Shown here piece after piece: positions 1 through 64,000 of a stretch of DNA of 64,000 bases. This DNA comes from Alphaproteobacteria bacterium SS10 (GTDB lineage: Bacteria; Pseudomonadota; Alphaproteobacteria; TMED2): the NCBI GenBank assembly GCA_019192455.1, contig JAHCML010000006.1:253893-317892 (forward strand), given 5' to 3'. A program made the position numbers and the translations under genes. The stretch's first letter is position 1. Each line of letters starts with the position of its first letter. The notes under the pieces are model-generated. The model searched no databases, had not been told where the DNA came from, and was given only the letters and a program-made list of their open reading frames with translations.

Positions 1-908
1 AAGTTATCTTCGGCCAGCGTGATGTGGTCGACCTGTCCCTCATCAGCATTCTGGCCGGTGGCCATGTCCTGCTTCTGGGCGTGCCTGGCCTGGCAAAAAC
101 CCGGTTGGTTGAAACACTGGGCGCTGTACTGCACCTGGATTATCGCCGGGTTCAATGTACGCCAGACCTAATGCCCGCAGACATTTTGGGTTCTGAAGTC
201 TTAGAGGAGACCAAGGGCGGTAAGCGTGAGTTCCGCTTTATCAAAGGCCCAATTTTCACCCAGCTGCTAATGGCGGATGAGATTAACCGCGCCAGCCCAC
301 GCACCCAATCAGCACTGCTGCAGGCGATGCAGGAGAATAACGTCTCTGTTGCTGGTCATACCTACGACTTGCCGCAGCCCTTTTACGTGCTCGCGACCCA
401 AAACCCGCTTGAGCAAGAGGGGACCTACCCACTACCGGAAGCTCAGCTCGACCGCTTCTTAATGCAGATCAATGTGGATTACCCGGACCGGGAAGCTGAG
501 CGTGAGATGCTGCTCGCGACCACTGGTACGGCAAGCCAGACAGCGGCAGCCAGCCTGACCGAGGCGGATTTGATCACCGCGCGCCATGTGGTTCGCGCCC
601 TGCCGGTGGGCGAGCAAATTGTTGAGGCAATCCTGGATCTGGTCCGCAGTGGCCGCCCGGAGGAGAGTGCCCTCGCCGAGGTGCAAAAGCATGTGGCATG
701 GGGCCCTGGCCCCCGCGCTAGCCAGGCGCTGATGCTTGCCTGCCGTGCCAAGGCTCTGCTTGAGGGGCGCCTGTCCCCATCCATGGATGATGTGGCGGCG
801 TTGGCGCGACCCGTCCTGCAGCACCGTATGGCGCTTAGCTTTGGTGCCCGGGCTGACGGTATTGTGCTTGATGATGTGATCGGCCGAATGGTCGAAGCCG
901 TCGCTTAA
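1..908 (+). CDS. MoxR-family AAA+ ATPase, 5' end cut by the window
   Basis: A MoxR-type AAA+ ATPase, a cytoplasmic chaperone-like ATPase that usually acts with VWA or DUF58 proteins encoded next to it. The reading frame is open to the left edge (codons from base 3 read V-I-F-G-Q-R-D before the GTG at 24), and this matches the usual MoxR N-terminus, so the true start lies outside the window and GTG 24 is internal. Visible are the Walker A motif GVPGLAKT (about bases 78-101), the Walker B segment MADEINRA with the MoxR continuation SPRTQSALLQAMQE, a sensor region ATQNPLEQEGTYPLPEAQLD, and an AAA lid C-terminal domain. The DUF58 gene follows after 33 nt and two membrane-protein genes after that with 4-nt overlaps, so this is the head of a moxR/bat-like operon. 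The target protein is unknown. Confidence 0.93.
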   Translation, partial: VIFGQRDVVDLSLISILAGGHVLLLGVPGLAKTRLVETLGAVLHLDYRRVQCTPDLMPADILGSEVLEETKGGKREFRFIKGPIFTQLLMADEINRASPRTQSALLQAMQENNVSVAGHTYDLPQPFYVLATQNPLEQEGTYPLPEAQLDRFLMQINVDYPDREAEREMLLATTGTASQTAAASLTEADLITARHVVRALPVGEQIVEAILDLVRSGRPEESALAEVQKHVAWGPGPRASQALMLACRAKALLEGRLSPSMDDVAALARPVLQHRMALSFGARADGIVLDDVIGRMVEAVA

Positions 909-941
909 GGGTCGCGAAACCAGAACTGCTTCACAGAGTTT

Positions 942-1919
942 ATGAGCGCCCCAAGCCAACAGAACGAGAGTAAGCCCAAGGCAAAGCTGCCCGCTGGTCG
1001 GCGGGTGCTGAACCGTGCGGCTGGCTTGGCCGAGCCGCTGCCATCGCTCTTGCTTGAGGCACAGCGCATTGCCGAGACAGTGCGCCAGGGTCTGCATGGC
1101 CGCCGCCGTCCGGGCGCTGGCGAAACCTTCTGGCAGTTCCGTGACTACCAGCAGCATGACGGCACCCAGCGGATCGATTGGCGCCAATCCGCCAAGGGTG
1201 AGCGGCTCTATGTGCGTGATGCGGAGTGGGAAGCAGCGCAGACAGCGTATCTTTGGACCGACCGATCCGCCTCCATGGTGTTCAGATCATCGAAGAACCT
1301 ACCAACCAAACGCATGCGGGGCATGGTTCTGTTGCTTGCCACGTCGACACTGCTTGTCCGTCATGATGAGCGGGTAGCGTTGATGAGCCGGTTTGACCGA
1401 ACCAAACCGGCCGCCGGTCGGGGTGGATTGATCAACCTTGCGAATGCGCTGATCCCAGCTGAAGGGGAGGATGAGCCTGACCGCAACGACGATAACCCCT
1501 ATGGCAACCTGCCACCGGCCCACCCACTGCCGCGCCACGCGCAGACGGTGTGGTTCGGCGATTTTCAGGCACCGCTTGAAGATATTCAGTCGGCCATTGC
1601 CCCCCTGGTCAATAGCGGGGTAAAGGGCCATTTAGTTCAGATATTTGACCCGGCCGAGGAGCAGTTGCCCTATCGCGGCCGAACCCGCTTCAAAGACCTG
1701 GAAAGTGGCGACCGCTTGATCGTGCCTAGGGTTGAGACCATCCGCGACATCTATCATGAGCGCCTGGAAGCCCATCGTGCGGGGCTTAATGCCCTCGCCC
1801 GCAACGCTGGCTGGGGTTTGACCCTGCACCGCACGGATCAATCGGCCCAATCTTGCCTGATGAGCCTATACACCGCCCTGGCCGAGGGTGGCACGCTGCC
1901 CGGTGAGGTGGCGCGATGA
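942..1919 (+). CDS. DUF58 domain protein
   Basis: A 325-residue DUF58 protein, the usual partner of MoxR ATPases. The family hallmark is the block around residues 52-97, with GRRRPGAGETFWQFRDY followed by a DGTQRIDWRQSA segment and a conserved Arg-Asp motif (LYVRDAEWE). The remainder has a VWA-like fold pattern, including WTDRSASM where a metal-binding DxSxS motif would sit, so metal binding is plausible here as D-R-S-A-S. The stop codon overlaps the next start as ATGA at 1916-1919, which implies translational coupling with the BatA/DUF4159 gene. There is no signal peptide, so it should be cytosolic or membrane-associated. Its exact role is not established for the family; the operon suggests a MoxR-driven envelope-related assembly. 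Confidence 0.9.
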   Translation: MSAPSQQNESKPKAKLPAGRRVLNRAAGLAEPLPSLLLEAQRIAETVRQGLHGRRRPGAGETFWQFRDYQQHDGTQRIDWRQSAKGERLYVRDAEWEAAQTAYLWTDRSASMVFRSSKNLPTKRMRGMVLLLATSTLLVRHDERVALMSRFDRTKPAAGRGGLINLANALIPAEGEDEPDRNDDNPYGNLPPAHPLPRHAQTVWFGDFQAPLEDIQSAIAPLVNSGVKGHLVQIFDPAEEQLPYRGRTRFKDLESGDRLIVPRVETIRDIYHERLEAHRAGLNALARNAGWGLTLHRTDQSAQSCLMSLYTALAEGGTLPGEVAR

Positions 1920-4726
1920 TTGAGGCGTTCGGCACCACCATCGCCTTTGGTGCGCCCTGGGCCCTTGCTGGCCTCTTGCTGCTGCCTGTTTTGTGGTGGG
2001 TGCTGCGCCTACTGCCGCCGCGCCCAAGGCTGGTGGCCTTCCCGAACCTGCGGCTCTTGCGAGATCTATTACCGACGGAGCAGACACCGGCGCGCCTACC
2101 CTGGTGGTTGATGCTGCTGCGGATGATCTTTGCCGCCCTGCTAATCTTGGCCGCATCGCAGCCAACGCTGAACCCACGGGATCCGTTAGCCGGTGATGGG
2201 CCGCTCGTCTTCCTGATTGAGAATGACTGGTCCACCGGCGGGAATTGGGCCGACCGGGTTGGCAAACTGCAGGCGCTACTCGACCGGCCTGGCGTTGAGG
2301 ATAGGCCGATTGTCTTCGCCCCGACCGCAATGCCGGCAAATGGCGATCCGCTAGAGCTCTTTGGCCCCTACTCTGAGACCCAAGCTGCCGAACGACTTGC
2401 TAGCATCGCGCCACAACCCTGGGCCGGTGATATGGACCTCGCCGTTGGCAACATTGCCGATTGGCTTGAGGAACAGGGCAGCGCCGTTCCCTCAATCTAT
2501 TGGATCAGCAGCGGGCTCGAGCATGACGGCGATGACGAGGCGCTGTCCCGCCTGACCCGATTGGGGGATGTCACCTTAGTTCGCGCAGCGGCAAACAATC
2601 TGCCTGTAATCCTGCGGCCACCGGGATCAGGCATTGGTGCAGACAAGAACATCGATGACGGTCCCAGCGTGATGGTGGAGCGCAGTGCCGCCGACCGCCC
2701 GGCCATCATCCGTATCCAGACATTGGGCAGCGAAGATCGCCTGTTGAGCGACCAACAGGTTGAGCTGCCCGCCGACACCGCTTCTGTCCCCGTGGCCCTC
2801 ACAGTCCCGGATGAACTGCGCAGCGATATCCGCCAGGTTCGTATCATCGGTGCCGACCATGCGGCGGCGCGGGTCCTGTTCGATGACCGGTTTGTACGTC
2901 GCCCAGTTGGCCTCATCGCCGGCGGTATCGACCGGGAATCCCAGCCCCTGCTGGATCAGCGTCACTATCTGCGCCAGGCCCTGAACCCATTTGCCGAGGT
3001 TCGTGAGGGCGATCTGGACCAGCTGCTAGCACAACCGCTTGCTGTGTTGATGATGGCGGATATTGGCACCATCGATCCAGATGCCGAGGACCGGCTGAAT
3101 GCCTGGATCCGAGAAGGTGGTTTGCTGGTTCGCTTTGCCGGGCCGCAACTTGCCAATAGCGGTGAGAACCTATTGCCGGTTCGCCTCCGCCAGGGCGACC
3201 GCTCCCTTGGCGGCGCGCTATCCTGGACTGAGCCGGTACCCCTGGCCGATTTCCCGGACAACAGCCCGTTTGATGGGATGGCAGTCCCACCGGATGTCAC
3301 CATTGAGCGGCAAGTCCTGGCCGAGCCCGCGCTCGACCTTAACGAGCGGACCTGGGCAAGGCTGGTCGATGGCACCCCCTTGGTCACCGCAGAGGCACGT
3401 GGCCGGGGCTACCTCGTCCTATTCCACACCACGGCGAGCCCTGATTGGTCCAACCTGGCCTTGAGCGGCCTGTTCGTCGATATGCTGCAACGGTTGATGC
3501 CGCTCAGCGCCGGTGTCGATCCCGGGCAATCCGCCGAGGCGAACCGCCCGGCCAACCTTGCCCCCATTCGTATACTCGACGGCTTTGGTACTTTAATTGA
3601 ACCAGGGCCAATGGTGCAGCCACTGCCCATCGATACAGCGGACATCGTTGAGATCGGGCCCGAACATCCGCCGGGCCTTTATGGTCGTGATGCCGCAAGG
3701 CGCGCGCTGAACCTGGGCGCTGAGCTTCCAACCCTGCAGGCCCGAACCACGGTGCCTTCAGGCATGGCTTTGGAACCGTTGAGCGTGGCGTCACAGACGC
3801 CGTTACTGCCGCTGCTCATCTTGCTTGCGCTGATTATTGGGCTTGTAGATTGGGGCCTCGCCCAATGGTTGAGTGGTAGCCTTGATCGATTTAGCGGTGG
3901 CCTATCCGCGCTTAAATCCAGCACAACCCGTCGTGCCGCAACGGCTGGACTTACTGCGCTGTTCCTCACCATTGGTGCAACCGCCAACGCCCAGGGCCTA
4001 ACCCTGGATGAAGAGCGGGCGATCAAGATCACCAGCGGCACCTATCTTGGCTATGTCATCACCGGCGACCGTTCGGTGGATGAGATTAGCCATGCTGGTC
4101 TGGAAGGCTTGTCCGGCATCCTGCGCCGCCGAACCGCCGCCGAGGTTGATGGCGCCATCGCGGTGGATATCAAGCGGGATGATCTCGCCCTCTTCCCACT
4201 GCTGTACTGGCCAATCACGGAGGTGCAGCAGGGTTTGGACAGCAACACCGTCGCCCGGCTGAACCACTATATGCGCCATGGCGGCATGATTATCTTCGAC
4301 ACCAGGGACAAGCTGCAGGGCGGTCTGGAAGAGGCTGGACCCGGCGTACAGCGCTTGCGACAGCTGACCCGCAATCTGGATATGCCGCCCCTGCGGCCCA
4401 TCGATCCAGACCATGTGATGACCCGGGCCTTTTACCTGCTGCAGATCTTCCCGGGCCGCTATGCCGGTGGCGAAGTTTGGGTTGAGCGCACGGATGAGCG
4501 TCGCAATGACGGTGTCGCCTCGGTGGTCATCGGCGTCCATGATTGGGCATCGGCCTGGGCAGTTGGCCCAGACAATCGCCCAATGCTACCGGTTGTGCCG
4601 GGTGGTGAGCGGCAACGCGAACTGGCCTATCGCTTCGGCGTTAATCTGGTGATGTACGCCCTTACCGGGAACTACAAGGCCGATCAGGTACACGTACCCT
4701 TTATCCTGGAGCGGCTGGGCCAATGA
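1916..4726 (+). CDS. BatA-like membrane protein fused to DUF4159 domain
   Basis: A 936-residue membrane protein. Residues 1-90 are a BatA N-terminal module: a hydrophobic helix, the motif PRLVAFPNLRLLRDL, then a second helix ending ILAASQPTLNP. A long extracytoplasmic or cytosolic region with VWA-like and amidotransferase-like strands follows. A transmembrane segment lies near residues 625-650 (PLLPLLILLALIIGLVDWG). Near residue 675 there is a signal-peptide-like stretch (two Arg, hydrophobic core, ending ATANAQ), and the C-terminal 230 residues are a DUF4159 domain (GTYLGYVITG, then GGMIIFDTRD). In many genomes BatA and DUF4159 modules are separate, so this looks like a fusion that kept the old secretion signal. 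It is coupled by ATGA overlaps on both sides. Function is unknown beyond association with the MoxR system. Confidence 0.88.
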   Translation: MIEAFGTTIAFGAPWALAGLLLLPVLWWVLRLLPPRPRLVAFPNLRLLRDLLPTEQTPARLPWWLMLLRMIFAALLILAASQPTLNPRDPLAGDGPLVFLIENDWSTGGNWADRVGKLQALLDRPGVEDRPIVFAPTAMPANGDPLELFGPYSETQAAERLASIAPQPWAGDMDLAVGNIADWLEEQGSAVPSIYWISSGLEHDGDDEALSRLTRLGDVTLVRAAANNLPVILRPPGSGIGADKNIDDGPSVMVERSAADRPAIIRIQTLGSEDRLLSDQQVELPADTASVPVALTVPDELRSDIRQVRIIGADHAAARVLFDDRFVRRPVGLIAGGIDRESQPLLDQRHYLRQALNPFAEVREGDLDQLLAQPLAVLMMADIGTIDPDAEDRLNAWIREGGLLVRFAGPQLANSGENLLPVRLRQGDRSLGGALSWTEPVPLADFPDNSPFDGMAVPPDVTIERQVLAEPALDLNERTWARLVDGTPLVTAEARGRGYLVLFHTTASPDWSNLALSGLFVDMLQRLMPLSAGVDPGQSAEANRPANLAPIRILDGFGTLIEPGPMVQPLPIDTADIVEIGPEHPPGLYGRDAARRALNLGAELPTLQARTTVPSGMALEPLSVASQTPLLPLLILLALIIGLVDWGLAQWLSGSLDRFSGGLSALKSSTTRRAATAGLTALFLTIGATANAQGLTLDEERAIKITSGTYLGYVITGDRSVDEISHAGLEGLSGILRRRTAAEVDGAIAVDIKRDDLALFPLLYWPITEVQQGLDSNTVARLNHYMRHGGMIIFDTRDKLQGGLEEAGPGVQRLRQLTRNLDMPPLRPIDPDHVMTRAFYLLQIFPGRYAGGEVWVERTDERRNDGVASVVIGVHDWASAWAVGPDNRPMLPVVPGGERQRELAYRFGVNLVMYALTGNYKADQVHVPFILERLGQ

Positions 4727-6831
4727 GTGCTGGCAATCAAAGCCTCCAGGAATTTGCGACCCAGATTGCTTGGTCACCCGACCTACCGCTTTGGGTGCTG
4801 GTTAGCCTTGGCGCCTTCATCGCTATTCTAACCATTAGTGGCCTAGTCAGCCGTCAACGCGGCACGCTTTGGCGCTTTGCCCTGATGAGCCTGCTGCTAC
4901 TGGCCTTGGCCGACCCGTCCCTAATCCGGGAACAGCGGGTGCCAATTCCTGACATTGCGTTGGTGGTTTATGACCAAAGCCCAAGCCAAAACCGCGCACT
5001 GCGCCAGGAACAGCTGACCGAAATCAGGGCGCATTTGTCTGATCAGTTCTCTGCCGCTGACGGGTTGGAGCTTCGGGAGATCACTGTACCTGGCCCTGGC
5101 ATTGCCGGACGTATTGATGAAACCCGTCTGTTCCAGGCGATTGAACAAGCGTTAAGCGACCTGCCGCGCCAACGGGTGGCCGGCATCCTCTTGGTCACCG
5201 ATGGTCAGGTTCATGATGTGCCAGGCAATCTCGCCGCCTGGCAGGATTTGGGACCAATCCACACCCTGCTAACCGGTGAAGAGACCGAGATTGACCGACG
5301 ACTGGAAGTGGCGCAGGCGCCCAGCTTCGGCCTTGTCGATAAACAGGTCACCGTAACCGTTCGGGTTGAGGATTTACCCGGCGATGCCCTAGACCGGCAG
5401 CCAGTGCGCGTCACGGCCCGCAAGAATGACGATGCGCCTATCAACTTCACCGTGCAAACCGGCAGTGACCAGGAGCTTACCTTTACCCTCGACCATGCCG
5501 GGCCTAACGTTGTCGAACTGAGTGTTGAGCCGCTAGCCGGTGAGATTAGTGAGCAGAACAACCGCGCCGTGATCGTCGTGAACGGGGTTCGCGACCGGCT
5601 TCGGGTGCTTCTAGTCTCCGGTGAGCCACATCCGGGGGAGCGTACTTGGCGGAACCTGTTGAAAGCGGACCCGGCGGTTGATCTGGTCCACTTCACCATT
5701 CTGCGCCCGCCGGAAAAGCAGGACGGCACCCCCATTCGAGAGCTATCGCTGATCGCCTTTCCAATCCGGGAGCTGTTTGAGATCAAGCTGGAAGAGTTCG
5801 ACCTCGTCATCTTCGACCGGTACCAGCGACGCGGCGTGCTGCCCCGGATCTATCTTGAGAATATCGCGGATTATGTCCGTCGTGGCGGCGCCCTGTTGAG
5901 TGCCGAGGGGCCAAGTGCGGCAACGCCACTTTCCCTCCACCGCTCGCCCCTAGGTGCGGTTTTGCCAGCGGCACCAGATGGTGATGTCTCAATCGCGCCA
6001 TTCCGCCCCCAGATCACCACCATCGGTGACCGTCACCCGGTGACGACCAGGCTAGGCGGCGTTCAAGGTACTGCCGAGGCTGGCGATTGGGGGCGTTGGT
6101 TCCGCCGGATCGATAGCCGGGTTGAGCGGGGCGTCGTCCTGCTCGCCAGTGAAGATCAGGGCCCGTTGCTCGTTATGGATCGGGTTGGCGAGGGCCGCGT
6201 TGCCCAGCTGCTAAGCGACCATGTCTGGCTTTGGGATAGGGGTTTTGAGGGTGGCGGCCCACAGGCAGAGCTGCTGCGCCGGGTTGCGCATTGGCTGATG
6301 AAAGAGCCCGCACTCGAAGAAGAGACCCTGACCGCCCGGGTGGAAGAGGACCAGCTGATCGTCGAGAGACGCAGCTTGGACGATCCAACCATTGCGGTCG
6401 ACGTGACCAAGCCAGATGGCACCACCGAATTGTTGATGCTTGCCAATCAGGGGGACGGCACCGCGCGCGGCGTCCTAACAACCGACACCCCCGGCCTGTA
6501 TCGGATTTTCGATGGAATGCTGAGTGCCGTTGCCTTGGCCGGACGAATCAACCCAAAGGAGCTGGCGGATTTGCGTTCAGATTCAACGCTGTTGGAGCCG
6601 TTGATGGCGGCCACCAGTGGGGCGGCAAAGCGGCTTGAGGATGTACCAACCCCAGCGCTGCGCCATATTGCCTTTGGCGACAACTATGTGGGCGGCAACT
6701 GGCTGGGCCTCAGAAACAACGATAACTACCGGGTTGTCTCGATCACCGATGCCCCGCTGTTGCCCGCGATCCTGCTTATTGGCCTCGCCCTCTTGCTGCT
6801 GATTGGCGGCTGGTGGCGGGAATCCCGCTGA
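4723..6831 (+). CDS. Large membrane protein with amidotransferase-like domain (moxR operon)
   Basis: A 702-residue conserved membrane protein that closes the moxR operon; its start overlaps the preceding stop by 4 nt. Two N-terminal transmembrane helices (about residues 22-42 and 50-67) are followed by DIALVVYDQSPSQNRALR, a degenerate VWA-like start. Around residues 290-400 there is a class I glutamine-amidotransferase-like fold (RVLLVSGEPHPGERTWRN, LEEFDLVIFDRY, YVRRGGALLSAEGP). No clear catalytic Cys-His pair is visible, so enzymatic activity is doubtful. A single C-terminal transmembrane helix lies near residues 675-696. The domain is the usual neighbour of BatA/DUF4159 proteins in alphaproteobacteria. 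I infer a membrane complex powered or assembled by the MoxR ATPase; the substrate is not known. Confidence 0.85.
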   Translation: MSAGNQSLQEFATQIAWSPDLPLWVLVSLGAFIAILTISGLVSRQRGTLWRFALMSLLLLALADPSLIREQRVPIPDIALVVYDQSPSQNRALRQEQLTEIRAHLSDQFSAADGLELREITVPGPGIAGRIDETRLFQAIEQALSDLPRQRVAGILLVTDGQVHDVPGNLAAWQDLGPIHTLLTGEETEIDRRLEVAQAPSFGLVDKQVTVTVRVEDLPGDALDRQPVRVTARKNDDAPINFTVQTGSDQELTFTLDHAGPNVVELSVEPLAGEISEQNNRAVIVVNGVRDRLRVLLVSGEPHPGERTWRNLLKADPAVDLVHFTILRPPEKQDGTPIRELSLIAFPIRELFEIKLEEFDLVIFDRYQRRGVLPRIYLENIADYVRRGGALLSAEGPSAATPLSLHRSPLGAVLPAAPDGDVSIAPFRPQITTIGDRHPVTTRLGGVQGTAEAGDWGRWFRRIDSRVERGVVLLASEDQGPLLVMDRVGEGRVAQLLSDHVWLWDRGFEGGGPQAELLRRVAHWLMKEPALEEETLTARVEEDQLIVERRSLDDPTIAVDVTKPDGTTELLMLANQGDGTARGVLTTDTPGLYRIFDGMLSAVALAGRINPKELADLRSDSTLLEPLMAATSGAAKRLEDVPTPALRHIAFGDNYVGGNWLGLRNNDNYRVVSITDAPLLPAILLIGLALLLLIGGWWRESR

Positions 6832-6979
6832 TCCCCTCAACATTCCCGGAATACATTCCAAGCTTGGACGGATCGCGCCAGCATGCCATATCTGCTAGAT
6901 GGTTTCTTTGGGATGCCGCTTGGCTGCCCTTAAGCAACCCGTTCATCAATTTGACGTATTTGGTTCGTAGCCCCCAACG

Positions 6980-8791
6980 ATGACCTCATTCATCGACATA
7001 TCGGCGACCACATCGGCCTATGATGCCGATCGCCATTCCGCCTTTGAGCGGCTCGATCAATGGCGTCTGCGTACCCATTACAGCAACCTGCCCTTCACCC
7101 TAACCGGGCTGACCCTCGGGTCGATCATCGCGGTGATCGCCTTCTGGCCGTATTTTGAGCCGTCGCTGTTGGTTGGTTGGCTTTGCGTTCATGCCGCCAT
7201 GATCGGCTATCGGTCGCATTACTATCTCACCTTCCGTGAGACCGGGATTACGGTTGAGAACATTGCCCATTGGCGACGACAGGCCATTCTAGGCACCATC
7301 GCGGCCGGCTTGGTGTGGTCAGCGGCGGTGATCCTGTTAATGCCGCCCCTGGAGCTGCCGGGGCGCATGCTACTGACCTTCCTAATCGGTGGATTTTCAG
7401 CCGCGGCTGTGGGCATCACCAGTGTCTACCTGCCCAGCCTTTATGCCTGGATTTTGACCGCACAGATCACGGTAACCCTCGGCACCTTTGCGACCGCTGA
7501 CGACCAGACCGGTTACAGCATGGCGGTGATGATGACCTTCTTCACGGTCGCATTGCTGTTCTTCGGCAATAGTTCCAGCCGCAGCATGCGGCAGTCCTAT
7601 ATCGATGCGAGCCGCCAAGCAGCCTTACGCTCTGAGGTATCGATGTTGGAAGCGCGCACCCGTTCCGCGCTTGAACATATGCCAGCGGCGGTCGCGCTGT
7701 TTGATCAACATGACCGGCTGGCGGTCTGGAACCGACAAGCCACTGTCCTGTTCCCTGAGCTGCACCATCTTTGGCGGGCAGGCTCCAGCTTTACCGATCT
7801 GGCTGAAGCATCGCATAGCTGGCGCTCCCTCGGCCCCGCCCATATGGAGAGCCACGACCCCGTCGCGGACCGCCTAGCCGTGCATGAGGCACCGGGCACC
7901 AGCTGGGAAGTGGCGGTTGAGGATGGCCGTTGGCTACAGGCGCAAGAGGCGCGGATGCCCGATGGCGGATACCTGACCATCTATATCGATATCAGCAGCC
8001 TGAAACGTGAGGAGCAGGTCCTCCGCGCCGCCAAGGAAGATGCCGAGCGGGCCAGCCAGGCGAAGTCGCAGTTCCTGGCCCTGATGAGCCATGAGCTGCG
8101 CACCCCGTTGAATGCGATCCTTGGCTTTGCCCAGGGTATTGAGAACCGACAATTCGGCGATCTAGACGACCACTATGTCGAGTACGGCGCCGTGATCCGT
8201 GAGAGTGGTGAGCACCTACTCTCCGTGATCAACGACATCCTGGATTTGTCCAAGATTGAGGCGGGTCACATGACCCTGGCGCCTGAGAAACTGGACCCTG
8301 GCCGATCCTTGCAATCTGCCAAACGCATCCTGAAGGAAAAGGCGATTGAGGCGCAGCTCACGGTCACCCTGAAGATCGAGCGCAAACTGCCCGCCTTCCA
8401 CGCCGATCCCCGCGCAGTGCACCAGATGCTGCTGAACCTGATGGCAAATGCGATCAAGTTCACCCCGTCAGGTGGCACGATCACCCTTGAATCCATTCGC
8501 CGTGGTGAGGAGCTGGTGCTTGCGGTTTCCGATACCGGGATTGGCATCGCGCCGGAGGATATTGAGGCCGTGTTGCAGCCTTTCGTTCAGGTTGATGACA
8601 CCCTACGCCGCCGCGAGCAGGGCACAGGCCTTGGCGTGCCGCTAACCAAATCCCTGATTGAGCTGCATGGCGGCCGGTTGGAGATTGAGAGTGTGGTTGG
8701 CAAGGGCACACGCATGGCCCTGGTCTTCCCGCCTTCCTGCCTAGATGAATCAGCGGCGAAAGACCGCGCCTTATCCCTGGCGCGCCTCTAA
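6980..8791 (+). CDS. Membrane sensor histidine kinase, PdhS (DivJ/PleC)-like
   Basis: A 603-residue sensor kinase. Residues 35-200 hold about six hydrophobic helices with no large periplasmic loop. A PAS domain follows (about 225-340; EHMPAAVALFDQHDRLAVWN), then HisKA with the phospho-acceptor His371 in LMSHELRTPLNAILGF and the helix ending ILDLSKIEAGHM, then HATPase_c with N box (LLNLMANAIKF), G1 (DTGIGIAP) and G2 (EQGTGLGVPLTKSLIELHGG). The HisKA signature and the VDDTLRRREQGTGLG segment resemble the DivJ/PleC/PdhS kinases that act on DivK in alphaproteobacteria; that assignment is inferred from motifs only. No response regulator gene is adjacent, so it is an orphan kinase. A 148-bp gap separates it from the moxR operon, and cydD begins 58 nt downstream. 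Confidence 0.9.
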   Translation: MTSFIDISATTSAYDADRHSAFERLDQWRLRTHYSNLPFTLTGLTLGSIIAVIAFWPYFEPSLLVGWLCVHAAMIGYRSHYYLTFRETGITVENIAHWRRQAILGTIAAGLVWSAAVILLMPPLELPGRMLLTFLIGGFSAAAVGITSVYLPSLYAWILTAQITVTLGTFATADDQTGYSMAVMMTFFTVALLFFGNSSSRSMRQSYIDASRQAALRSEVSMLEARTRSALEHMPAAVALFDQHDRLAVWNRQATVLFPELHHLWRAGSSFTDLAEASHSWRSLGPAHMESHDPVADRLAVHEAPGTSWEVAVEDGRWLQAQEARMPDGGYLTIYIDISSLKREEQVLRAAKEDAERASQAKSQFLALMSHELRTPLNAILGFAQGIENRQFGDLDDHYVEYGAVIRESGEHLLSVINDILDLSKIEAGHMTLAPEKLDPGRSLQSAKRILKEKAIEAQLTVTLKIERKLPAFHADPRAVHQMLLNLMANAIKFTPSGGTITLESIRRGEELVLAVSDTGIGIAPEDIEAVLQPFVQVDDTLRRREQGTGLGVPLTKSLIELHGGRLEIESVVGKGTRMALVFPPSCLDESAAKDRALSLARL

Positions 8792-8849
8792 CCCTTTAGA
8801 CGTTACGTCACCACCCCATGGGAGCTTGGCCGGGATACCGGATCAAACA

Positions 8850-10646
8850 ATGACCAACGTCGCCACGACCCCCGACACAACCGAAGCCGGGCCCGCTGCT
8901 GATCAGGAGCAGCCACCCAGCCTACAAGAGTTGCAAGCGCGCCAGAAGGCGCAGCAAGGGTGGCTTCGTGGTCAAGCAGCGCCCCTGAAACGCCGGGTGA
9001 TGCTGGCGGTGCTGCTCGGCTTTCTGGCTGGGCTTTGTGTGATTGGTCAGGCCGCCTTGCTGGCCACCGTGCTCTACGATGTGGTGGTTCAGGGGCAGCC
9101 GCTTGATGGTTTCTGGCCGCATATAGCCGGGTTGGCCGGCCTTATGATCCTGCGTGCCAGCCTTATGGGGTTGGCAGAGCGGGTCGGCATGGCAACCGCC
9201 ACCAAACTTAAGGCCGGCCTTCGCCAGGACATGCTGGAGCGGGTTGCCGCCGCCGGTCCTGATTTCGTGGCCGATACCGGCAGCGGGAAGATCATCACCA
9301 ATCTCTACGATCAGATTGAGGCGCTGGATAACTACATCGCCCGTTATTTGCCGCAGCGGATGCTGGCCGGCCTGGTGCCATTAGCCATTGTTGTCGCGGT
9401 TTGGCCGGTGAACTGGTTGGCCGCTCTCATCCTACTTTTCACCGGCCCTGCCATTGTCATGATGATGGCGTTGGTCGGCCTTGGCGCCGCAACGGCAAGC
9501 AGGCGCCAAATGATCGCGTTGGAGCGCCTGGGCGGATACTTCGTCGACCGGCTGCGCGGACTTGGCACCCTGCGCCTCTTCGGTCAGGCCGATGCCGAGC
9601 TTGAGCGTGTTGGCGCCATGGCCGAGCGATTTCGCAGCGGCACCATGTCCGTACTGCGCCTCGCCTTCCTATCCTCGGCTGTTTTGGAGTTCTTCAGCTC
9701 AATCGCTATTGCGATATTGGCGGTGAATATCGGCCTCGCCCTGCTTGGCCTATTCAACCCTGGGCCGCTCGCCGATATCACGCTTTATGCGGGCCTGTTC
9801 ATCCTGATCCTGGCGCCAGACTTCTATATGCCGCTTCGCTTGCTGGGCCAGTACTACCACGACCGCGCCACCGCCATGGCAGCGGCCGACGGCCTGATGG
9901 GCCTAGAGACAGCGATGGCTGACTACGCTGCGGCCAACGCCACTGCTGCTAAGGCCGCCCCCTCACAAATCAGCTTTAGCAAGGTTGTGCTGGAGTATCC
10001 CGATGGTCGCCGCGCCCTGGATCAAGTTGATTTGGATATCACGTCTGGTGAGCGCATTGCCCTAATCGGTGCCAGTGGCGGCGGGAAAAGCAGCATCTTC
10101 AAACTACTCCTCGGCTTTACCGCACCGACCGGCGGGCAGATCACGATTGATGGTGTGCCGCTGGACCAGGCTGGCCTGCGTGATCATTGCGCCTGGGTCG
10201 GCCAACGCACCCATCTGTTCCGGGGTACCATCGCTGAGAACATCGCCCTCGGCCGCCCGGACGCGACAGAGGGCGCGATCATTCAGGCCGCCAATGCCGC
10301 CGGGGTCAGTGACTTTGCCCGTTCCCTGCCTTACGGCCTGGACACCCAACTTGGTGACAACAATACCGGCGTGTCAGGTGGTGAAGCGCAGCGCATTGCC
10401 ATCGCCCGCGCCTATCTCGCCAATCGCCCAATTCTGCTGATGGATGAGCCAACCGCCCATCTGGATCGTGCAACGGCAACCCGCATCTTAGATAGCCTCG
10501 AGCCATTGATGGCAGGTCGCACCGTCATCCTGGCAACCCATAGCCCGCAGGTGCTGAGCACTGTTGACCGGGTGATATGCCTCGACCATGGCCGGGTTGT
10601 GACCAGCGAGGATGCCGCCCAACTGCTGGATGAGGCAGTGGCATGA
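8850..10646 (+). CDS. cydD: Thiol reductant ABC exporter subunit CydD
   Basis: CydD, one half of the heterodimeric CydDC ABC exporter that moves glutathione/cysteine to the periplasm and is needed for cytochrome bd and c assembly. About 598 residues from ATG 8850. An in-frame ATG at 8745 lies inside the kinase gene and would add a 35-residue N-terminus that does not look conserved, so I prefer 8850. Six transmembrane helices occupy roughly residues 40-320. The ATPase domain shows Walker A GASGGGKSS (about 407), signature VSGGEAQRIAIARA (about 508) and Walker B ILLMDEPTAHLD (about 527). The stop overlaps the cydC start as ATGA. No cydA or cydB lies in the window, so the oxidase it serves must be encoded elsewhere. 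Confidence 0.92.
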   Translation: MTNVATTPDTTEAGPAADQEQPPSLQELQARQKAQQGWLRGQAAPLKRRVMLAVLLGFLAGLCVIGQAALLATVLYDVVVQGQPLDGFWPHIAGLAGLMILRASLMGLAERVGMATATKLKAGLRQDMLERVAAAGPDFVADTGSGKIITNLYDQIEALDNYIARYLPQRMLAGLVPLAIVVAVWPVNWLAALILLFTGPAIVMMMALVGLGAATASRRQMIALERLGGYFVDRLRGLGTLRLFGQADAELERVGAMAERFRSGTMSVLRLAFLSSAVLEFFSSIAIAILAVNIGLALLGLFNPGPLADITLYAGLFILILAPDFYMPLRLLGQYYHDRATAMAAADGLMGLETAMADYAAANATAAKAAPSQISFSKVVLEYPDGRRALDQVDLDITSGERIALIGASGGGKSSIFKLLLGFTAPTGGQITIDGVPLDQAGLRDHCAWVGQRTHLFRGTIAENIALGRPDATEGAIIQAANAAGVSDFARSLPYGLDTQLGDNNTGVSGGEAQRIAIARAYLANRPILLMDEPTAHLDRATATRILDSLEPLMAGRTVILATHSPQVLSTVDRVICLDHGRVVTSEDAAQLLDEAVA

Positions 10647-12946
10647 GCGATCACGATAACAATCAGCCACGCGCCCTGCGCCGTATTCTTGGCCTGATGG
10701 CAGGTCAGCGGCTGCTGATACTGGGCGGGATTATACTGGCCCTGATCGCCACCCTCTCCAGTATCGGGCTGTTGATGACCGCGGGCTGGTTCATCACCGC
10801 GACGGCCCTTGCCGGGATTGCCGTGGGTGGTGCCGCGGCCGGTGGCGCCATTGCCTTCAACTTCCACTTCCCCAGCGGGTTTATCCGTGGCTTCGCCTTA
10901 AGCCGCACCTCTGGCCGGTATGCCGAACGCCTAGTTACCCATGAGGCGACGTTCCGCGCCCTAACCGATCTACGCCTGTGGTTGTTTGCCCGCCTGATCC
11001 CGCAGGTGCCGGGCCCAATTGGCAGGGATGAGCAGGGTCGTGGCCTTCGCCTCGGCGATATCATGACCCGGTTAACCGCCGATATTGATGCGCTCGACAA
11101 CCTCTACCTCCGCATCATTGTGCCCAGCACCATTGCCCTGATCGTGGTGATTGTGGTGGGGGCGATCATGGCGATGCACAGCCCGTTGATCGCGATCACG
11201 ACGATTGTAAGTTTGGCCATCGCTGCCATTGCGGTACCGGCCCTCACCCACCGGCTGGGCAAGGCCAGGGGTGAGCAGCTGATCCAAACCCGGGCGGTAA
11301 TGCGGAGTGATATTGCCGATCTAAGCGATGGCATCGCCGAACTGGCCGTTTATGGTGCAACCCAGAGCCGGATCGACGCCATCGCCGAGCGTAATGGCGA
11401 CCTGTCACAACAACAGATTGGTATGGCGAGCATTGCCGGCCTTGGCACCTCCCTCGGGCAGTTTTGCCAAGGCCTGGCCCTTCTGATCGGGTTAATAATC
11501 GGCGTGATGCAGTACCAAGCCGGTGTGATCAGCGGCCCTGTGCTGGCCATGATCTTGTTCGGTATTCTTGCCTGCTTTGAGGCGGTATCCCCGCTATCCC
11601 TCGCCTATCAACTGCTCGGCCAAACACGCACGGCCGCCCGCCGTGTTTTGGCCCTCGCTGATGCACCAACCGCCGTCACTGGCGACCAGACCAACACCGA
11701 TGCCATCGACCTGAAGCATGGGTTGAGTATCGAGGGGGTCAGCTTTGTTTACCCCAGCAATGACCGGCCAGCCCTGGACAGTTTGACGCTAGCCCTAGAG
11801 CCCGGCGACCGGGTTGCGGTGGTTGGGTCCAGCGGTGCGGGGAAATCCACCCTGTTGGGCCTGCTGCTGAAGATGCATCAGCCTGATCAGGGTGAGATCC
11901 GTTGGGGTGGCAGTGACCTGGCCAGCCTGCATCCAGATCGCCTGTACCAAGATATCGGTGTGCTTGATCAACGCCCGCAGCTTTTTGCCGGCACCATTCG
12001 CGACAACCTGCAAATTGGCCGCGCCAATGCCGATGAGGCCGCGATGATGGCGGTGCTGCGCCAGGTGGACCTGGATGACTTAGTTGAGAGCCTGCCGACT
12101 GGCCTCGATACCTGGCTGGGTGAGGCAGGCGCCAAACTATCTGGTGGCCAGTCACGTCGCCTGGCCCTTGCCCGCCTGCTGTTGAAAGACCCCGCGCTAC
12201 TGCTGCTTGATGAACCCACTGAGGGATTGGACCCCGTAACCGAGCGGGCAGTGGTTGATGAGCTGAAGACCATCTGTGCCGGTCGCACGGTGATCCTGAT
12301 CACCCACCGTCTGGCCCCACTGGGGCTCACCAATCGAGTTATCAGCCTGGAGGCAGGGTGCATCACCGGGGAAGAACCAGCGGATCAGTTTATCGAACGC
12401 ACCCGTGCCGCAATTACCGAGGCGATTGAGAATACGGCGATCAGCAAACCGGCAGATCGACCCGTGCCACTCGCAACGCCAACACCGAATCTGATCGAAG
12501 AACCAGTGAGTGCCCCCGTTAACAGCGCAGCCGAGCCGTCGACGGCACCGCAGCTAGAGAAGCTCGCCAGCTGGTGGTTGCGGCCACTCTATTTCGGGAT
12601 TGGTGTGTTCTGCCTGGTGCTGGGGCTTGTCGGCGTCTTTGTGCCTGGCCTGCCGACCACAATCTTCCTAATCATCGCCCTTTGGGCCTTCAGCAGATCC
12701 TCGCAAGCCTTCCATGACTGGCTGTGGCAGCACCCGCGTTTTGGCCCGAGCCTAAAGGCATGGAGTGAGCATCGCGTGGTACCCCGCCGCGCCAAAATCG
12801 CTGCTGGGCTGATGATGGCGGCCAGCGTGGCCATTATGGCCGCTTTGGGCTCACCGTTATGGGTGACAATCCTGGTTGCCGCCATCTGCCTGGGCGTCAT
12901 GGCCTATATCGCGCCGAAACCGGAAGCGCCGCCAACGTCTGAGTAA
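10643..12946 (+). CDS. cydC: CydC ABC exporter subunit with fused C-terminal DUF454 domain
   Basis: CydC, the partner of CydD. The CydC part (about residues 1-590) has six transmembrane helices with the N-terminal motif LLMTAGWFITATALAG, the family's SGRYAERLVTHEATFR segment, Walker A GSSGAGKST (about 394), signature LSGGQSRRLALARLL and Walker B LLLLDEPTEGLD. Canonical CydC ends near 570 residues, but this protein has 767. After a Pro/Thr-rich linker (about 590-637) comes a complete DUF454 (YbaN-type) inner-membrane domain: GLVGVFVPGLPTTIFLIIAL, then FSRSSQAFHDWL, HPRFGPSLKAWSEHRVVPRRAK and two more helices. DUF454 proteins are normally free-standing, so this is a fusion. It overlaps cydD by 4 nt. 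Confidence 0.92.
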   Translation: MSDHDNNQPRALRRILGLMAGQRLLILGGIILALIATLSSIGLLMTAGWFITATALAGIAVGGAAAGGAIAFNFHFPSGFIRGFALSRTSGRYAERLVTHEATFRALTDLRLWLFARLIPQVPGPIGRDEQGRGLRLGDIMTRLTADIDALDNLYLRIIVPSTIALIVVIVVGAIMAMHSPLIAITTIVSLAIAAIAVPALTHRLGKARGEQLIQTRAVMRSDIADLSDGIAELAVYGATQSRIDAIAERNGDLSQQQIGMASIAGLGTSLGQFCQGLALLIGLIIGVMQYQAGVISGPVLAMILFGILACFEAVSPLSLAYQLLGQTRTAARRVLALADAPTAVTGDQTNTDAIDLKHGLSIEGVSFVYPSNDRPALDSLTLALEPGDRVAVVGSSGAGKSTLLGLLLKMHQPDQGEIRWGGSDLASLHPDRLYQDIGVLDQRPQLFAGTIRDNLQIGRANADEAAMMAVLRQVDLDDLVESLPTGLDTWLGEAGAKLSGGQSRRLALARLLLKDPALLLLDEPTEGLDPVTERAVVDELKTICAGRTVILITHRLAPLGLTNRVISLEAGCITGEEPADQFIERTRAAITEAIENTAISKPADRPVPLATPTPNLIEEPVSAPVNSAAEPSTAPQLEKLASWWLRPLYFGIGVFCLVLGLVGVFVPGLPTTIFLIIALWAFSRSSQAFHDWLWQHPRFGPSLKAWSEHRVVPRRAKIAAGLMMAASVAIMAALGSPLWVTILVAAICLGVMAYIAPKPEAPPTSE

Positions 12947-12953
12947 CCGTTGA

Positions 12954-13469
12954 TCAGCGCTTAGCGTTCCGCCAGGCTTTTAGATCAGCCTTGAAGTCGC
13001 GTAACGCCTCTGATGCCTCGGCAACCCGCTTGGCTGTCGTCTTCTCAGTTTTAGCGGAGAGGACATGCTGGCACAGCATCCGCTTTTTACCCGGCGTCAA
13101 CGCCTCCCACTTTTCCGTTAGATCGGCATCCGCCGCCAAAGCGTTCTGAAGCGCAGGTGGCACATCGACCCGATCCTGATCGGCAATCCGAAATCGCATT
13201 TCAACGATATCGCCGAGCGCTAGGTCAGCGCCCTTAATAACCGGTGGTGCCACGATCAGGTAGTAACGCCCGTCACCCGTTGGCATGAAGGCATTCTCAA
13301 CCGGAATGTCGGCAAGCTCCCCCTCCACCCGTAGGCGGGGGTATCGATGAAATGGGAGGGTGGATTTAAGCTCGGCTGGCAGGAAGAGGACGTTGTACCA
13401 AATCTTACGTGCCTTCCCGACGCCGAACCGTTCCAGCGGGCCTTCAAACTGATGTGGGTAGTAACTCAT
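12954..13469 (-). CDS. DUF1905 / YdeI (OmpD-associated) family protein
   Basis: A 171-residue cytosolic protein with an N-terminal DUF1905 beta-barrel-like domain (FEGPLERFG, WYNVLFLPAELKSTLP, RLRVEGELADIPVENAFMP, then YYLIVAPPVIKGADLALGD) and a C-terminal YdeI/OmpD-associated helical segment (ALAADADLTEKWEALTPGKKRMLCQHV, here split for brevity). Proteins of this family are annotated as bacteriocin-protection or OmpD-associated, but their biochemical function is not established. It stands alone: it converges with cydC (7-nt gap) and diverges from the TSUP gene. Length and domain order are normal. Confidence 0.85.
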   Translation of the reverse strand: MSYYPHQFEGPLERFGVGKARKIWYNVLFLPAELKSTLPFHRYPRLRVEGELADIPVENAFMPTGDGRYYLIVAPPVIKGADLALGDIVEMRFRIADQDRVDVPPALQNALAADADLTEKWEALTPGKKRMLCQHVLSAKTEKTTAKRVAEASEALRDFKADLKAWRNAKR

Positions 13470-13556
13470 CTTCCGAACTGGCCCATTTGAAAACCTGTTT
13501 CATAACCTCTAACAACCGCTACAGCCCCCTCTGCGCTGACGCCTTGATAACCCTCT

Positions 13557-14357
13557 ATGCCCGATTTCTTGTTCAACAGCTTGCTGTTTCTCATCACCTA
13601 TGTGGGTGAGGTGTTTGGCACCATCTTTGGTGGCGGCAGCTTCTTTATCCAGCCGGGCATGATTGCACTGGGCATCGGGGCAAAGGTGGCCGTCGCCAAT
13701 GACATTACCGCCGCTTGTTTTTCGGCCTATGCCTATCTCTACGACCAACGAAAGGCGTTGGCCGAGGAGTATCGGAAGTACCTGAAGATCTTCCTGGTGA
13801 TGTTCCCAGGCATCCTGCTCGGCACCTTTATCGGCACCCGGGTGCTTAAGGCGATCCCATCTGAATATGTGATCTGGTTGATCATGTTCATTGCGACGGC
13901 TGGTCTGATCCATATGGCCAGGCAGATCCGGCGAAAGCCAGCGAGTATGGAGAAGGTTTCCACCGGATCTGAGATCAAGCATTGGCAGATCCTAAGCTTC
14001 CTGGCCGCAATACTGCTGGGCTTTTATGACGGGATGGTCGGCGCCGGCGGTGGCACGCTGCAGATCCTGACCTTCGCCATCTTGTTCCGCATGGCGATGA
14101 AGGAACTGATCCTAATGGCGGCGATCTTCAGTGGCTTTAGCCTGTCGCTGGCCAGCATCAACTTCCTGCTGATCGGCCTGATTGATTGGGGATTGCTGCT
14201 CTATATGGTCCCGGCCGCAATCCTCGCCGGTTTCAGCGCGTCATGGATCGTCAAACTGGCATCTGAGCGGACGCTGCGTATTGCCTTTATCGCGATACTA
14301 ACCGTGCTGCTGCTCTATCTCGGCTACACAGAGATAATCGCACCGCTGCTCGCGTGA
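13557..14357 (+). CDS. TSUP/TauE-SafE family permease (DUF81)
   Basis: A 266-residue polytopic inner-membrane protein with about eight hydrophobic helices arranged as two similar halves. Family markers are the N-terminal FGTIFGGGSFFIQPGMIALG and, at the start of the second half, ILLGFYDGMVGAGGGTLQIL; these glycine-rich repeats are typical of TSUP transporters, which export or import sulfite, sulfonates or other organosulfur compounds. The substrate cannot be read from the sequence. It diverges from the YdeI-type gene and is followed by a tRNA-Gln gene on the opposite strand, so it is probably monocistronic. Confidence 0.87.
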   Translation: MPDFLFNSLLFLITYVGEVFGTIFGGGSFFIQPGMIALGIGAKVAVANDITAACFSAYAYLYDQRKALAEEYRKYLKIFLVMFPGILLGTFIGTRVLKAIPSEYVIWLIMFIATAGLIHMARQIRRKPASMEKVSTGSEIKHWQILSFLAAILLGFYDGMVGAGGGTLQILTFAILFRMAMKELILMAAIFSGFSLSLASINFLLIGLIDWGLLLYMVPAAILAGFSASWIVKLASERTLRIAFIAILTVLLLYLGYTEIIAPLLA

Positions 14358-14394
14358 GTGCGGATCAGGGAACCTGGCGGACATATTTGGAAGA

Positions 14395-14469
14395 TGGCTG
14401 GGGTGGTAGGATTCGAACCTACGCATGGCGGTACCAAAAACCGCTGCCTTACCGCTTGGCTACACCCCA
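14395..14469 (-). tRNA. tRNA-Gln (anticodon UUG)
   Basis: Read on the minus strand, the acceptor TGGGGTG (14469-14463) pairs with CACCCCA (14405-14399), followed by discriminator G and an encoded CCA at 14397-14395. The anticodon arm GCGGT-TTTTGGT-ACCGC gives anticodon TTG, hence glutamine CAA (CAG by wobble). The T arm contains GGTTCGAATCC. Total 75 nt including CCA. It lies just downstream of, and antisense to the direction of, the TSUP gene. Confidence 0.97.
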
Positions 14470-14807
14470 CCAAGCCCGGATCGACACTGCAATCCGGCGT
14501 GCGGAGCAGTTATGTAGCGGGAAAAGTCCCGGTCTTCAACTGCTCAAATAGGGATTTTCTGATCAGAGGCGGTGGCCGAATGACGCTACCCCCATCTACC
14601 CGGCGGAAAGACTCCCTTTCCCGCCGCATGCTATCCTTAAAGTTCTTTAAAGTTAGATGCCTGCCCCCGCCAAAAACCAAGCGCGGGAACCTGGCCCCTA
14701 ACAGCTTTGATTTTCGGGCATGCCGGGTTCTGCAGGTCCGTTGGTAGTCGCAATCAATGATGTGAAGTTGCCAGGGGAACACTGGCCTTCCGCAGGGTTT
14801 AGAGCGA
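14470..14807. other. 338-bp non-coding stretch between tRNA-Gln and the Sel1-repeat gene
   Basis: Contains the tRNA promoter, then a hairpin at 14601-14626 (CGGCGGAAAG against CTTTCCCGCCG with one bulged C, no T-tract) and a short tandem-like AT-rich element TTAAAGTTCTTTAAAGTT at 14637-14654. Open frames crossing this stretch also run through the tRNA gene and have no recognisable product. I see no RNA gene that I can name. Confidence 0.5.
14511..14539 (-). promoter_or_regulatory. Predicted sigma-70 promoter for tRNA-Gln
   Basis: On the minus strand a -35-like TTGAAG (14539-14534) and a -10-like TACATA (14516-14511) are separated by exactly 17 bp. The -10 box ends 41 nt before the tRNA 5' end, leaving a short leader for RNase P. 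The -10 match to consensus is moderate. Confidence 0.5.
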
Positions 14808-17105
14808 ATGAGTGATACCTTGGATGATGAAGTCCTGGTGCTTGAGGACGGTTCAGAAACCGGCCATGGCAAACAGGATGGCAGGGGCCAACCACCACGT
14901 CACAAACCCCGTGATCTAGCCGAATCGGATGCGGCAGAAGATGCGTTTATTCAACTGATGACCGCCCTTGGTGGTCAAACGGCCCCTGATGATGAGGGCG
15001 ATACCGACCAGCCTGTTGATGAAACCGGTGAAGACGCTGAAACCGGTGACCTGGAAGGCCCTGATTGGGAGGCCGTCGCCGACCCGCTAAACGCTCTCGA
15101 CGATGCCGAAGATTGGGATAAGGAACTCGCGGCCCTCATCGATGGGTTGGAGACCGAGGTCAGGAACCCAGATGGCGGGGCAACGGCCCAACCGCTGCAG
15201 GAGCAAATCTCCGACGCGCTGATCCGCAACCGCTTCGCCGAGGGTGGTGAGCAAGCTGCGCGACAGTTTCCAATGCTGTCACCACCGGATGAGGTTGGTC
15301 GTATTGGCGCGATGTTGGGGGCCGACCAAGCACCCTTGCGCCGAACCGAACTGGGCCACCTCCCGCTAGTTGAGACCAGCCCAACCGATAAGTTGGACGA
15401 CGTGGCCGCCGTCCATGGCGCCATTGTCGATGCGACGCCAGAGGTCGAGTTACAAACCATGCCAGTGGCACAGCCGGTGCCGGCCATCCTGCTGGCTGAG
15501 GCGGACCCAGCACTGGCTGAGGATGCCTTTGATGATGCCGAAGACAAGGTGGTCGAGGCAGAGATCGAGGAAACAGATGCAACCACCCTCGAAGAACCAG
15601 TAGCGGAGGAAACCCCACCGGTTGAGGAAGAGGCCCTCCTTGATACTCCTGACACCGAAACACCAGAAACGTTAGAGCCAGAAGCGAAGCAACCGGCACC
15701 TGAAGAAGACCCGGACGAGCTAGAGCATCCAGACATCGCGCTGGCCGAAGACCCGCTTTATCAAGCTTCTGCCCCCATCGCCGGGGATAGCGGCTGGGTC
15801 AATCGCTCGGGTCTAAGGCTGGCAGTTGATGAAACATCACCTGCTAAGAAATCAAAGCCCCGCAAAGCCGAAGCCGCGCCAAAGCCAGCCAAAGCAGACA
15901 AAAAGGCCGCCAAACAAGAAGCCGCGCAGGCACGGCAACTGGCTAAGGCCGAAGCCAAACAGGCCAAGCTGGATGCGAAGCGTGCCAAAATCGATGCCCG
16001 TGCCACGGCCCAGGCCGCCAAGAAGGCGGAGCCACAGACCGGCACAAATCCTGGGGTCGTCGTCCTGGCAGCATCACTGGTGATGGCAATGATGGGTGGT
16101 GTGACCCTGTTCTTGTTCCATGACCAACCACTGGTCCGGGAATGGACCGCACCACTACGTGAGCGCGCCATTGAATTGCGGGCTAACGCACGTCAGACCC
16201 CGACCAGTACAATTCCAAGCCTGGCGGATGCGCCAGCCCCTGCGGTTGATGCACCAACCCAACTGAGCCAAGGCGCAACTCTGCCACTGCAGCCGGTTGA
16301 GGATGGGGTTGAGCCAACCTTGACCATCGCCGAGCTTGAAGCGCTGGGTGGCCTACAAGCCCCGGCGCCGGCAGAACTCGCGGATGAGGTAACAGAGACC
16401 GCAGCTGCAGCAGGTGACGTCGCCGCCGCGCCAGAACCAGCACCCACGCCAGAGGTCGCAGAGCCAACCCCGGTTGAGGTGCAAGAAGTGGCGGCACTGC
16501 CAAGCCCGGCTGTGGTTCCACCACAGACCGAAACCACTGACATCACTGAGGTTCGCCTCGCGGCACCTCCAGCCCTGCCACTACCGGCTGAGCTTGAGGC
16601 ACTGCGCAATTCCGCAGCCGCGGGTAACCGTCAAGCGCAGCACGATCTAGGCGCGCATTTCGCTGCCGGCAGGTTGGTTGAGCAAGACTTTGCCCGCGCC
16701 GCCTATTGGTTCCAAGAAGCCGCGATCCGAAGCGTCGACAACGCTCAGTACAATTTGGGGGTCCTGTTCCAGCAGGGTCTCGGCGTTGAGCAGAATGCCG
16801 CCCTCGCCGTGCAATGGTATGAGCGGGCTGCCGATAACGGCCATGTTGAGGCCAAGTACAATATGGGTGTGGCCTACGCCGATGGCATCGGGGTTGAGCG
16901 GGATATCGCCCAAGCGGTCCGTTGGTTTGAGGAAGCCGCGGCCGAGGGCATCTCACGCGCCGCGTTCAACCTGGGTGTGATGTATGAGGTTGGCATGATC
17001 GGTAGCCCTGATCTGGCCGTCGCCCGCCAATGGTATCGCCAGGCCGCAACCAGCGGTGAGCAAGACGCCATTAATGCATTAGAGCGTTTGGACGCTGCCA
17101 ATTAG
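14808..17105 (+). CDS. Membrane-anchored Sel1-repeat protein with acidic cytoplasmic region
   Basis: A 765-residue protein. Residues 1-345 are very acidic and low complexity (Asp/Glu/Pro/Ala-rich). Residues 345-405 are a Lys/Ala-rich basic segment (repeats of KAEAK/AKA type). A single transmembrane helix lies near 413-440 (VVVLAASLVMAMMGGVTLFLF). A Pro/Ala-rich linker follows, then four to five Sel1/SLR repeats at about 595-760 (for example AQYNLGVLFQQGLGVEQN and AKYNMGVAYADGIGVERD). This puts the N-terminus in the cytoplasm and the Sel1 domain in the periplasm. The layout recalls polar organising proteins such as PodJ, whose periplasmic part also has Sel1 repeats, but I see no sequence motif that proves this. 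It converges with ispE with a 4-nt overlap of stops. Confidence 0.85.
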   Translation: MSDTLDDEVLVLEDGSETGHGKQDGRGQPPRHKPRDLAESDAAEDAFIQLMTALGGQTAPDDEGDTDQPVDETGEDAETGDLEGPDWEAVADPLNALDDAEDWDKELAALIDGLETEVRNPDGGATAQPLQEQISDALIRNRFAEGGEQAARQFPMLSPPDEVGRIGAMLGADQAPLRRTELGHLPLVETSPTDKLDDVAAVHGAIVDATPEVELQTMPVAQPVPAILLAEADPALAEDAFDDAEDKVVEAEIEETDATTLEEPVAEETPPVEEEALLDTPDTETPETLEPEAKQPAPEEDPDELEHPDIALAEDPLYQASAPIAGDSGWVNRSGLRLAVDETSPAKKSKPRKAEAAPKPAKADKKAAKQEAAQARQLAKAEAKQAKLDAKRAKIDARATAQAAKKAEPQTGTNPGVVVLAASLVMAMMGGVTLFLFHDQPLVREWTAPLRERAIELRANARQTPTSTIPSLADAPAPAVDAPTQLSQGATLPLQPVEDGVEPTLTIAELEALGGLQAPAPAELADEVTETAAAAGDVAAAPEPAPTPEVAEPTPVEVQEVAALPSPAVVPPQTETTDITEVRLAAPPALPLPAELEALRNSAAAGNRQAQHDLGAHFAAGRLVEQDFARAAYWFQEAAIRSVDNAQYNLGVLFQQGLGVEQNAALAVQWYERAADNGHVEAKYNMGVAYADGIGVERDIAQAVRWFEEAAAEGISRAAFNLGVMYEVGMIGSPDLAVARQWYRQAATSGEQDAINALERLDAAN

Positions 17106-18013
17106 GCGGCAAGTGTCGTCGCTGACACCCACCAGTCAGGATGGCCAGCCTGCAATCCAGCAGCAGCAGCCTTAGCCTCATTCTGGGTGCGGTACACGCC
17201 GAAACAGGTGCTGCCGCTACCCGACATGCGGGCGAGTTGGCAGCCATCGGTTGCCGCAATCCTATCAATAACGGAACCGATTACTGGCGCTAAGGAACGC
17301 GCGGGGGCATCGAGGCCATTGGTTGTGTTTGCGCCTACCCATGCAGCGACAGACTGCGCATCGGTAAAACCATTCCTGGGCCAAGAAACTTCTGGATCGA
17401 ATGGCAGTTGGATATCTCGACGCGCCTTAAAGACGGCTGGGGTCGGTTGCGCTGCCCCTGGATTAACCAAGATCGCTGGCAAGGCAGGAAGGTTAGAAAC
17501 CGGCGTCAGCTGCTCACCAATGCCACGGGTGATGACGGGCTTACTGACGAGGCAAGCGGGCAGGTCCGCACCGATGGATGCTGCCAGCGCCATAACCTCG
17601 GCATCATCAGCGTTCACACTCCACAGGCCACAAAGCAGGCGGAGTGCGGCAGCCGCATCGGCGGAGCCGCCGCCTATTCCACCGGCCAGTGGTAAATGCT
17701 TATCCAACGTGAAATGGAGCCCATCAAGGTTCTGCCCCAGATGCTTTGCTAAGGCGTCAGCGGCGCGCAGCACGAGATTATCTGCAACATCAAAGTTTGA
17801 GAGCGCAGCGGCAAAGGGCCCGGTGATTGAGAGCCGATCCTCACCAACATGATCAGTTTGAAGAGTTAGACGATCACCGATATCGGCGAACACCACCAGG
17901 CTATCAACCTCATGATAGCCATCGTCACGGGCGCCGGTGATATGCAGGTAAAGGTTAACCTTCGCTGGCGCGTGGGCGGCCAACATGGTCGGCGTCGTTG
18001 GAGAAGTAGACAT
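17102..18013 (-). CDS. ispE: 4-diphosphocytidyl-2-C-methyl-D-erythritol kinase (IspE)
   Basis: IspE, the ATP-dependent GHMP kinase of the non-mevalonate (MEP) isoprenoid pathway. It phosphorylates the 2-hydroxyl of CDP-ME. Family motifs are HAPAKVNLYLHI at the N-terminus, the ATP-binding loop LPLAGGIGGGSADAAAALRLL (central GIGGGSADA) and the C-terminal ARMSGSGSTCFGVY. About 303 residues from ATG 18013; a GTG one codon upstream is possible. The gene lies directly downstream of the TPR lipoprotein gene (9 nt apart, same strand), so they are probably co-transcribed. Its 3' end overlaps that of the convergent Sel1 gene by 4 nt. Confidence 0.95.
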   Translation of the reverse strand: MSTSPTTPTMLAAHAPAKVNLYLHITGARDDGYHEVDSLVVFADIGDRLTLQTDHVGEDRLSITGPFAAALSNFDVADNLVLRAADALAKHLGQNLDGLHFTLDKHLPLAGGIGGGSADAAAALRLLCGLWSVNADDAEVMALAASIGADLPACLVSKPVITRGIGEQLTPVSNLPALPAILVNPGAAQPTPAVFKARRDIQLPFDPEVSWPRNGFTDAQSVAAWVGANTTNGLDAPARSLAPVIGSVIDRIAATDGCQLARMSGSGSTCFGVYRTQNEAKAAAAGLQAGHPDWWVSATTLAA

Positions 18014-18022
18014 CACAGATGG

Positions 18023-19885
18023 TTAGCTGCCAGCGGCGGCGGCATCCTGACCATTATCGACGGTGGTGCGCTCACTGCCATCATCTAGTGGCGGCGGCGG
18101 TGGTGGGAGGCCGTTCTTCAACTTATCCCGGGCCGTCTCAGTGATTTCGGCATCGTCGTTTAGGTCAATCGCCCGCTGCCATTGGAAGCGAGCCTCAAGC
18201 TCACGACCAACCCGCCAAAGGGCATCGCCCAAATGGTCGTTGATTGTCTGGTCACCGGGTGACAGGGCAACGGCCTCTTCCAGAATGCCGACCGCCTCAT
18301 CAAACCGGCCCAGGCGGTAGAGCACCCAACCAAGGCTATCAACGATAAAGCCGTCCTGTGGGCGCAATTGAACCGCCGTGCGGATCATCTGCTCTGCCTG
18401 CCTCAGGTTCACACCCTGATCGGCCCAGCTATAGCCGAGATAGTTCAAGACGAATGGCTGATTTGGCCGCAACTCCAAGGCGCGCTTGAAATCAGCTTCA
18501 GCTAAAGGCCATTGGTCTGACCGCTCATAAGAGATGCCGCGGGTGTAGAACAGGATCCAGTTATCGGCCTGCACTTCAGGCAGCAGATTAATGGCCTTGT
18601 TGTAGGAAGAAATGGCGGCGACGAACTGCTCGTCCCGGCGCAGCAGGTCACCAATACGACCATGGAGCGCAAACTCCGATGGGTAGGTCCGCACCTTACG
18701 GCGCAGCAGGGTTAGGGCATCGGCATCCTGCTCTGAATCATCCAGCATATTAGCGCGCCGGATAGCGGCGGCGAGGCCAATATCGCTATCAGCGGGGATG
18801 GTCAGATAAGCCTTATCCGCGGCCGGGTACTGTTCGCGCCGGGTCAGAATGTCGGCCAGCAGCAACTGCGCCAGCGGGAAGTCCGGCTGTGCATGCAGGG
18901 CTATCTGCAGCAAGACCAGGGTTAACTCGGTGCCAAGCTCGCCCTGAAGCACACTAGAAAAATCAAACAGGATGGCGGCCATCCCATCACTGACGGTTTC
19001 AAACCCACGGGCGGGAGGGCCACCAGCCTCTAAGCGACGGATACCAGCGGCCAACAGGCGGGAACCATCACGGGCCCGGAAGGTATCGTAAAGGCGGATC
19101 GCCTCATCAACATTCCCCTCTCGGCCAAGCAAGCTGCCATAGGCCTGACCGGCCCGGAGGGTCGTCGAGAGCGATAGGGCGTTCTGATACTCGGCTTCAG
19201 CCTCATCCACACGGCCTAGATAATCGAAGATAAAGGCGCGGTGTAAGGCGATAAGCGCCTCAAAACCACCAAAGGCCCGCAGCTCTTCAAGTGCCGCCGT
19301 GGCCGCCTCGACATCACCGTCACCGGCGGCCAGCCAAGCCCGAACGCCAGGCTTCAAAACGGTCTGAAGCCCCTCATCCGTGATGCGGTCATTGATCTCT
19401 TTTGCAGCCTCAAGCTCACCCTGTTTGACGGCCTCAACCATCAGCAGAACCAGCGCAAGGTCCAAGGCCTGCTCTTGTTCTGCGAGCTTCTCAGCTTGTT
19501 TTAGGGCTTCTTCAACTTCACCACCGCCCAGGTTTAACAGGAAGGCACGCTGTAGTAGGCGGTAGTTATCAGGATCCCCAGCCAGCGCGTTGTTCATAAA
19601 CAGTGCGGCGGATGACCAGTCACCGGCACCCTGCGCCAGATGTCCGGCAAGATAGCTGCCAGATGCCGTTTCCCGAATGGGCGGGCCACTGAACTCAGCC
19701 CGCGGGCCAACCACATCACCCACATCTGGGGAGTAGGTGCCACCGGGTTGGGTGGCACAGGCGGCAAGCATGACCAGGCCAATACCAGCGAAGGCGGGAC
19801 GATAAGGAACCAGGGTCAGGGCGGACTGAAACCGTTGGCGAATAGACAAGGACTTGAAATCCTTCAATAAAGCATGTGAGCGCAA
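18023..19885 (-). CDS. TPR-repeat lipoprotein
   Basis: A 620-residue protein with a lipoprotein signal: a basic N-terminus, hydrophobic core and lipobox VMLAAC with Cys43. Much of the rest is tetratricopeptide repeats (for example AEADFKRALELRPNQPFVLNYLGYSWADQ, shown here only in part, and GRFDEAVGILEEAVALSPGD), so it should be a lipid-anchored periplasmic or outer-membrane scaffold. The C-terminus is Pro-rich. Genes of this type are typically found between ispE and ETF-QO genes in alphaproteobacteria, as here. The signal region is long (42 residues), so the real start may be internal. No enzymatic domain is visible and the partner is unknown. Confidence 0.87.
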   Translation of the reverse strand: MRSHALLKDFKSLSIRQRFQSALTLVPYRPAFAGIGLVMLAACATQPGGTYSPDVGDVVGPRAEFSGPPIRETASGSYLAGHLAQGAGDWSSAALFMNNALAGDPDNYRLLQRAFLLNLGGGEVEEALKQAEKLAEQEQALDLALVLLMVEAVKQGELEAAKEINDRITDEGLQTVLKPGVRAWLAAGDGDVEAATAALEELRAFGGFEALIALHRAFIFDYLGRVDEAEAEYQNALSLSTTLRAGQAYGSLLGREGNVDEAIRLYDTFRARDGSRLLAAGIRRLEAGGPPARGFETVSDGMAAILFDFSSVLQGELGTELTLVLLQIALHAQPDFPLAQLLLADILTRREQYPAADKAYLTIPADSDIGLAAAIRRANMLDDSEQDADALTLLRRKVRTYPSEFALHGRIGDLLRRDEQFVAAISSYNKAINLLPEVQADNWILFYTRGISYERSDQWPLAEADFKRALELRPNQPFVLNYLGYSWADQGVNLRQAEQMIRTAVQLRPQDGFIVDSLGWVLYRLGRFDEAVGILEEAVALSPGDQTINDHLGDALWRVGRELEARFQWQRAIDLNDDAEITETARDKLKNGLPPPPPPLDDGSERTTVDNGQDAAAAGS

Positions 19886-19959
19886 GCGCCGTTAGACACT
19901 ACACCACACCGCCTGACAGGCGGCAACACCGGACCGCCCATAAGAGCGGCCCAGGTCGA

Positions 19960-21591
19960 TCACATCATTGCGTAGTTCGGGCCACCGGCACCCTCAGGCA
20001 CGGTCCAGTTGATGTTCTGGCTCGGGTCCTTGATATCGCAGGTCTTACAGTGGACGCAGTTCTGGGCGTTGATCTGGAACCGTGGCTCCTCACCCTCTTC
20101 ACGCACCACCTCATAGACCCCAGCGGGGCAATAACGCTGCGCTGGCTCATCATAGAGCGGCAGGTTATGGGCGATTGGAATGCTCTCATCCTTAAGCTTC
20201 AGGTGAGCGGGCTGGTTCTCTTCATGATTGGTGTCTGAGATGAACACCGAGGAGAGCTTGTCGAACGTGAGTTTGCCGTCCGGCTTTGGATACTCAATCT
20301 TCTCGCACTCAGCCGCTGGCTTGAGCTGCTTGTGATCGGCGTGGTTCTTCAAGGTCCAAGGCGCCTTACCCCGGAAGATGTAGGTATCAATCGCTGAGTA
20401 GATGATTGCTGGCCAGAGCCCCCAATGGAAGCTCGGCTTGATATTACGAACCCGATACAGCTCATCCCACAGCCAGGTCTTCTTCAGCATCTCAGGATAG
20501 GCGGTGCATTCCTCGCGCCCCTTCTCCGCTTTCAGATGCTCAAAGATCGCATCAGCGGCGGTCATGCCAGACTTCATCGCCGTGTGATTACCCTTAATCT
20601 TGGGCACGTTGAGGAAGCCGGCCGTGTCGCCGACCAAGACGCCACCTGGGAAAGTCAGCTTCGGCAGGGATTGGTAACCACCGGCGGAAAGCGCCCGGGC
20701 GCCATAGGAAACCCGACGTGCACCCTCAAACAGCGGTGCAATCGAGGGGTGGGTCTTAAACCGCTGCATCTCATCAAAGGGTGAGAGATAGGGGTTCTGG
20801 TAATCCAGACCGATCACATAGCCAACCGATACGAGATTATCTTTGAAGTGGTAGAGCCAGGACCCGCCATAGGTCTTGTTATCCATCGGCCAGCCGATGG
20901 TGTGCACGATCTTGCCTGGCTTATGCTTCTCCGGGTCAATCTCCCAGAGCTCTTTAATGCCGATGGAATAGGTTTGCGGATCGCTGTCTTTGCGAAGGTC
21001 AAACTTCTCAAACAACGTCTTGGTCAGCGACCCGCGGCAGCCTTCTGAGAAAACCGTCTGCTTGGCATGCAGCTCCATGCCTGGGGTGTAATTGGCGGTC
21101 TGCTCACCATCCTTGCCGATGCCCATATCGCCCGTGGCGACACCCATCACCTGACCCTGGTCATCATAGAGGACCTCAGCGGCGGCAAAGCCTGGGTAAA
21201 TCTCAACGCCAATTGCCTCGGCCTGCTCAGCTAGCCAACGGGCCAACTCGCCCAGGCTGATGACGTAATTGCCCTTGTTATGCATCTGGGGCGGCGTCGG
21301 CATCTTGAAGGCGCTCTTCTTGGTGAGGAACATGAAGCTGTCCTCTTTCGCCTCCACCGTCAGCGGTGCACCTTTGTCTTTCCAATCTGGGATCAACTCA
21401 TCCAAGGCACGGGTCTCAAACACCGCACCGGAGAGCAAGTGGGCGCCAACCTCAGAGCCCTTCTCGATCACGCAAATCGCCAGTTCCTGGCCAGCCTCAT
21501 CGGCACGTTGTTTCAACCGGATCGCCGTCGCCAGGCCCGCCGGGCCAGCGCCAACAACCACAACGTCGAATTCCATGCTTTCGCGTTCCAT
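19960..21591 (-). CDS. Electron-transfer flavoprotein-ubiquinone oxidoreductase
   Basis: ETF-QO (EC 1.5.5.1) passes electrons from reduced ETF, fed by acyl-CoA and other dehydrogenases, to ubiquinone at the inner membrane. 543 residues. The N-terminal FAD fold is VVVVGAGPAGLATAIRLKQ; a membrane/quinone-binding middle follows; the C-terminal 4Fe-4S domain has RYCPAGVYE and NCVHCKTCDIKDP and ends with the typical WTVPEGAGGPNY. Start ATG 21591 has an AGGTGG Shine-Dalgarno 7 nt upstream, which favours it over ATG 21576. A palindromic operator candidate lies 50 bp upstream. No etfA/etfB genes are present in the window. Confidence 0.96.
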   Translation of the reverse strand: MERESMEFDVVVVGAGPAGLATAIRLKQRADEAGQELAICVIEKGSEVGAHLLSGAVFETRALDELIPDWKDKGAPLTVEAKEDSFMFLTKKSAFKMPTPPQMHNKGNYVISLGELARWLAEQAEAIGVEIYPGFAAAEVLYDDQGQVMGVATGDMGIGKDGEQTANYTPGMELHAKQTVFSEGCRGSLTKTLFEKFDLRKDSDPQTYSIGIKELWEIDPEKHKPGKIVHTIGWPMDNKTYGGSWLYHFKDNLVSVGYVIGLDYQNPYLSPFDEMQRFKTHPSIAPLFEGARRVSYGARALSAGGYQSLPKLTFPGGVLVGDTAGFLNVPKIKGNHTAMKSGMTAADAIFEHLKAEKGREECTAYPEMLKKTWLWDELYRVRNIKPSFHWGLWPAIIYSAIDTYIFRGKAPWTLKNHADHKQLKPAAECEKIEYPKPDGKLTFDKLSSVFISDTNHEENQPAHLKLKDESIPIAHNLPLYDEPAQRYCPAGVYEVVREEGEEPRFQINAQNCVHCKTCDIKDPSQNINWTVPEGAGGPNYAMM

Positions 21592-21640
21592 CCTCAGGCC
21601 ACCTTTCTTGCTTTTATCTAAAGGGTTTTTAACCCAAATC

Positions 21641-21654
21641 TTACGTATACGTAA
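21641..21654. promoter_or_regulatory. Perfect palindrome TTACGTATACGTAA, operator candidate for ETF-QO
   Basis: A perfect 14-bp palindrome centred in the divergent region between ETF-QO (start 21591) and the uracil-DNA glycosylase gene (start 21799). A GGGTT-TTT-AACCC hairpin lies between it and the ETF-QO start. The ACGT-containing dyad resembles operators of MerR- or TetR-type regulators of acyl-CoA catabolism; which one is not shown by the sequence. Confidence 0.5.
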
Positions 21655-21798
21655 AGTTTGAATTTACGCATTTAATGGGTTTCAGGCGCTTATCAACACT
21701 CGCCTCTATCACATTTGTTGTGTTCCGGCATCGGCATCCTTAGCTTGGGGCAAAATACGCCCCGCACCGTAGTTTCAGTTTTTTGGTTTTTTGCTGCC

Positions 21799-22617
21799 AT
21801 GGCTCAAGACAGCGCATCTAATACCGCAGCCGATCTGCCGCCCGAGGCAGCGCTCGCCATGCTGCAATGGTATGTGGATGTGGGCGTCAAAACCGTTGTA
21901 GCGCCCCAACCGATCAGCTGGACCGAGCATCGGGCAACCGCACAGCCAAAACCCGCACCAAAAGCAAAGCCACAGCCTCAAGCCGCTGGCGACGCACCGT
22001 TAGGAACGGCGGAGGCGGTTGGGGCGGCCCAACGCCTGGCAGCCGAGGCGCAGACCCTCGATGACCTGCGTAAGACGCTGGAACAGTTTGATGGCCTCAG
22101 CATTGTTAAGACTGCGCAAAACCTGGTCTTTGCTGATGGTACGCCGGGTGCGCCGCTAATGATTGTGGGGGAAGCGCCGGGCCGAGATGAGGATGCCCAG
22201 GGCAAACCCTTCGTTGGCGCCAGCGGTCAGCTGCTGGATCGCATCCTAAAGGCCATCGGCCGGGACCGCACGGATACCTATATTTCAAACATTGTTAATT
22301 GGCGCCCGCCCGGTAACCGCAAACCCACTACCGGGGAGATTGAGGTCTGCAAGCCCTTCATCATGCGCCATATCACCCTGGCCGGGCCTAAGGTTCTGGT
22401 GCTGATGGGTGATACGGCGGGCAAGGCGCTATTGCCCGTAACCCAAGGCATCACGCGCTATCGCGGCCAATGGCATGAGGTGCAGCCGGGCGCCGATGCG
22501 GCGAAGATTCAGGCAATAGCCACCTTCCACCCCGCTTTCCTGCTCCGCACCCCGGCGCGCAAGCGTGAGGTCTGGCATGACTTTTTAAAGATTGCTGCGG
22601 CTATTGGGACACCGTGA
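21799..22617 (+). CDS. Uracil-DNA glycosylase family 4-like protein
   Basis: A 272-residue uracil-DNA glycosylase of the UDG superfamily that removes uracil from DNA. Motifs are GEAPGRDEDAQGKPFVGASG (motif 1 and the following loop), NIVNWRPPGNR, and HPAFLLRTP (motif 2 with the DNA-intercalating loop). An in-frame TTG at 21715 would add a hydrophobic 28-residue leader that does not resemble the family, so ATG 21799 is preferred. Residues 40-75 are a Pro/Ala/Lys-rich low-complexity linker. Family 4 enzymes bind a 4Fe-4S cluster through four cysteines, yet this protein has only one Cys (in EVCKPF), so it cannot bind the cluster in that way. Confidence 0.88.
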   Translation: MAQDSASNTAADLPPEAALAMLQWYVDVGVKTVVAPQPISWTEHRATAQPKPAPKAKPQPQAAGDAPLGTAEAVGAAQRLAAEAQTLDDLRKTLEQFDGLSIVKTAQNLVFADGTPGAPLMIVGEAPGRDEDAQGKPFVGASGQLLDRILKAIGRDRTDTYISNIVNWRPPGNRKPTTGEIEVCKPFIMRHITLAGPKVLVLMGDTAGKALLPVTQGITRYRGQWHEVQPGADAAKIQAIATFHPAFLLRTPARKREVWHDFLKIAAAIGTP

Positions 22618-22678
22618 CCAGTAAGCCGCTGATATCTAAAAGCCATTTCAAATACGCATAGCTGTTGCCAAAAATTTA

Positions 22679-24838
22679 ATGAAAACCCGAACTTGTCGGT
22701 GTCTTGGGTTCGGGGTAAATCTACAGGCCATGAGACAGCTGGCGATCCGGGGGGGTCGCCTCGGCAAACGGCGGTCAGTGATCGCTAGCGGTGTTTTCGC
22801 GGTATTGGCCGCGAGTTTGATTGCCGAGGGACCGCACAGCGCAGTAGCCGACGAGTTATCGTCTGGCATGCCAATCCCCCAGCAAAAACCCATAAGCGCG
22901 AATGCGACCGCTGACAGCAGCAGTGCGCCCGCGCAGGTAGCCAATATTGAGCAGCGGCCATTCTTCACCATGGCCTCGCTAAACCTCCGCACGCTTGCCG
23001 AGCGGGTTAGCGATATCGACCTGTTTGATGGTGACCTGCCACTGTCCCGCGAAGCATTCGATGCAGCGCAGGCCGCCAGCGGCAATCGTCCCGCCTTCTC
23101 ACTCGCGACCCTAAACCTCCGCACCTTTGCCCCGCCAGAGCGGGAGGTGGCGCCGATCCATGTGATCAGCGATGCCGACGCAAAGCGCTATCGCCTGATC
23201 TTTGATCTGCAGGCAGGTGGTGATTGGGATGCCGCCGATGCCCTGATCAGCCAGCTTGGCGATGATATCTTGATGGGCCATGTGCTGTACCAACGCTACA
23301 TGCATCCAACCGCCTATCGCTCTAGCTATCCTGAGCTTCGTGATTGGCTGGCCGACTATGCCGACCATCCGGGTGCCACCAATGTTCGCACCCTGGCGAT
23401 GAAACGCAAACCAGCAGGTGAGGCCGCACCGGCCCGTGCCCGCACCGGGCGCCTGGTCACTGGCGCAGTTGAGAGCTATGGCTTCGTGCCACGTCGCTAT
23501 CGCTCCGATCGGGAGCGGACGCGGGAACAACGCCGCGCCGTCACCCGCCTGATGCGCACGATCAGTGATAAGGCCGAGCGCGGCTCACCAGCAGATGCCT
23601 GGGCGATTTTGAACCAGCCTGCCAATCGCAACCTGCTGGATAAAAACGAATTCAACCTGATGCGTGCTGAGGTGGCCCAGGGCTACTTCCACCGTCGGAA
23701 GTATGAGCGCGCTGTTGAGCTTGCCTCCGCCAGTGCGAAATCGAACCTGTCCTATCTGGACCACGCCGATTGGACCGTTGGCCTAGCCCATTGGAAGCTT
23801 GGCAACTATGAGCAGGCCGCCAACCACTTCGGTAAAGTTGCCAGTTCAAACAATGTCTCGCCCTGGAAACGCTCCGCTGGTGCCTTCTGGGCCGCGCGCA
23901 GCCACCGAGAGTTGGGCGAGAACCGTGAGGCCTCACAATGGCTAGAGCGGGCCGCGAAGTATCCAGGCACCTTCTATGGCCTGATCAGCACCCAAGTGCT
24001 GGATGAGCCCGCCCGCTTCCATTGGCGCACCCCTCGGCTTAACCGTGACCGGTTGGCTGTCCTCCAAGACCACTCCGTTGGCGCCCGTGGCCTGGCCCTT
24101 ATTCAGGTTGGCCAGCGCGAGCTCGCCGTTGAAGAACTGCGCCGCATCAACCCACGCCGGGACCGCGACCTTGAAGAAGCGCTGGTGGCTATCGCTGAAG
24201 ATGCCGGCCTGCCAGATCTCGCCGTTCGTGCCGGTAGCCGTTTCCGCCCTGAAGAGGGTGAGCGTTACGACACCGCGCTGTATCCAATTCCACCATGGTC
24301 ACCAGACACTGGCTTCCAGGTTGATCGGGCCCTGGTCTTTGGCTTCATGCGCCAAGAGAGCCGGTTTGACCCTGGCGCACAAAGTGGTGTTGGTGCCTCT
24401 GGCCTGATGCAGCTGATGCCGCGCACCGCCAAATATATGGGCGACACCGCACTCTACGATGGCAGTGACCGCAAGCAGCTCTTTGACCCCCTGGTTAATA
24501 TTGAGCTGGGCCAACGCTACCTCGCCTATCTGATGGAAAGCCGCCTGGTCGGTGAAGACCTGCTGCTTCTTGCCGCCGCCTACAATGCAGGCCCCGGTAA
24601 TCTTCAGCATTGGCGCCGCCGCGTGGATTACCGCGAGGACCCACTGTTCTTTATCGAGAGCATTCCGATCAAAGAGACCCGTGATTTCGTCGAGCGTGTG
24701 CTGACCAACTTCTGGATCTACCGCATGCGCTTCAACCAACCTGTTCCATCGCTGGAAGCGATTGCACAGGGCGACCGGCCGCTCTATGTCAGACTGGATA
24801 CGAAACATATCCAGGTGGCAGCCCATGGCCGGAATTGA
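22679..24838 (+). CDS. Soluble lytic murein transglycosylase (Slt-type)
   Basis: A 719-residue periplasmic lytic transglycosylase that cleaves peptidoglycan glycan strands to 1,6-anhydro products. An N-terminal secretion signal ends near AVADE; ATG 22730 (residue 18) is an alternative start that gives a more compact signal peptide. A long alpha-superhelical region follows, then the SLT domain near residues 540-690 with the catalytic Glu560 in RQESRFDPGAQSGVGASGLMQLMP and the downstream AAYNAGPGNLQHW. Residues 85-150 carry a duplicated NLRT motif (SLNLRTLAERV and TLNLRTFAPPE), an unusual small repeat. The stop lies inside the moaB start region (14-nt overlap), so the two are coupled. Confidence 0.93.
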   Translation: MKTRTCRCLGFGVNLQAMRQLAIRGGRLGKRRSVIASGVFAVLAASLIAEGPHSAVADELSSGMPIPQQKPISANATADSSSAPAQVANIEQRPFFTMASLNLRTLAERVSDIDLFDGDLPLSREAFDAAQAASGNRPAFSLATLNLRTFAPPEREVAPIHVISDADAKRYRLIFDLQAGGDWDAADALISQLGDDILMGHVLYQRYMHPTAYRSSYPELRDWLADYADHPGATNVRTLAMKRKPAGEAAPARARTGRLVTGAVESYGFVPRRYRSDRERTREQRRAVTRLMRTISDKAERGSPADAWAILNQPANRNLLDKNEFNLMRAEVAQGYFHRRKYERAVELASASAKSNLSYLDHADWTVGLAHWKLGNYEQAANHFGKVASSNNVSPWKRSAGAFWAARSHRELGENREASQWLERAAKYPGTFYGLISTQVLDEPARFHWRTPRLNRDRLAVLQDHSVGARGLALIQVGQRELAVEELRRINPRRDRDLEEALVAIAEDAGLPDLAVRAGSRFRPEEGERYDTALYPIPPWSPDTGFQVDRALVFGFMRQESRFDPGAQSGVGASGLMQLMPRTAKYMGDTALYDGSDRKQLFDPLVNIELGQRYLAYLMESRLVGEDLLLLAAAYNAGPGNLQHWRRRVDYREDPLFFIESIPIKETRDFVERVLTNFWIYRMRFNQPVPSLEAIAQGDRPLYVRLDTKHIQVAAHGRN

Positions 24839-25364
24839 CGAAAACGCGACCTTTATCCCGCTTAACATCGCCGTACTAACTGTCTCGGACACCCGGACTG
24901 AGGCGGATGACACCTCCGGTGCGCTTCTGATCGAGAAACTGACGGCGGCTGGTCACAAGCTCGCCGAACGACGAATTGTTCCCGATGACCGCCGACGTCT
25001 GGGCCTTGCGTTCGAGCAATATGCCAGCGATGACCAGGTTGATATTGTGATCAGCACTGGCGGCACCGGCCTGACCGGTCGCGATGTGACGCCGGAGGCG
25101 CTGCGCGATGTGATGGATAAGGAGATTGAGGGGTTTGGCGAGCTGTTCCGACAGCTGAGCTATGACATCATTGGCACCTCAACCATCCAATCCCGCGCCA
25201 TGGCCGCACTGGTCAAGACCACCTATGTGTTCTGCCTGCCAGGTTCCACCAGCGCTTGTAAGGATGCCTGGGATGGCATCCTCTCAACCCAACTCGACAG
25301 CCGCTATAAGCCCTGCAACTTCATTGAGTTGATCCCACGGCTGAACGAGCGCGAACCCGCTTAG
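24825..25364 (+). CDS. moaB: Molybdenum cofactor biosynthesis protein MoaB
   Basis: A MoaB/MogA-type protein of 179 residues that adenylylates molybdopterin during molybdenum-cofactor synthesis. Family motifs are the N-terminal IAVLTVSDTRT, the central STGGTGLTGRDVTPEA and the C-terminal LPGSTSACKDAW. Start ATG 24825 gives the family length; an upstream in-frame ATG lies within the transglycosylase gene. It overlaps the transglycosylase stop by 14 nt. No other Mo-cofactor genes are in the window. Confidence 0.93.
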   Translation: MAGIDENATFIPLNIAVLTVSDTRTEADDTSGALLIEKLTAAGHKLAERRIVPDDRRRLGLAFEQYASDDQVDIVISTGGTGLTGRDVTPEALRDVMDKEIEGFGELFRQLSYDIIGTSTIQSRAMAALVKTTYVFCLPGSTSACKDAWDGILSTQLDSRYKPCNFIELIPRLNEREPA

Positions 25365-25384
25365 GTATAAAGTCAAGCGCAATT

Positions 25385-25399
25385 GTTCGCTTTTTGTTC
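25385..25399 (+). promoter_or_regulatory. SOS (LexA) box GTTC-N7-GTTC before radical SAM gene
   Basis: GTTC (25385-25388), seven bases, GTTC (25396-25399): the known alphaproteobacterial LexA recognition pattern. The second half is also part of a dyad GTTC-TTGATA-GAAC ending at 25409, followed by another GAAC (25410-25413). It lies 64 bp upstream of the next start codon, within promoter range. Confidence 0.65.
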
Positions 25400-25462
25400 T
25401 TGATAGAACGAACCGTGATTCGATAGCCTCTCCGTCAAGCTAAAGATGGGAGATGATCAATC

Positions 25463-26620
25463 ATGGACGAGGCGGCGGCACTCAACACGGAACCCCAAAA
25501 TCCAAAGCCCCTGAATCTTAAACCACGGGGGCGCGGCGCGATCAGCAATCGCAGCGGTCGGTTTGAAGCCACCGCGCGCGAACTGGTGGATGATGGCTGG
25601 AACTCGCTTGCTGGCGATCAAAGCAGTGAGGTAGCCGCCGAGATTGGTACCCAGCTTGAGACGATCATCAGTGTCGACCAGAGCCGCAGCATTATCTCCA
25701 AGAACGATAGCCCGGACCTTGGCTTTGATCGCTCAATCAACCCCTATAAGGGCTGCGAACATGGCTGCATCTATTGCTATGCCCGGCCAACCCATACCTA
25801 TCTTGGCTTCTCGGCCGGGGTAGATTTTGAACGCCGGATTTTTACCAAACCCCACGCGGCCGAGTTGCTTCGTGAGGCGTTAAACAAACCGCGTTATGAG
25901 CCCCAGACCATCGTCATTGGCGCCAACACCGATTGCTATCAACCGGTGGAGCGGCAACTGGCGATAACCCGCCAACTCCTCGAGGTCATGCTGGAGGCAA
26001 AGCACCCGGTCGGCCTACTAACCAAGTCAGATTTGATTACCCGGGACATCGACTTGCTAGCCGAACTGGCTAAGGACGATCTGGTCCATGTGGGCGTGTC
26101 GGTGACCAGCCTGGACCCCAAGCTTTCGCGACTGATGGAACCCCGGGCAAGCAGCCCCGCCAAGCGCCTCGCCGCGATTAAGGCATTGAGTGAGGCCGGC
26201 ATCCCGGTGCGGATCATGACCGCCCCCATGATCCCTGCCCTGAATGACGACCAGTTGGAGAAACTGCTGCAGGCGGGGCATGAGATGGGCGCCCGCTATG
26301 CCTCCTACACCATGGTTCGGGTGCCGCTGGAGATTGAGGATCTGTTCCGTGAATGGCTGGAGGAGCATTTCCCTGACCGGGCTAAGCGGGTGTTTAGCCT
26401 GCTACGTGGGTGCCATAGCAGCGCCGACGACCCGAACCGTGCCTACAATGCCGAGTTTGGCACCCGCATGCGCGGCAGCGGCCCCTATGCCGATCTGCTT
26501 CGCCAGCGCTTCCGGGCCACAGTAATGCGCCTTGGCCTGAACAGTGACCGCCCACCACTGCCGGTCAATCTATTCCGACCACCGGCGGTTGAGACCGATC
26601 AATTCTCCATGGGGTTTTAA
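25463..26620 (+). CDS. PA0069-family radical SAM protein (SplB-like)
   Basis: A 385-residue radical SAM enzyme of the PA0069 family, which is related to spore photoproduct lyase. The cluster motif C98-x3-C102-x2-C105 sits in KGCEHGCIYCYARPTHTYLGF (key residues the three Cys). The rest includes GANTDCYQPVERQL, VSVTSLDPKLSRLMEPRASSP and a C-terminal motif RGCHSSADDPNRAYN. The substrate of the family is not established; a DNA-lesion repair role has been suggested by the relation to SplB. The SOS box 64 bp upstream would fit DNA-damage induction. It converges with the dioxygenase gene (8-nt gap). Confidence 0.9.
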   Translation: MDEAAALNTEPQNPKPLNLKPRGRGAISNRSGRFEATARELVDDGWNSLAGDQSSEVAAEIGTQLETIISVDQSRSIISKNDSPDLGFDRSINPYKGCEHGCIYCYARPTHTYLGFSAGVDFERRIFTKPHAAELLREALNKPRYEPQTIVIGANTDCYQPVERQLAITRQLLEVMLEAKHPVGLLTKSDLITRDIDLLAELAKDDLVHVGVSVTSLDPKLSRLMEPRASSPAKRLAAIKALSEAGIPVRIMTAPMIPALNDDQLEKLLQAGHEMGARYASYTMVRVPLEIEDLFREWLEEHFPDRAKRVFSLLRGCHSSADDPNRAYNAEFGTRMRGSGPYADLLRQRFRATVMRLGLNSDRPPLPVNLFRPPAVETDQFSMGF

Positions 26621-26628
26621 TTCAATGA

Positions 26629-27438
26629 TCAGGCGGCAACGCGCTCAACCCCATCGAAGCGGTAGGTATCCATGGCCAACACACCAAAGGTATAGCTGCG
26701 GTGGAGTGGCGTGCCGCGCCAGTCACCGCGCCCGGCAGCAACGCCTAAGGCGACAAAGAAGGGCAGGAAGTGCTCATCGGTCGGGTGGTTTTCACCAGCA
26801 TTGGGCGCCTGCTGCGCAAAACTAACCAAGCGATCCAGATCACCGGCCTTACTCTCCACCTCAATCCAATCGGCGAAGCTGGAGACCCAGTCAGGCGGCG
26901 GGGCATCAATCTCATGCCCCCGAAACGCCGACAGGTTGTGGGTCATCGACCCCGTGGCGACGACCAGGACATCAGATGGCACGACCTTGGCCAGGGCTTG
27001 CCCAATCGCCAGGTGATGCGCTGCATCCGCGTCAGGCTGAATTGAAAATGGGATGACCGGGATATCGGCATCGGGATAGGCCAGGGCCAATGGCACCCAG
27101 ATCCCATGATCCAGTCCGCGCCCCTCATCCCGTGCAACCTCAATGCCTTCAGCCGCCAAGTCGTCGGCGATTTGGGTGGCAAGCGCTGGCATGCCCTTCG
27201 CCGGGTAGTTGAATGCGTGGAGAGAGGGCGAGAAGCCGAAGAAGTCATGGATGGTTTCAGGCGCTGCGGCGAGACCAATGGTCGGTACAGCCGTCTCATA
27301 ATGGGCGGACACCGCCAAGATGGCCCGCGGCTTTGGGAGATCGTTGCCCAACCGCTTAAGGAATGATCGTGCTGGCACATCACTCTCCAGCAGGTTTGGT
27401 GCGCCGTGAGATACGAATAGGCTGTTTGGCATGGCCAT
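26629..27438 (-). CDS. Class III extradiol dioxygenase-like protein (DODA/YgiD family)
   Basis: A 269-residue DODA-type protein related to 4,5-DOPA dioxygenase, an Fe(II) ring-cleaving enzyme family of the LigB superfamily. Conserved histidines are visible in FVSHGAPN, LAVSAHYET, GLDHGIWVPL and GSMTHNLSAF, consistent with an active metal site. Several start codons are clustered; ATG 27438 is preferred because GGGAG lies 8 nt upstream, whereas the upstream ATG/GTG codons would sit too close to it. The gene is downstream of the DoxX gene on the same strand but separated by a terminator. The natural substrate is unknown. Confidence 0.88.
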   Translation of the reverse strand: MAMPNSLFVSHGAPNLLESDVPARSFLKRLGNDLPKPRAILAVSAHYETAVPTIGLAAAPETIHDFFGFSPSLHAFNYPAKGMPALATQIADDLAAEGIEVARDEGRGLDHGIWVPLALAYPDADIPVIPFSIQPDADAAHHLAIGQALAKVVPSDVLVVATGSMTHNLSAFRGHEIDAPPPDWVSSFADWIEVESKAGDLDRLVSFAQQAPNAGENHPTDEHFLPFFVALGVAAGRGDWRGTPLHRSYTFGVLAMDTYRFDGVERVAA

Positions 27439-27460
27439 GATCATCACTCCCGAATGAAAA

Positions 27461-27494
27461 ACGGGCTGTGAGCATTCGCGGTCCCACAGCCCGT
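27461..27494 (-). terminator. Intrinsic terminator between DoxX and dioxygenase genes
   Basis: Minus strand: perfect 10-bp stem ACGGGCTGTG / CACAGCCCGT with a 14-nt loop, followed directly by a T run. It sits after the DoxX stop and just before the dioxygenase Shine-Dalgarno, so it would terminate or attenuate read-through. Confidence 0.8.
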
Positions 27495-27506
27495 GGATCT
27501 TTGAGG

Positions 27507-27983
27507 TTAGGCGGCGACCGCGTTGCGTGGGTCGTTCAGCCGGAACTTGGCAAGGATGCTGTCAACGGCACCAAACCGTAGGGCATAGGCACCAGGGCCA
27601 AGCAACGCCTGGACAACCAACAGCACGGTCCACAGAGCTGGGAATTCCCAACCGCCACCTTCGGCACTAAAGAGCCAGCCATTGGCCGCATGCTGCAGCG
27701 TGGCGCCGATTAGAATTGGGACGAGGCCCAACGAGACCAGGCGCGTTTGCAAACCCAGGATTAACAAAGCACCGCCGCCAAGCTCAGCGGCAATCACCAA
27801 ATAGGCAAAGAAACCGGGATACCCAATGCTCTCAAAGAACCCGACTGTGCCGGGAATGGTGAAGACCAGGACCTTCAACAGGCCGTGAGCAATAAACAGG
27901 GAACCCATTGATAAGCGTAGGATAAGGGCAGCCACATCAGCGTTGGAAATTGCGCCTTTTGCAGCAATAGATTGACCAGTCAT
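27507..27983 (-). CDS. DoxX family membrane protein
   Basis: A 158-residue DoxX-family inner-membrane protein with four hydrophobic helices (LILRLSMGSLFIAHGLLKV, FFAYLVIAAELGGGALLILG, and two more). DoxX proteins are often encoded with redox or dioxygenase genes, and function is poorly defined. ATG 27983 is chosen because GAGGAG lies 7 nt upstream; an upstream in-frame ATG at 28055 would add a hydrophilic 24-residue stretch with no support. It is divergent from a LysR regulator, 233 bp away, which likely controls it. The DODA-like gene follows on the same strand beyond a terminator. Confidence 0.9.
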   Translation of the reverse strand: MTGQSIAAKGAISNADVAALILRLSMGSLFIAHGLLKVLVFTIPGTVGFFESIGYPGFFAYLVIAAELGGGALLILGLQTRLVSLGLVPILIGATLQHAANGWLFSAEGGGWEFPALWTVLLVVQALLGPGAYALRFGAVDSILAKFRLNDPRNAVAA

Positions 27984-28133
27984 GTCGTTTCTCCTCATAT
28001 GCGCACCGTCCCCTACAGGCTCTGTCCTGATTTGATCCGGGTTTGGCAGTGGCAACGGCGCTGTTCACGTCTTGGAGAAAAATCTAGAGCCAACCATCCG
28101 ATTTGATAATCCGGCCAATTCAGAATAAATTGT

Positions 28134-28156
28134 TCACGATGAGGAAACTGTCGTGA
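28134..28156. promoter_or_regulatory. LysR-type box (TCACGA-N11-TCGTGA)
   Basis: Inverted repeat TCACGA (28134-28139) and TCGTGA (28151-28156) with an 11-bp spacer, fitting the T-N11-A architecture of LysR-family binding sites. It lies in the divergent region, 60 bp before the LysR start and about 150 bp before the DoxX start. Confidence 0.55.
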
Positions 28157-28216
28157 GCCTTCGTTCATCTAGGGGCAGATGAGCGTTCAGCGCGTGATGC
28201 AAGGGAGAACACCACC

Positions 28217-29164
28217 ATGGATCGCCTTATCAGCATGGAAGTCTTTGTCCAGGTGGTGGATCAAGGCAGCTTCGCTGGCGCCGCACGGCACATGAACCTG
28301 TCCCGCGCCATGGTCTCTAAACACATTCAAGCGTTGGAAGAGCGCCTGGGCGCCCGCTTGCTGAACCGCACCACCCGCCGGGTATCCCTTACCGAGATTG
28401 GCACCGCCTATTATGAGAAATGCCAAACCGTCTTAACCGATGTGGAAGAAGCTGAGCGGGTCGTCGGTGATTTGCACCAGGCGCCGAAAGGTGTCCTCCG
28501 CCTCAACGGGCCCATGTCCTTTGGCGCGCGCCACCTATCCACCGCACTAACCGGGTTTAAGGCTGCCTTCCCTGAGGTGTTTATCGACCTCTCTCTCAAT
28601 GACCGGATCGTTGACCTGGTTGAAGAGGGTTACGACGTGGCAATCCGTATTGGTGAGCTGGCCGATAGTAGTTTGATTGCCCGTAAGCTGACCCCATGCC
28701 GCCGGGCCCTGGTCGCTGCGCCGTCTTATCTAGAGAAGCATGGCGAGCCCAAAACCCTTCGCGAGCTGCAGAAGCATAACTGCCTCGTCTACACCCTCTC
28801 ACCGAAGCTGAATGATTGGCGCTTCATCGGCCCCGATGGCACTGGCCAATCGGCGAAGGTGACTGGCTCGCTGCAGGCCAATAACGGTGACGTGCTGCGC
28901 CAGGCCGCAATCGGTGGTCATGGCATCGTGCTGCAGCCAACCTTCCTAATCGGTGACGACATTAACGAAGGCCGATTGGTGCCACTGCTAACCGACCACA
29001 TGCCGTCGGAGATCAATATCCACTTGGTCTACCCGCACAACCGCTACCTGACCGCCAAGGTCCGTAGCTTCATCGACTATATGGTCGAGCAGTTTAAGGG
29101 TGAGCCCTATTGGGATAAGTGGATGGCCAAGTACCCGAACCACGCGGTGCACAAACACACCTAA
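28217..29164 (+). CDS. LysR family transcriptional regulator
   Basis: A 315-residue LysR-type regulator: N-terminal winged helix-turn-helix (residues 1-60; DQGSFAGAARHMNLSRAMVSKHIQALE shows the helix pair, here given only as landmark) with LLNRTTRRVSLTEIG, then a substrate-binding domain of the CrgA-like subgroup (RLNGPMSFGARHLSTAL, VDLVEEGYDVAIRIGEL). It is transcribed away from the DoxX/dioxygenase genes, and a LysR-type box lies between them, so local regulation is likely; the effector is unknown. The stop overlaps the rnhB start by one base (TAATG). Confidence 0.93.
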   Translation: MDRLISMEVFVQVVDQGSFAGAARHMNLSRAMVSKHIQALEERLGARLLNRTTRRVSLTEIGTAYYEKCQTVLTDVEEAERVVGDLHQAPKGVLRLNGPMSFGARHLSTALTGFKAAFPEVFIDLSLNDRIVDLVEEGYDVAIRIGELADSSLIARKLTPCRRALVAAPSYLEKHGEPKTLRELQKHNCLVYTLSPKLNDWRFIGPDGTGQSAKVTGSLQANNGDVLRQAAIGGHGIVLQPTFLIGDDINEGRLVPLLTDHMPSEINIHLVYPHNRYLTAKVRSFIDYMVEQFKGEPYWDKWMAKYPNHAVHKHT

Positions 29165-29769
29165 TGGCCCCCGATTACGCGTTTGAAGAGCAGGCCCGTG
29201 CCGATGGCGCCCGGGTCATTTGCGGTGTTGATGAGGTCGGGCGCGGCCCCCTCGCCGGCCCGGTTGTCGCCGCCGCCGCTATCCTGCCGCCGGACCTACC
29301 CGAGGCACTGCTTAACCGCCTTAATGATAGCAAGAAGCTTACCGCCAAGGCCCGGGAAGATATCTTCGGGCAGCTGATCGATGTGGTGGATTACGGCGTT
29401 GGGCGCGCGGAGCCAGAAGAGATCGACCGCATCAATATCCTGCAGGCCAGCCTCACCGCCATGGTTAGGGCCATTGGTGAGTTAAGCGCAGCACCAGATT
29501 ACGCCCTGGTTGATGGTAATCGTCTGCCCCGCGACCTGCCTTGTAAGGGACTACCCGTTGTGAAGGGCGATAGCCGCAGCCTTAGCATCGCCGCCGCCTC
29601 AATCATTGCCAAGGTGATCCGCGACCGTGAGATGGCGGCCCTGGCCGAGGCTCACCCCCATTATGGCTGGGAACGAAATGCCGGCTATGGAACAGCCGAG
29701 CATCGGGCGGCCATTGCGACCCACGGCCTAACGTCAGCCCATCGCCGTAGCTTTGCGGGCTGCCGCTAG
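29164..29769 (+). CDS. rnhB: Ribonuclease HII
   Basis: RNase HII, which cuts RNA in RNA-DNA hybrids and single ribonucleotides in DNA. Family motifs are GVDEVGRGPLAGPVVAAA with the catalytic Asp-Glu pair, NDSKKLTAKAR, ALVDGNRLP, and KGDSRSLSIAAASIIAKV; the C-terminus has HPHYGWERNAGYGT. About 201 residues from ATG 29164, the family length; an in-frame upstream ATG lies inside the LysR gene. The start overlaps the LysR stop by one base. ccrM follows in the same direction after a hairpin. Confidence 0.96.
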   Translation: MAPDYAFEEQARADGARVICGVDEVGRGPLAGPVVAAAAILPPDLPEALLNRLNDSKKLTAKAREDIFGQLIDVVDYGVGRAEPEEIDRINILQASLTAMVRAIGELSAAPDYALVDGNRLPRDLPCKGLPVVKGDSRSLSIAAASIIAKVIRDREMAALAEAHPHYGWERNAGYGTAEHRAAIATHGLTSAHRRSFAGCR

Positions 29770-29774
29770 CTGAG

Positions 29775-29785
29775 CCCCCCCCCCC
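29775..29785. repeat. C11 homopolymer tract
   Basis: Eleven consecutive C bases five bases after the rnhB stop and 124 bp before ccrM. Such tracts are prone to slippage in replication and sequencing. Confidence 0.9.
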
Positions 29786-29791
29786 GGTTGT

Positions 29792-29872
29792 GACTCAAAA
29801 GACTCAGCGCCGAATCGGAAACCGAATCGGCGCTTTAAGCTTTGACGCCGGAACCAGATTGACCGAAGATTC
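29792..29872. promoter_or_regulatory. Cluster of five GANTC (CcrM) sites upstream of ccrM
   Basis: GACTC at 29792 and 29801, GAATC at 29812 and 29824, GATTC at 29868: five sites in 81 bp directly before the gene of the GANTC methyltransferase. At this base composition about one site per 280 bp would be expected. In Caulobacter the ccrM promoter is itself sensitive to GANTC methylation, so autoregulation is likely here. Confidence 0.7.
29806..29834 (+). terminator. Hairpin between rnhB and ccrM, terminator-like
   Basis: Arms AGCGCCGAATCGG and CCGAATCGGCGCT (13 bp, one A-A mismatch) with an AAA loop, followed by TTAAGCTTT. It may end rnhB transcription. Both arms contain a GAATC CcrM site, so it also sits inside the methylation cluster. 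Confidence 0.6.
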
Positions 29873-29905
29873 AGCCACTTACGGGGAAGATTTTAAAGGT
29901 TTTAA

Positions 29906-31084
<1,179 letters not shown>

Positions 31085-31100
31085 AAGACCCGAGCATTAA

Positions 31101-31121
31101 GGCAGGCACTGTTCGCCTGCC
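31101..31121 (+). terminator. Hairpin after ccrM
   Basis: Perfect 7-bp stem GGCAGGC / GCCTGCC with a 7-nt loop, 16 bases after the ccrM stop, followed by GCCATTTTGCC. The T run is short, so it is a moderate terminator candidate. Confidence 0.55.
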
Positions 31122-31171
31122 GCCATTTTGCCATTTGCGTTCCGCAGGGCGGCAGTGCTAGGCACGGCGCC

Positions 31172-31624
31172 ATGATCTCACTTATCAGCAAAGCCACCCG
31201 GGCCACTGACCGCGCCACCGCATCTGCAAGCGCACCTGAATCAGAGGAAACCGGCACCAAACCGTCGATGACCTATCGGCGAATGTTCCTGCGCGACATG
31301 GATCTGGAAGCCGAAATCGGCGCCTATCCTGAGGAGCGTGGCCGCACCCAACGGGTCCGTTTGAACATTGAGGCTGTGGTCGCTGACCGGATCATCACTG
31401 AAGATGATCTGGATGCCGTGGTCTCTTACGAGTTGCTGCGCGATGCCGCCCACCGCGTTGTCTCTGAGGGGCACATCAACCTAGTTGAGACCATGGCCGA
31501 GCGTATTGCCGCCCTCTCACTCAGCCACCCATCGGTTGAGAAGATCACCATCCGGATTGAGAAGCTGGATGTGTTTGATGACTGCGCAGGCGCAGGCGTC
31601 GAGATCACCCGCGAACGGGCGTAA
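31172..31624 (+). CDS. folB: Dihydroneopterin aldolase (FolB)
   Basis: FolB converts 7,8-dihydroneopterin to 6-hydroxymethyl-dihydropterin in folate synthesis. The core from about residue 33 on is typical: MFLRDMDLEAEIGAYPEERG, VVSYELLRDAAHRVVSEGHINLVETMAERIA (landmarks VVSYELL and NLVETMAE), and the C-terminal IRIEKLDVFDDCAGAGVEI with the conserved Lys. ATG 31172 gives 150 residues with an Ala/Ser/Thr-rich 32-residue extension; ATG 31268 would give a 118-residue protein of the usual family size. Neither has a decisive ribosome binding site. No other folate genes are adjacent. Confidence 0.9.
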   Translation: MISLISKATRATDRATASASAPESEETGTKPSMTYRRMFLRDMDLEAEIGAYPEERGRTQRVRLNIEAVVADRIITEDDLDAVVSYELLRDAAHRVVSEGHINLVETMAERIAALSLSHPSVEKITIRIEKLDVFDDCAGAGVEITRERA

Positions 31625-31665
31625 TCTGCACAGAGCGCAGCACCAAGCTCTAATCAAAACACAAT

Positions 31666-32625
31666 TTAGAACGTCGCCTTATAGATCTCGCGGGTCTTCA
31701 TGACCGTGTTCCCTTTAGTGGTCGCGAAGGTCATGGGAAACGTCTTAAATCCCTCACCATTGATCAGTGGTGTTGAGACGTGAACATGAAGCATTGGCTC
31801 TTCTGTGTAGCCAGTGGCGCCAGATAAGGCGATTTCTTGCCCTGCAATAACACTGGCGCCAAACTCAACCTTATTGCTGTCCCGAAGCAGATGCCGGTAG
31901 GTGGCAACGGTGCCATCTAGATGTTGGATCCAGATGTAGTTCTCTTTTCCTCTAGCCCGATCCCGTGTGCCACCGAGGAATTGATCCATCCGCATGCCAA
32001 CGACAAACCCGTCACGCATCGCCCGCACCGGGGTTCCTGCTGGCACCTGAAAATCTACGGCATGCTCTAGCATCCCCTCATGATCTTTCAGCCGGTCGGA
32101 AGCCTGCAGAACCCGGAACCCGCGCTCTGATGGTAAGGGCATGACATAAACAGAGTTATCTGGCGTTGATGGCAAGCCACCAAACTGCGGCATCACCGAA
32201 AGGCTGGCAGTGGTGTTGCCATCAGGGCCGTCGGGAAATTCAAAAGAATACAGACGAACCAAATCGTCATCTTTGAGCTCTAGATACATTTGATCACCAG
32301 AGCCGATCAAACCGTCCTCATGAGCCTCAACAAGAAGGCCGATGGAGGCGCCGCCTGACATCTTTTGCACCAGAAACTCGACACAAACATCTGATCTGAT
32401 CTCTTGGATGCAAAACATGTCACCATGACAAACTTCATCATGGATTGTTCCCTGGTCCAAGGGCGGACAATCGGGTTCGCCCTCGCTGGTCGCAAACAGG
32501 TAAACCGAGACACTAATCCCAATTACACCAGCTAGCAGAATAGACAGGCGTTTAAAGGCTTCCGGATACTTCTCAAAGATTGAGAGGTTTTCGACTTCGC
32601 CTAATTCGTCTTCTTCGATACCCAT
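31666..32625 (-). CDS. Membrane-anchored M23 (LytM) peptidase
   Basis: A 319-residue protein with an acidic cytosolic N-terminus, one transmembrane helix (about residues 27-46, LSILLAGVIGISVSVYLFA) and an extracytoplasmic part ending in an M23 peptidase domain: HAVDFQVPAGTPVRAMRDG, DGTVATYRHLL, and LHVHVS, which supply the H-x3-D and H-x-H zinc ligands. It probably cuts peptidoglycan cross-links. The middle has five Cys (for example CPPLDQ and DMFCIQEIRSDVCVEF) that could form disulfides. GC in hand-counted blocks is about 50%, clearly below the neighbours, suggesting later acquisition. It lies 9 nt after the DUF1194 gene on the same strand. Confidence 0.85.
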   Translation of the reverse strand: MGIEEDELGEVENLSIFEKYPEAFKRLSILLAGVIGISVSVYLFATSEGEPDCPPLDQGTIHDEVCHGDMFCIQEIRSDVCVEFLVQKMSGGASIGLLVEAHEDGLIGSGDQMYLELKDDDLVRLYSFEFPDGPDGNTTASLSVMPQFGGLPSTPDNSVYVMPLPSERGFRVLQASDRLKDHEGMLEHAVDFQVPAGTPVRAMRDGFVVGMRMDQFLGGTRDRARGKENYIWIQHLDGTVATYRHLLRDSNKVEFGASVIAGQEIALSGATGYTEEPMLHVHVSTPLINGEGFKTFPMTFATTKGNTVMKTREIYKATF

Positions 32626-32634
32626 CGGTACCCC

Positions 32635-33387
32635 CTATTGGCGCCTGACGGAGGCATCGGCCCCATCTAACGGGGCCAATTCTGCCAGATCAGTCGACTC
32701 ATTTGGCCGATACGATAGCTCGCGGATCAGTTTGCGCAGCAATGCATCAGCGTAGTCACGCTCCTGATGGGCGACCATCACAAATGGGGCGTAACCGGTA
32801 ATCACAGATTTGCTGAAATACTGCGCCAACCAATCATACTCGTCGAGAATGACGAGGCCATTCACCTCTATTTCAGCCTCTTGCAGTGACGGCTTCACCG
32901 CATCTGGGCGCGGGCCAATATTGCTGAAACCGTTGGACGAGATGTCGATGATCAGGCGGGGCGCCGTGTAAGGCGCATTCAACAAATGCCGCCGCCCAGC
33001 CGCCATGGCCGAGCCAAGACCGGTCGATCCCGCCCGCTCTGTTCCCGGGATGGTGGCTATGTCAGCCGCAAGGCGCCAAGCATCCTCTGGCGTGCGCACA
33101 ATCCGCCAGGGCAAGGTCAACCGGGTATCCACCGGGCTGGACCACAGCATCACACCCACCGCAATCTCCCCCGCCGGGCCAGAGCGTAAAGCCGCCTGAA
33201 CCCCCTCATCTCGGAAAGCGCTGGCATGCCCTTCAAGCTGGGTAGCTAAAACTGATTGGCTAACGCTGGCCGAGGCATCAATGGCCAGCAGCAACAAGGT
33301 ATCAACGGGCCGCTTACGCTCCTGTGCCTCAGCTACAGCAAAGGGCAGAACGAAAAGCATCAGGATGGCGACGATTAGGTGCTTCAT
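32635..33387 (-). CDS. DUF1194 (VWA-like) secreted protein
   Basis: A 250-residue DUF1194 protein with an N-terminal signal peptide (LIVAILMLFVLPFAVAEA) and a VWA-like domain: VDTLLLLAIDASASVSQSV with a MIDAS-type D-A-S-A-S, GEIAVGVMLWSSP, TGLGSAMAAG, and PRLIIDISSNGFSN. It should be a periplasmic metal-dependent binding protein; function is not established. Its start overlaps the mutY stop as ATGA (33384-33387), so it is translationally coupled to mutY, with the M23 gene 9 nt downstream. Pairing with a DNA-repair gene looks positional rather than functional. Confidence 0.86.
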   Translation of the reverse strand: MKHLIVAILMLFVLPFAVAEAQERKRPVDTLLLLAIDASASVSQSVLATQLEGHASAFRDEGVQAALRSGPAGEIAVGVMLWSSPVDTRLTLPWRIVRTPEDAWRLAADIATIPGTERAGSTGLGSAMAAGRRHLLNAPYTAPRLIIDISSNGFSNIGPRPDAVKPSLQEAEIEVNGLVILDEYDWLAQYFSKSVITGYAPFVMVAHQERDYADALLRKLIRELSYRPNESTDLAELAPLDGADASVRRQ

Positions 33388-34535
33388 GAGGCAGCCTCAA
33401 ACAAATCGGCGTCAGGCTCTGCCATCTTGGCCATGGCATGGCGAACCATCTTCGCCGTTACGGTGGGCAAAGCCACATCGCCAAGCTCATCGATTGAAAC
33501 CCATCGCCAATCCTCCCCGTCAGGCTCGATGATCTCGCCATGTGGAACAGCGATCCGTGCCGTAAGGTGGAAATGGGTGAAGGTATGGCCGACGCTACCG
33601 GGCAGCATGCGCCAACGTCCTTTAAGTGGCAGCTGGTTCATCAAGGCGGGATAATCTGCATCGCGCGCGGCCACAACCGACTGCCAACCGCCGGTCGGTA
33701 ACTCAAGCATCCCGCCGAGCAACCCCTTCTCCGGTCGGCGGCGCATCAGGATGCGGTCCTGCTGAACCAGCCAGAGGTGTAAGCCGACCCGTTGGGGCTT
33801 CGGTTGCTTCTTCGCTTTCCTGGGCAGGGTATGCGCAATGCATGCGGCACGCCCCTCACACTGGTCAAACCAAGGGCAACGATCACAACGGGGTTTAGCG
33901 GGAACGCAGACGGTGGCCCCTAAATCCATCATCGCCTGGGCATAATCCCCGGGGCGCTCGCGGTCATCGCCCTCGAACAAGGGAACCGATAGGGCTCTCA
34001 GCTTTGGTTTCACCGACGGCATGGGTTCGGTAATGGCATTTAGCCGCGCCACCACCCGCTCCACATTGCCATCGACAACAGTCGCTGGCCGGTCAAAGGC
34101 GATCGCCGAAACCGAGGCCGCCGTGTAGGCACCAATGCCCGGCAGGTCGCGCAGCTCTTTCTCCGTGTTTGGGAACTTGCCACCATGACGGTCAACCACC
34201 GCCACGGCGCAGGCATGTAAGTTGCGGGCGCGGGCGTAGTAGCCAAGACCAGACCATTCGGCCAACACATCATCCAAGGGCGATGCGGCCAGCATCTCAA
34301 CCCGTGGCCAACGATCAAGGAAGGCATCGAAACGCGGCTTTACCGTCGCAACGGTGGTCTGCTGCAGCATGATCTCCGACAGCCAAACCCGGTAGGGGTC
34401 CGGCACCTCACCCGGCAAGGCACGCCAAGGCAGAACCCGTCGGTGCTTATCATACCAGTCGAGCAAGGCCCGGCGCGGTGGTACCACGGGGTTCAACTCA
34501 ACAGTTTCGAGGTCTTTTGTCGTTTTTCGGGACAT
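33384..34535 (-). CDS. mutY: A/G-specific adenine DNA glycosylase MutY
   Basis: MutY removes adenine mispaired with 8-oxoguanine. 383 residues. The N-terminal catalytic domain has WLSEIMLQQT with the catalytic Glu, the helix-hairpin-helix LPGIGAYTAASVSAIAF and the catalytic Asp in TVVDGNVERVVARL. The 4Fe-4S loop is C-x6-C-x2-C-x5-C (CVPAKPRCDRCPWFDQC). A C-terminal Nudix-like 8-oxoG recognition domain follows. It heads a minus-strand operon mutY-DUF1194-M23 and diverges from the DUF721 gene. Confidence 0.95.
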   Translation of the reverse strand: MSRKTTKDLETVELNPVVPPRRALLDWYDKHRRVLPWRALPGEVPDPYRVWLSEIMLQQTTVATVKPRFDAFLDRWPRVEMLAASPLDDVLAEWSGLGYYARARNLHACAVAVVDRHGGKFPNTEKELRDLPGIGAYTAASVSAIAFDRPATVVDGNVERVVARLNAITEPMPSVKPKLRALSVPLFEGDDRERPGDYAQAMMDLGATVCVPAKPRCDRCPWFDQCEGRAACIAHTLPRKAKKQPKPQRVGLHLWLVQQDRILMRRRPEKGLLGGMLELPTGGWQSVVAARDADYPALMNQLPLKGRWRMLPGSVGHTFTHFHLTARIAVPHGEIIEPDGEDWRWVSIDELGDVALPTVTAKMVRHAMAKMAEPDADLFEAAS

Positions 34536-34627
34536 GGTCAGTGGTCATGAGGTGACGGGAACCTGATCACCCTTTAGGCTCTCAACCCTAATCCAGTTTT
34601 ACGGCGAAACAAGGTTTAGTCAGGGCA

Positions 34628-35140
34628 ATGGGCGATAAGCCTCAAGACGGTAAAGGGACAGACCGATCCGGCATTCGACGCCGGAAGGGCAGTACCCGAC
34701 GTCTGGGCGCCATTATCCCACCTATAAGCCGCAAGCTGGTTGGTCGGAAGGCCATGCGCCTGGCCGACCTCCTGGATAACTGGACCGATGTGGTGGGCGC
34801 TGAATTTGCCAAACACACAGCCCCAATCCGCCTAATCCCCGGCAAGGATGGTAAGCCGGGCACCCTGCATGTGGCGATCAGCGCGGGCTTCGCGCCCATC
34901 TGGCAGCATGCGGAACCGCAGCTTCTCGCCCGCATAAATGACTATCTCGGACAGTCGGCCGCAATCGCCCGAGTCGCCCTGAAACACCAATCAAGACCGC
35001 CAGAATTTCGGCCAAAACGGCAAAAAGTGGGTGCGGCCGCGAAGAATGACCTCGCGGAAAAGTTATCCACTATCGAGGATGCGACCCTTCGCGACTCGTT
35101 GGAACGCCTTGGCTTGGCCATACTTTCCCGGCAAAAGTAA
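34628..35140 (+). CDS. DUF721 (DciA-like) protein
   Basis: A 170-residue DUF721 protein. This domain defines DciA, the helicase-loading factor that replaces DnaC in most bacteria. Visible are a basic N-terminus and the KH-like domain LADLLDNWTDVVGAEFAKHTAPIRL, GTLHVAISAGFAPIWQHAEPQLLARI (landmark HVAISAGFAPIWQH). The C-terminal part is polar and probably disordered. Divergent from mutY; a DsbA-like gene follows 116 nt later. Whether it really loads DnaB here is inferred from the domain only. Confidence 0.85.
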   Translation: MGDKPQDGKGTDRSGIRRRKGSTRRLGAIIPPISRKLVGRKAMRLADLLDNWTDVVGAEFAKHTAPIRLIPGKDGKPGTLHVAISAGFAPIWQHAEPQLLARINDYLGQSAAIARVALKHQSRPPEFRPKRQKVGAAAKNDLAEKLSTIEDATLRDSLERLGLAILSRQK

Positions 35141-35256
35141 CCTCTGCTGCACCTGCGAAACTTGCTTGGATGGCTCATTTGGGCCACTGGCAATCGTTGC
35201 GTGCCACTAGATCGCTTGCCACCCTTATTAACGACTGGCCTGGAGCCTGCTTAGCC

Positions 35257-35973
35257 ATGACCCGCATGACCTGGAAACTTCTGACTCTTTCCGCGGCCCT
35301 AATGACCGCCGCCGCTATTTCTGTCGCTAGCCCGTCAACCGGCTGGGCGCAGAGTGCTGGCGATGCGATCACCGATACCGCCAACGTTAGCGTGCCCGGC
35401 GCCCCGGAAACTGCGGGTGAGCCGGTGGCAGAGCCTGGTCTCTTGGATGAGCGTGTGCTGGGCGATCCCGATGCGCCGGTGACCCTTTTTGAATATTCTT
35501 CAATGACCTGCCCGCACTGTGCCGCGTTCCACAGCGACACCCTGCCAAAGCTGAAGCGGGATTACATTGATACCGGCAAGGTAAAGATCGTTTATCGCGA
35601 CTACCCTTTTGATGGTGTCGCCCTCCGCGCCTCCATGCTGGCGCGCTGCGTGCCACCGGCCCGGTATTTCGACTTTATTGATGTGCTGTTCAAAAACCAG
35701 CAGCGCTGGGCCCGTTCCCGCAACCCAGAGGCTGCTTTGCGCACCTTTGGCCAGCTGGTCGGCCTCGATGCAGCAGCGGTTGATGCCTGCCTCGCCAATG
35801 ACGAGCTTCAGGAGATGATCCTGAAAACCCAACTCGAAGCGCAAGAGCGCTTCAATGTCCGCTCCACGCCCACCTTCATTATCAACAACAACGCTGATCG
35901 TGTGATCGGCGCTGAGGATTATGAGGTGTTCCAGCGGAAGATCGACCGGCTTCTGCCGGACGAGGCATCCTGA
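35257..35973 (+). CDS. DsbA-family thiol:disulfide oxidoreductase
   Basis: A 238-residue periplasmic thioredoxin-fold protein. Signal peptide with basic start, hydrophobic core and AQS cleavage region (GWAQSAG). The active site is TCPHCAAFH (CPHC), followed by the thioredoxin fold (KIVYRDYPFDGVALRA) and the cis-Pro loop RSTPTFIINN. This is the DsbA/DsbG-like group with strongly oxidising CPHC. An upstream in-frame start at 35170 would place a non-signal leader before the signal peptide, so ATG 35257 is chosen (35266 also possible). smc follows 23 nt downstream. Confidence 0.93.
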   Translation: MTRMTWKLLTLSAALMTAAAISVASPSTGWAQSAGDAITDTANVSVPGAPETAGEPVAEPGLLDERVLGDPDAPVTLFEYSSMTCPHCAAFHSDTLPKLKRDYIDTGKVKIVYRDYPFDGVALRASMLARCVPPARYFDFIDVLFKNQQRWARSRNPEAALRTFGQLVGLDAAAVDACLANDELQEMILKTQLEAQERFNVRSTPTFIINNNADRVIGAEDYEVFQRKIDRLLPDEAS

Positions 35974-35996
35974 TCCGGAACTGTAATTGAGCCCAT

Positions 35997-38900
35997 ATGA
36001 AGTTTGCCAAGCTACGCCTCCATGGATTCAAAAGTTTTGTCGAGCCAACCGAACTAACGATCGAGCCGGGTCTTACCGGCGTGGTCGGGCCCAATGGTTG
36101 TGGCAAATCGAATCTCGTGGAAGCGTTGCGTTGGGTAATGGGTGAAACCTCTGCCAAGCGTATGCGTGGCGGAGAGATGGAAGATGTGATCTTCGGCGGT
36201 ACCGCAAACCGTCCGGCGCGCAACGTGGCCGAGGTTGTGCTGGGCCTGGAAAACGACGGCAAGACCGCGCCGCCCCCATTCAATGATCATGAGCATCTAG
36301 ACATCGCGCGGAAGATTGAGCGGGGCAACGGCTCAGACTACCGCATTAATGGCAAGCCCGTGCGGGCCCGGGATGTGCAAATCCTGTTCGCCGATCACGG
36401 TACTGGTGCCACCTCCACCGCCCTGGTCAGCCAGGGTAAGGTCGGTGCGGTTATCAATGCAAAGCCAACCCAGCGTCGGGACATTCTAGAGGAGGCCGCC
36501 GGTATTAGTGGCCTCCACGCCCGCCGCCATGAGGCAGAGCTTCGCCTTCGCGCCGCTGAAAACAATCTGGAGCGGGTGGAAGATGTGCTGGGCACCATGG
36601 ACACCCAGCTTGGCAGCTTGAAGCGCCAGGCCCGTCAGGCCGCCCGTTACCGCACTATCTCTGATCGGATCCGCCAGGCCGAGGCGCTACTGCTCCACAA
36701 GAAATGGGTGGATGCGACCGAAAGCCTAGAACGCGCGCAGAAGACGTTCGCGGCCGCTGAAACCCGTGTCCGCGAACTCCTTACCAATGTGGCGAGTGAG
36801 AGCACCGCACAGGCAGAGGCTGCAAACAAAATGCCCGGCCTGCGTGATGCTGCGGCTGAAGCAGCGGCAAAAGCCCAGCGCCTTAAGATTGAAGCAGAGC
36901 AGCTCGCCAATGAAGGTAAGCGCCTTGAGCAGCAACAGGCCGCCGCTGAACAGCGCCTGGCCCAGATCGAACAGGATCGTGGCCGTGCCGAGGCCATGCG
37001 CCGTGATGCCGATGAGGCGTTGAAACGCCTGTCATCCGAGCAAGCTGAGATTGAAAAGGCCCGGGTTGGTGAAACCGACCGTGAGGCGGAAGCCGTTAAA
37101 GCAGCGGAAGAGGCCCAAGCTAAAATCCGTGAGCTAGACGAAACCGTCGCCCGCCTAACCCGCGAGACGGCCAGCCAAGAAACCGCCCAACGGAACCTGG
37201 AGCGCCAGATTGAGCAGCTTCAGCAGCGCGCCTCTAATATAGAGAGTGAGCGCGACCGCCTGAAGGCGATGCTGGAGAAGACGGAAGCCGAGACCGTCGA
37301 TAGCGGCAAACTCTCAGGCCTGGAAAAAGATGTATCGGGCGCTGAGCAGAAGCTAGCGACCGCTGAAGCCGATCATGGCACCAGTGAAAAGGCCGTGGCC
37401 GCAGCCGATGAAGCGCTAACCGCCGCCCGCGAGGCACAACAAGAAGCCAACAGCGTCGTTAGCCGCCTTCAGGCTGAGATCGATGCGTTACAGCACTTGC
37501 TTGCTGATGAGGTGGATGATGAGACGGGCGAGCCTGTGCTCAAGCACATCACCGTTGACAAGGGTTATGAGACAGCGCTCGCCGCTGCCCTTGGTGTTGC
37601 ACTCGATGCCACATTGGATGAGGGCGCCGCCTTCTTCTGGCGCGGTGATGTTGGCCATAAGCTAGCCGTACCGAAGGGCGCCGAACCGTTATCAAAGCTA
37701 GTAAAGGCACCGGATGCCCTGACATCCGCCATTGCCGGTATCGGCATTGTTGATGATTGGGATGCCGGTGAGAAACTCGCTGCCGAGCTGAAGCCAGGCC
37801 AGATGCTGGTCAGCAAGGATGGCGCCGCCTGGCGTTGGGATGGCTACACCAGCCGTAAGCTTCATTCGCCCGATGCCGCCGCCAAGCTAGAACAACGCAA
37901 CCGCCTCGATACCCTTCTTGCTGATCGGAAGAAGGCTGAGAAGACGGCTGATGATGCCATCTCCGCTGTCGCTGAGAAGCAAACCGTCTTGGCCCAAGCC
38001 AGAGCCACTGAACAAGCGGGACGCCAAGCGGTCCGTGACGCCTATAGCGCGGTGGGTACCGCACGTGAGGCCCTGACCCAAGCCACCCAACAGCAAGCCA
38101 AGGCCGCCGCTGAGATTGCGGGCCTGCGTGAGCGTGTGGCCAATCATGGCCGCGACCTTGATGAAGCCAAGGCGCAGCGCGAGACCGCCGCTAAAGAATT
38201 GAAGGCCATGCCCTCCCTGGATGAGGCCATCCAGGTTCTGGATGACCACCGGGAGCAGCTGGGCGATGCTCGCACCCATGGTAATGAGAAGAGCCAGAAG
38301 GTCGATCAGATCCGCCGCGAGGTGTTTGGCCGCAAGCGTCGCCTTGAGGCTATCGCCCAAGAGGTTCGAACCTGGACTGATCGGATCAACGGCGCCCAGG
38401 ACCACCATAAGGACCTGGCTGAGCGTGCCACCGCCATTGGTGAGGAACTGACCCAACTTCGCAACCAGCCGCAGGACCTGGCCAGCAAAGAGCAGGCACT
38501 GCTGGATGCCCTGTCTGAGGCTGAACGCGAGGCCAAGAGCAAGGCCGATGTGTTGGTTGAGGCTGAGCGTGCCCTCGCCGATATCGATCGCCGCCTGCGT
38601 CAGGCTGAAGGTCACTCCGCTGACAGCCGTGAAGCCCGCGCCCGTGCCGAGGCTGCAGTCGAGGTTGCCCGTAACACCTGTGACAACCTCACAGCTGAAA
38701 TCGCTGAGAAGTTGGAATGTAAGCCGGACGATACCCTGGCCCTCTCAGAACATAATCCTGAGAAGGACCTGCCGCCGCTCGACGACCTGATCCGTAAGGT
38801 TGAACGCCTGCGCCGGGAACGTGAGACCCTGGGTGCCGTCAACCTGCGCGCTGAGGAAGAATCAGAGACGCTGCAGATTGAAATGGATGCGCTGATTGCA

Positions 38901-39455
38901 GAGCGTGATGATCTGATCGCCGCGATTGGTCGCCTGCGCCAGGGTATTGGCAAACTGAAGAGTGAGGCACGTAACCGCCTGCTCGATGCCTTTGCCAAGG
39001 TTGATCAGGCGTTCCAAGAGTTGTTTGTCACCCTGTTTGGTGGTGGCCGGGCCCAGCTCTCATTGACCGAAGCGGAAGATCCATTGGATGCAGGCCTCGA
39101 TATCTTTGCCTCCCCGCCAGGTAAGCGGCTGCAGAACCTGTCGCTCCTCTCCGGCGGTGAGCAGGCACTGACAGCGATTGCCCTGCTGTTTGCTGTGTTC
39201 CAGACCAATCCATCACCGATTTGCGTGCTGGATGAGGTCGACGCCCCGCTTGATGAGGCGAATGTGGACCGGTTCTGCACCATGCTCGACCATATGGTGA
39301 AAACCGACACCACCCGCTTCCTTGTCATCACCCACCACCGGATGACCATGGCCAGGATGCATCGCCTCTATGGTGTAACCATGGGTGAGCGCGGGGTTTC
39401 ACAGCTGGTTGCCGTTGATCTGGATGAGGGTGCGAAGCTGCGTGAGGCGAGTTAA
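35997..39455 (+). CDS. smc: Chromosome segregation protein SMC
   Basis: SMC, the ATPase of bacterial condensin, organises and segregates the chromosome. 1152 residues with the full SMC layout: Walker A GPNGCGKSN (about residue 32), two long coiled coils rich in Ala/Glu/Gln, a hinge domain around 500-640 (HITVDKGYETALAAALG), the ABC signature LSGGEQALTAIALLFA (about 1051) and Walker B CVLDEVDAPLDEANV (about 1075). The scpA/scpB partners are not in the window. Start ATG 35997; the DsbA-like gene ends 23 nt before. Confidence 0.97.
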   Translation: MKFAKLRLHGFKSFVEPTELTIEPGLTGVVGPNGCGKSNLVEALRWVMGETSAKRMRGGEMEDVIFGGTANRPARNVAEVVLGLENDGKTAPPPFNDHEHLDIARKIERGNGSDYRINGKPVRARDVQILFADHGTGATSTALVSQGKVGAVINAKPTQRRDILEEAAGISGLHARRHEAELRLRAAENNLERVEDVLGTMDTQLGSLKRQARQAARYRTISDRIRQAEALLLHKKWVDATESLERAQKTFAAAETRVRELLTNVASESTAQAEAANKMPGLRDAAAEAAAKAQRLKIEAEQLANEGKRLEQQQAAAEQRLAQIEQDRGRAEAMRRDADEALKRLSSEQAEIEKARVGETDREAEAVKAAEEAQAKIRELDETVARLTRETASQETAQRNLERQIEQLQQRASNIESERDRLKAMLEKTEAETVDSGKLSGLEKDVSGAEQKLATAEADHGTSEKAVAAADEALTAAREAQQEANSVVSRLQAEIDALQHLLADEVDDETGEPVLKHITVDKGYETALAAALGVALDATLDEGAAFFWRGDVGHKLAVPKGAEPLSKLVKAPDALTSAIAGIGIVDDWDAGEKLAAELKPGQMLVSKDGAAWRWDGYTSRKLHSPDAAAKLEQRNRLDTLLADRKKAEKTADDAISAVAEKQTVLAQARATEQAGRQAVRDAYSAVGTAREALTQATQQQAKAAAEIAGLRERVANHGRDLDEAKAQRETAAKELKAMPSLDEAIQVLDDHREQLGDARTHGNEKSQKVDQIRREVFGRKRRLEAIAQEVRTWTDRINGAQDHHKDLAERATAIGEELTQLRNQPQDLASKEQALLDALSEAEREAKSKADVLVEAERALADIDRRLRQAEGHSADSREARARAEAAVEVARNTCDNLTAEIAEKLECKPDDTLALSEHNPEKDLPPLDDLIRKVERLRRERETLGAVNLRAEEESETLQIEMDALIAERDDLIAAIGRLRQGIGKLKSEARNRLLDAFAKVDQAFQELFVTLFGGGRAQLSLTEAEDPLDAGLDIFASPPGKRLQNLSLLSGGEQALTAIALLFAVFQTNPSPICVLDEVDAPLDEANVDRFCTMLDHMVKTDTTRFLVITHHRMTMARMHRLYGVTMGERGVSQLVAVDLDEGAKLREAS

Positions 39456-39555
39456 ATCGGCCCCGCGGACGTCAGCTTGTCGCAGGCAACGTAAATCCTT
39501 GTCATAAAACGACAATAATTCCCAATTTTCCGCCGTTTTGCGGTGCCATAAGCGC

Positions 39556-39584
39556 TTGACAGTTCTAGGGCCAATCCTTAGTTT
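39556..39584 (+). promoter_or_regulatory. Sigma-70 promoter for the F0 ATP synthase operon
   Basis: Consensus -35 TTGACA (39556-39561), a 17-bp spacer and a -10-like TAGTTT (39579-39584), about 100 bp before atpI. The -35 is perfect, the -10 moderate. It lies in the 231-bp gap between smc and atpI. Confidence 0.65.
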
Positions 39585-39686
39585 GCGCGCCGACTGCGGT
39601 GCCGGTTTTCGGGGCATTTGAGTGGTTGGTATGCAAATCATTGCGGACCAGGTCATTCGGGGGCGGAGAGGTCGGTACTTAGTTCG

Positions 39687-40037
39687 ATGTCGCTTGACGA
39701 TCTGAAGCAACGGATTGCGGCCGCACAACAGCAGGCAGATGGCGAAGGCGCCAATGCCAGCAATAGCGGACCCGCCGCCGGTAATTTGGGCCACGGCTTG
39801 CGCATTGGTATCGAGTTCGTCTCGGCGATCGGTGTTGGCACCTTTATGGGGTGGCTGTTCGATCAGTGGATGGGAACCTTACCGCTGGGCATGATTGTCA
39901 TGTTCTTCGTCGGGTCAGCCGCTGGTTTCATGAACGTCTTCCGAATGGTTCAACGCCAGGAGCAATTGGCCGCCCAAGCCGCGCAAGGGGATGGGGCATC
40001 AGCCGACGAGGCCGATCAAGATACGCCCAACCCTTAA
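39687..40037 (+). CDS. atpI: ATP synthase protein I (AtpI)
   Basis: AtpI, a small membrane protein that assists assembly of the c-ring and possibly Mg transport. 116 residues: polar N-terminus, two transmembrane helices (IGIEFVSAIGVGTFMGWLFD and MIVMFFVGSAAGFMNVF with the conserved basic loop after the second), and a Gln/Ala/Asp-rich C-terminal tail. Start ATG 39687 is preferred over an upstream in-frame codon because it begins with the family-like MSLDDLKQRIAAAQ. First gene of the F0 operon atpI-B-E-b'-b. Confidence 0.9.
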   Translation: MSLDDLKQRIAAAQQQADGEGANASNSGPAAGNLGHGLRIGIEFVSAIGVGTFMGWLFDQWMGTLPLGMIVMFFVGSAAGFMNVFRMVQRQEQLAAQAAQGDGASADEADQDTPNP

Positions 40038-40143
40038 GGATGCCGGGCTCAACCGGTGTCGCCCAACATTACCGCCTGCTTTTCCCGCCATGAACGGCAC
40101 TTTCCGTTTACATCACCGACGCTCTGCCTAGACGAGGACGATT

Positions 40144-40869
40144 GTGGCTCTCGACCCGCTGACACAGTTTAAGGTGAAGCAGATCATGTCCATCGAAGTG
40201 GGTGGCATCGATCTAAGCTTTACGAATTCGGCCCTGTTCATGGTGATTGGCGCCGTCATCACCATTGGCTTTATGACCATCGGCATGAACCGCCGCGCCC
40301 TTGTTCCGGGCCGCTGGCAGGCCGCCGCTGAAATTCTCTACGAATTCATCGCCAATATGCTGCGTGAGCAGACCGGCGCCAAAGGCCGGGAGTATTTCCC
40401 ATTCATCTTCACCATTTTCATGGTGGTTTTGATGGGCAACATCCTTGGCATGATCCCGTATAGCTTCACCTATACCAGCCAGATCATCGTCACCTTTACG
40501 CTCGCAATGGTCGTGTTCATTGCCGTGACCATCATCGGCTTCATGCGCCACGGCCTGCATTACCTATCGCTGTTCGCCCCATCGGGTGTGCCAGCGCCGC
40601 TGCTTATCCTGATCGTTCCGATTGAGGTGATCGCGTATCTCTCGCGTCCAGTCAGCCTCTCGGTTCGTCTGTTTGCCAACATGTTGGCCGGTCACATGAT
40701 CCTTAAGATCTTTGCCGCCTTCACTGTGATCCTGGGGGTTTTCGGGGTTGGACCGCTCGCGCTTAACGTTGCGCTGACCGCGTTCGAGTTCCTGATCGCC
40801 TTCATCCAAGCTTACGTCTTTGCCGTTCTAACCTGCGTTTACCTAAAAGACGCGGTGGAGTTGCACTAA
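40144..40869 (+). CDS. atpB: F0F1 ATP synthase subunit a
   Basis: Subunit a of the F0 sector forms the proton half-channels. 241 residues with GTG start preceded by GAGGAC. The essential Arg is R175 in SLSVRLFANMLAGHMI. Six or so hydrophobic helices include the family's GNILGMIPYSFTYTSQI and YVFAVLTCVYLKDAVELH terminus. Located 106 nt after atpI and 87 nt before atpE. Length is normal for the alphaproteobacterial subunit. Confidence 0.96.
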   Translation: MALDPLTQFKVKQIMSIEVGGIDLSFTNSALFMVIGAVITIGFMTIGMNRRALVPGRWQAAAEILYEFIANMLREQTGAKGREYFPFIFTIFMVVLMGNILGMIPYSFTYTSQIIVTFTLAMVVFIAVTIIGFMRHGLHYLSLFAPSGVPAPLLILIVPIEVIAYLSRPVSLSVRLFANMLAGHMILKIFAAFTVILGVFGVGPLALNVALTAFEFLIAFIQAYVFAVLTCVYLKDAVELH

Positions 40870-40956
40870 CGCCTGCGGCCCCGGCCAACGGCATCTACGG
40901 GCATCCGCCCAAACAACCGTTAATGACACCTGTTTTGAGTTAAAGAGGAATTCACC

Positions 40957-41181
40957 ATGGAAGTCGAAGCTGCACGTATGATCGGCGCTGGTATCGCCGT
41001 TCTGCCACTGCTGGGTGTTGGTCTTGGTCTTGGCCACATCTTCTCATCCATCCTGACGTCGATCGCTCGCAACCCATCAGTTGCTGGTGAGCTCAAGGCT
41101 TCTGGCCTGCTCTACTTCGCGCTGACTGAGGCTGTCGCCCTGTTCGCACTCGTGATCGCGATCCTGATCCTGTTCGTCTAA
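40957..41181 (+). CDS. atpE: F0F1 ATP synthase subunit c
   Basis: Subunit c, the rotor proteolipid. 74 residues in two helices. The proton-carrying carboxylate is Glu58 in LTEAVALF; the loop has ARNPSVAGEL. The first helix contains GVGLGLGHIF. A GAGG-type Shine-Dalgarno (AAAGAGGA) lies ahead of the ATG. Only 68 nt separate it from the b' gene, and two hairpins fill that gap. No Na+-binding signature is visible, so proton coupling is inferred. Confidence 0.97.
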   Translation: MEVEAARMIGAGIAVLPLLGVGLGLGHIFSSILTSIARNPSVAGELKASGLLYFALTEAVALFALVIAILILFV

Positions 41182-41185
41182 CCGA

Positions 41186-41222
41186 CCGGTATTTGTACCG
41201 GCCGGTCTATTGTTCGGCCGGT
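41186..41222 (+). other. Two overlapping alternative hairpins between atpE and b' gene
   Basis: Hairpin 1: CCGGTA / TACCGG with loop TTTG (41186-41201). Hairpin 2: ACCGGCCG / CGGCCGGT with a 10-nt loop (41197-41222), followed by CTTTATC. They share bases 41197-41201, so only one can form at a time. The likely role is RNA processing or partial termination that keeps subunit c expression above b/b'. Confidence 0.6.
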
Positions 41223-41249
41223 CTTTATCTCGGACTTAGGAACGCGATC

Positions 41250-41897
41250 ATGATCCGCACTTTTAAACCCGTGTTTAGCCGCGCTACCGCGTTTGCCGTT
41301 ATGGCGAGCGCTAGCTACGCTGTGATGACTGGCCTGGCCTGGGCGGCTGAGGCTGATCATGGCGAGGGTAGTGGCGGCCTACCGCAGCTTGATCCGACGA
41401 AATTCTCGTCCCAGATCTTCTGGCTGCTGTTGGTGTTCTTCACCCTGTTCCACATTCTGCGTAAGCGCATTCTGCCGCGTTACACGGAAGTGCTTGAGGA
41501 ACGGGAAGAGAAGATCACCGGCGACCTGGCACGGGCTGAGGAATTGCGGGCTGAGGCTGAAAACGCCGAGGCATCATATCAAGATTCCCTGAGTGAAGCC
41601 CGGCAGGCAGCGCATGCTGCCATCGCCAAGGCACAGGAACAGGCCGCAAGCGATACGGCCCAACGGCTTGCTAAAGTTGAATCCAGCCTTAAGGGCCGGT
41701 TCACCAAAGCCGAGAACCGTATTGCCGAGGAAAAGGGTGCCGCGTTCGCTGACCTCAACGCCATCGTAAGCGAGGCGGTGAAAGGCAGCGTGTCTAAGAT
41801 TGCCAACATCTCCGCGTCCGATACGGATGTGGAGGGTGTTGTCCAAACCGCCCTTGCTAACCGCACGGACGCTAAGGCAGAAGGGGCCACCTCCTGA
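41250..41897 (+). CDS. atpG: F0F1 ATP synthase subunit b' (AtpG/AtpX)
   Basis: Subunit b' of the peripheral stalk; alphaproteobacteria and phototrophs use one b and one b' instead of two b. About 215 residues. The N-terminus (about 30 residues, ending WAAEADHG) looks like a signal peptide or leader, then a membrane helix FSSQIFWLLLVFFTLFHILRK and a long Ala/Glu-rich helix. ATG 41250 is chosen since the upstream in-frame codon falls inside hairpin sequence. The stop overlaps the b gene start by one base (TGATG). Confidence 0.93.
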   Translation: MIRTFKPVFSRATAFAVMASASYAVMTGLAWAAEADHGEGSGGLPQLDPTKFSSQIFWLLLVFFTLFHILRKRILPRYTEVLEEREEKITGDLARAEELRAEAENAEASYQDSLSEARQAAHAAIAKAQEQAASDTAQRLAKVESSLKGRFTKAENRIAEEKGAAFADLNAIVSEAVKGSVSKIANISASDTDVEGVVQTALANRTDAKAEGATS

Positions 41898-42385
41898 TGG
41901 AACTGTTCTCTGACAGCAAGTTCTGGGTTGCCGTTGCCTTCGTCATCTTTGTGGCGTTGGTCTACAAGAAGGTCACCCAGACCGTGACCAAGGCCCTCGA
42001 TGACCGCGCGGATAATGTCCGGGCGCAAATCGATGAGGCACAGCGCCTGCGTGAAGAAGCGCAAGCCATGCTGGCCCAGTACCAACGCCAACAGCGCGAT
42101 GCTGAAAAGACGGCTAAGGAACTGGTCGAAAATGCGAAGAAGCAGGCCGATGCCCTGATCAAACAGGCGCAGGTCGATGCCGAAGCGGCTGCCGAGCGGC
42201 AGAAGCAGCTGGCTGAAAGCCGTATCGCCCAGATGGAACAGCAGGCCGTTGCCGAGGTTCGTTCCGTCGCCGCTGAAGTTGCCGTCCAGGCAACCCGCGA
42301 CCTGATTGAGAAATCGATGGACGCATCCAAGTCGTCATCGCTTCTGCAAGACAGCATCGATCAGCTGCCAAGCCGCATTAACTGA
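41897..42385 (+). CDS. atpF: F0F1 ATP synthase subunit b
   Basis: Subunit b of the peripheral stalk. 162 residues: N-terminal membrane helix (KFWVAVAFVIFVALVYKKV) followed by a charged alpha-helical stalk with many Gln/Glu/Ala (REEAQAMLAQYQRQQRDAEK). Starts one base inside the stop of the b' gene, so translation is coupled. The F1 genes (delta, alpha, gamma, beta, epsilon) are not in the window, which is normal for alphaproteobacteria, where F0 and F1 operons are separate. Confidence 0.95.
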   Translation: MELFSDSKFWVAVAFVIFVALVYKKVTQTVTKALDDRADNVRAQIDEAQRLREEAQAMLAQYQRQQRDAEKTAKELVENAKKQADALIKQAQVDAEAAAERQKQLAESRIAQMEQQAVAEVRSVAAEVAVQATRDLIEKSMDASKSSSLLQDSIDQLPSRIN

Positions 42386-42417
42386 TTGAGTAGTTAAGAC
42401 AATTTAACGTCTGCGCT

Positions 42418-42447
42418 CAGCCCGCATGCCTATTCGGCGGCGGGCTG
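42418..42447. terminator. Bidirectional hairpin between atpF and the acyl-CoA-ligase-like gene
   Basis: Perfect 8-bp stem CAGCCCGC (42418-42425) / GCGGGCTG (42440-42447) with a 14-nt loop, spanning the stop region of the convergent ligase-like gene and followed by TTCTTGTTCC on the plus strand. Plausible shared terminator. Confidence 0.55.
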
Positions 42448-44514
42448 TTCTTGTTCCTGGAACTGGCGCTTGGCGTATTCACGCAGCTTGTAGCGCTGAA
42501 CCACCCCAGCATCGGTGCGTGGCAGGCTCGGAACAAAATCCCAATGGGTTGGACATTTAAAGGCGTCTTCACGCTTACGGACGAAATCACGAAGCTCAGT
42601 AATCAGCTCGTCATCTGGCTTAACCCCACGGGCTGGCACGATATAAGCCTTGGCCACGGTGCCCAGGGCCTTATCTGGCGCCGCAACCACCGCGCAGTCA
42701 GCGACTGAGTGATGCTCAAGCAGCATTTCCTCAATCTCTGGCGCCATAATCTCATAGCCACCATTGTCGATCACATCATCCATACGGCCCTGGAACCAAT
42801 AGAAGCCATCGGCATCGACGCTGTAGAGGTCGCCGGTCACGTTCCAGCCGCGCTGGACATATTCGGTTTGGCGTTCACCGCCCAGATAGCGGCAGCCGGT
42901 CGGCCCCTTAACCACGAGGCGCCCGCTCATGCCCGCTGGCAGGTCACGGAAGCCCTCATCTACGACACGGCAGGCATACCCCTCAATCGGCTTGCCTGTG
43001 GCACCAGGCCGGATCTCATCAAGCGGCGAAGCCACAACCCGGCTCAGCAGCTCAGTAGAGCCGAAAGCATCGATGATGTTGCTGCCGGTTTGGTTGCGCC
43101 ATTGGGTGTAGACGGCACTGGATAGCGGCTCACCACTGGACACGCAGGTCGTCAGGGAGGTGACATCCACCTTACCGGTGTATTCCAGCATGGCGCGGTA
43201 ACTGCTGGGTGATGAGCAGCAAACGGTTGCCTTTAGCCGGCCAATCGCCTGGATCAGGACCTTTGGCTCAAACTGCTGGAGCAGGATTGATGACGCACCG
43301 ATCCGCATCGGGAACAACAGCAAGCTACACAGACCGAACGTCTCACTCAGCGGCATGTTACAGACAAAGATGTCTTCCGGTATGCTGGGCAAGGCCGATC
43401 GCGGCATACAATCCGCGGTCACGATCAGATCACGATGGTGATGCATCGTGCCTTTCACCTCGCCGGACGTACCGCTGGTGAAGGCAATTAGGCAGATATC
43501 CTCGGCCGCCGTATCGAAGTTATCGAACTGCGGCTCTTTCGGCGCCATGAGTGGCTCAGCATACCGCCAATCATTCGGGCCAGTTTCCGGACCCTCAAAG
43601 CCTGCGGCGCCGTCGGGGCGCTGGCCATTGCCGGCGAAGACCAAGACTTCATAAAGATCGGGCCGTTTTTCCTGAACCTTGGCGAGTTCGGCGGTCAGGC
43701 GATCATCACAGATAGCGAAGTTGATCTGCGCCTTATCGACAATCCGCGCCAGGTCACGGGCCCGCATGGATGGCGGTGTTGGCACAGCGACGGCACCAAC
43801 CTTCAACACGGCGAGGAAGGCCGCCATCATAATCGGCGTGTTAAAGCCGCGGATTAAAACCCTGGCACCCGGGATAACCCCCAGCTCATCCATCAGAACG
43901 TGGGCGAGTTGGTTTGAGTCCCGGTAAACATCAGTGTAGCTCCACACCCCCTTAGAGGTATGGAAGCATGGGCTGTCCGCGTGACCGGCGAAGACCATAC
44001 GGTCGAGCAGATCCGTGACCGCATTCAACCGATCCGGGTGGCGTAGCCAGATTTTGGGGAACTTGAATTCAGGCAGCTGATCTTCAGGCGGCAGATTATC
44101 AGCGCAGAAATTGTCCCAGTGGGAGGTGTATTTCTGCCCGGCCTCAAGTGCTGCGATCTCCTCATCCATCTGGGAGGCCGCTTCCGGTGTCACACCGGAA
44201 TCACCCATGATGGCGTCAATATCAGCCTGGTTTGAATTGCCGTCAGAGGCCCCCATCCAGGCGGCCATATCCTCAAGATCGGCATACTCACCGTCAGGGT
44301 CGTAACCCATCAGTGTTGGTTCAGGGGCATTTGGGTCGGCAGCGGGTTCTGGCTCGGCGGCCTCTTCCTCAACCGGCGCAGCCTCAGGCAACGGCGCAAC
44401 CTCGCCGTCCTGATCATCGAACTGTGCTTGCGACAGCTTTAGAGGTGCCATGGCGGGGGCATCCTGCTCCGCCTCGGTCCATTCATCAGCATCACTACCG
44501 GCATCATTCGCCAT
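42430..44514 (-). CDS. Acyl-CoA ligase-like protein lacking the catalytic A10 lysine
   Basis: A 694-residue ANL-superfamily protein nearest to benzoate/aminobenzoate-CoA ligases. Visible motifs: P-loop AFTSGTSGEVKGTMH, FGSTELLSR (A5), VTGDLYSVDADGFYWFQGRMDDVI (A7/A8; landmark FQGRMDD). In the A10 motif, where related ligases have TGK, the sequence is TDAGVVQRYKLRE with Val671 in place of the lysine. That lysine is required for the adenylation half-reaction in the family, so activity is doubtful. The N-terminal ~140 residues are very acidic low-complexity sequence absent from standard ligases. ATG 44514 is chosen; a TTG lies 9 nt upstream. It is 123 nt downstream of the SDR-like gene on the same strand, with which it is probably co-transcribed. 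Confidence 0.85.
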   Translation of the reverse strand: MANDAGSDADEWTEAEQDAPAMAPLKLSQAQFDDQDGEVAPLPEAAPVEEEAAEPEPAADPNAPEPTLMGYDPDGEYADLEDMAAWMGASDGNSNQADIDAIMGDSGVTPEAASQMDEEIAALEAGQKYTSHWDNFCADNLPPEDQLPEFKFPKIWLRHPDRLNAVTDLLDRMVFAGHADSPCFHTSKGVWSYTDVYRDSNQLAHVLMDELGVIPGARVLIRGFNTPIMMAAFLAVLKVGAVAVPTPPSMRARDLARIVDKAQINFAICDDRLTAELAKVQEKRPDLYEVLVFAGNGQRPDGAAGFEGPETGPNDWRYAEPLMAPKEPQFDNFDTAAEDICLIAFTSGTSGEVKGTMHHHRDLIVTADCMPRSALPSIPEDIFVCNMPLSETFGLCSLLLFPMRIGASSILLQQFEPKVLIQAIGRLKATVCCSSPSSYRAMLEYTGKVDVTSLTTCVSSGEPLSSAVYTQWRNQTGSNIIDAFGSTELLSRVVASPLDEIRPGATGKPIEGYACRVVDEGFRDLPAGMSGRLVVKGPTGCRYLGGERQTEYVQRGWNVTGDLYSVDADGFYWFQGRMDDVIDNGGYEIMAPEIEEMLLEHHSVADCAVVAAPDKALGTVAKAYIVPARGVKPDDELITELRDFVRKREDAFKCPTHWDFVPSLPRTDAGVVQRYKLREYAKRQFQEQEQPAAE

Positions 44515-44646
44515 GGTGGTCAAAAAATCCCCAAAGGCTGGCGTTTCCTTCGATTATCACCGCCGCCCTGCACAACATATTACCCGATTTGCCGCGATGG
44601 AGCATTGCAATTCGCGACACCACCATCGAAGACAATATCATAGCGA

Positions 44647-45429
44647 TCAACCGAGTTCACCGCCATCAATCACCATTGCCTGGCCGCATAATCCCTTTGC
44701 CTCGTCCTGTGCCAGCCACACTAGCGTGGCACCAATCTCACTCGGCTGGATAAGGCGGCGCTGGGCGTTGCCATTGGCGAGGTCGGATTTAACCGCCGAG
44801 CGGTCGCGACGCGTATGGGCAACAATCTGATCGATCTCAACCGATAGGCGGTCAGTATCAACCAGCCCCGCTACCACAGCGTTTACCGCGACGCCGCTTT
44901 CCGCGACCTCACGCGCCAATCCCCGCATTAAGCCTAATAAACCATGCTGGAGTGCACAGGTGCCGAGGCCAAGCGGACGGCCCCGAATGGCATCCTGGCC
45001 AATCACAAACATCACCCGGCCATCCCCTGCCTCTTGCATAGGCGGGACGACAGCCGCAACCAGATTGGCGGCGCCAATAAGAAGGGTCTGGGCCGCCATC
45101 TGCAGGCGCGCCACATCCAGCTGATCGTAATAGCCGTTTACATCCTCACGCACCGCATGGACCAAGATATCGATCGGCCCTAAGGACTCCTCGGCATGAT
45201 CCACCGCCCGCTCAATCGACAAACGGTTATTCAGATCAGCGGTGACGGTCAGAACATCGCCATCCACCTCATTAATCAGGCGCGTGGCGGCGGTGGTTAG
45301 CCCCTCAGAGCCACGGGCCATCAAGGTTATGTTGCACCCGGCCGCCGCGAGGGCGCGGGCGGCGTGATAGCCCATCTCCCCACTGCCACCGGCGATCAGT
45401 GCGTGCTTGCCTTCAAGCGATAGAGACAT
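44647..45429 (-). CDS. SDR-fold protein without the catalytic Ser-Tyr-Lys triad
   Basis: A 260-residue short-chain dehydrogenase/reductase-fold protein. The Rossmann start is LIAGGSGEMGYHAARALAAAG, with Ala and Glu where classical SDRs have T and G of TGxxxGxG; NNAG is replaced by HAVR. At the catalytic positions Ser is Gly144 (FVIGQD), Tyr is Thr157 and Lys is Gln161 (GTCALQHG replaces YxASKHG). The C-terminal SDR features VNAVVAGLVDTD and VIDGGELG are kept. It is therefore likely non-catalytic or mechanistically altered. It is upstream of, and probably co-transcribed with, the acyl-CoA-ligase-like gene, which is also missing its key residue. Confidence 0.82.
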   Translation of the reverse strand: MSLSLEGKHALIAGGSGEMGYHAARALAAAGCNITLMARGSEGLTTAATRLINEVDGDVLTVTADLNNRLSIERAVDHAEESLGPIDILVHAVREDVNGYYDQLDVARLQMAAQTLLIGAANLVAAVVPPMQEAGDGRVMFVIGQDAIRGRPLGLGTCALQHGLLGLMRGLAREVAESGVAVNAVVAGLVDTDRLSVEIDQIVAHTRRDRSAVKSDLANGNAQRRLIQPSEIGATLVWLAQDEAKGLCGQAMVIDGGELG

Positions 45430-45524
45430 AATTTGCTAATATAAGAGAAAGCTTTAGTAAGCTGCTTTGTGGAACAAGCACCGTTGAAGCTACACCCAAT
45501 TGACCTCAGGCCCTAGCCCTGAGA

Positions 45525-46673
45525 ATGCAAAAACCCATTTCTGTTCAACATCATCCACCAACTAATCCAGATGACCCCGCTGCGCTTATGCTGATCCAAC
45601 GTCAAAACCCCACCGCCGAAAAGCTTCCCAGCTTTGGCGATCGCCCGCTCACCTTTGTGATTGCCATGTGGAATTGGAAGGAACAGTCCTTCGCGCGCTT
45701 TATTGAGGATGAACCAGGATCATCCGACATCATCTATTTCGATGAAACCTGCGGTTATGAACAGATTGTGAAGGCCGTCTCACTACAACGGCCGGACCGC
45801 ATGATCCTCTGGGGTATGATGGAACCGGAAGGGGTTGCCGAGCTTGCCCAGCGTGAGGGAATTGATCTGCTGCGGGTGGAGGATGGTTTCCTCCGCTCTG
45901 CTGGCCTTACTGGAACCCGGCCCGCACCAATGTCCCTCTGCCTCGATAAGCGGGGCATCTACTTCAACCCGAACGTGCCATCGGATCTGGAGCACCTGCT
46001 ACTGACCTATGATTTCGACAGTGATAGCGCGCTGGTTGACCGGGCAAAGGCCGGTATCACCCGCCTCCGCAAGCTGGGGTTGAGCAAGTACAACCATGCC
46101 AAGCCAGTGGATTTAGAGGCTGTCTATGGGCCAAAGGATCGGCCACGGGTACTCGTACTGGGCCAGGTCGAGGAAGATCAATCCATCCAATATGGCTGTG
46201 ACGGGGCGTTTGATAACAACGCACTCGTCCGCGCAGCGGCTGAGGCGCACCCAGACGCGCAGATCATCTATAAGCCACATCCCGATGTACTGGCCGGGGA
46301 TCGTGATCGTCTGTCAAACCCCGATGATGTGCGGGATATCGCCCTAGTCGTGGATACGCCGATGACCATCGATCAGGCTTTTGAGACGATTGATCACGTT
46401 CATACCGCCACGTCCCTCGCCGGGTTTGAGGCGCTGCTGCGCGGCCTCAAAGTAACCACACACGGCCGCCCATTCTACGCGGGCTGGGGGGTGACTGAGG
46501 ATCGGCTACCGCCACTAAACCCACGGCGCGAGCTTACGATTGAGCAGGTTTTTGCCGCCGCTTACCTGCTCTACCCGATCTATTGCCACCCTGAGACAGG
46601 CGCACGCCTACGCTTTGAAGAGGCGCTGGATGTCCTCGCCGCTGAACGAGATCGGATGCTGGCGCAGGGCTAA
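45525..46673 (+). CDS. KpsC-like capsular polysaccharide (beta-Kdo) transferase, single module
   Basis: A 382-residue protein of the capsule-polysaccharide KpsC family, glycosyltransferases that place beta-Kdo on lipid anchors. Motifs are VEDGFLRSAGLTGTRPAP, RVLVLGQVEEDQSIQYG, YKPHPDVLAG, and TSLAGFEALLRGLKVTTHG with PFYAGWGVTEDR. Typical KpsC has two tandem modules; this has one. No kpsS, kpsMT or other capsule genes lie near, so its substrate is not known here. The start is ATG 45525; ATG 45588 is possible. Divergent from the SDR-like gene, 95 bp apart; proA follows 79 nt downstream. Confidence 0.85.
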   Translation: MQKPISVQHHPPTNPDDPAALMLIQRQNPTAEKLPSFGDRPLTFVIAMWNWKEQSFARFIEDEPGSSDIIYFDETCGYEQIVKAVSLQRPDRMILWGMMEPEGVAELAQREGIDLLRVEDGFLRSAGLTGTRPAPMSLCLDKRGIYFNPNVPSDLEHLLLTYDFDSDSALVDRAKAGITRLRKLGLSKYNHAKPVDLEAVYGPKDRPRVLVLGQVEEDQSIQYGCDGAFDNNALVRAAAEAHPDAQIIYKPHPDVLAGDRDRLSNPDDVRDIALVVDTPMTIDQAFETIDHVHTATSLAGFEALLRGLKVTTHGRPFYAGWGVTEDRLPPLNPRRELTIEQVFAAAYLLYPIYCHPETGARLRFEEALDVLAAERDRMLAQG

Positions 46674-46752
46674 CCCTACCGGTTGATGGGTGACACGGTT
46701 ATCGCTGCGGCGGTATAGAGGCGTAACGAGAACAGTCGCCAGGCAAGGACCA

Positions 46753-48039
46753 ATGTCGTCACAAGCGATCCAAAACAGCGCCGATAATCCCGAAGCGCTT
46801 ATCGAGCAAATGGGCAATGCCGCCCGTCAAGCGGCCCTGGTCCTGGCCACCGTGCCGGCGGCGCAGAAGACCGCTGCCCTAAACGCTGCCGCCGATAAGA
46901 TTGAGGCTAGCAAGGCAAAATTACTTGAGGCCAATGCCGCCGATGTCAGCGCGGCTAAAGCCAATGGCACCGCCACCCCGCTGATTGATCGCCTGGTCCT
47001 AGATGATGAGCGGATTGCCGGTGTGGTTGAGGCCGTGCGCAGTATCGCCGCCATGCCCGACCCCGTTGGCCAACCAATGGCAGCGTGGGACCGACCCAAC
47101 GGCCTGAACATCGAGCGGGTCCGCGTGCCCCTGGGTGTTGTCGGTATCGTGTTTGAGAGCCGACCCAACGTCACCGCCGATGCTGGCGCCCTATGCCTTA
47201 AGGCCGGGAACGCGGCCATTCTCCGGTGCGGATCCGAGAGCCTAAACTCCTCAACCATCTTGGCTGAATGCTTGAGTGCAGCTTGTGTTGAGCATGGCCT
47301 GCCTGAAGCATCGATCCAACTGGTGCCCACCCGTGACCGGGCCGCCGTTGGCGCCATGCTTACCCGCCCCGACCTGATTGATGTGCTGATCCCCCGGGGC
47401 GGCAAATCCCTGATTGAGCGGGTGATGAATGACAGCCGCGTGCCGGTGCTCGCCCATCTGGATGGCCTTTGCCATGTCTATGTGGACGGTGCCGCTGACC
47501 TTGATATGGCAGAGCAGATTGTGGTGAACGCCAAGATGCGTCGCACCTCCGTCTGTGGTGCCGCTGAAACCCTGCTTGTTGATGCGACCATCGCCGATAC
47601 TGCCCTGCCCCGGTTGGTTAGCGCACTTCAGACCGCCGGCTGTGCTGTACGGGGCGATGCGGCGACCCAGGCCGTAAATGACGCCGTGACCCCGGCCGAT
47701 GACAGCGATTGGGTCACCGAGTATCTGGCCCCCATCATCTCAGTCCGGGTGATTGATGGCGTTGGCGCCGCAATTGACCATATCAACCGCTATGGCTCCC
47801 ACCACACCGACAGCATTGTCACCGGTGATAGCGAGCTGGCGGAACAGTTCTTGGCCCAGGTGGATAGCGCGATTGTCCTGCACAACGCCTCAACCCAGTT
47901 CGCCGATGGTGGTGAATTTGGCCTGGGCGCGGAGATTGGGATTGCCACGGGTCGCCTACATGCGCGTGGCCCCGTGGGTGCGGAGCAGCTGACCACGTTT
48001 AAGTATAAGCTGCGCGGCCAAGGCCAGACCCGGCCCTAA
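46753..48039 (+). CDS. proA: Gamma-glutamyl phosphate reductase (ProA)
   Basis: ProA reduces gamma-glutamyl phosphate to glutamate-5-semialdehyde in proline synthesis (NADPH). 428 residues of the aldehyde dehydrogenase fold. Motifs: [47 protein letters not shown], and the catalytic Cys in [16 protein letters not shown] 46753 is preceded by AAGGAC and gives the family length; an upstream in-frame start adds an unrelated basic leader. Heads a long co-directional set proA-nadD-rsfS-rlmH and onward; proB is not here. Confidence 0.96.
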
Positions 48040-48057
48040 TCCAATATCCTCCGCCCT

Positions 48058-48699
48058 ATGACCCGCCAAACCATCGCCGGCAACCCGATCCGCAGTGCCA
48101 GCCAGCCAAGGCTGCGCGCACCGGCCATGTGGCGCGGCTTACGCGTTGGCCTGTTAGGCGGCTCATTCAACCCGGCCCATGATGGTCATCGGCATATCAG
48201 CCTGTTGGCCCTGAAACAGCTGCGGCTAGATCAGGTTTGGTGGCTGGTTAGCCCGCAAAACCCACTTAAATCGAGCAAAGGCATGGCGCCGCTGGTTGAG
48301 CGAATCGAGAGCGCCCAGTCGGTCGCCTGCCATCCCCGCATTCTGGTCACGGCGATCGAGCAGGATTTGAGCACCCGTTACACCGCCGATACGCTGCCTG
48401 CCCTCCGGAAAGCCTTTCCAGCCACGGGTTTCACCTGGTTGATGGGCGCGGATAATCTGTCCCAAATCCGGCACTGGCAGCATTGGAACCGCATCTTTGA
48501 AACAATGCCGGTTGCGGTGCTCGCGCGCGCTCCGTATTCTTTAAGGGCGAGATCGTCGATGGCGGCGATCCGTTACCAAAGGCACCGTCTGCCGCATGGA
48601 AGGGCATCCCGCCTGCACATCGGTGGACCGCCGCGCTGGGTTTACCTGCCGATACCGCTTCACGGCGCATCGGCAACGGCCATAAGGGCGGCGCGTTAA
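48058..48699 (+). CDS. nadD: Nicotinate-nucleotide adenylyltransferase (NadD)
   Basis: NadD joins ATP and nicotinate mononucleotide to make deamido-NAD. 213 residues. HxGH-type nucleotidyltransferase signature GLLGGSFNPAHDGH, then WWLVSPQNPLK, TWLMGADNLSQIRHW and the C-terminal S-x-T-A-I-R motif (ASATAIRAAR). The N-terminal 30 residues are variable and basic. It follows proA by 18 nt; rsfS comes 158 nt later. Confidence 0.94.
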   Translation: MTRQTIAGNPIRSASQPRLRAPAMWRGLRVGLLGGSFNPAHDGHRHISLLALKQLRLDQVWWLVSPQNPLKSSKGMAPLVERIESAQSVACHPRILVTAIEQDLSTRYTADTLPALRKAFPATGFTWLMGADNLSQIRHWQHWNRIFETMPVAVLARAPYSLRARSSMAAIRYQRHRLPHGRASRLHIGGPPRWVYLPIPLHGASATAIRAAR

Positions 48700-48857
48700 G
48701 GGTCTGTTAATCGCTCGGCCTGTTTGATCAAGGTGATCATTCCGGGATCGGGCGAAGGATAGGAAGGTTTTTTGGCCAGATCGATATGCATAGGCGAGAT
48801 CGACCGAGCTCCTTCTGTCATCCTGACCAAACACGGGATGCGTCACAGTAAAGGAGG

Positions 48858-49292
48858 ATGACGATAGCTAACGCTCGTCAAATTTCGGCGTCTGACACCA
48901 CGGCAACCGATCTACCGGAACCCGAGGAATTAGAACGCCTCGCCATCCAGTCCCTAGAGGACGACAAGGCCTTCGATGTTGTTTCCATCGACCTTTCCGG
49001 CAAATCGGCAATCGCCGATGCCATGATCATCGCTTCCGGCACATCCAGCCGCCAGGTTTCGGCCATGGCGGAGCATCTGCTTGAGCGCTTGAAGAAGGCT
49101 GGTGTGGGCTCTGTGAAGGTTGAGGGTAAGGCCACCGCTGATTGGGTTCTGATCGATGCCGGCGATATCGTCGTGCATCTGTTCCGCCCTGAGGTGCGTG
49201 AGTTCTACAATATCGAGAAGATGTGGCTACTAGACGGGCCAAGTGGGTCGGTCGGTGGTGGCGCTGCGGTCAGCCTGGCTGGCGCGCAGTAG
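48858..49292 (+). CDS. rsfS: Ribosome silencing factor RsfS
   Basis: RsfS binds L14 on the 50S subunit and blocks subunit joining during starvation. 144 residues with the DUF143 fold: FDVVSIDLSGKSAIADAMIIASGTSSRQ (landmarks DLSGKS and DAMIIASGTSSRQ), KVEGKATADWVLIDAGDIVVHLF and FYNIEKMW. The ATG at 48858 is the only ATG/GTG/TTG compatible with full length, because TAA lies three codons upstream and no other start follows until inside the domain. An AGGAGG stretch touches the ATG with no spacer, an unusual arrangement. rlmH follows 13 nt later. Confidence 0.93.
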   Translation: MTIANARQISASDTTATDLPEPEELERLAIQSLEDDKAFDVVSIDLSGKSAIADAMIIASGTSSRQVSAMAEHLLERLKKAGVGSVKVEGKATADWVLIDAGDIVVHLFRPEVREFYNIEKMWLLDGPSGSVGGGAAVSLAGAQ

Positions 49293-49305
49293 CACTCGAA
49301 CCCTC

Positions 49306-49767
49306 GTGAATATTACCATCGCGGCCATTGGTAAGGCCCGCGCCGGACCGGAGCGCGCGCTCTATGAGCATTATGCAGAGCGCATGCGCTGGCCTCTGAC
49401 CCTCAAAGAATCCGACCTAAAGAAACCGATTGAGCCGGTGGATAAGCGCCGCGCCGCTGAGGCTGAGCTGTTGAGTGCTAGCCTTCCAAGCGGTGCCGTG
49501 GTCATTGCGCTTGATGAGCGTGGCCGTGAGTTAGGCAGCCGTGACTTCGCTTCCAAGCTTGCCAATTGGCGGGACGGTGGCCGTGCCGATATCGCTCTCA
49601 TAATTGGCGGTGCCGACGGGCTAGACCCCGTGCTCAAAGCCAAGGCTGATCTGATCTGGTCGTTTGGTAAGGCCACATGGCCCCATATGCTGGTTCGCGC
49701 CATGTTGGCGGAACAGATATATCGTGCGCAAACCATCTTGGATGGCCACCCATACCATCGGGATTAA
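49306..49767 (+). CDS. rlmH: 23S rRNA pseudouridine-1915 N3-methyltransferase (RlmH)
   Basis: RlmH (SPOUT family) methylates pseudouridine 1915 in 23S rRNA. About 153 residues from a GTG start at 49306, the family length; the open frame extends upstream but that part overlaps rsfS in another frame. Motifs are the N-terminal ITIAAIGKAR, IALIIGGADGLDP and the C-terminal QIYRAQTILDGHPYHRD. It follows rsfS by 13 nt as usual in alphaproteobacteria. Confidence 0.95.
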   Translation: MNITIAAIGKARAGPERALYEHYAERMRWPLTLKESDLKKPIEPVDKRRAAEAELLSASLPSGAVVIALDERGRELGSRDFASKLANWRDGGRADIALIIGGADGLDPVLKAKADLIWSFGKATWPHMLVRAMLAEQIYRAQTILDGHPYHRD

Positions 49768-49827
49768 TCCCGTTAATTATTGAAATAAAACAGTTTTGCT
49801 TTCGGTCGCGGGCGTTAGTTTCGGGCC

Positions 49828-50655
49828 ATGAGCCAACCCAAGCGCCCACCCTATGCTGATGCTGCCCACAAGATTGGGCCGCCCGATTTCAGCACTGTCG
49901 CACGGCGAACGTTTCAGCGTTTCATCGACCGCCGCTTTGGGCCGGATGCGGTTATCTTCCTAGGTGGTTCAGTACAGCGCGGTGATGCGCGCTTCGGATC
50001 CGATGTTGATGCGGTGGTCGTCCTGCCTAAGAAACCGGGGCAGCATCGCCAGCGGATTAAGCAGGTGATTGAAGGCGTACCGATTGACCTCGCCGTCTAT
50101 AATCTGGAGGGGCTGCAGACCAGGCTTGGTCGCGAAAAACGCGCCGCCAGCCCTTGGGTCATGGAAATCGTTGGTGAGGGCGAGGTTGTCACCAACCCGC
50201 GCAGCCCAACTGCCCGTATCGCCCGAACCATGGCCCGCCGTCATTTGCGGGAGGGCCCACCAGAATTCAAGCAAGGACAACGACGCCCCGCTCTCGTTGA
50301 AATCAGCGAACTAACCGAGAGCCTAGCCGGCAGCACGGATACAGCAGAGATGCGGTTCCTGGGTGCCATGCTGATGCCCAAGCTGGCGACCTTCCACCTT
50401 CGCGATAATGATCAATGGATTGGCCGTAATCGCGGCCTCCTAACCCGGCTGAAGGCGTTTGACCCTGACTATGCTGAGGCCTTGGATAAGGCTGTCTATG
50501 TTGATTTGGGTCAGAAGGGTGATATCCGGCCCTTGGTGGAGCTGACCAAGCAAACCCTGGCTGCAGCAGGCGGATTAGCCCGCGATCTGCCCCTGGATAT
50601 TGATCCAGACGACCCGGCCAGCCCGTGCCCGGATCAAGATAAACCAAAAATCTGA
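49828..50655 (+). CDS. Nucleotidyltransferase-domain protein of unknown role
   Basis: A 275-residue protein with a Pol-beta-type nucleotidyltransferase motif: FLGGSVQRGDARFGSDVDAVVVLP, i.e. GS...D-x-D with the metal-binding Asp pair, then VPIDLAVYN with a third acidic residue. The C-terminal half has no recognised domain; it ends in an acidic Pro-rich tail. Such proteins include minimal nucleotidyltransferases and antibiotic adenylyltransferases, but nothing here identifies a substrate. It sits between rlmH and gpmI, where relatives usually have none, so it is probably an insertion. Base composition is close to that of its neighbours. Confidence 0.75.
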   Translation: MSQPKRPPYADAAHKIGPPDFSTVARRTFQRFIDRRFGPDAVIFLGGSVQRGDARFGSDVDAVVVLPKKPGQHRQRIKQVIEGVPIDLAVYNLEGLQTRLGREKRAASPWVMEIVGEGEVVTNPRSPTARIARTMARRHLREGPPEFKQGQRRPALVEISELTESLAGSTDTAEMRFLGAMLMPKLATFHLRDNDQWIGRNRGLLTRLKAFDPDYAEALDKAVYVDLGQKGDIRPLVELTKQTLAAAGGLARDLPLDIDPDDPASPCPDQDKPKI

Positions 50656-50742
50656 CCAAATTGGCCTGCTTGATGGTTGAGACCTGACCCCGGACGCCCC
50701 ATAACCTGGGCAGAAGGGTCCAACAACCAAACGATAAGAGCC

Positions 50743-52305
50743 ATGAGCGACCAAAAGCCAACCCGCCCTGTCATGCTGTGCATTCTGGATGGCTGGGGCT
50801 GGCGCGAAGACGCTGACAACAACGCTGTTCGACAGGCGAACACACCTGTCTTTGACCGCATCTGGTCGGCGGGTCCCCACGCCTTCCTTAGCGCGAGCGG
50901 CGGTGATGTTGGCCTGCCCGATGGTCAGTTCGGCAATTCAGAGGTTGGGCATATCAACATTGGCGCTGGGCGTGTGGTGGATCAGGACCTGCCACGCATC
51001 GATAAAGCCATTCAGGATGGCAGCCTGGCTGAGAACCCCGTGCTCGCCCAATTGATTGAAACCCTGAAATCAAGCGGCGGTGCGCTGCATCTAATGGGGC
51101 TCGTATCCCCCGGCGGTGTGCATAGCCACCAACGGCATATCGCTGCACTAGCGGAGCTCGTTTCCAAGGCTGGCATCGCGGTTCGGATCCACGCCTTCCT
51201 AGACGGCCGGGATGTGGCGCCACAATCAGCCGCCCAATCCATGGCCGATTTCTTAAGCAGTGTTGAAGGGCTGAGTGACACGAAGCTTGTCAGCCTGTGC
51301 GGTCGCTATTTTGCCATGGATCGCGACACACGTTGGGAGCGGGTGGCGAAAGCCTATCACCTATTGGTTGAGGGCACTGGCGAGGGCTTCACCGATCCCA
51401 TCGCGGCGATTGAAGCATCCTATGCTGCTGACACTGGCGATGAGTTTGTCGAGCCACTGGTTCATGAGGGCTATACCGGCATGGCCGATGGCGATGCGAT
51501 CCTGATGGCCAACTTCCGTGCCGACCGGGCACGGGAAATCCTGACCGCTTTCCTGGATGATGGCTTTGACGGGTTTGAGCGTCCGCAACGACCGGCCCTC
51601 GCCGCCGCTGTCGGCATGGTTGAGTATTCCAGCGCCCTCGCCCCGTTGATGACCACCCTGTTCGAACCACAAGAACTCACCAATGTGCTGGGTGAGGTTG
51701 TGTCGAAGGCAGGCGCCAAACAGCTGCGCGCGGCGGAGACTGAGAAGTACCCCCACGTCACCTTCTTCCTGAACGGTGGTGAAGAGGTTGAATATGAGGG
51801 GGAAGAACGGATCCTGGTCCCGTCCCCAAAGGTTGCAACCTATGACCTACAGCCAGAGATGTCGGCGCCGGAGCTAACCAACAAGGTCGCCAAGGCGATT
51901 GAGACCGGCAAGTTTGATCTGATCGTTATCAACTACGCCAACCCGGATATGGTTGGGCATACGGGCGACCTCGCCGCCGCTGTGAAGGCTTGCGAGACCG
52001 TGGATACCGGCCTTGGCCAACTGCTTGAGGTGGTTGAAGCCCAGGGCGGCGCCGCCCTCGTCACCGCTGATCATGGGAATTGCGAGACCATGCGCGACCC
52101 TGAAACCGGTGGCCCGCACACCGCACACACCACCAATCTAGTGCCGGTGGCATTGGTCGGCGGTGCGGCTGGCGCCACGCTACGTGATGGCCGCCTGGCT
52201 GATCTGGCACCCAGCCTGCTCGACCTGATGGGCATTGACCAGCCGAGCGAGATGACCGGCCAATCCCTGCTGCGCCCTGCCAATACGGATCAAAGCGCCG
52301 CGTGA
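50743..52305 (+). CDS. gpmI: 2,3-bisphosphoglycerate-independent phosphoglycerate mutase (GpmI)
   Basis: GpmI interconverts 3- and 2-phosphoglycerate with two Mn ions. 520 residues. The alkaline-phosphatase fold shows LDGWGWRED at the N-terminus, the active-site Ser in FGNSEVGHINIGAGR, RADRAREI, and the metal ligands in GHTGDLAAAVKACE and TADHGNCE. Start ATG 50743 gives the family N-terminus; an upstream in-frame ATG lies beyond the previous gene's tail. The last bases overlap the EnvC-like gene start (GTGA). Confidence 0.96.
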   Translation: MSDQKPTRPVMLCILDGWGWREDADNNAVRQANTPVFDRIWSAGPHAFLSASGGDVGLPDGQFGNSEVGHINIGAGRVVDQDLPRIDKAIQDGSLAENPVLAQLIETLKSSGGALHLMGLVSPGGVHSHQRHIAALAELVSKAGIAVRIHAFLDGRDVAPQSAAQSMADFLSSVEGLSDTKLVSLCGRYFAMDRDTRWERVAKAYHLLVEGTGEGFTDPIAAIEASYAADTGDEFVEPLVHEGYTGMADGDAILMANFRADRAREILTAFLDDGFDGFERPQRPALAAAVGMVEYSSALAPLMTTLFEPQELTNVLGEVVSKAGAKQLRAAETEKYPHVTFFLNGGEEVEYEGEERILVPSPKVATYDLQPEMSAPELTNKVAKAIETGKFDLIVINYANPDMVGHTGDLAAAVKACETVDTGLGQLLEVVEAQGGAALVTADHGNCETMRDPETGGPHTAHTTNLVPVALVGGAAGATLRDGRLADLAPSLLDLMGIDQPSEMTGQSLLRPANTDQSAA

Positions 52306-53489
52306 TCCGAGTTCTAGCCACCGCTGCGATCTTGGCCCTGGTTTCTCTCGGGCCAGAAGCCCAAGCCCAAACGCCAGAGAATGCCGAGGCCGCGGCCCGC
52401 GCCGGTGCGGCGGTGGAGAGTGAGCTTGAACAGCGCCGCGCCCGGGCTGCTGCCCTAGCCGCGCAGAAGGAGCAGCTAAACAACGAGCTGTTCCAAATCC
52501 GTGAGACCCTGGCAACCAACGCCCTACTGCTCCAAGCAAGGGAGAACGAACGGCGCGATCTGGTTGAGCGAATTGGTGACCTCGAAACCCGGCTAAGCCT
52601 TGCTGAGGCCAGGCTGGAAGAACAGCGGGAAGAACTGTCCCGTCTTCTCGGCGGTCTGCAGCGGATCAGCCGGATTCCACCCGAAGCACTGTTGAGCCAA
52701 GCCCAATCGGTTGGTGAGATTACCCGCGCGGCAACGATCATGGGCAATGCGGTCCCTGCCCTACAGACCTCGCTAGAGCCGCTGCGCCGAGAAGTGGCAA
52801 CAGTTAGCGACCTGAAACAACGCATTGAGAGCCGCAGGGTTGAGTTGGCCTCTCTATCGAGTGAGTTGGAGCGGCAGGATCAGACGCTGGAACAGCTGCT
52901 CAGCGACCGCGCCGACCGGCTTGCCACCACCAGCGCCGATCACGATGCCGAGGCAACGCGGGTCGCTGCACTGGCTGAGCAGGCCGCAAGCCTTCAAGCC
53001 CTGGTTCAGGAGCTATCACGCCTTCCCGATCCACCGGCCGTGCAAGAGACTGCCATTCGGGGCAATGCGCCCAGGCTGTTGAGCCCAGTGGCTGGTCGTA
53101 TTGCCCGACGCTTTGGCCAACGCGACACCGCGGGTGGTCAGGCCGATGGCCTCGTCTTTGGTGTTCGGGATGGTCAGGCCGTGCTGGCCCCGGGTGAAGG
53201 CACCATCCGTTATGCTGGCCCATTCCGCCGGTATGGGCAGCTGGTCATTGTTGATCACGGCGCTGAGTATCACAGCGTACTGGCCGGCCCGCTCGACCTA
53301 CTCGTCCAGGTTGGGCAATCGGTACGCGCTGGCGAACCTGTCGCACGACTTGATCGCGAAATTGGGACCAGTAATTCATTGCTTCAGAGTGCGGTTTCAG
53401 GCTCCAATAGCAGTGATATGCCGCTGTATTTCGAAACCCGCTTCCAGGGCCGCCCGCGCAACCCACTGCAATTCGTGGCCGAGCGTTGA
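52302..53489 (+). CDS. EnvC-like murein hydrolase activator (degenerate LytM)
   Basis: A 395-residue secreted protein with GTG start overlapping the gpmI stop by 4 nt. Signal peptide (VLATAAILALVSLGPEAQAQ), then a long coiled coil (about residues 30-240; LEQRRARAAALAAQKEQLNN shows its character) and a C-terminal LytM domain (RIARRFGQRDTAGGQADGLVFG, GQLVIVDHGAEYHSVLAG). The zinc-binding HxxxD of active M23 peptidases is absent (ADGLVF stands in its place), which matches the EnvC/NlpD class that activates amidases during division instead of cutting itself. ctpA follows. Confidence 0.9.
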   Translation: MIRVLATAAILALVSLGPEAQAQTPENAEAAARAGAAVESELEQRRARAAALAAQKEQLNNELFQIRETLATNALLLQARENERRDLVERIGDLETRLSLAEARLEEQREELSRLLGGLQRISRIPPEALLSQAQSVGEITRAATIMGNAVPALQTSLEPLRREVATVSDLKQRIESRRVELASLSSELERQDQTLEQLLSDRADRLATTSADHDAEATRVAALAEQAASLQALVQELSRLPDPPAVQETAIRGNAPRLLSPVAGRIARRFGQRDTAGGQADGLVFGVRDGQAVLAPGEGTIRYAGPFRRYGQLVIVDHGAEYHSVLAGPLDLLVQVGQSVRAGEPVARLDREIGTSNSLLQSAVSGSNSSDMPLYFETRFQGRPRNPLQFVAER

Positions 53490-53629
53490 TAGGAACAACA
53501 TAATCCAGCGAAAAATGGCGCCTTGGAATGGCCAAAAACCGCCAGCAGCCTTAAGCTAGCGCGGTCCTTCACAAGACCGATCGCTATACCCGGCTGATTA
53601 GAGATTTAGACCGAACAGGACCCGATATC

Positions 53630-54937
53630 ATGAGAGCTTCGTTTATTGCCGCCGCCGTTACCCTTGCGCTCGGCCTCCATATTGCCATGGGCCCGGCCAC
53701 ACCAACGGCCAATGCGCAATCAGGCGAGATTGCCGATGACACCTACCGGCAGCTGACCCTGTTCGGTGATGTGCTTGAGCGTGTGCGCGCCGAGTATGTA
53801 ACCGAGCTTACCGATCAAGAGCTGATCGAGGCGGCAATCAACGGCATGCTAACCTCTCTCGACCCCCATTCTGGTTATCTGAATGAGGCAAGCTTCCGGG
53901 ACATGCGGGTCCAGACCCGGGGCGAATTCGGTGGTCTTGGCATTGAGGTCACCATGGAGAATGGCTTCGTTAAGGTCGTCTCCCCCATCGATGGCACCCC
54001 CGCTGCCGAGGCTGGTATCCAGCCCAATGACTTCATCACCCATCTGGATGAAGAGCCGGTGCTGGGCCTGACCCTATCCGACGCGGTTGAGCGCATGCGC
54101 GGCCGTGTTGGCACCACAATCACCCTGACCGTTCGTCGTGAGGGTGAAGCTGAAGCGCTGGAAATTCCAATCCGCCGTGATGTGATCCGTATCCGCTCTG
54201 TCCGCTCTGAGGTGAATGGCGATATCGGTATTATCCGCGTCACCACCTTTAGCGAGCAAACCGCCGATGGCGTTGCCGAAGCGGTTGAGAGCTTTAAGGA
54301 AGAGTTGGGCGATGAGCTTACCGGCGTTGTCCTCGACCTCCGCAACAACCCAGGCGGCCTGTTAGAGCAGGCGATCAGCGTCTCTGATGCCTTCCTGGAC
54401 AAGGGTGAGATTGTTTCGACCCGCGGCCGTCGCGAGGAAGATACCCAGCGTTATAACGCCACCACCGGCGATATGCTGGATGGTCTGCCCATGGTTGTGC
54501 TGATCAATGGTGGTTCCGCCTCTGCGTCTGAGATTGTGGCGGGTGCGCTTAAGGATCACCGTCGTGGCCTGATCATCGGCACTAAATCCTTTGGTAAGGG
54601 CTCGGTCCAAACCATCATGCCGCTATCCGGCAACGTGGCGATCCGCCTGACCACTGCGCGCTACTACACCCCATCCGGCGTGTCGATCCAGGCTGAGGGC
54701 ATTGAGCCAGACATTGAAGTGCGCCCAGCACGCCTTGAAGAGGTGGCCGCAATCGCCCGCCGTCGTGAGGCCGATCTACGCGGTGCGCTGGACAATGAGG
54801 GCGGCGAAGCACCCTCTGACGCGCCAGAAGCCGAGGCTGAGGCTGATACCGAAGCGCAACCCTTCGACTATCAAATGGCCCGTGCCATCGACCTGTTGCG
54901 CGGCGTGTCGCTATTTCGCTCTACAGTGGTGAATTAA
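53630..54937 (+). CDS. C-terminal processing peptidase (CtpA, S41 family)
   Basis: A 435-residue periplasmic serine protease of the CtpA/tail-specific type. Signal peptide, PDZ domain (GGLGIEVTMENGFVKVVSP, PAAEAGIQPNDFITHLDEEPV) and S41 catalytic core: LDLRNNPGGLLEQA, catalytic Ser in GGSASASEIVAGAL and Lys in IIGTKSFGKGSVQT, then AIRLTTARYYTPSG. The C-terminus is acidic. Located 140 nt after the EnvC-like gene; such a pair is common near gpmI and rppH in alphaproteobacteria. Its substrates may include lytic enzymes of the wall. Confidence 0.94.
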   Translation: MRASFIAAAVTLALGLHIAMGPATPTANAQSGEIADDTYRQLTLFGDVLERVRAEYVTELTDQELIEAAINGMLTSLDPHSGYLNEASFRDMRVQTRGEFGGLGIEVTMENGFVKVVSPIDGTPAAEAGIQPNDFITHLDEEPVLGLTLSDAVERMRGRVGTTITLTVRREGEAEALEIPIRRDVIRIRSVRSEVNGDIGIIRVTTFSEQTADGVAEAVESFKEELGDELTGVVLDLRNNPGGLLEQAISVSDAFLDKGEIVSTRGRREEDTQRYNATTGDMLDGLPMVVLINGGSASASEIVAGALKDHRRGLIIGTKSFGKGSVQTIMPLSGNVAIRLTTARYYTPSGVSIQAEGIEPDIEVRPARLEEVAAIARRREADLRGALDNEGGEAPSDAPEAEAEADTEAQPFDYQMARAIDLLRGVSLFRSTVVN

Positions 54938-55015
54938 GTCGGCGGCGTACGTCTTGTTCTGCGTGCGTTGTGTCGGCATGTTTGATTGACCTAACAGGGT
55001 TGGATCCTCAACGGG

Positions 55016-56554
55016 ATGCTGCCAGACGCGCTTAAAGAATCCATGGCTGGGGCCGGTGTCGATGATGACGAGCCCAATAATGCCAATGGCGAGACCGATG
55101 TTGTGGCGGATAGCCTCGACAATGACGGCGTTGTGTCTGACAGCCTGCAGGAAGTGGGCGAGATCGCACCGCTTGCCGGTGACGACGACAACAGCTTCCC
55201 TGAAGACAATGACACCCGCACCGCCTGGGACGATGAAGATCGCCCCAGCCGCAGCGCGGCCATCGCGGCGCAGCTAGCAGCCAACAAACCAGAAACTGAT
55301 GGCGAAGGTTCAAAAGGTAGCAAGGCCGCCTGGGCTGCTAGCCTAGTGTACCTGCTGCTACTCGGCGGTGTTGGCGGTTACCTTGCTTTCGTTGCAGAAA
55401 CACCGCCACCCCAGGGCCTAACCAGTGATGTCCGGGTCGTTGTGCCGATTGAGGGTGAGATTGCGATCGCACCACCGCCGGTGGAGCCTGATCCCGAACC
55501 CCAACCAGAACCGGCTGTTGAGCCCGTGGCGGTTACGGACCTACCACCGCAACCTGACCCAATCGAGCCAACGGTCATTGAACCGACCACGGTTCCAGAC
55601 ACTGTCGCTGTAGCACCAACGCCAGACACGGTGCCCCCTGAGCCAGAACCAGTAGCCGTTGTCCGGGACGAAGGACAGCCGCCACGCGAACCACAGGCCA
55701 GCCTGCAAGAACCATCGGAGTTTGGGCCCCTACCAATCATCTTTGGCAATGGACGCCCGCACCAAGTCTATGCCCGGACGGTGCCGCCGCTTGATGTGCC
55801 GCGCATCTCCCTCGTGATGATTGATCTGGGTCTTGACCGTACACGGACAGAGGTTGCAATTGAGCAGCTGCCAGCCGATGTCAGCCTCGCTTTCCATGCC
55901 TATGCGCCAGATCTGAATGATTGGATTTCCAGCGCGCGTGGTGATGGCCATGAAAGCCTACTCGCCATTCCGATGGAGCCGGTCGGCTACCCACTCGACG
56001 ACCCAGGGCCAAACGCCCTTCTGGTCGGCAACACGCCATCCGAAAACCAGATTGAGCTGCACAAATCACTCGGCGCTGCTGAGGGGTATGTGGGCGTTAT
56101 CAACTTTATGGGTTCTGCCTTGATGGCAGATTTCAACGCCCTGGCCCCGGTGGTTGAAGAGCTGTCCGAGCGCGGCTTGATGTTCATCGACAACAACTCA
56201 GCGATCAACTCCGTCGCACCAGAGGTAACCGCCCGGTACCCATTGCCATTCGCCCGCGCCAACCGGCTGGTTGATAGCCTACCAACGGCCGCGGATATTG
56301 ATGAGCAACTGGCCAATCTCGAAGCCCTGGCCAAGATCCGGGGTGAGGCTGTCGGCCTGATCCAGCCCTATCCGGTCACCTATCAACGGTTGGAAGAGTG
56401 GATCCCAGAGCTACGGTCTCGCGGTATCGACTTGGTCCCGGTTAGCGCCATTGCCAGCTTCCGCCAGGGTGCTGAGGACGATGCTGAAGCCGCACAGCAG
56501 GCCGAAGCACCGGCCGTCGACGCCAATACCGACACCGCCAACAGCGATGGCTGA
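55016..56554 (+). CDS. Divergent polysaccharide deacetylase family protein (DUF610/YibQ-like)
   Basis: A 512-residue protein: acidic disordered N-terminus, one transmembrane helix (about residues 106-127, SLVYLLLLGGVGGYLAFVA), a Pro/Glu-rich periplasmic spacer (about 130-230) and a C-terminal NodB-like 'divergent polysaccharide deacetylase' domain (RISLVMIDLGLDRTRTEVAIE, LAIPMEPVGYP, MGSALMADFNAL, GLMFIDNNSAINSVA). No typical NodB metal triad is visible, so activity is uncertain. Its last 8 nt overlap rppH. Part of the ctpA-YibQ-rppH block. Confidence 0.87.
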   Translation: MLPDALKESMAGAGVDDDEPNNANGETDVVADSLDNDGVVSDSLQEVGEIAPLAGDDDNSFPEDNDTRTAWDDEDRPSRSAAIAAQLAANKPETDGEGSKGSKAAWAASLVYLLLLGGVGGYLAFVAETPPPQGLTSDVRVVVPIEGEIAIAPPPVEPDPEPQPEPAVEPVAVTDLPPQPDPIEPTVIEPTTVPDTVAVAPTPDTVPPEPEPVAVVRDEGQPPREPQASLQEPSEFGPLPIIFGNGRPHQVYARTVPPLDVPRISLVMIDLGLDRTRTEVAIEQLPADVSLAFHAYAPDLNDWISSARGDGHESLLAIPMEPVGYPLDDPGPNALLVGNTPSENQIELHKSLGAAEGYVGVINFMGSALMADFNALAPVVEELSERGLMFIDNNSAINSVAPEVTARYPLPFARANRLVDSLPTAADIDEQLANLEALAKIRGEAVGLIQPYPVTYQRLEEWIPELRSRGIDLVPVSAIASFRQGAEDDAEAAQQAEAPAVDANTDTANSDG

Positions 56555-57005
56555 TCAGCCACGTGATCTAAGCCAGCACCGACCTTGCGTCGGCGTGATG
56601 CTGACCAATGCCGACGGCCTCATTTTTATTGGTGAGCGGAGTGATGCACCCGGCGCCTGGCAAATGCCCCAGGGTGGCATCGATAAGGGCGAAGATGTGG
56701 TGAGCGCGGCCCTTAGAGAGCTTAAAGAAGAGACCGGAACGGATAAGGCCGAGGTGCTGCGGGTTACTGGCGGCTGGCTTGCCTATGACTTCCCACCGAA
56801 CCATGGGTTAGGCAAATGGGTGGGGCAAAAGCAGCGTTGGGTCCTGGCCCGATTTACCGGTGAGGATAGCGACATCGACCTTACCGCCGATGACCATCAG
56901 GAATTCATCACCTGGCGCTGGGCAACAGCTGAAGAAGTGCTGTCCCTAATCGTTGAGTTCAAACGCCCAGTTTATGAGGCGGCGATTGCCGAACTTCTAG
57001 GCTAG
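56547..57005 (+). CDS. rppH: RNA 5'-pyrophosphohydrolase (RppH)
   Basis: RppH removes pyrophosphate from 5'-triphosphate mRNA and starts decay. 152 residues. Nudix box GGIDKGEDVVSAALRELKEETG (G-x5-E-x7-REL-x-EE-x-G). N-terminal RPCVGVMLTNADGLIFIGER and downstream WLAYDFPP with WVGQKQRWVLARF are RppH-typical. ATG 56547 overlaps the deacetylase stop by 8 nt. The stop overlaps the convergent DMT transporter stop by 4 nt. Confidence 0.94.
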   Translation: MADQPRDLSQHRPCVGVMLTNADGLIFIGERSDAPGAWQMPQGGIDKGEDVVSAALRELKEETGTDKAEVLRVTGGWLAYDFPPNHGLGKWVGQKQRWVLARFTGEDSDIDLTADDHQEFITWRWATAEEVLSLIVEFKRPVYEAAIAELLG

Positions 57006-57919
57006 TTTTCAGCCGAACTAGTCGATTTACGCTGCCACATCTCTGCGCTAGCGATCACCGCACCGCCAATGGTTAAGAGGCAAGCGAGGCCAAGAACAAG
57101 GTCAAACGGCCGAACCCCGATGGCGACCAGTGAAATCGTAGAGAGCAACGGCGCCAGATAAGACAGGGCGCCCAGCACCCGAATATCACCCTGCTTGGTG
57201 CCGTAATCCCAGACAAAGAATGCGCCGCCGACGGGGCCTAGACCAAGCGCGAGGGCGGCCAGCAGTTCCGTCGTATTCGGGATGACAGTTTGCTCAAAAA
57301 CCAGATGGGCCACACTGGCGAGCAAGACGGTTGCAAGGCAATAGCCGGCCACCGCATCGGTAGGCACATGGGTAAAGCGACGGTTTAGGACCGAGTAGCT
57401 GGACCAGAACAGGGCAGCGATTAACGCAACGCCGAGCCCTAATACCGGTGCAGGTGCCGAACTGCCCTCACTATCCACCCCGGCGACAATCAGGACGGTG
57501 CCAATCAGCCCAAGCAACGCACCGACCAGGTGGAACCAGCGCAATCGATGACCAGGCAGCAGCGCTGAAAACAGAACGATCAGCAAGGGCCAAAGGTAAT
57601 TCAGCAGATTGGCCTCAACCGGTGGTGCCAGTCTAAGGGCCATGAAGTAACAGAAGTGGTAGCCAAACAGCCCGCAAATGCCGAGCAACAGCACCCTTGG
57701 CGGCTGCGCCATGACTTTCAACGCTGGCTTTAGACCACCTCGCCGCCGCATGGACCAGACCAGGCCAATAACACTGGCCACGGCAAATGACATGGCCAGC
57801 AACTGAAAGGGCGGAATGCGCCCGGACAAAACGGTGAAGAGGGCCAGCGTCGCCCATAGTAAAACGGCAATACCACCGATGGCGGTCGCCTTGATCGTGG
57901 CGCTGCTAACCGTGCTCAG
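57002..57919 (-). CDS. DMT-superfamily (EamA) transporter with probable CTG start
   Basis: A ten-helix EamA-type drug/metabolite transporter of about 305 residues. From TTG 57829 the product would lack its first membrane helix, since the in-frame codons above encode ATIKATAIGGIAVLLWATLA, a typical first helix of this family. No ATG, GTG or TTG occurs in that stretch before a TGA, but a CTG at 57919-57917 overlaps the stop of the Nudix gene as CTGA. I infer CTG as the start, coupled to Nudix translation. Substrate unknown. Other landmarks: FGYHFCYFMALRLAPPVEAN and LLSTISLVAIGV. Confidence 0.8.
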   Translation of the reverse strand: MSTVSSATIKATAIGGIAVLLWATLALFTVLSGRIPPFQLLAMSFAVASVIGLVWSMRRRGGLKPALKVMAQPPRVLLLGICGLFGYHFCYFMALRLAPPVEANLLNYLWPLLIVLFSALLPGHRLRWFHLVGALLGLIGTVLIVAGVDSEGSSAPAPVLGLGVALIAALFWSSYSVLNRRFTHVPTDAVAGYCLATVLLASVAHLVFEQTVIPNTTELLAALALGLGPVGGAFFVWDYGTKQGDIRVLGALSYLAPLLSTISLVAIGVRPFDLVLGLACLLTIGGAVIASAEMWQRKSTSSAEN

Positions 57920-58368
57920 GGGTCATGCCCATGCTTTTCAGCGGCCTCTCGGATGACCCGCTTGGTCTCATCCCAGATTGCCATATCATCGAGCTTGTCC
58001 AGATCGAACCATTGGGCATCAGCGGCATCATCGGCGGCAACCGGGTCACCGGAGAGATAGCGCGCCACCACATCAACCAGCAGGTAGTGATAGCGAACCT
58101 TGCCCGCCTGATCCCGGTCAACGCGATCGACGGCGGTTAGAATGCCCACCGCCTCGGCCTTGATCCCGGTTTCTTCGGCAACTTCTCGGATTGCCGCCTC
58201 AGCGCTGGTCTCGCCTAATTCGAGAGTGCCTCCGGGCAAGCTCCAGCGGCCCGCCTCTGGTGGCTTGGCGCGTTTGATCAGCAGTACCTGACCACCACGC
58301 AAAACAATGGCCCCAACCCCGACCCAAGGGCGCGATGGATACTCGCGAGGGTCAGGATGTGGGGCCAT
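57916..58368 (-). CDS. Nudix hydrolase
   Basis: A 150-residue Nudix hydrolase of the ADP-ribose-pyrophosphatase-like group. The Nudix box is GGTLELGETSAEAAIREVAEETG (G-x5-E-x7-REV-x-EE-x-G), with RWSLPGG before it and a YHYLLVDVVARY strand after. The substrate is a nucleoside diphosphate linked to another moiety but is not identifiable. The stop overlaps the transporter start in a 4-nt CTGA. It lies 31 nt after the phaB stop on the same strand. Confidence 0.9.
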   Translation of the reverse strand: MAPHPDPREYPSRPWVGVGAIVLRGGQVLLIKRAKPPEAGRWSLPGGTLELGETSAEAAIREVAEETGIKAEAVGILTAVDRVDRDQAGKVRYHYLLVDVVARYLSGDPVAADDAADAQWFDLDKLDDMAIWDETKRVIREAAEKHGHDP

Positions 58369-58399
58369 AATTGGTATCTAAACGATTACGGTGCTGGCG

Positions 58400-59122
58400 T
58401 TACGCCATGTATTGGCCGCCATTGACCGAGAAGGTAGCGCCGGTGATGAACGCAGACTCATCACGCACCAGGTAGGCAACCATATCGGCGATCTCTTCCG
58501 GCTTACCCATACGGCCAACTGGAATACCTGAGATGATGCTGTCCAACACCTCTTGCTTCATCGCACCGGTCATCTCGGTCGCGATATAGCCGGGGGCGAT
58601 GACGTTGGCGGTAATGCCCTTGAACGCGCCCTCTTGGGCCAGCGCCTTGGTGAAACCAATCATGCCAGCCTTAGCAGCGGAGTAGTTGGTCTGACCCATC
58701 TGGCCCTTCTGACCGTTGATTGAGCTGATATTGACGATCCGGCCAAAGCCAGCATCCCGCATGCCCGGTACAACAGCCCGGCACAGGTTGAAGCAAGAGT
58801 TGAGGTTGGTGTCGATAACCGCCTTCCAGGCCTCAAACGACATCTTGTGCAGCATGCCGTCCTTGGTGATGCCAGCGTTGTTCACCAGAATTTCAACCGG
58901 GCCGAGGGTGCTAACCACCTGCTCAATACCAGCGCTGACCGCATCAAAATCGGCCACATCAAACTTGAAGACCTCAATGCCGGTATCGGCCTTGAACTTA
59001 GCTGCGGCCTCGTCATTGCCAGCATAGGTGGCGGCGACCTTATAGCCCACATCCTTCAGCTTGGTTGCAATCTCTGCCCCGATACCGCGGGTGCCACCGG
59101 TTACCACTGCCACACGTGACAT
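58400..59122 (-). CDS. phaB: Acetoacetyl-CoA reductase (PhaB)
   Basis: PhaB reduces acetoacetyl-CoA to (R)-3-hydroxybutyryl-CoA with NADPH for PHB synthesis. 240-residue SDR: TGGTRGIGAEIATKL, NNAGITKDGMLHKM, catalytic Ser in NISSINGQKG, Tyr and Lys in NYSAAKAGMIGF. GGGAG upstream of ATG 59122 supports the start. Located 93 nt after phaA on the same strand with a terminator between. Confidence 0.96.
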   Translation of the reverse strand: MSRVAVVTGGTRGIGAEIATKLKDVGYKVAATYAGNDEAAAKFKADTGIEVFKFDVADFDAVSAGIEQVVSTLGPVEILVNNAGITKDGMLHKMSFEAWKAVIDTNLNSCFNLCRAVVPGMRDAGFGRIVNISSINGQKGQMGQTNYSAAKAGMIGFTKALAQEGAFKGITANVIAPGYIATEMTGAMKQEVLDSIISGIPVGRMGKPEEIADMVAYLVRDESAFITGATFSVNGGQYMA

Positions 59123-59167
59123 GTCTCATCTCCCTAGCGTTTTGATTATTTGGTGTTCTGGCAAAAA

Positions 59168-59200
59168 TGAACGGCACCGGGTTGGTCCCAGTGCCGTTCA
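59168..59200 (-). terminator. Intrinsic terminator between phaA and phaB
   Basis: Minus strand: perfect 10-bp stem TGAACGGCAC / GTGCCGTTCA followed by a run of five T. Lies directly after the phaA stop. It should uncouple or reduce read-through into phaB. Confidence 0.85.
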
Positions 59201-59215
59201 TCACATGATGTTTGA

Positions 59216-60391
59216 TTAGTCGCGCTCGAGGCACATGGCGATACCCATGCCGCCACCGATGCAAAGCGTGGCGAGGCCCTTCTTGGCGTCGCGCTTGCCC
59301 ATCTCATGCAGCAGGGTAACGAGGACGCGCGCACCGGAAGCACCGATTGGGTGACCGAGGGCGATCGCACCACCGTTTACATTCACCTTCTCCATATCGA
59401 AGCCGAGGTCTTTAGCAACGGCGAGCGACTGGGCGGCGAAGGCCTCATTGCTCTCAATCAGATCGAGATCATCAACGCTCCAACCGGCATCTTCCAATGC
59501 CTTGCGGGAGGCTGGGATCGGGCCGGTACCCATGATTGCCGGATCAACACCGCAGGTGGCCCAGCTTTTAATGCGGGCAAGCGGGGTCACACCGCGCTTC
59601 TCAGCTTCATCAGCGGACATCAGGACAACGGCGGCGGCGCCGTCATTAATACCAGAGGCGTTGCCAGCGGTGACGGAACCTTCCTTGGCAAAGGCGGGGC
59701 GCAGTTTCGCCATGCCTTCCATGGTGGCACCGGCGCGTGGGTATTCGTCGGTGTCGACAACCACATCGCCCTTACGGGTCTTGATGGTGACGGGGACGAT
59801 TTCATCTTTAAACTTACCTGCACTCATGGCCGCCTCAGCCTTATTTTGGGAGGCGACGGCGAACTCGTCCTGCTGCTCGCGGGTTAGTTGCCATTTCTCA
59901 GCGATGTTCTCTGCCGTCTGGCCCATGTGATAGCCGTTGAACGCGTCCCAGAGGCCGTCCTTGATCATGGTATCGATCATCTGGAAGTCGCCCATCTTCT
60001 GGCCATTGCGCAGCTGTTGGGCGTGGGGTGATTGGCTCATGCTCTCTTGACCACCGGCAACCACGATACCGGCATCGCCGACCTTGATCGCTTGATAGCC
60101 GAGGGCAACGGCACGCAGGCCGGAACCGCAAAGCTGGTTGATACCGTAAGCCGTCTTCTCATGCGGGATACCGGCATTCATCGCGGCCTGGCGGGCTGGG
60201 TTCTGACCAGCGCCAGCGGTCAGGATTTGGCCCATTACGGTCTCATCAACCTCATTCGCCTCAACCTTAGCGCGGCCCATAACCTCACGAATAACTGTCT
60301 CACCCAGATAGTGGGCTGGAACGGTGCTAAGTGCGCCACTGAATGAGCCAATTGGCGTGCGCGCGGCGGCGGCGATGACGACATCTGACAT
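59216..60391 (-). CDS. phaA: Acetyl-CoA C-acetyltransferase (PhaA)
   Basis: PhaA condenses two acetyl-CoA to acetoacetyl-CoA. 391-residue thiolase: acylation Cys in [11 protein letters not shown], the loop [12 protein letters not shown], His in [18 protein letters not shown], second Cys in [15 protein letters not shown] lies 7 nt before ATG 60391; an upstream in-frame ATG at 60466 has no such site. A 221-bp gap separates it from phaC, so it may have its own promoter. Confidence 0.97.
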
Positions 60392-60468
60392 GAATATCTC
60401 CCGTATCGGTGTTCTGTTGAATTGCGTTGACGTTAGGCTGGCGGGCGCTGAATTTCTTTGATGCACCT

Positions 60469-60500
60469 CAATAACCGGTGGCCCTTGCGGATGGTTATTG
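60469..60500. other. Dyad CAATAACC / GGTTATTG upstream of phaA
   Basis: Perfect 8-bp inverted repeat with a 16-nt spacer in the 221-bp region between phaC and phaA, about 80 bp before the phaA start. No T run follows on either strand, so it is more likely an operator or 5' UTR structure than a terminator. Confidence 0.35.
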
Positions 60501-60612
60501 GGTTCGTCCCACGATTATAAAATCCCCATTAATCCTCGGCCGCGAACTTACGCCGTTGCACGCCCCATTGGCAAGCAAAGCGGTGCCGCGCTGATGCTTC
60601 GCATATCAGGGT

Positions 60613-61932
60613 TTACAGCTGGGAATTCAACCAGCTGGCAATCGGTTCCCAAACCTTAGTCTGGGCGCTGGACCCAACCACCAAGCCAACATGGCCGAGT
60701 GAGACCTGCATCGGCTCTGCTTGTGGGATCACCGCCGCCAATGCCTGGGCCGAGGCTGGCGGGACAATGCGGTCATGGTCGGGGATGACAACCAAGCTTG
60801 GCGCCTCAATGGTTTGTGGGGTGACCGGGAGGCCCGCAATGCGCCAATTCCCATGGGCCGGATCATTCCGGCCATACCAACCACGCAGGCATTCATGCGC
60901 CACCTTGGCCGGCAGCGGGATGCCATCATTCAGCCAATCCTCAAGCGCGACAAACGCCTCAATCTGCTCAGCTTGATCATCGATGGATGGGTCAAGCGCT
61001 GCGAAATTGGCGAACTTCCGCGGCACCAACAGCGGGTCTAGGCTGGCGAACAGGCTTTGAATGGCATCAACCGGCAGGGCGCCCCATTGATCGACAAAGG
61101 GGGCAATCGCCTCATAAGCGGCCGCCACCCGGCGCGCGGCCGGTGCGCCCATGGCATGGAATGACCAGGGGGTGGCCAGCAGAACCAGAGCCCGCACATC
61201 CAATGGGCGCCGCCAAGCAAGCGCAGCGGCCAGCATTCCACCCATACAATAGCCAAGCACAGGCAGGGAGGATTGCCGGGTCAGGCGGCGGGCCGCATCC
61301 AGCGTCCGCTCAAGCCGCCCGGCGACATAATCGGTCAGGGTAAAATCATGCTCAAGTGGCCCGGGCGTGCCCCAATCCACCATCAGTGGCCGAAACCCCT
61401 GCCCGGCCAACCAGCGCATTAGGCTCGTGCTCTCGGTCAAATCCAGGATGTAACCGCGATTGATCAGCGATGGAACGACGAGGATCGGCTTTGCCTTAGG
61501 GTCCGTGCCGTAATCCAGAAGGCGGGTTGCCCCCTCGGCCCAAATCACCGGTGGCTCTGTGAGATCACGGCGATACTCGGCATGGCGATAGCGCTCGACG
61601 CCGGTGAAAAACTGGCCGAGGCGGCGGCGGGCTTCAATATCGATGGCGTTAGTGATCTCGCGCTGGCTATCAGCCTCGGCACCGCGCTTTAGCGGGTCAG
61701 CTGCGTCCGCCTGTACCCGTGTCGCGATCTTCTGCCGGAGTTGGTCGGCCCGTGCCTTCAAGCGCGGATGCCAGATCGGCGAGCCGTTGTTCCAGAGATG
61801 CCAACCGGTTGAAGAGCTGAGCCATGTCACCATCGCCGCCTGCATGTGCAGCGGCAGCGGACGCGGACCCTGACGCAGCGGCGTCTGGCTGTCCTGATTG
61901 CTGTCCGGGCTGTTGGGTGGCGTCTGGCTCAT
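60613..61932 (-). CDS. phaC: PHB synthase-type alpha/beta hydrolase (PhaC)
   Basis: A 439-residue polyhydroxyalkanoate synthase-like enzyme, polymerising (R)-3-hydroxyacyl-CoA. The synthase lipase-like box is LGYCMGG with nucleophile Cys229, with Asp in PDHDRIVPP and His in LGHVGLVVG. N-terminal landmarks are RPLPLHMQAAM and a WHPRLKARADQL segment. It is shorter than class I/II synthases (about 560-590) and longer than class III (about 355), and lies beside a PhaE-like gene whose last 236 nt overlap its start out of phase. ATG 61932 is supported by the conserved N-terminal region; later ATGs (61845, 61833) would cut it. Confidence 0.9.
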   Translation of the reverse strand: MSQTPPNSPDSNQDSQTPLRQGPRPLPLHMQAAMVTWLSSSTGWHLWNNGSPIWHPRLKARADQLRQKIATRVQADAADPLKRGAEADSQREITNAIDIEARRRLGQFFTGVERYRHAEYRRDLTEPPVIWAEGATRLLDYGTDPKAKPILVVPSLINRGYILDLTESTSLMRWLAGQGFRPLMVDWGTPGPLEHDFTLTDYVAGRLERTLDAARRLTRQSSLPVLGYCMGGMLAAALAWRRPLDVRALVLLATPWSFHAMGAPAARRVAAAYEAIAPFVDQWGALPVDAIQSLFASLDPLLVPRKFANFAALDPSIDDQAEQIEAFVALEDWLNDGIPLPAKVAHECLRGWYGRNDPAHGNWRIAGLPVTPQTIEAPSLVVIPDHDRIVPPASAQALAAVIPQAEPMQVSLGHVGLVVGSSAQTKVWEPIASWLNSQL

Positions 61933-62335
61933 TATTGTCGTTCTTCGGCTGAGCGGCAGGGAAAGGCGGGGTAAAGCCCATACCTTGGTTCGTGCCCTGG
62001 CTCGGCATTGGTCCAGTTGGGTAGCCAGCCGCAGGGTTCATGGGCGGTTGCTGGCCATCCTGACCATACATCCCACCCGCCATACCGCCGGACATTCCGT
62101 TGGGCGAAGCATACAAATTCGCAGCGCTAAGTAAATTCGCGAAATTCGCAAAAGCGGCCGCGCTTGGCCCCATCATCTGAAAGCCACGCGCCATCGCCTC
62201 GGCCACCATGGGGTCGGTGGCAAGGGCCGTCCATTGATCCTGCCACAAATCCAGGTACTGGCGGGCCAGTTCGTCGAATTCGGGGGCAGCACCATCAGCG
62301 CCATTGCTGGCTTTTGGGTCGGTGTCGTCGCTCAT
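61697..62335 (-). CDS. PhaE-like PHB synthase-associated protein
   Basis: A 213-residue protein upstream of phaC. Residues 12-70 are an amphipathic, aromatic-rich helix region (LARQYLDLWQDQWTALATDP) resembling PhaE/phasin proteins; the middle is Gly/Met/Pro/Gln-rich low-complexity; the end is a coiled-coil (FNRLASLEQRLADLASAL). It likely partners PhaC or coats granules. Start ATG 62335 follows the longer in-frame extension that lies in the regulatory region. Its 3' 236 nt overlap phaC in another frame. Assignment to PhaE is by position and features. Confidence 0.72.
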   Translation of the reverse strand: MSDDTDPKASNGADGAAPEFDELARQYLDLWQDQWTALATDPMVAEAMARGFQMMGPSAAAFANFANLLSAANLYASPNGMSGGMAGGMYGQDGQQPPMNPAAGYPTGPMPSQGTNQGMGFTPPFPAAQPKNDNNEPDATQQPGQQSGQPDAAASGSASAAAAHAGGDGDMAQLFNRLASLEQRLADLASALEGTGRPTPAEDRDTGTGGRS

Positions 62336-62440
62336 TTGCGGCGCACTATAAAAACCACGCGATGGAAAAGGCCAGCGGGTTTTTGCCCCGCATGCGAACG
62401 GTCTGGGCTGCGCCTGGTTCATGCTGCAGGGTTTACGCTC

Positions 62441-62518
62441 AATGCTGCGCAGCATTTGCGATGCACAATATTGCTTGGACTCAAACGGCAACCAGCGCTA
62501 AATGTTTGGCAATATTGC
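62441..62518. promoter_or_regulatory. TGC-rich palindromes between phaE-like and phaR genes (PhaR operator candidates)
   Basis: AATGCTGCGCAGCATT (62441-62456) is a perfect 16-bp palindrome; GCAATATTGC (62509-62518) is another perfect dyad and CAATATTG (62466-62473) a third. PhaR proteins are known to bind TGC-rich sites near pha genes, and this is the 257-bp divergent region between phaR and the phaE-phaC genes. Confidence 0.6.
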
Positions 62519-62592
62519 AGTTGCTAACGACCCAACCGGGCGTGGCGGCGATCGCAAAACAATGAATACAACAAAATGGGATAGGGCCCCCG

Positions 62593-63180
62593 ATGAACGC
62601 CAAAGCGACCAAAGACGACGCGCCGATCACGATTAAGAAGTACGCGAACCGGCGGCTCTACAACACGGCGACCAGCTCCTATGTAACCCTCGACCACCTC
62701 TCCAAGATGGTAAAGGCTGGCGAAGACTTCGTGGTTTATGACGCGAAAAGCGGCGATGACATCACGCGCTCTGTCCTCACCCAGATCATCGTTGAGGAAG
62801 AGTCCAAGGGTGAAAACCTGCTGCCGACCAGCTTCCTCCGCCAACTCATCGGCATGTATGGCGAGAACATGCAGATGCTCGTCCCCCACTATCTTGAGCA
62901 AGCGATGCAGAGCTTTGCCAAGAACCAGGAGCAGATGGGCGAGATGTTCCGCGACAGCATGGGTGGCATGGGCGGTATGTTCGGCCTGAAGCAGATGGAA
63001 GAGCTGAACAAACAAAACCGCGCGATGTTTGAGCAGGCCATGCGCATGTTCAGCCCAACCGGCATGGATGATGCTGGGGACAAGCCAGCCGCCAAAGCTG
63101 GCGGCGGTGAAGATCTCGATGAGCTTAATCGCAAGATCGATGAGCTACAGCAGCAACTTAAAACCATGACCGGCAAGTAA
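62593..63180 (+). CDS. phaR: PHB synthesis repressor PhaR
   Basis: PhaR senses PHB and represses phasin and pha genes. 195 residues. The N-terminal DNA-binding domain has ITIKKYANRRLYNTATSSYVTL and ITRSVLTQIIVEEESKG; then QLIGMYGENMQMLVPHYLEQAM; the C-terminus is Met/Gln/Gly-rich (GEMFRDSMGGMGGMFG) and ends in a short coiled coil (DELNRKIDELQQQLK). Divergent from the PhaE-like gene over palindromic operators, which would allow autoregulation. Converges with the EAL gene. Confidence 0.95.
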   Translation: MNAKATKDDAPITIKKYANRRLYNTATSSYVTLDHLSKMVKAGEDFVVYDAKSGDDITRSVLTQIIVEEESKGENLLPTSFLRQLIGMYGENMQMLVPHYLEQAMQSFAKNQEQMGEMFRDSMGGMGGMFGLKQMEELNKQNRAMFEQAMRMFSPTGMDDAGDKPAAKAGGGEDLDELNRKIDELQQQLKTMTGK

Positions 63181-63191
63181 GCGCTGATCGC

Positions 63192-64000
63192 TTAACCGGC
63201 GGTCCGCTTAACTGGAGAGTCTTTGAGGAAGTCTGGCGTCATGCTGGGCTCCCCGATACCATATCCCTGCAGATAATCGACACCAGCGGAGGCGAGCACA
63301 TCCTCCTCCGCCTTGGTTTCGACGAACTCAGCCACCGTTGGCACGCCGAGGCCAGCCGCCAGATGCAGCAGCGTCTGTACAAAGAGGCGGTTATCCTGGT
63401 TCTCACTCAACCCCTGGATAAACGAGCCATCGATTTTCAATAGATCGATGGTTAGGGCACGCAGCTGTCCAAAGGATGTGTAACCAGCACCAAAGTCATC
63501 AAGCGCCACCCGGCATCCAAGATCGCGCATGGAGCCGATGAAGCGCTGGGCCTCCACCAAATCCTCAATGGCAACGGTTTCCGTGATTTCGATGATCAAC
63601 CGCTTGGCCACATCCGGCAGATCCTGAAGATCGACCGCCACACTACGGGTCCAGGCACGGTCAGCGACCGTAAGGCTGGACACATTGATCGAGAGCGAGA
63701 CCTCTGGATGCGCCTCTAGCACACGGATCGCCTGATCAATGGCGTAGCGATCAACGGAGCGGCCAAGACCCAGACGCTCAATCGCCGGCATGATCTGGCC
63801 GGCGGTCAGCCAATTGCCGCGACCATCAGGGATACGCAACAGCGCCTCGTAGAACACCACCTCGTGCCCATCGGTGGTGACAACGGGCTGATAGGCCAGG
63901 CTGGCCTGCCGCTTGGTCAACGCGTTCTTCACCGTCTCAGCCATGGCGAGGCTGTAACGTTGGGCAGCGCGCTGCTCCTCATTCAGCTGATAGCGGCGAT
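63192..64000 (-). CDS. EAL-domain cyclic-di-GMP phosphodiesterase, 5' part cut by the window
   Basis: The C-terminal EAL domain of a c-di-GMP phosphodiesterase. All key catalytic residues are present: FYEALLR (Glu), LSINVSS (Asn), IIEITET (Glu), ALDDFGAGYTS (Asp-Asp), LLKIDGSFI (Lys), VAEFVE (Glu) and YLQGYG (Gln). Upstream the frame stays open to base 63998 (RYQLNEEQRAAQ before Met at 63944), so the protein extends outside the window, perhaps with a GGDEF or sensory domain. It converges with phaR (11-nt gap). Confidence 0.92.
   Translation of the reverse strand, partial: RRYQLNEEQRAAQRYSLAMAETVKNALTKRQASLAYQPVVTTDGHEVVFYEALLRIPDGRGNWLTAGQIMPAIERLGLGRSVDRYAIDQAIRVLEAHPEVSLSINVSSLTVADRAWTRSVAVDLQDLPDVAKRLIIEITETVAIEDLVEAQRFIGSMRDLGCRVALDDFGAGYTSFGQLRALTIDLLKIDGSFIQGLSENQDNRLFVQTLLHLAAGLGVPTVAEFVETKAEEDVLASAGVDYLQGYGIGEPSMTPDFLKDSPVKRTAG

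Follow-up and report, generated by a model that had tools for sequence, protein, structure and literature searches.

A long out-of-phase overlap between a phaE-like gene and phaC in Alphaproteobacteria

The phaE-like/phaC locus

The window (the whole stretch of DNA that was analysed, 64,000 nucleotides from Alphaproteobacteria bacterium SS10) carries a phaE-like gene and phaC, a synthase gene for the storage bioplastic polyhydroxyalkanoate (PHA). The two lie on the same strand and share part of their DNA. The features of the locus are as follows.

61697..62335, minus strand: phaE-like gene, 212 amino acids (212 codons)
60613..61932, minus strand: phaC, class III-like PHA synthase, 439 amino acids, with C229 in GYCMGG, D387 and H414
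61697..61932, minus strand: out-of-phase overlap of the two genes, 236 nt, with phaC in the +1 frame relative to phaE
61930..61932, minus strand: phaC start codon ATG, inside phaE; the sole in-frame ATG, GTG or TTG within 150 nt upstream of GPRP
61846..61869, minus strand: PhaC motif GPRPLPLH, read in the other frame as the Ala-rich PhaE-like linker GSASAAAAH
61754..61834, minus strand: C-terminal coiled-coil helix of the PhaE-like protein, around MAQLFNRLASLEQRLADL; the PhaC frame reads TWLSSSTGWHLWNNGSPIWHP, and both frames are constrained
62593..63180, plus strand: phaR, polyhydroxyalkanoate synthesis repressor, divergent neighbour (TIGR01848, 4.8e-46, above cut-off)
59216..60391, minus strand: phaA-type acetyl-CoA C-acetyltransferase, downstream of phaC and co-directional with it

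The open reading frames were found where a preliminary description had placed them, on one strand in frames one base apart: phaC codons are offset by one base in the 3′ direction from those of phaE, and 236 nt are common to both. The closing coiled coil of the phaE-like frame and the RPLPLH...WHPRL of PhaC were likewise at the places given there. The conserved GPRPLPLH motif is located 63 nt into the overlap, with no in-frame ATG, GTG or TTG between it and the phaC ATG at 61932, and therefore the overlap is at least 173 nt long whichever phaC start holds. For the phaE-like gene, the ATG at 62335 is a better start than the TTG at 62491, since the former immediately precedes the conserved N-terminus LARxYLDLWQ.

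The best family model for PhaC is TIGR01836 (class III PhaC; 1.2e-51), although the score of 175.8 bits is below the curated cut-off of 365.3. Residues C229, D387 and H414 are invariant in 30 homologues. In the AlphaFold2 model the core has pLDDT mostly above 90, while residues 1–60 are of low confidence with a moderate helix at 27–38, which is as would be expected of a docking segment. A second and distant PhaC-type synthase occurs in the same genome (G000:C3:1391372-1392190, locus L027; 28% identity, open frame of 744 codons), and therefore the organism may have another PHA synthase besides the phaE-like/phaC pair. The phaC1 gene of R. rubrum (Rru_A0275, in a phaC1-phaA-phaB operon) may belong to the overlap type, because a published primer for it encodes VEDWLND, which resembles the LEDWLNDG of the PhaC in the window. 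Beside phaR and phaC lies an EAL-domain gene (63192-63998, minus strand; c-di-GMP phosphodiesterase-like, by eye). Similar sequence is found upstream of phaC in locus L011 (417-2228) and, in another frame, in L001 (about 1317-2030), which suggests a conserved neighbourhood.

The PhaE-like protein is predicted to consist of an N-terminal helical hairpin (residues 19–75), which carries the LARQYLDLWQ motif, a disordered Gly/Met/Pro-rich linker, an isolated C-terminal coiled-coil helix and a polar tail. AlphaFold2 places helices at 19–40, 42–75 and 168–194, with block pLDDT of 81–96 in most. The N-terminus, which is outside the overlap, is also conserved, and L30 and W31 are invariant in a 41-sequence alignment. 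The name "phaE-like" that it had been given reflects its position and architecture; the PhaE family model PF09712 does not match it, nor does it match anywhere else in its genome. Among 41 PhaE-like members, PF09712 is not one of the 25 most-matched Pfam families (E up to 1), although the model does match in 58 genomes of the phylum; NCBIfam holds no PhaE model. A direct profile match to class III PhaE was not significant (hhalign probability 9.7%). The link through an intermediate set is stronger, at 76% for the PhaE-like profile against this set and 97% for the set against PhaE, bearing in mind that coiled coils match one another easily. A sequence search of the PDB and a comparison of the PhaE-like model with solved folds returned generic coiled coils only, or nothing. 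Outside the class, matches to the PhaE-like profile fall mostly on the linker and coil, and these were not taken as members. In the PLSDB table for plasmid ABSP7_p3 of Azospirillum brasilense Sp7 (L201, 2161-2688), the phaE-like gene has no entry between phaR and phaC, and PhaC is entered as an "alpha/beta fold hydrolase"; this table is incomplete, and the original record may differ.

Distribution in the class and comparison with class III loci

PhaC homologues of any score were present in 258 of the 385 genomes of the class. The DNA around the phaC start was read at 123 loci with good PhaC matches, which represent about 45 family labels by our own count. A phaE-like frame is paired with phaC in the same phase at 114 of these, a number that includes L112, where the PhaE stop comes immediately ahead of the PhaC motif. 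The stretch open in both frames is 120–250 nt long; GPRP and the PhaE stop are a median of 164 nt apart (5–95%: 122–249), and the nearest in-frame ATG and that stop a median of 209 nt. A few extreme distances come from a misplaced motif and one from the early PhaE stop of L112, and a few of the unpaired loci run into the end of a contig. Another 30 loci, taken from the G051 family and the G178 genus to provide close relatives, all have the overlap in the same phase, as does A. brasilense Sp7. A sequencing frameshift, raised in the preliminary description as a way in which the overlap might be spurious, is ruled out by the recurrence of the same geometry in more than 140 loci of other genomes.

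There are exceptions. Three loci, L112, L136 and L105, have a PhaE-like protein with the LW domain but without the coil, its frame ending ahead of the PhaC motif, so that the two genes are naturally separated; in two others, L117 and L125, the PhaE coil is degraded. All five retain PhaC and its motif, so the PhaE coil is not indispensable and the PhaC segment has value of its own. The motif is also present in L013, which has no PhaE gene. In L069 and L074 the phase and length of the overlap are kept and PhaC is intact, while the PhaE coil is replaced by sequence of the type DEPAQRAAADRRR; this looks like compensated frame changes inside the coil.

The locus resembles the class III PhaE-PhaC systems in having phaE directly upstream of phaC on one strand, an accessory protein that ends in a coiled coil and charged tail, and a PhaC core with Cys-Asp-His for which TIGR01836 is the best model. 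It differs in that the PhaE-like protein has 212 residues and does not match PF09712, that PhaC bears an extra N-terminal segment of about 80 residues, and that the genes overlap by more than 120 nt whereas class III genes abut. In the loci with true PhaE (PF09712) that we read, phaE is directly before phaC, the two genes overlapping by as much as 4 nt or lying up to about 13 nt apart. A coil also closes the upstream gene in related Chloroflexi and a deltaproteobacterium, in several cases together with a charged tail; by our reading, this gene is separated from phaC by a gap or overlaps it by about ten bases at most. Residue 62 of class III PhaC aligns with residue 143 of PhaC in the window, which places the class III start at about residue 82; the PhaE-like stop falls at PhaC codon 78–79. 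Over 50 loci, this stop has a median position 40 codons before the landmark W of VIWAEG in PhaC.

Because class III genes abut, and the PhaE stop is near their PhaC start, the phaC N-terminus is probably the newer sequence and overprints the PhaE coil. The simplest reading is thus a 5′ extension of phaC into phaE. The ancestral arrangement would have been an accessory gene of the PhaE/PhaR type, ending in a coiled coil and charged tail, with phaC right after it. In an ancestor of many Alphaproteobacteria, phaC initiation would have shifted some 60–80 codons upstream into phaE, so that the linker and coil DNA, when read in the +1 frame, supplied PhaC with a new N-terminus (GPRPLPLH ... W..S..AALP...GS.PW.P), and purifying selection would then have fallen on both readings.

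The overlap could be real and have the reverse origin, with PhaE growing into an older PhaC N-terminus through loss of its stop codon. Simulations make extension by stop-codon loss the commoner direction (PMC3887535), and the presence of the PhaC motif without a PhaE gene in L013 is consistent with this. Against it, the PhaE proteins of class III and intermediate loci already have a terminal coil and charged tail and finish just short of PhaC, the PhaC proteins of these loci have no extension, and the alphaproteobacterial PhaE stop is near that same junction. We therefore regard growth of PhaE into PhaC as improbable.

Selection on both frames and probable translation of the pair

Codons were resampled with the residues of one protein fixed, and the other frame was then scored. 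With PhaC fixed, the native PhaE frame scored 45.5 bits against 9.7 for shuffled sequences (107 loci). In the reverse test, which held PhaE fixed, the PhaC N-terminus reached 68.6 bits and its shuffles 17.7. In a non-redundant set of 66 loci with less than 75% DNA identity to each other, the PhaE frame scored 34.0 against 8.2 bits with PhaC fixed (median z 4.5), and the native frame beat all 100 shuffles in 54 of the 66. Control regions downstream in phaC, in the same frame, gave 23.3 against 20.0 and 27.4 against 19.0 bits (z 0.6 and 1.6). The third frame over the overlap was somewhat raised (z 2.3), as is expected where two frames constrain the same DNA, and the downstream regions are therefore the main control.

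Synonymous change was compared in 41 independent close pairs. Pairs picked by identity inside the overlap are biased, and the pairs used were selected by DNA lying away from every region under test. Inside the overlap, synonymous change per site was 0.241 for PhaC, compared with 0.390 immediately downstream (0.62×, 0.54–0.69), and the ratio falls to 0.45× in the coil block; for PhaE it was 0.175, compared with 0.323 in the stretch preceding the overlap (0.54×, 0.46–0.64). Purifying selection thus acts on both proteins in the shared DNA. The proposal that both frames are genuinely coding is borne out by these tests and by the common phase in 114 of the 123 loci, and an unconserved PhaE tail, which would have spoken against the overlap, was not seen.

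High-GC genomes keep extra frames open, and with PhaC fixed about 47% of PhaE frames would be open by chance; it could thus be argued that phaC alone is real in the overlap, with GC-rich phaC codons holding the phaE-like frame open. We consider this very unlikely, because the PhaE frame is open more than 100 nt past GPRP in at least 107 of 123 loci, its peptide is conserved far beyond shuffles while the downstream control regions are not, PhaC-synonymous sites are poor in change within the coil, and the PhaE-like N-terminus is conserved outside the overlap as well.

The way in which the shared DNA serves two proteins can be followed along the alignment, since the 66 loci align nearly gap-free from GPRP to the end of the coil. 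Under GPRPLPLH, which is nearly invariant in this set, the PhaE-like protein is an Ala/Pro-rich linker and PhaE-synonymous change is 0.05×; here PhaC dominates. Over the next 20 codons both frames matter. The PhaE heptad leucines are at columns 18, 21, 25, 28, 32 and 35, and opposite them PhaC has residues with codons able to start with T (W, S, and L as TTG), as required by the shared T at position 2 of the PhaE codon. PhaE Arg columns face Ala or Gly in PhaC, and Glu columns face Lys, Arg, Asn or Ser. The compatibility of the frames follows from the genetic code and the column counts over the 66 loci.

A start of phaC after the PhaE stop, with the upstream PhaC frame a mispredicted 5′ extension, would agree with the position at which class III PhaC proteins start, and with the mostly low confidence of the extension in the AlphaFold2 model. 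It has very little probability given the near invariance of GPRPLPLH and the scarcity of PhaE-synonymous change beneath it, and the persistence of the motif where PhaE stops before it (L112, L136, L105) or is absent (L013). A mispredicted phaC start is accordingly rejected because the motif is conserved.

Regions around phaC starts are more open than control positions, with opening energies of 14.6 against 18.0 kcal/mol (57 loci, p = 4e-5); for the window the values are 6.5 and 14.6 kcal/mol. Shine-Dalgarno-like matches of at least four bases occur at 40% of nearest phaC ATGs against a background of 16%, although the match in the window itself is weak. An in-frame start codon is present upstream of GPRP in 64 of the 66 loci, and in-frame ATG codons are modestly enriched (53 of 66, with 42.6 expected given PhaE). 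The preliminary description had suggested translational coupling. For stop-restart coupling a stop is found at or near the next start; here the phaE stop is 236 nt downstream of the phaC start. Coupling of this kind is thus unlikely, because of this distance and because the phaC start is unusually accessible compared with the surrounding mRNA. The open start regions and the Shine-Dalgarno matches make independent internal initiation most likely, although ribosomes passing along phaE could still help or hinder it. One transcript would then yield two proteins by separate initiation, PhaC being made from an accessible internal start; on sequence grounds, we infer that both are translated. Recoding by a +1 frameshift to give a PhaE-PhaC fusion, for which the +1 frame of phaC throughout and the 120–250 nt of double-open frame would be suitable, is hardly credible given the in-frame starts, the Shine-Dalgarno enrichment and the open mRNA, and no fused single frame was noticed among the loci read.

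A putative synthase partner and the significance of the overlap

We conclude that the overlap is genuine and no artefact, and that the phaE-like and phaC genes are likely an ancient overlapping pair that encodes a two-component PHA synthase. Operon position, architecture and weak profile links suggest that the PhaE-like protein most likely serves PhaC as an accessory or assembly partner; the extension of PhaC would be mostly a flexible docking segment. PhaM-type activators of Ralstonia PhaC are accessory proteins that help PhaC, and the PhaE-like protein is similar in being a small accessory protein and putative PhaC helper; no sequence link between the two was found within the family libraries. 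A more speculative possibility, which we put forward tentatively, is that in a large part of the class the synthase acquired its N-terminus by overprinting of the coiled coil of a partner gene that is mostly left unannotated, and that the two segments bind each other within the synthase complex, in which case the shared DNA would be the record of a co-evolved interface.

The preliminary description rightly noted that overlaps of this length are rare. In a survey of 338 genomes, no co-directional overlap of more than 60 bp proved genuine, the longest real one being 56 bp; the survey identified mispredicted 5′ extension as the usual cause of annotated long overlaps, and proposed that gene lengths giving such overlaps be flagged as errors (PMC2478687). 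The overlap described here is two to four times longer than this 60-bp limit, and is exceptional because same-strand overlaps so long are usually annotation errors. It resembles holD-rimI (PMC2478687) in being a genuine, conserved overlap of two frames on one strand; however, holD-rimI is at most 56 bp long and belongs to Enterobacteria, whereas the phaE-like/phaC overlap extends over about 120–250 nt and about 45 family labels in one fixed phase. The long overlapping genes of E. coli (for example antisense to ompA, PMC7103648) also have two long coding frames, but these are antisense, whereas the present overlap is same-strand, class-wide and between two genes of one apparent operon. Our literature search found no paper describing it, with many subscription journals lying outside the search. 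Overlapping genes are known, and so are PhaE-PhaC pairs; their combination at such length and depth is not known to have been described.

Its length, its single phase over about 45 families and the selection on both frames make the overlap a natural test case for dual coding and for the methods that detect it. It also points to a probably overlooked partner of PHA synthase, absent for example from the gene table of Sp7; constructs carrying phaC alone from such bacteria would lack this putative partner.
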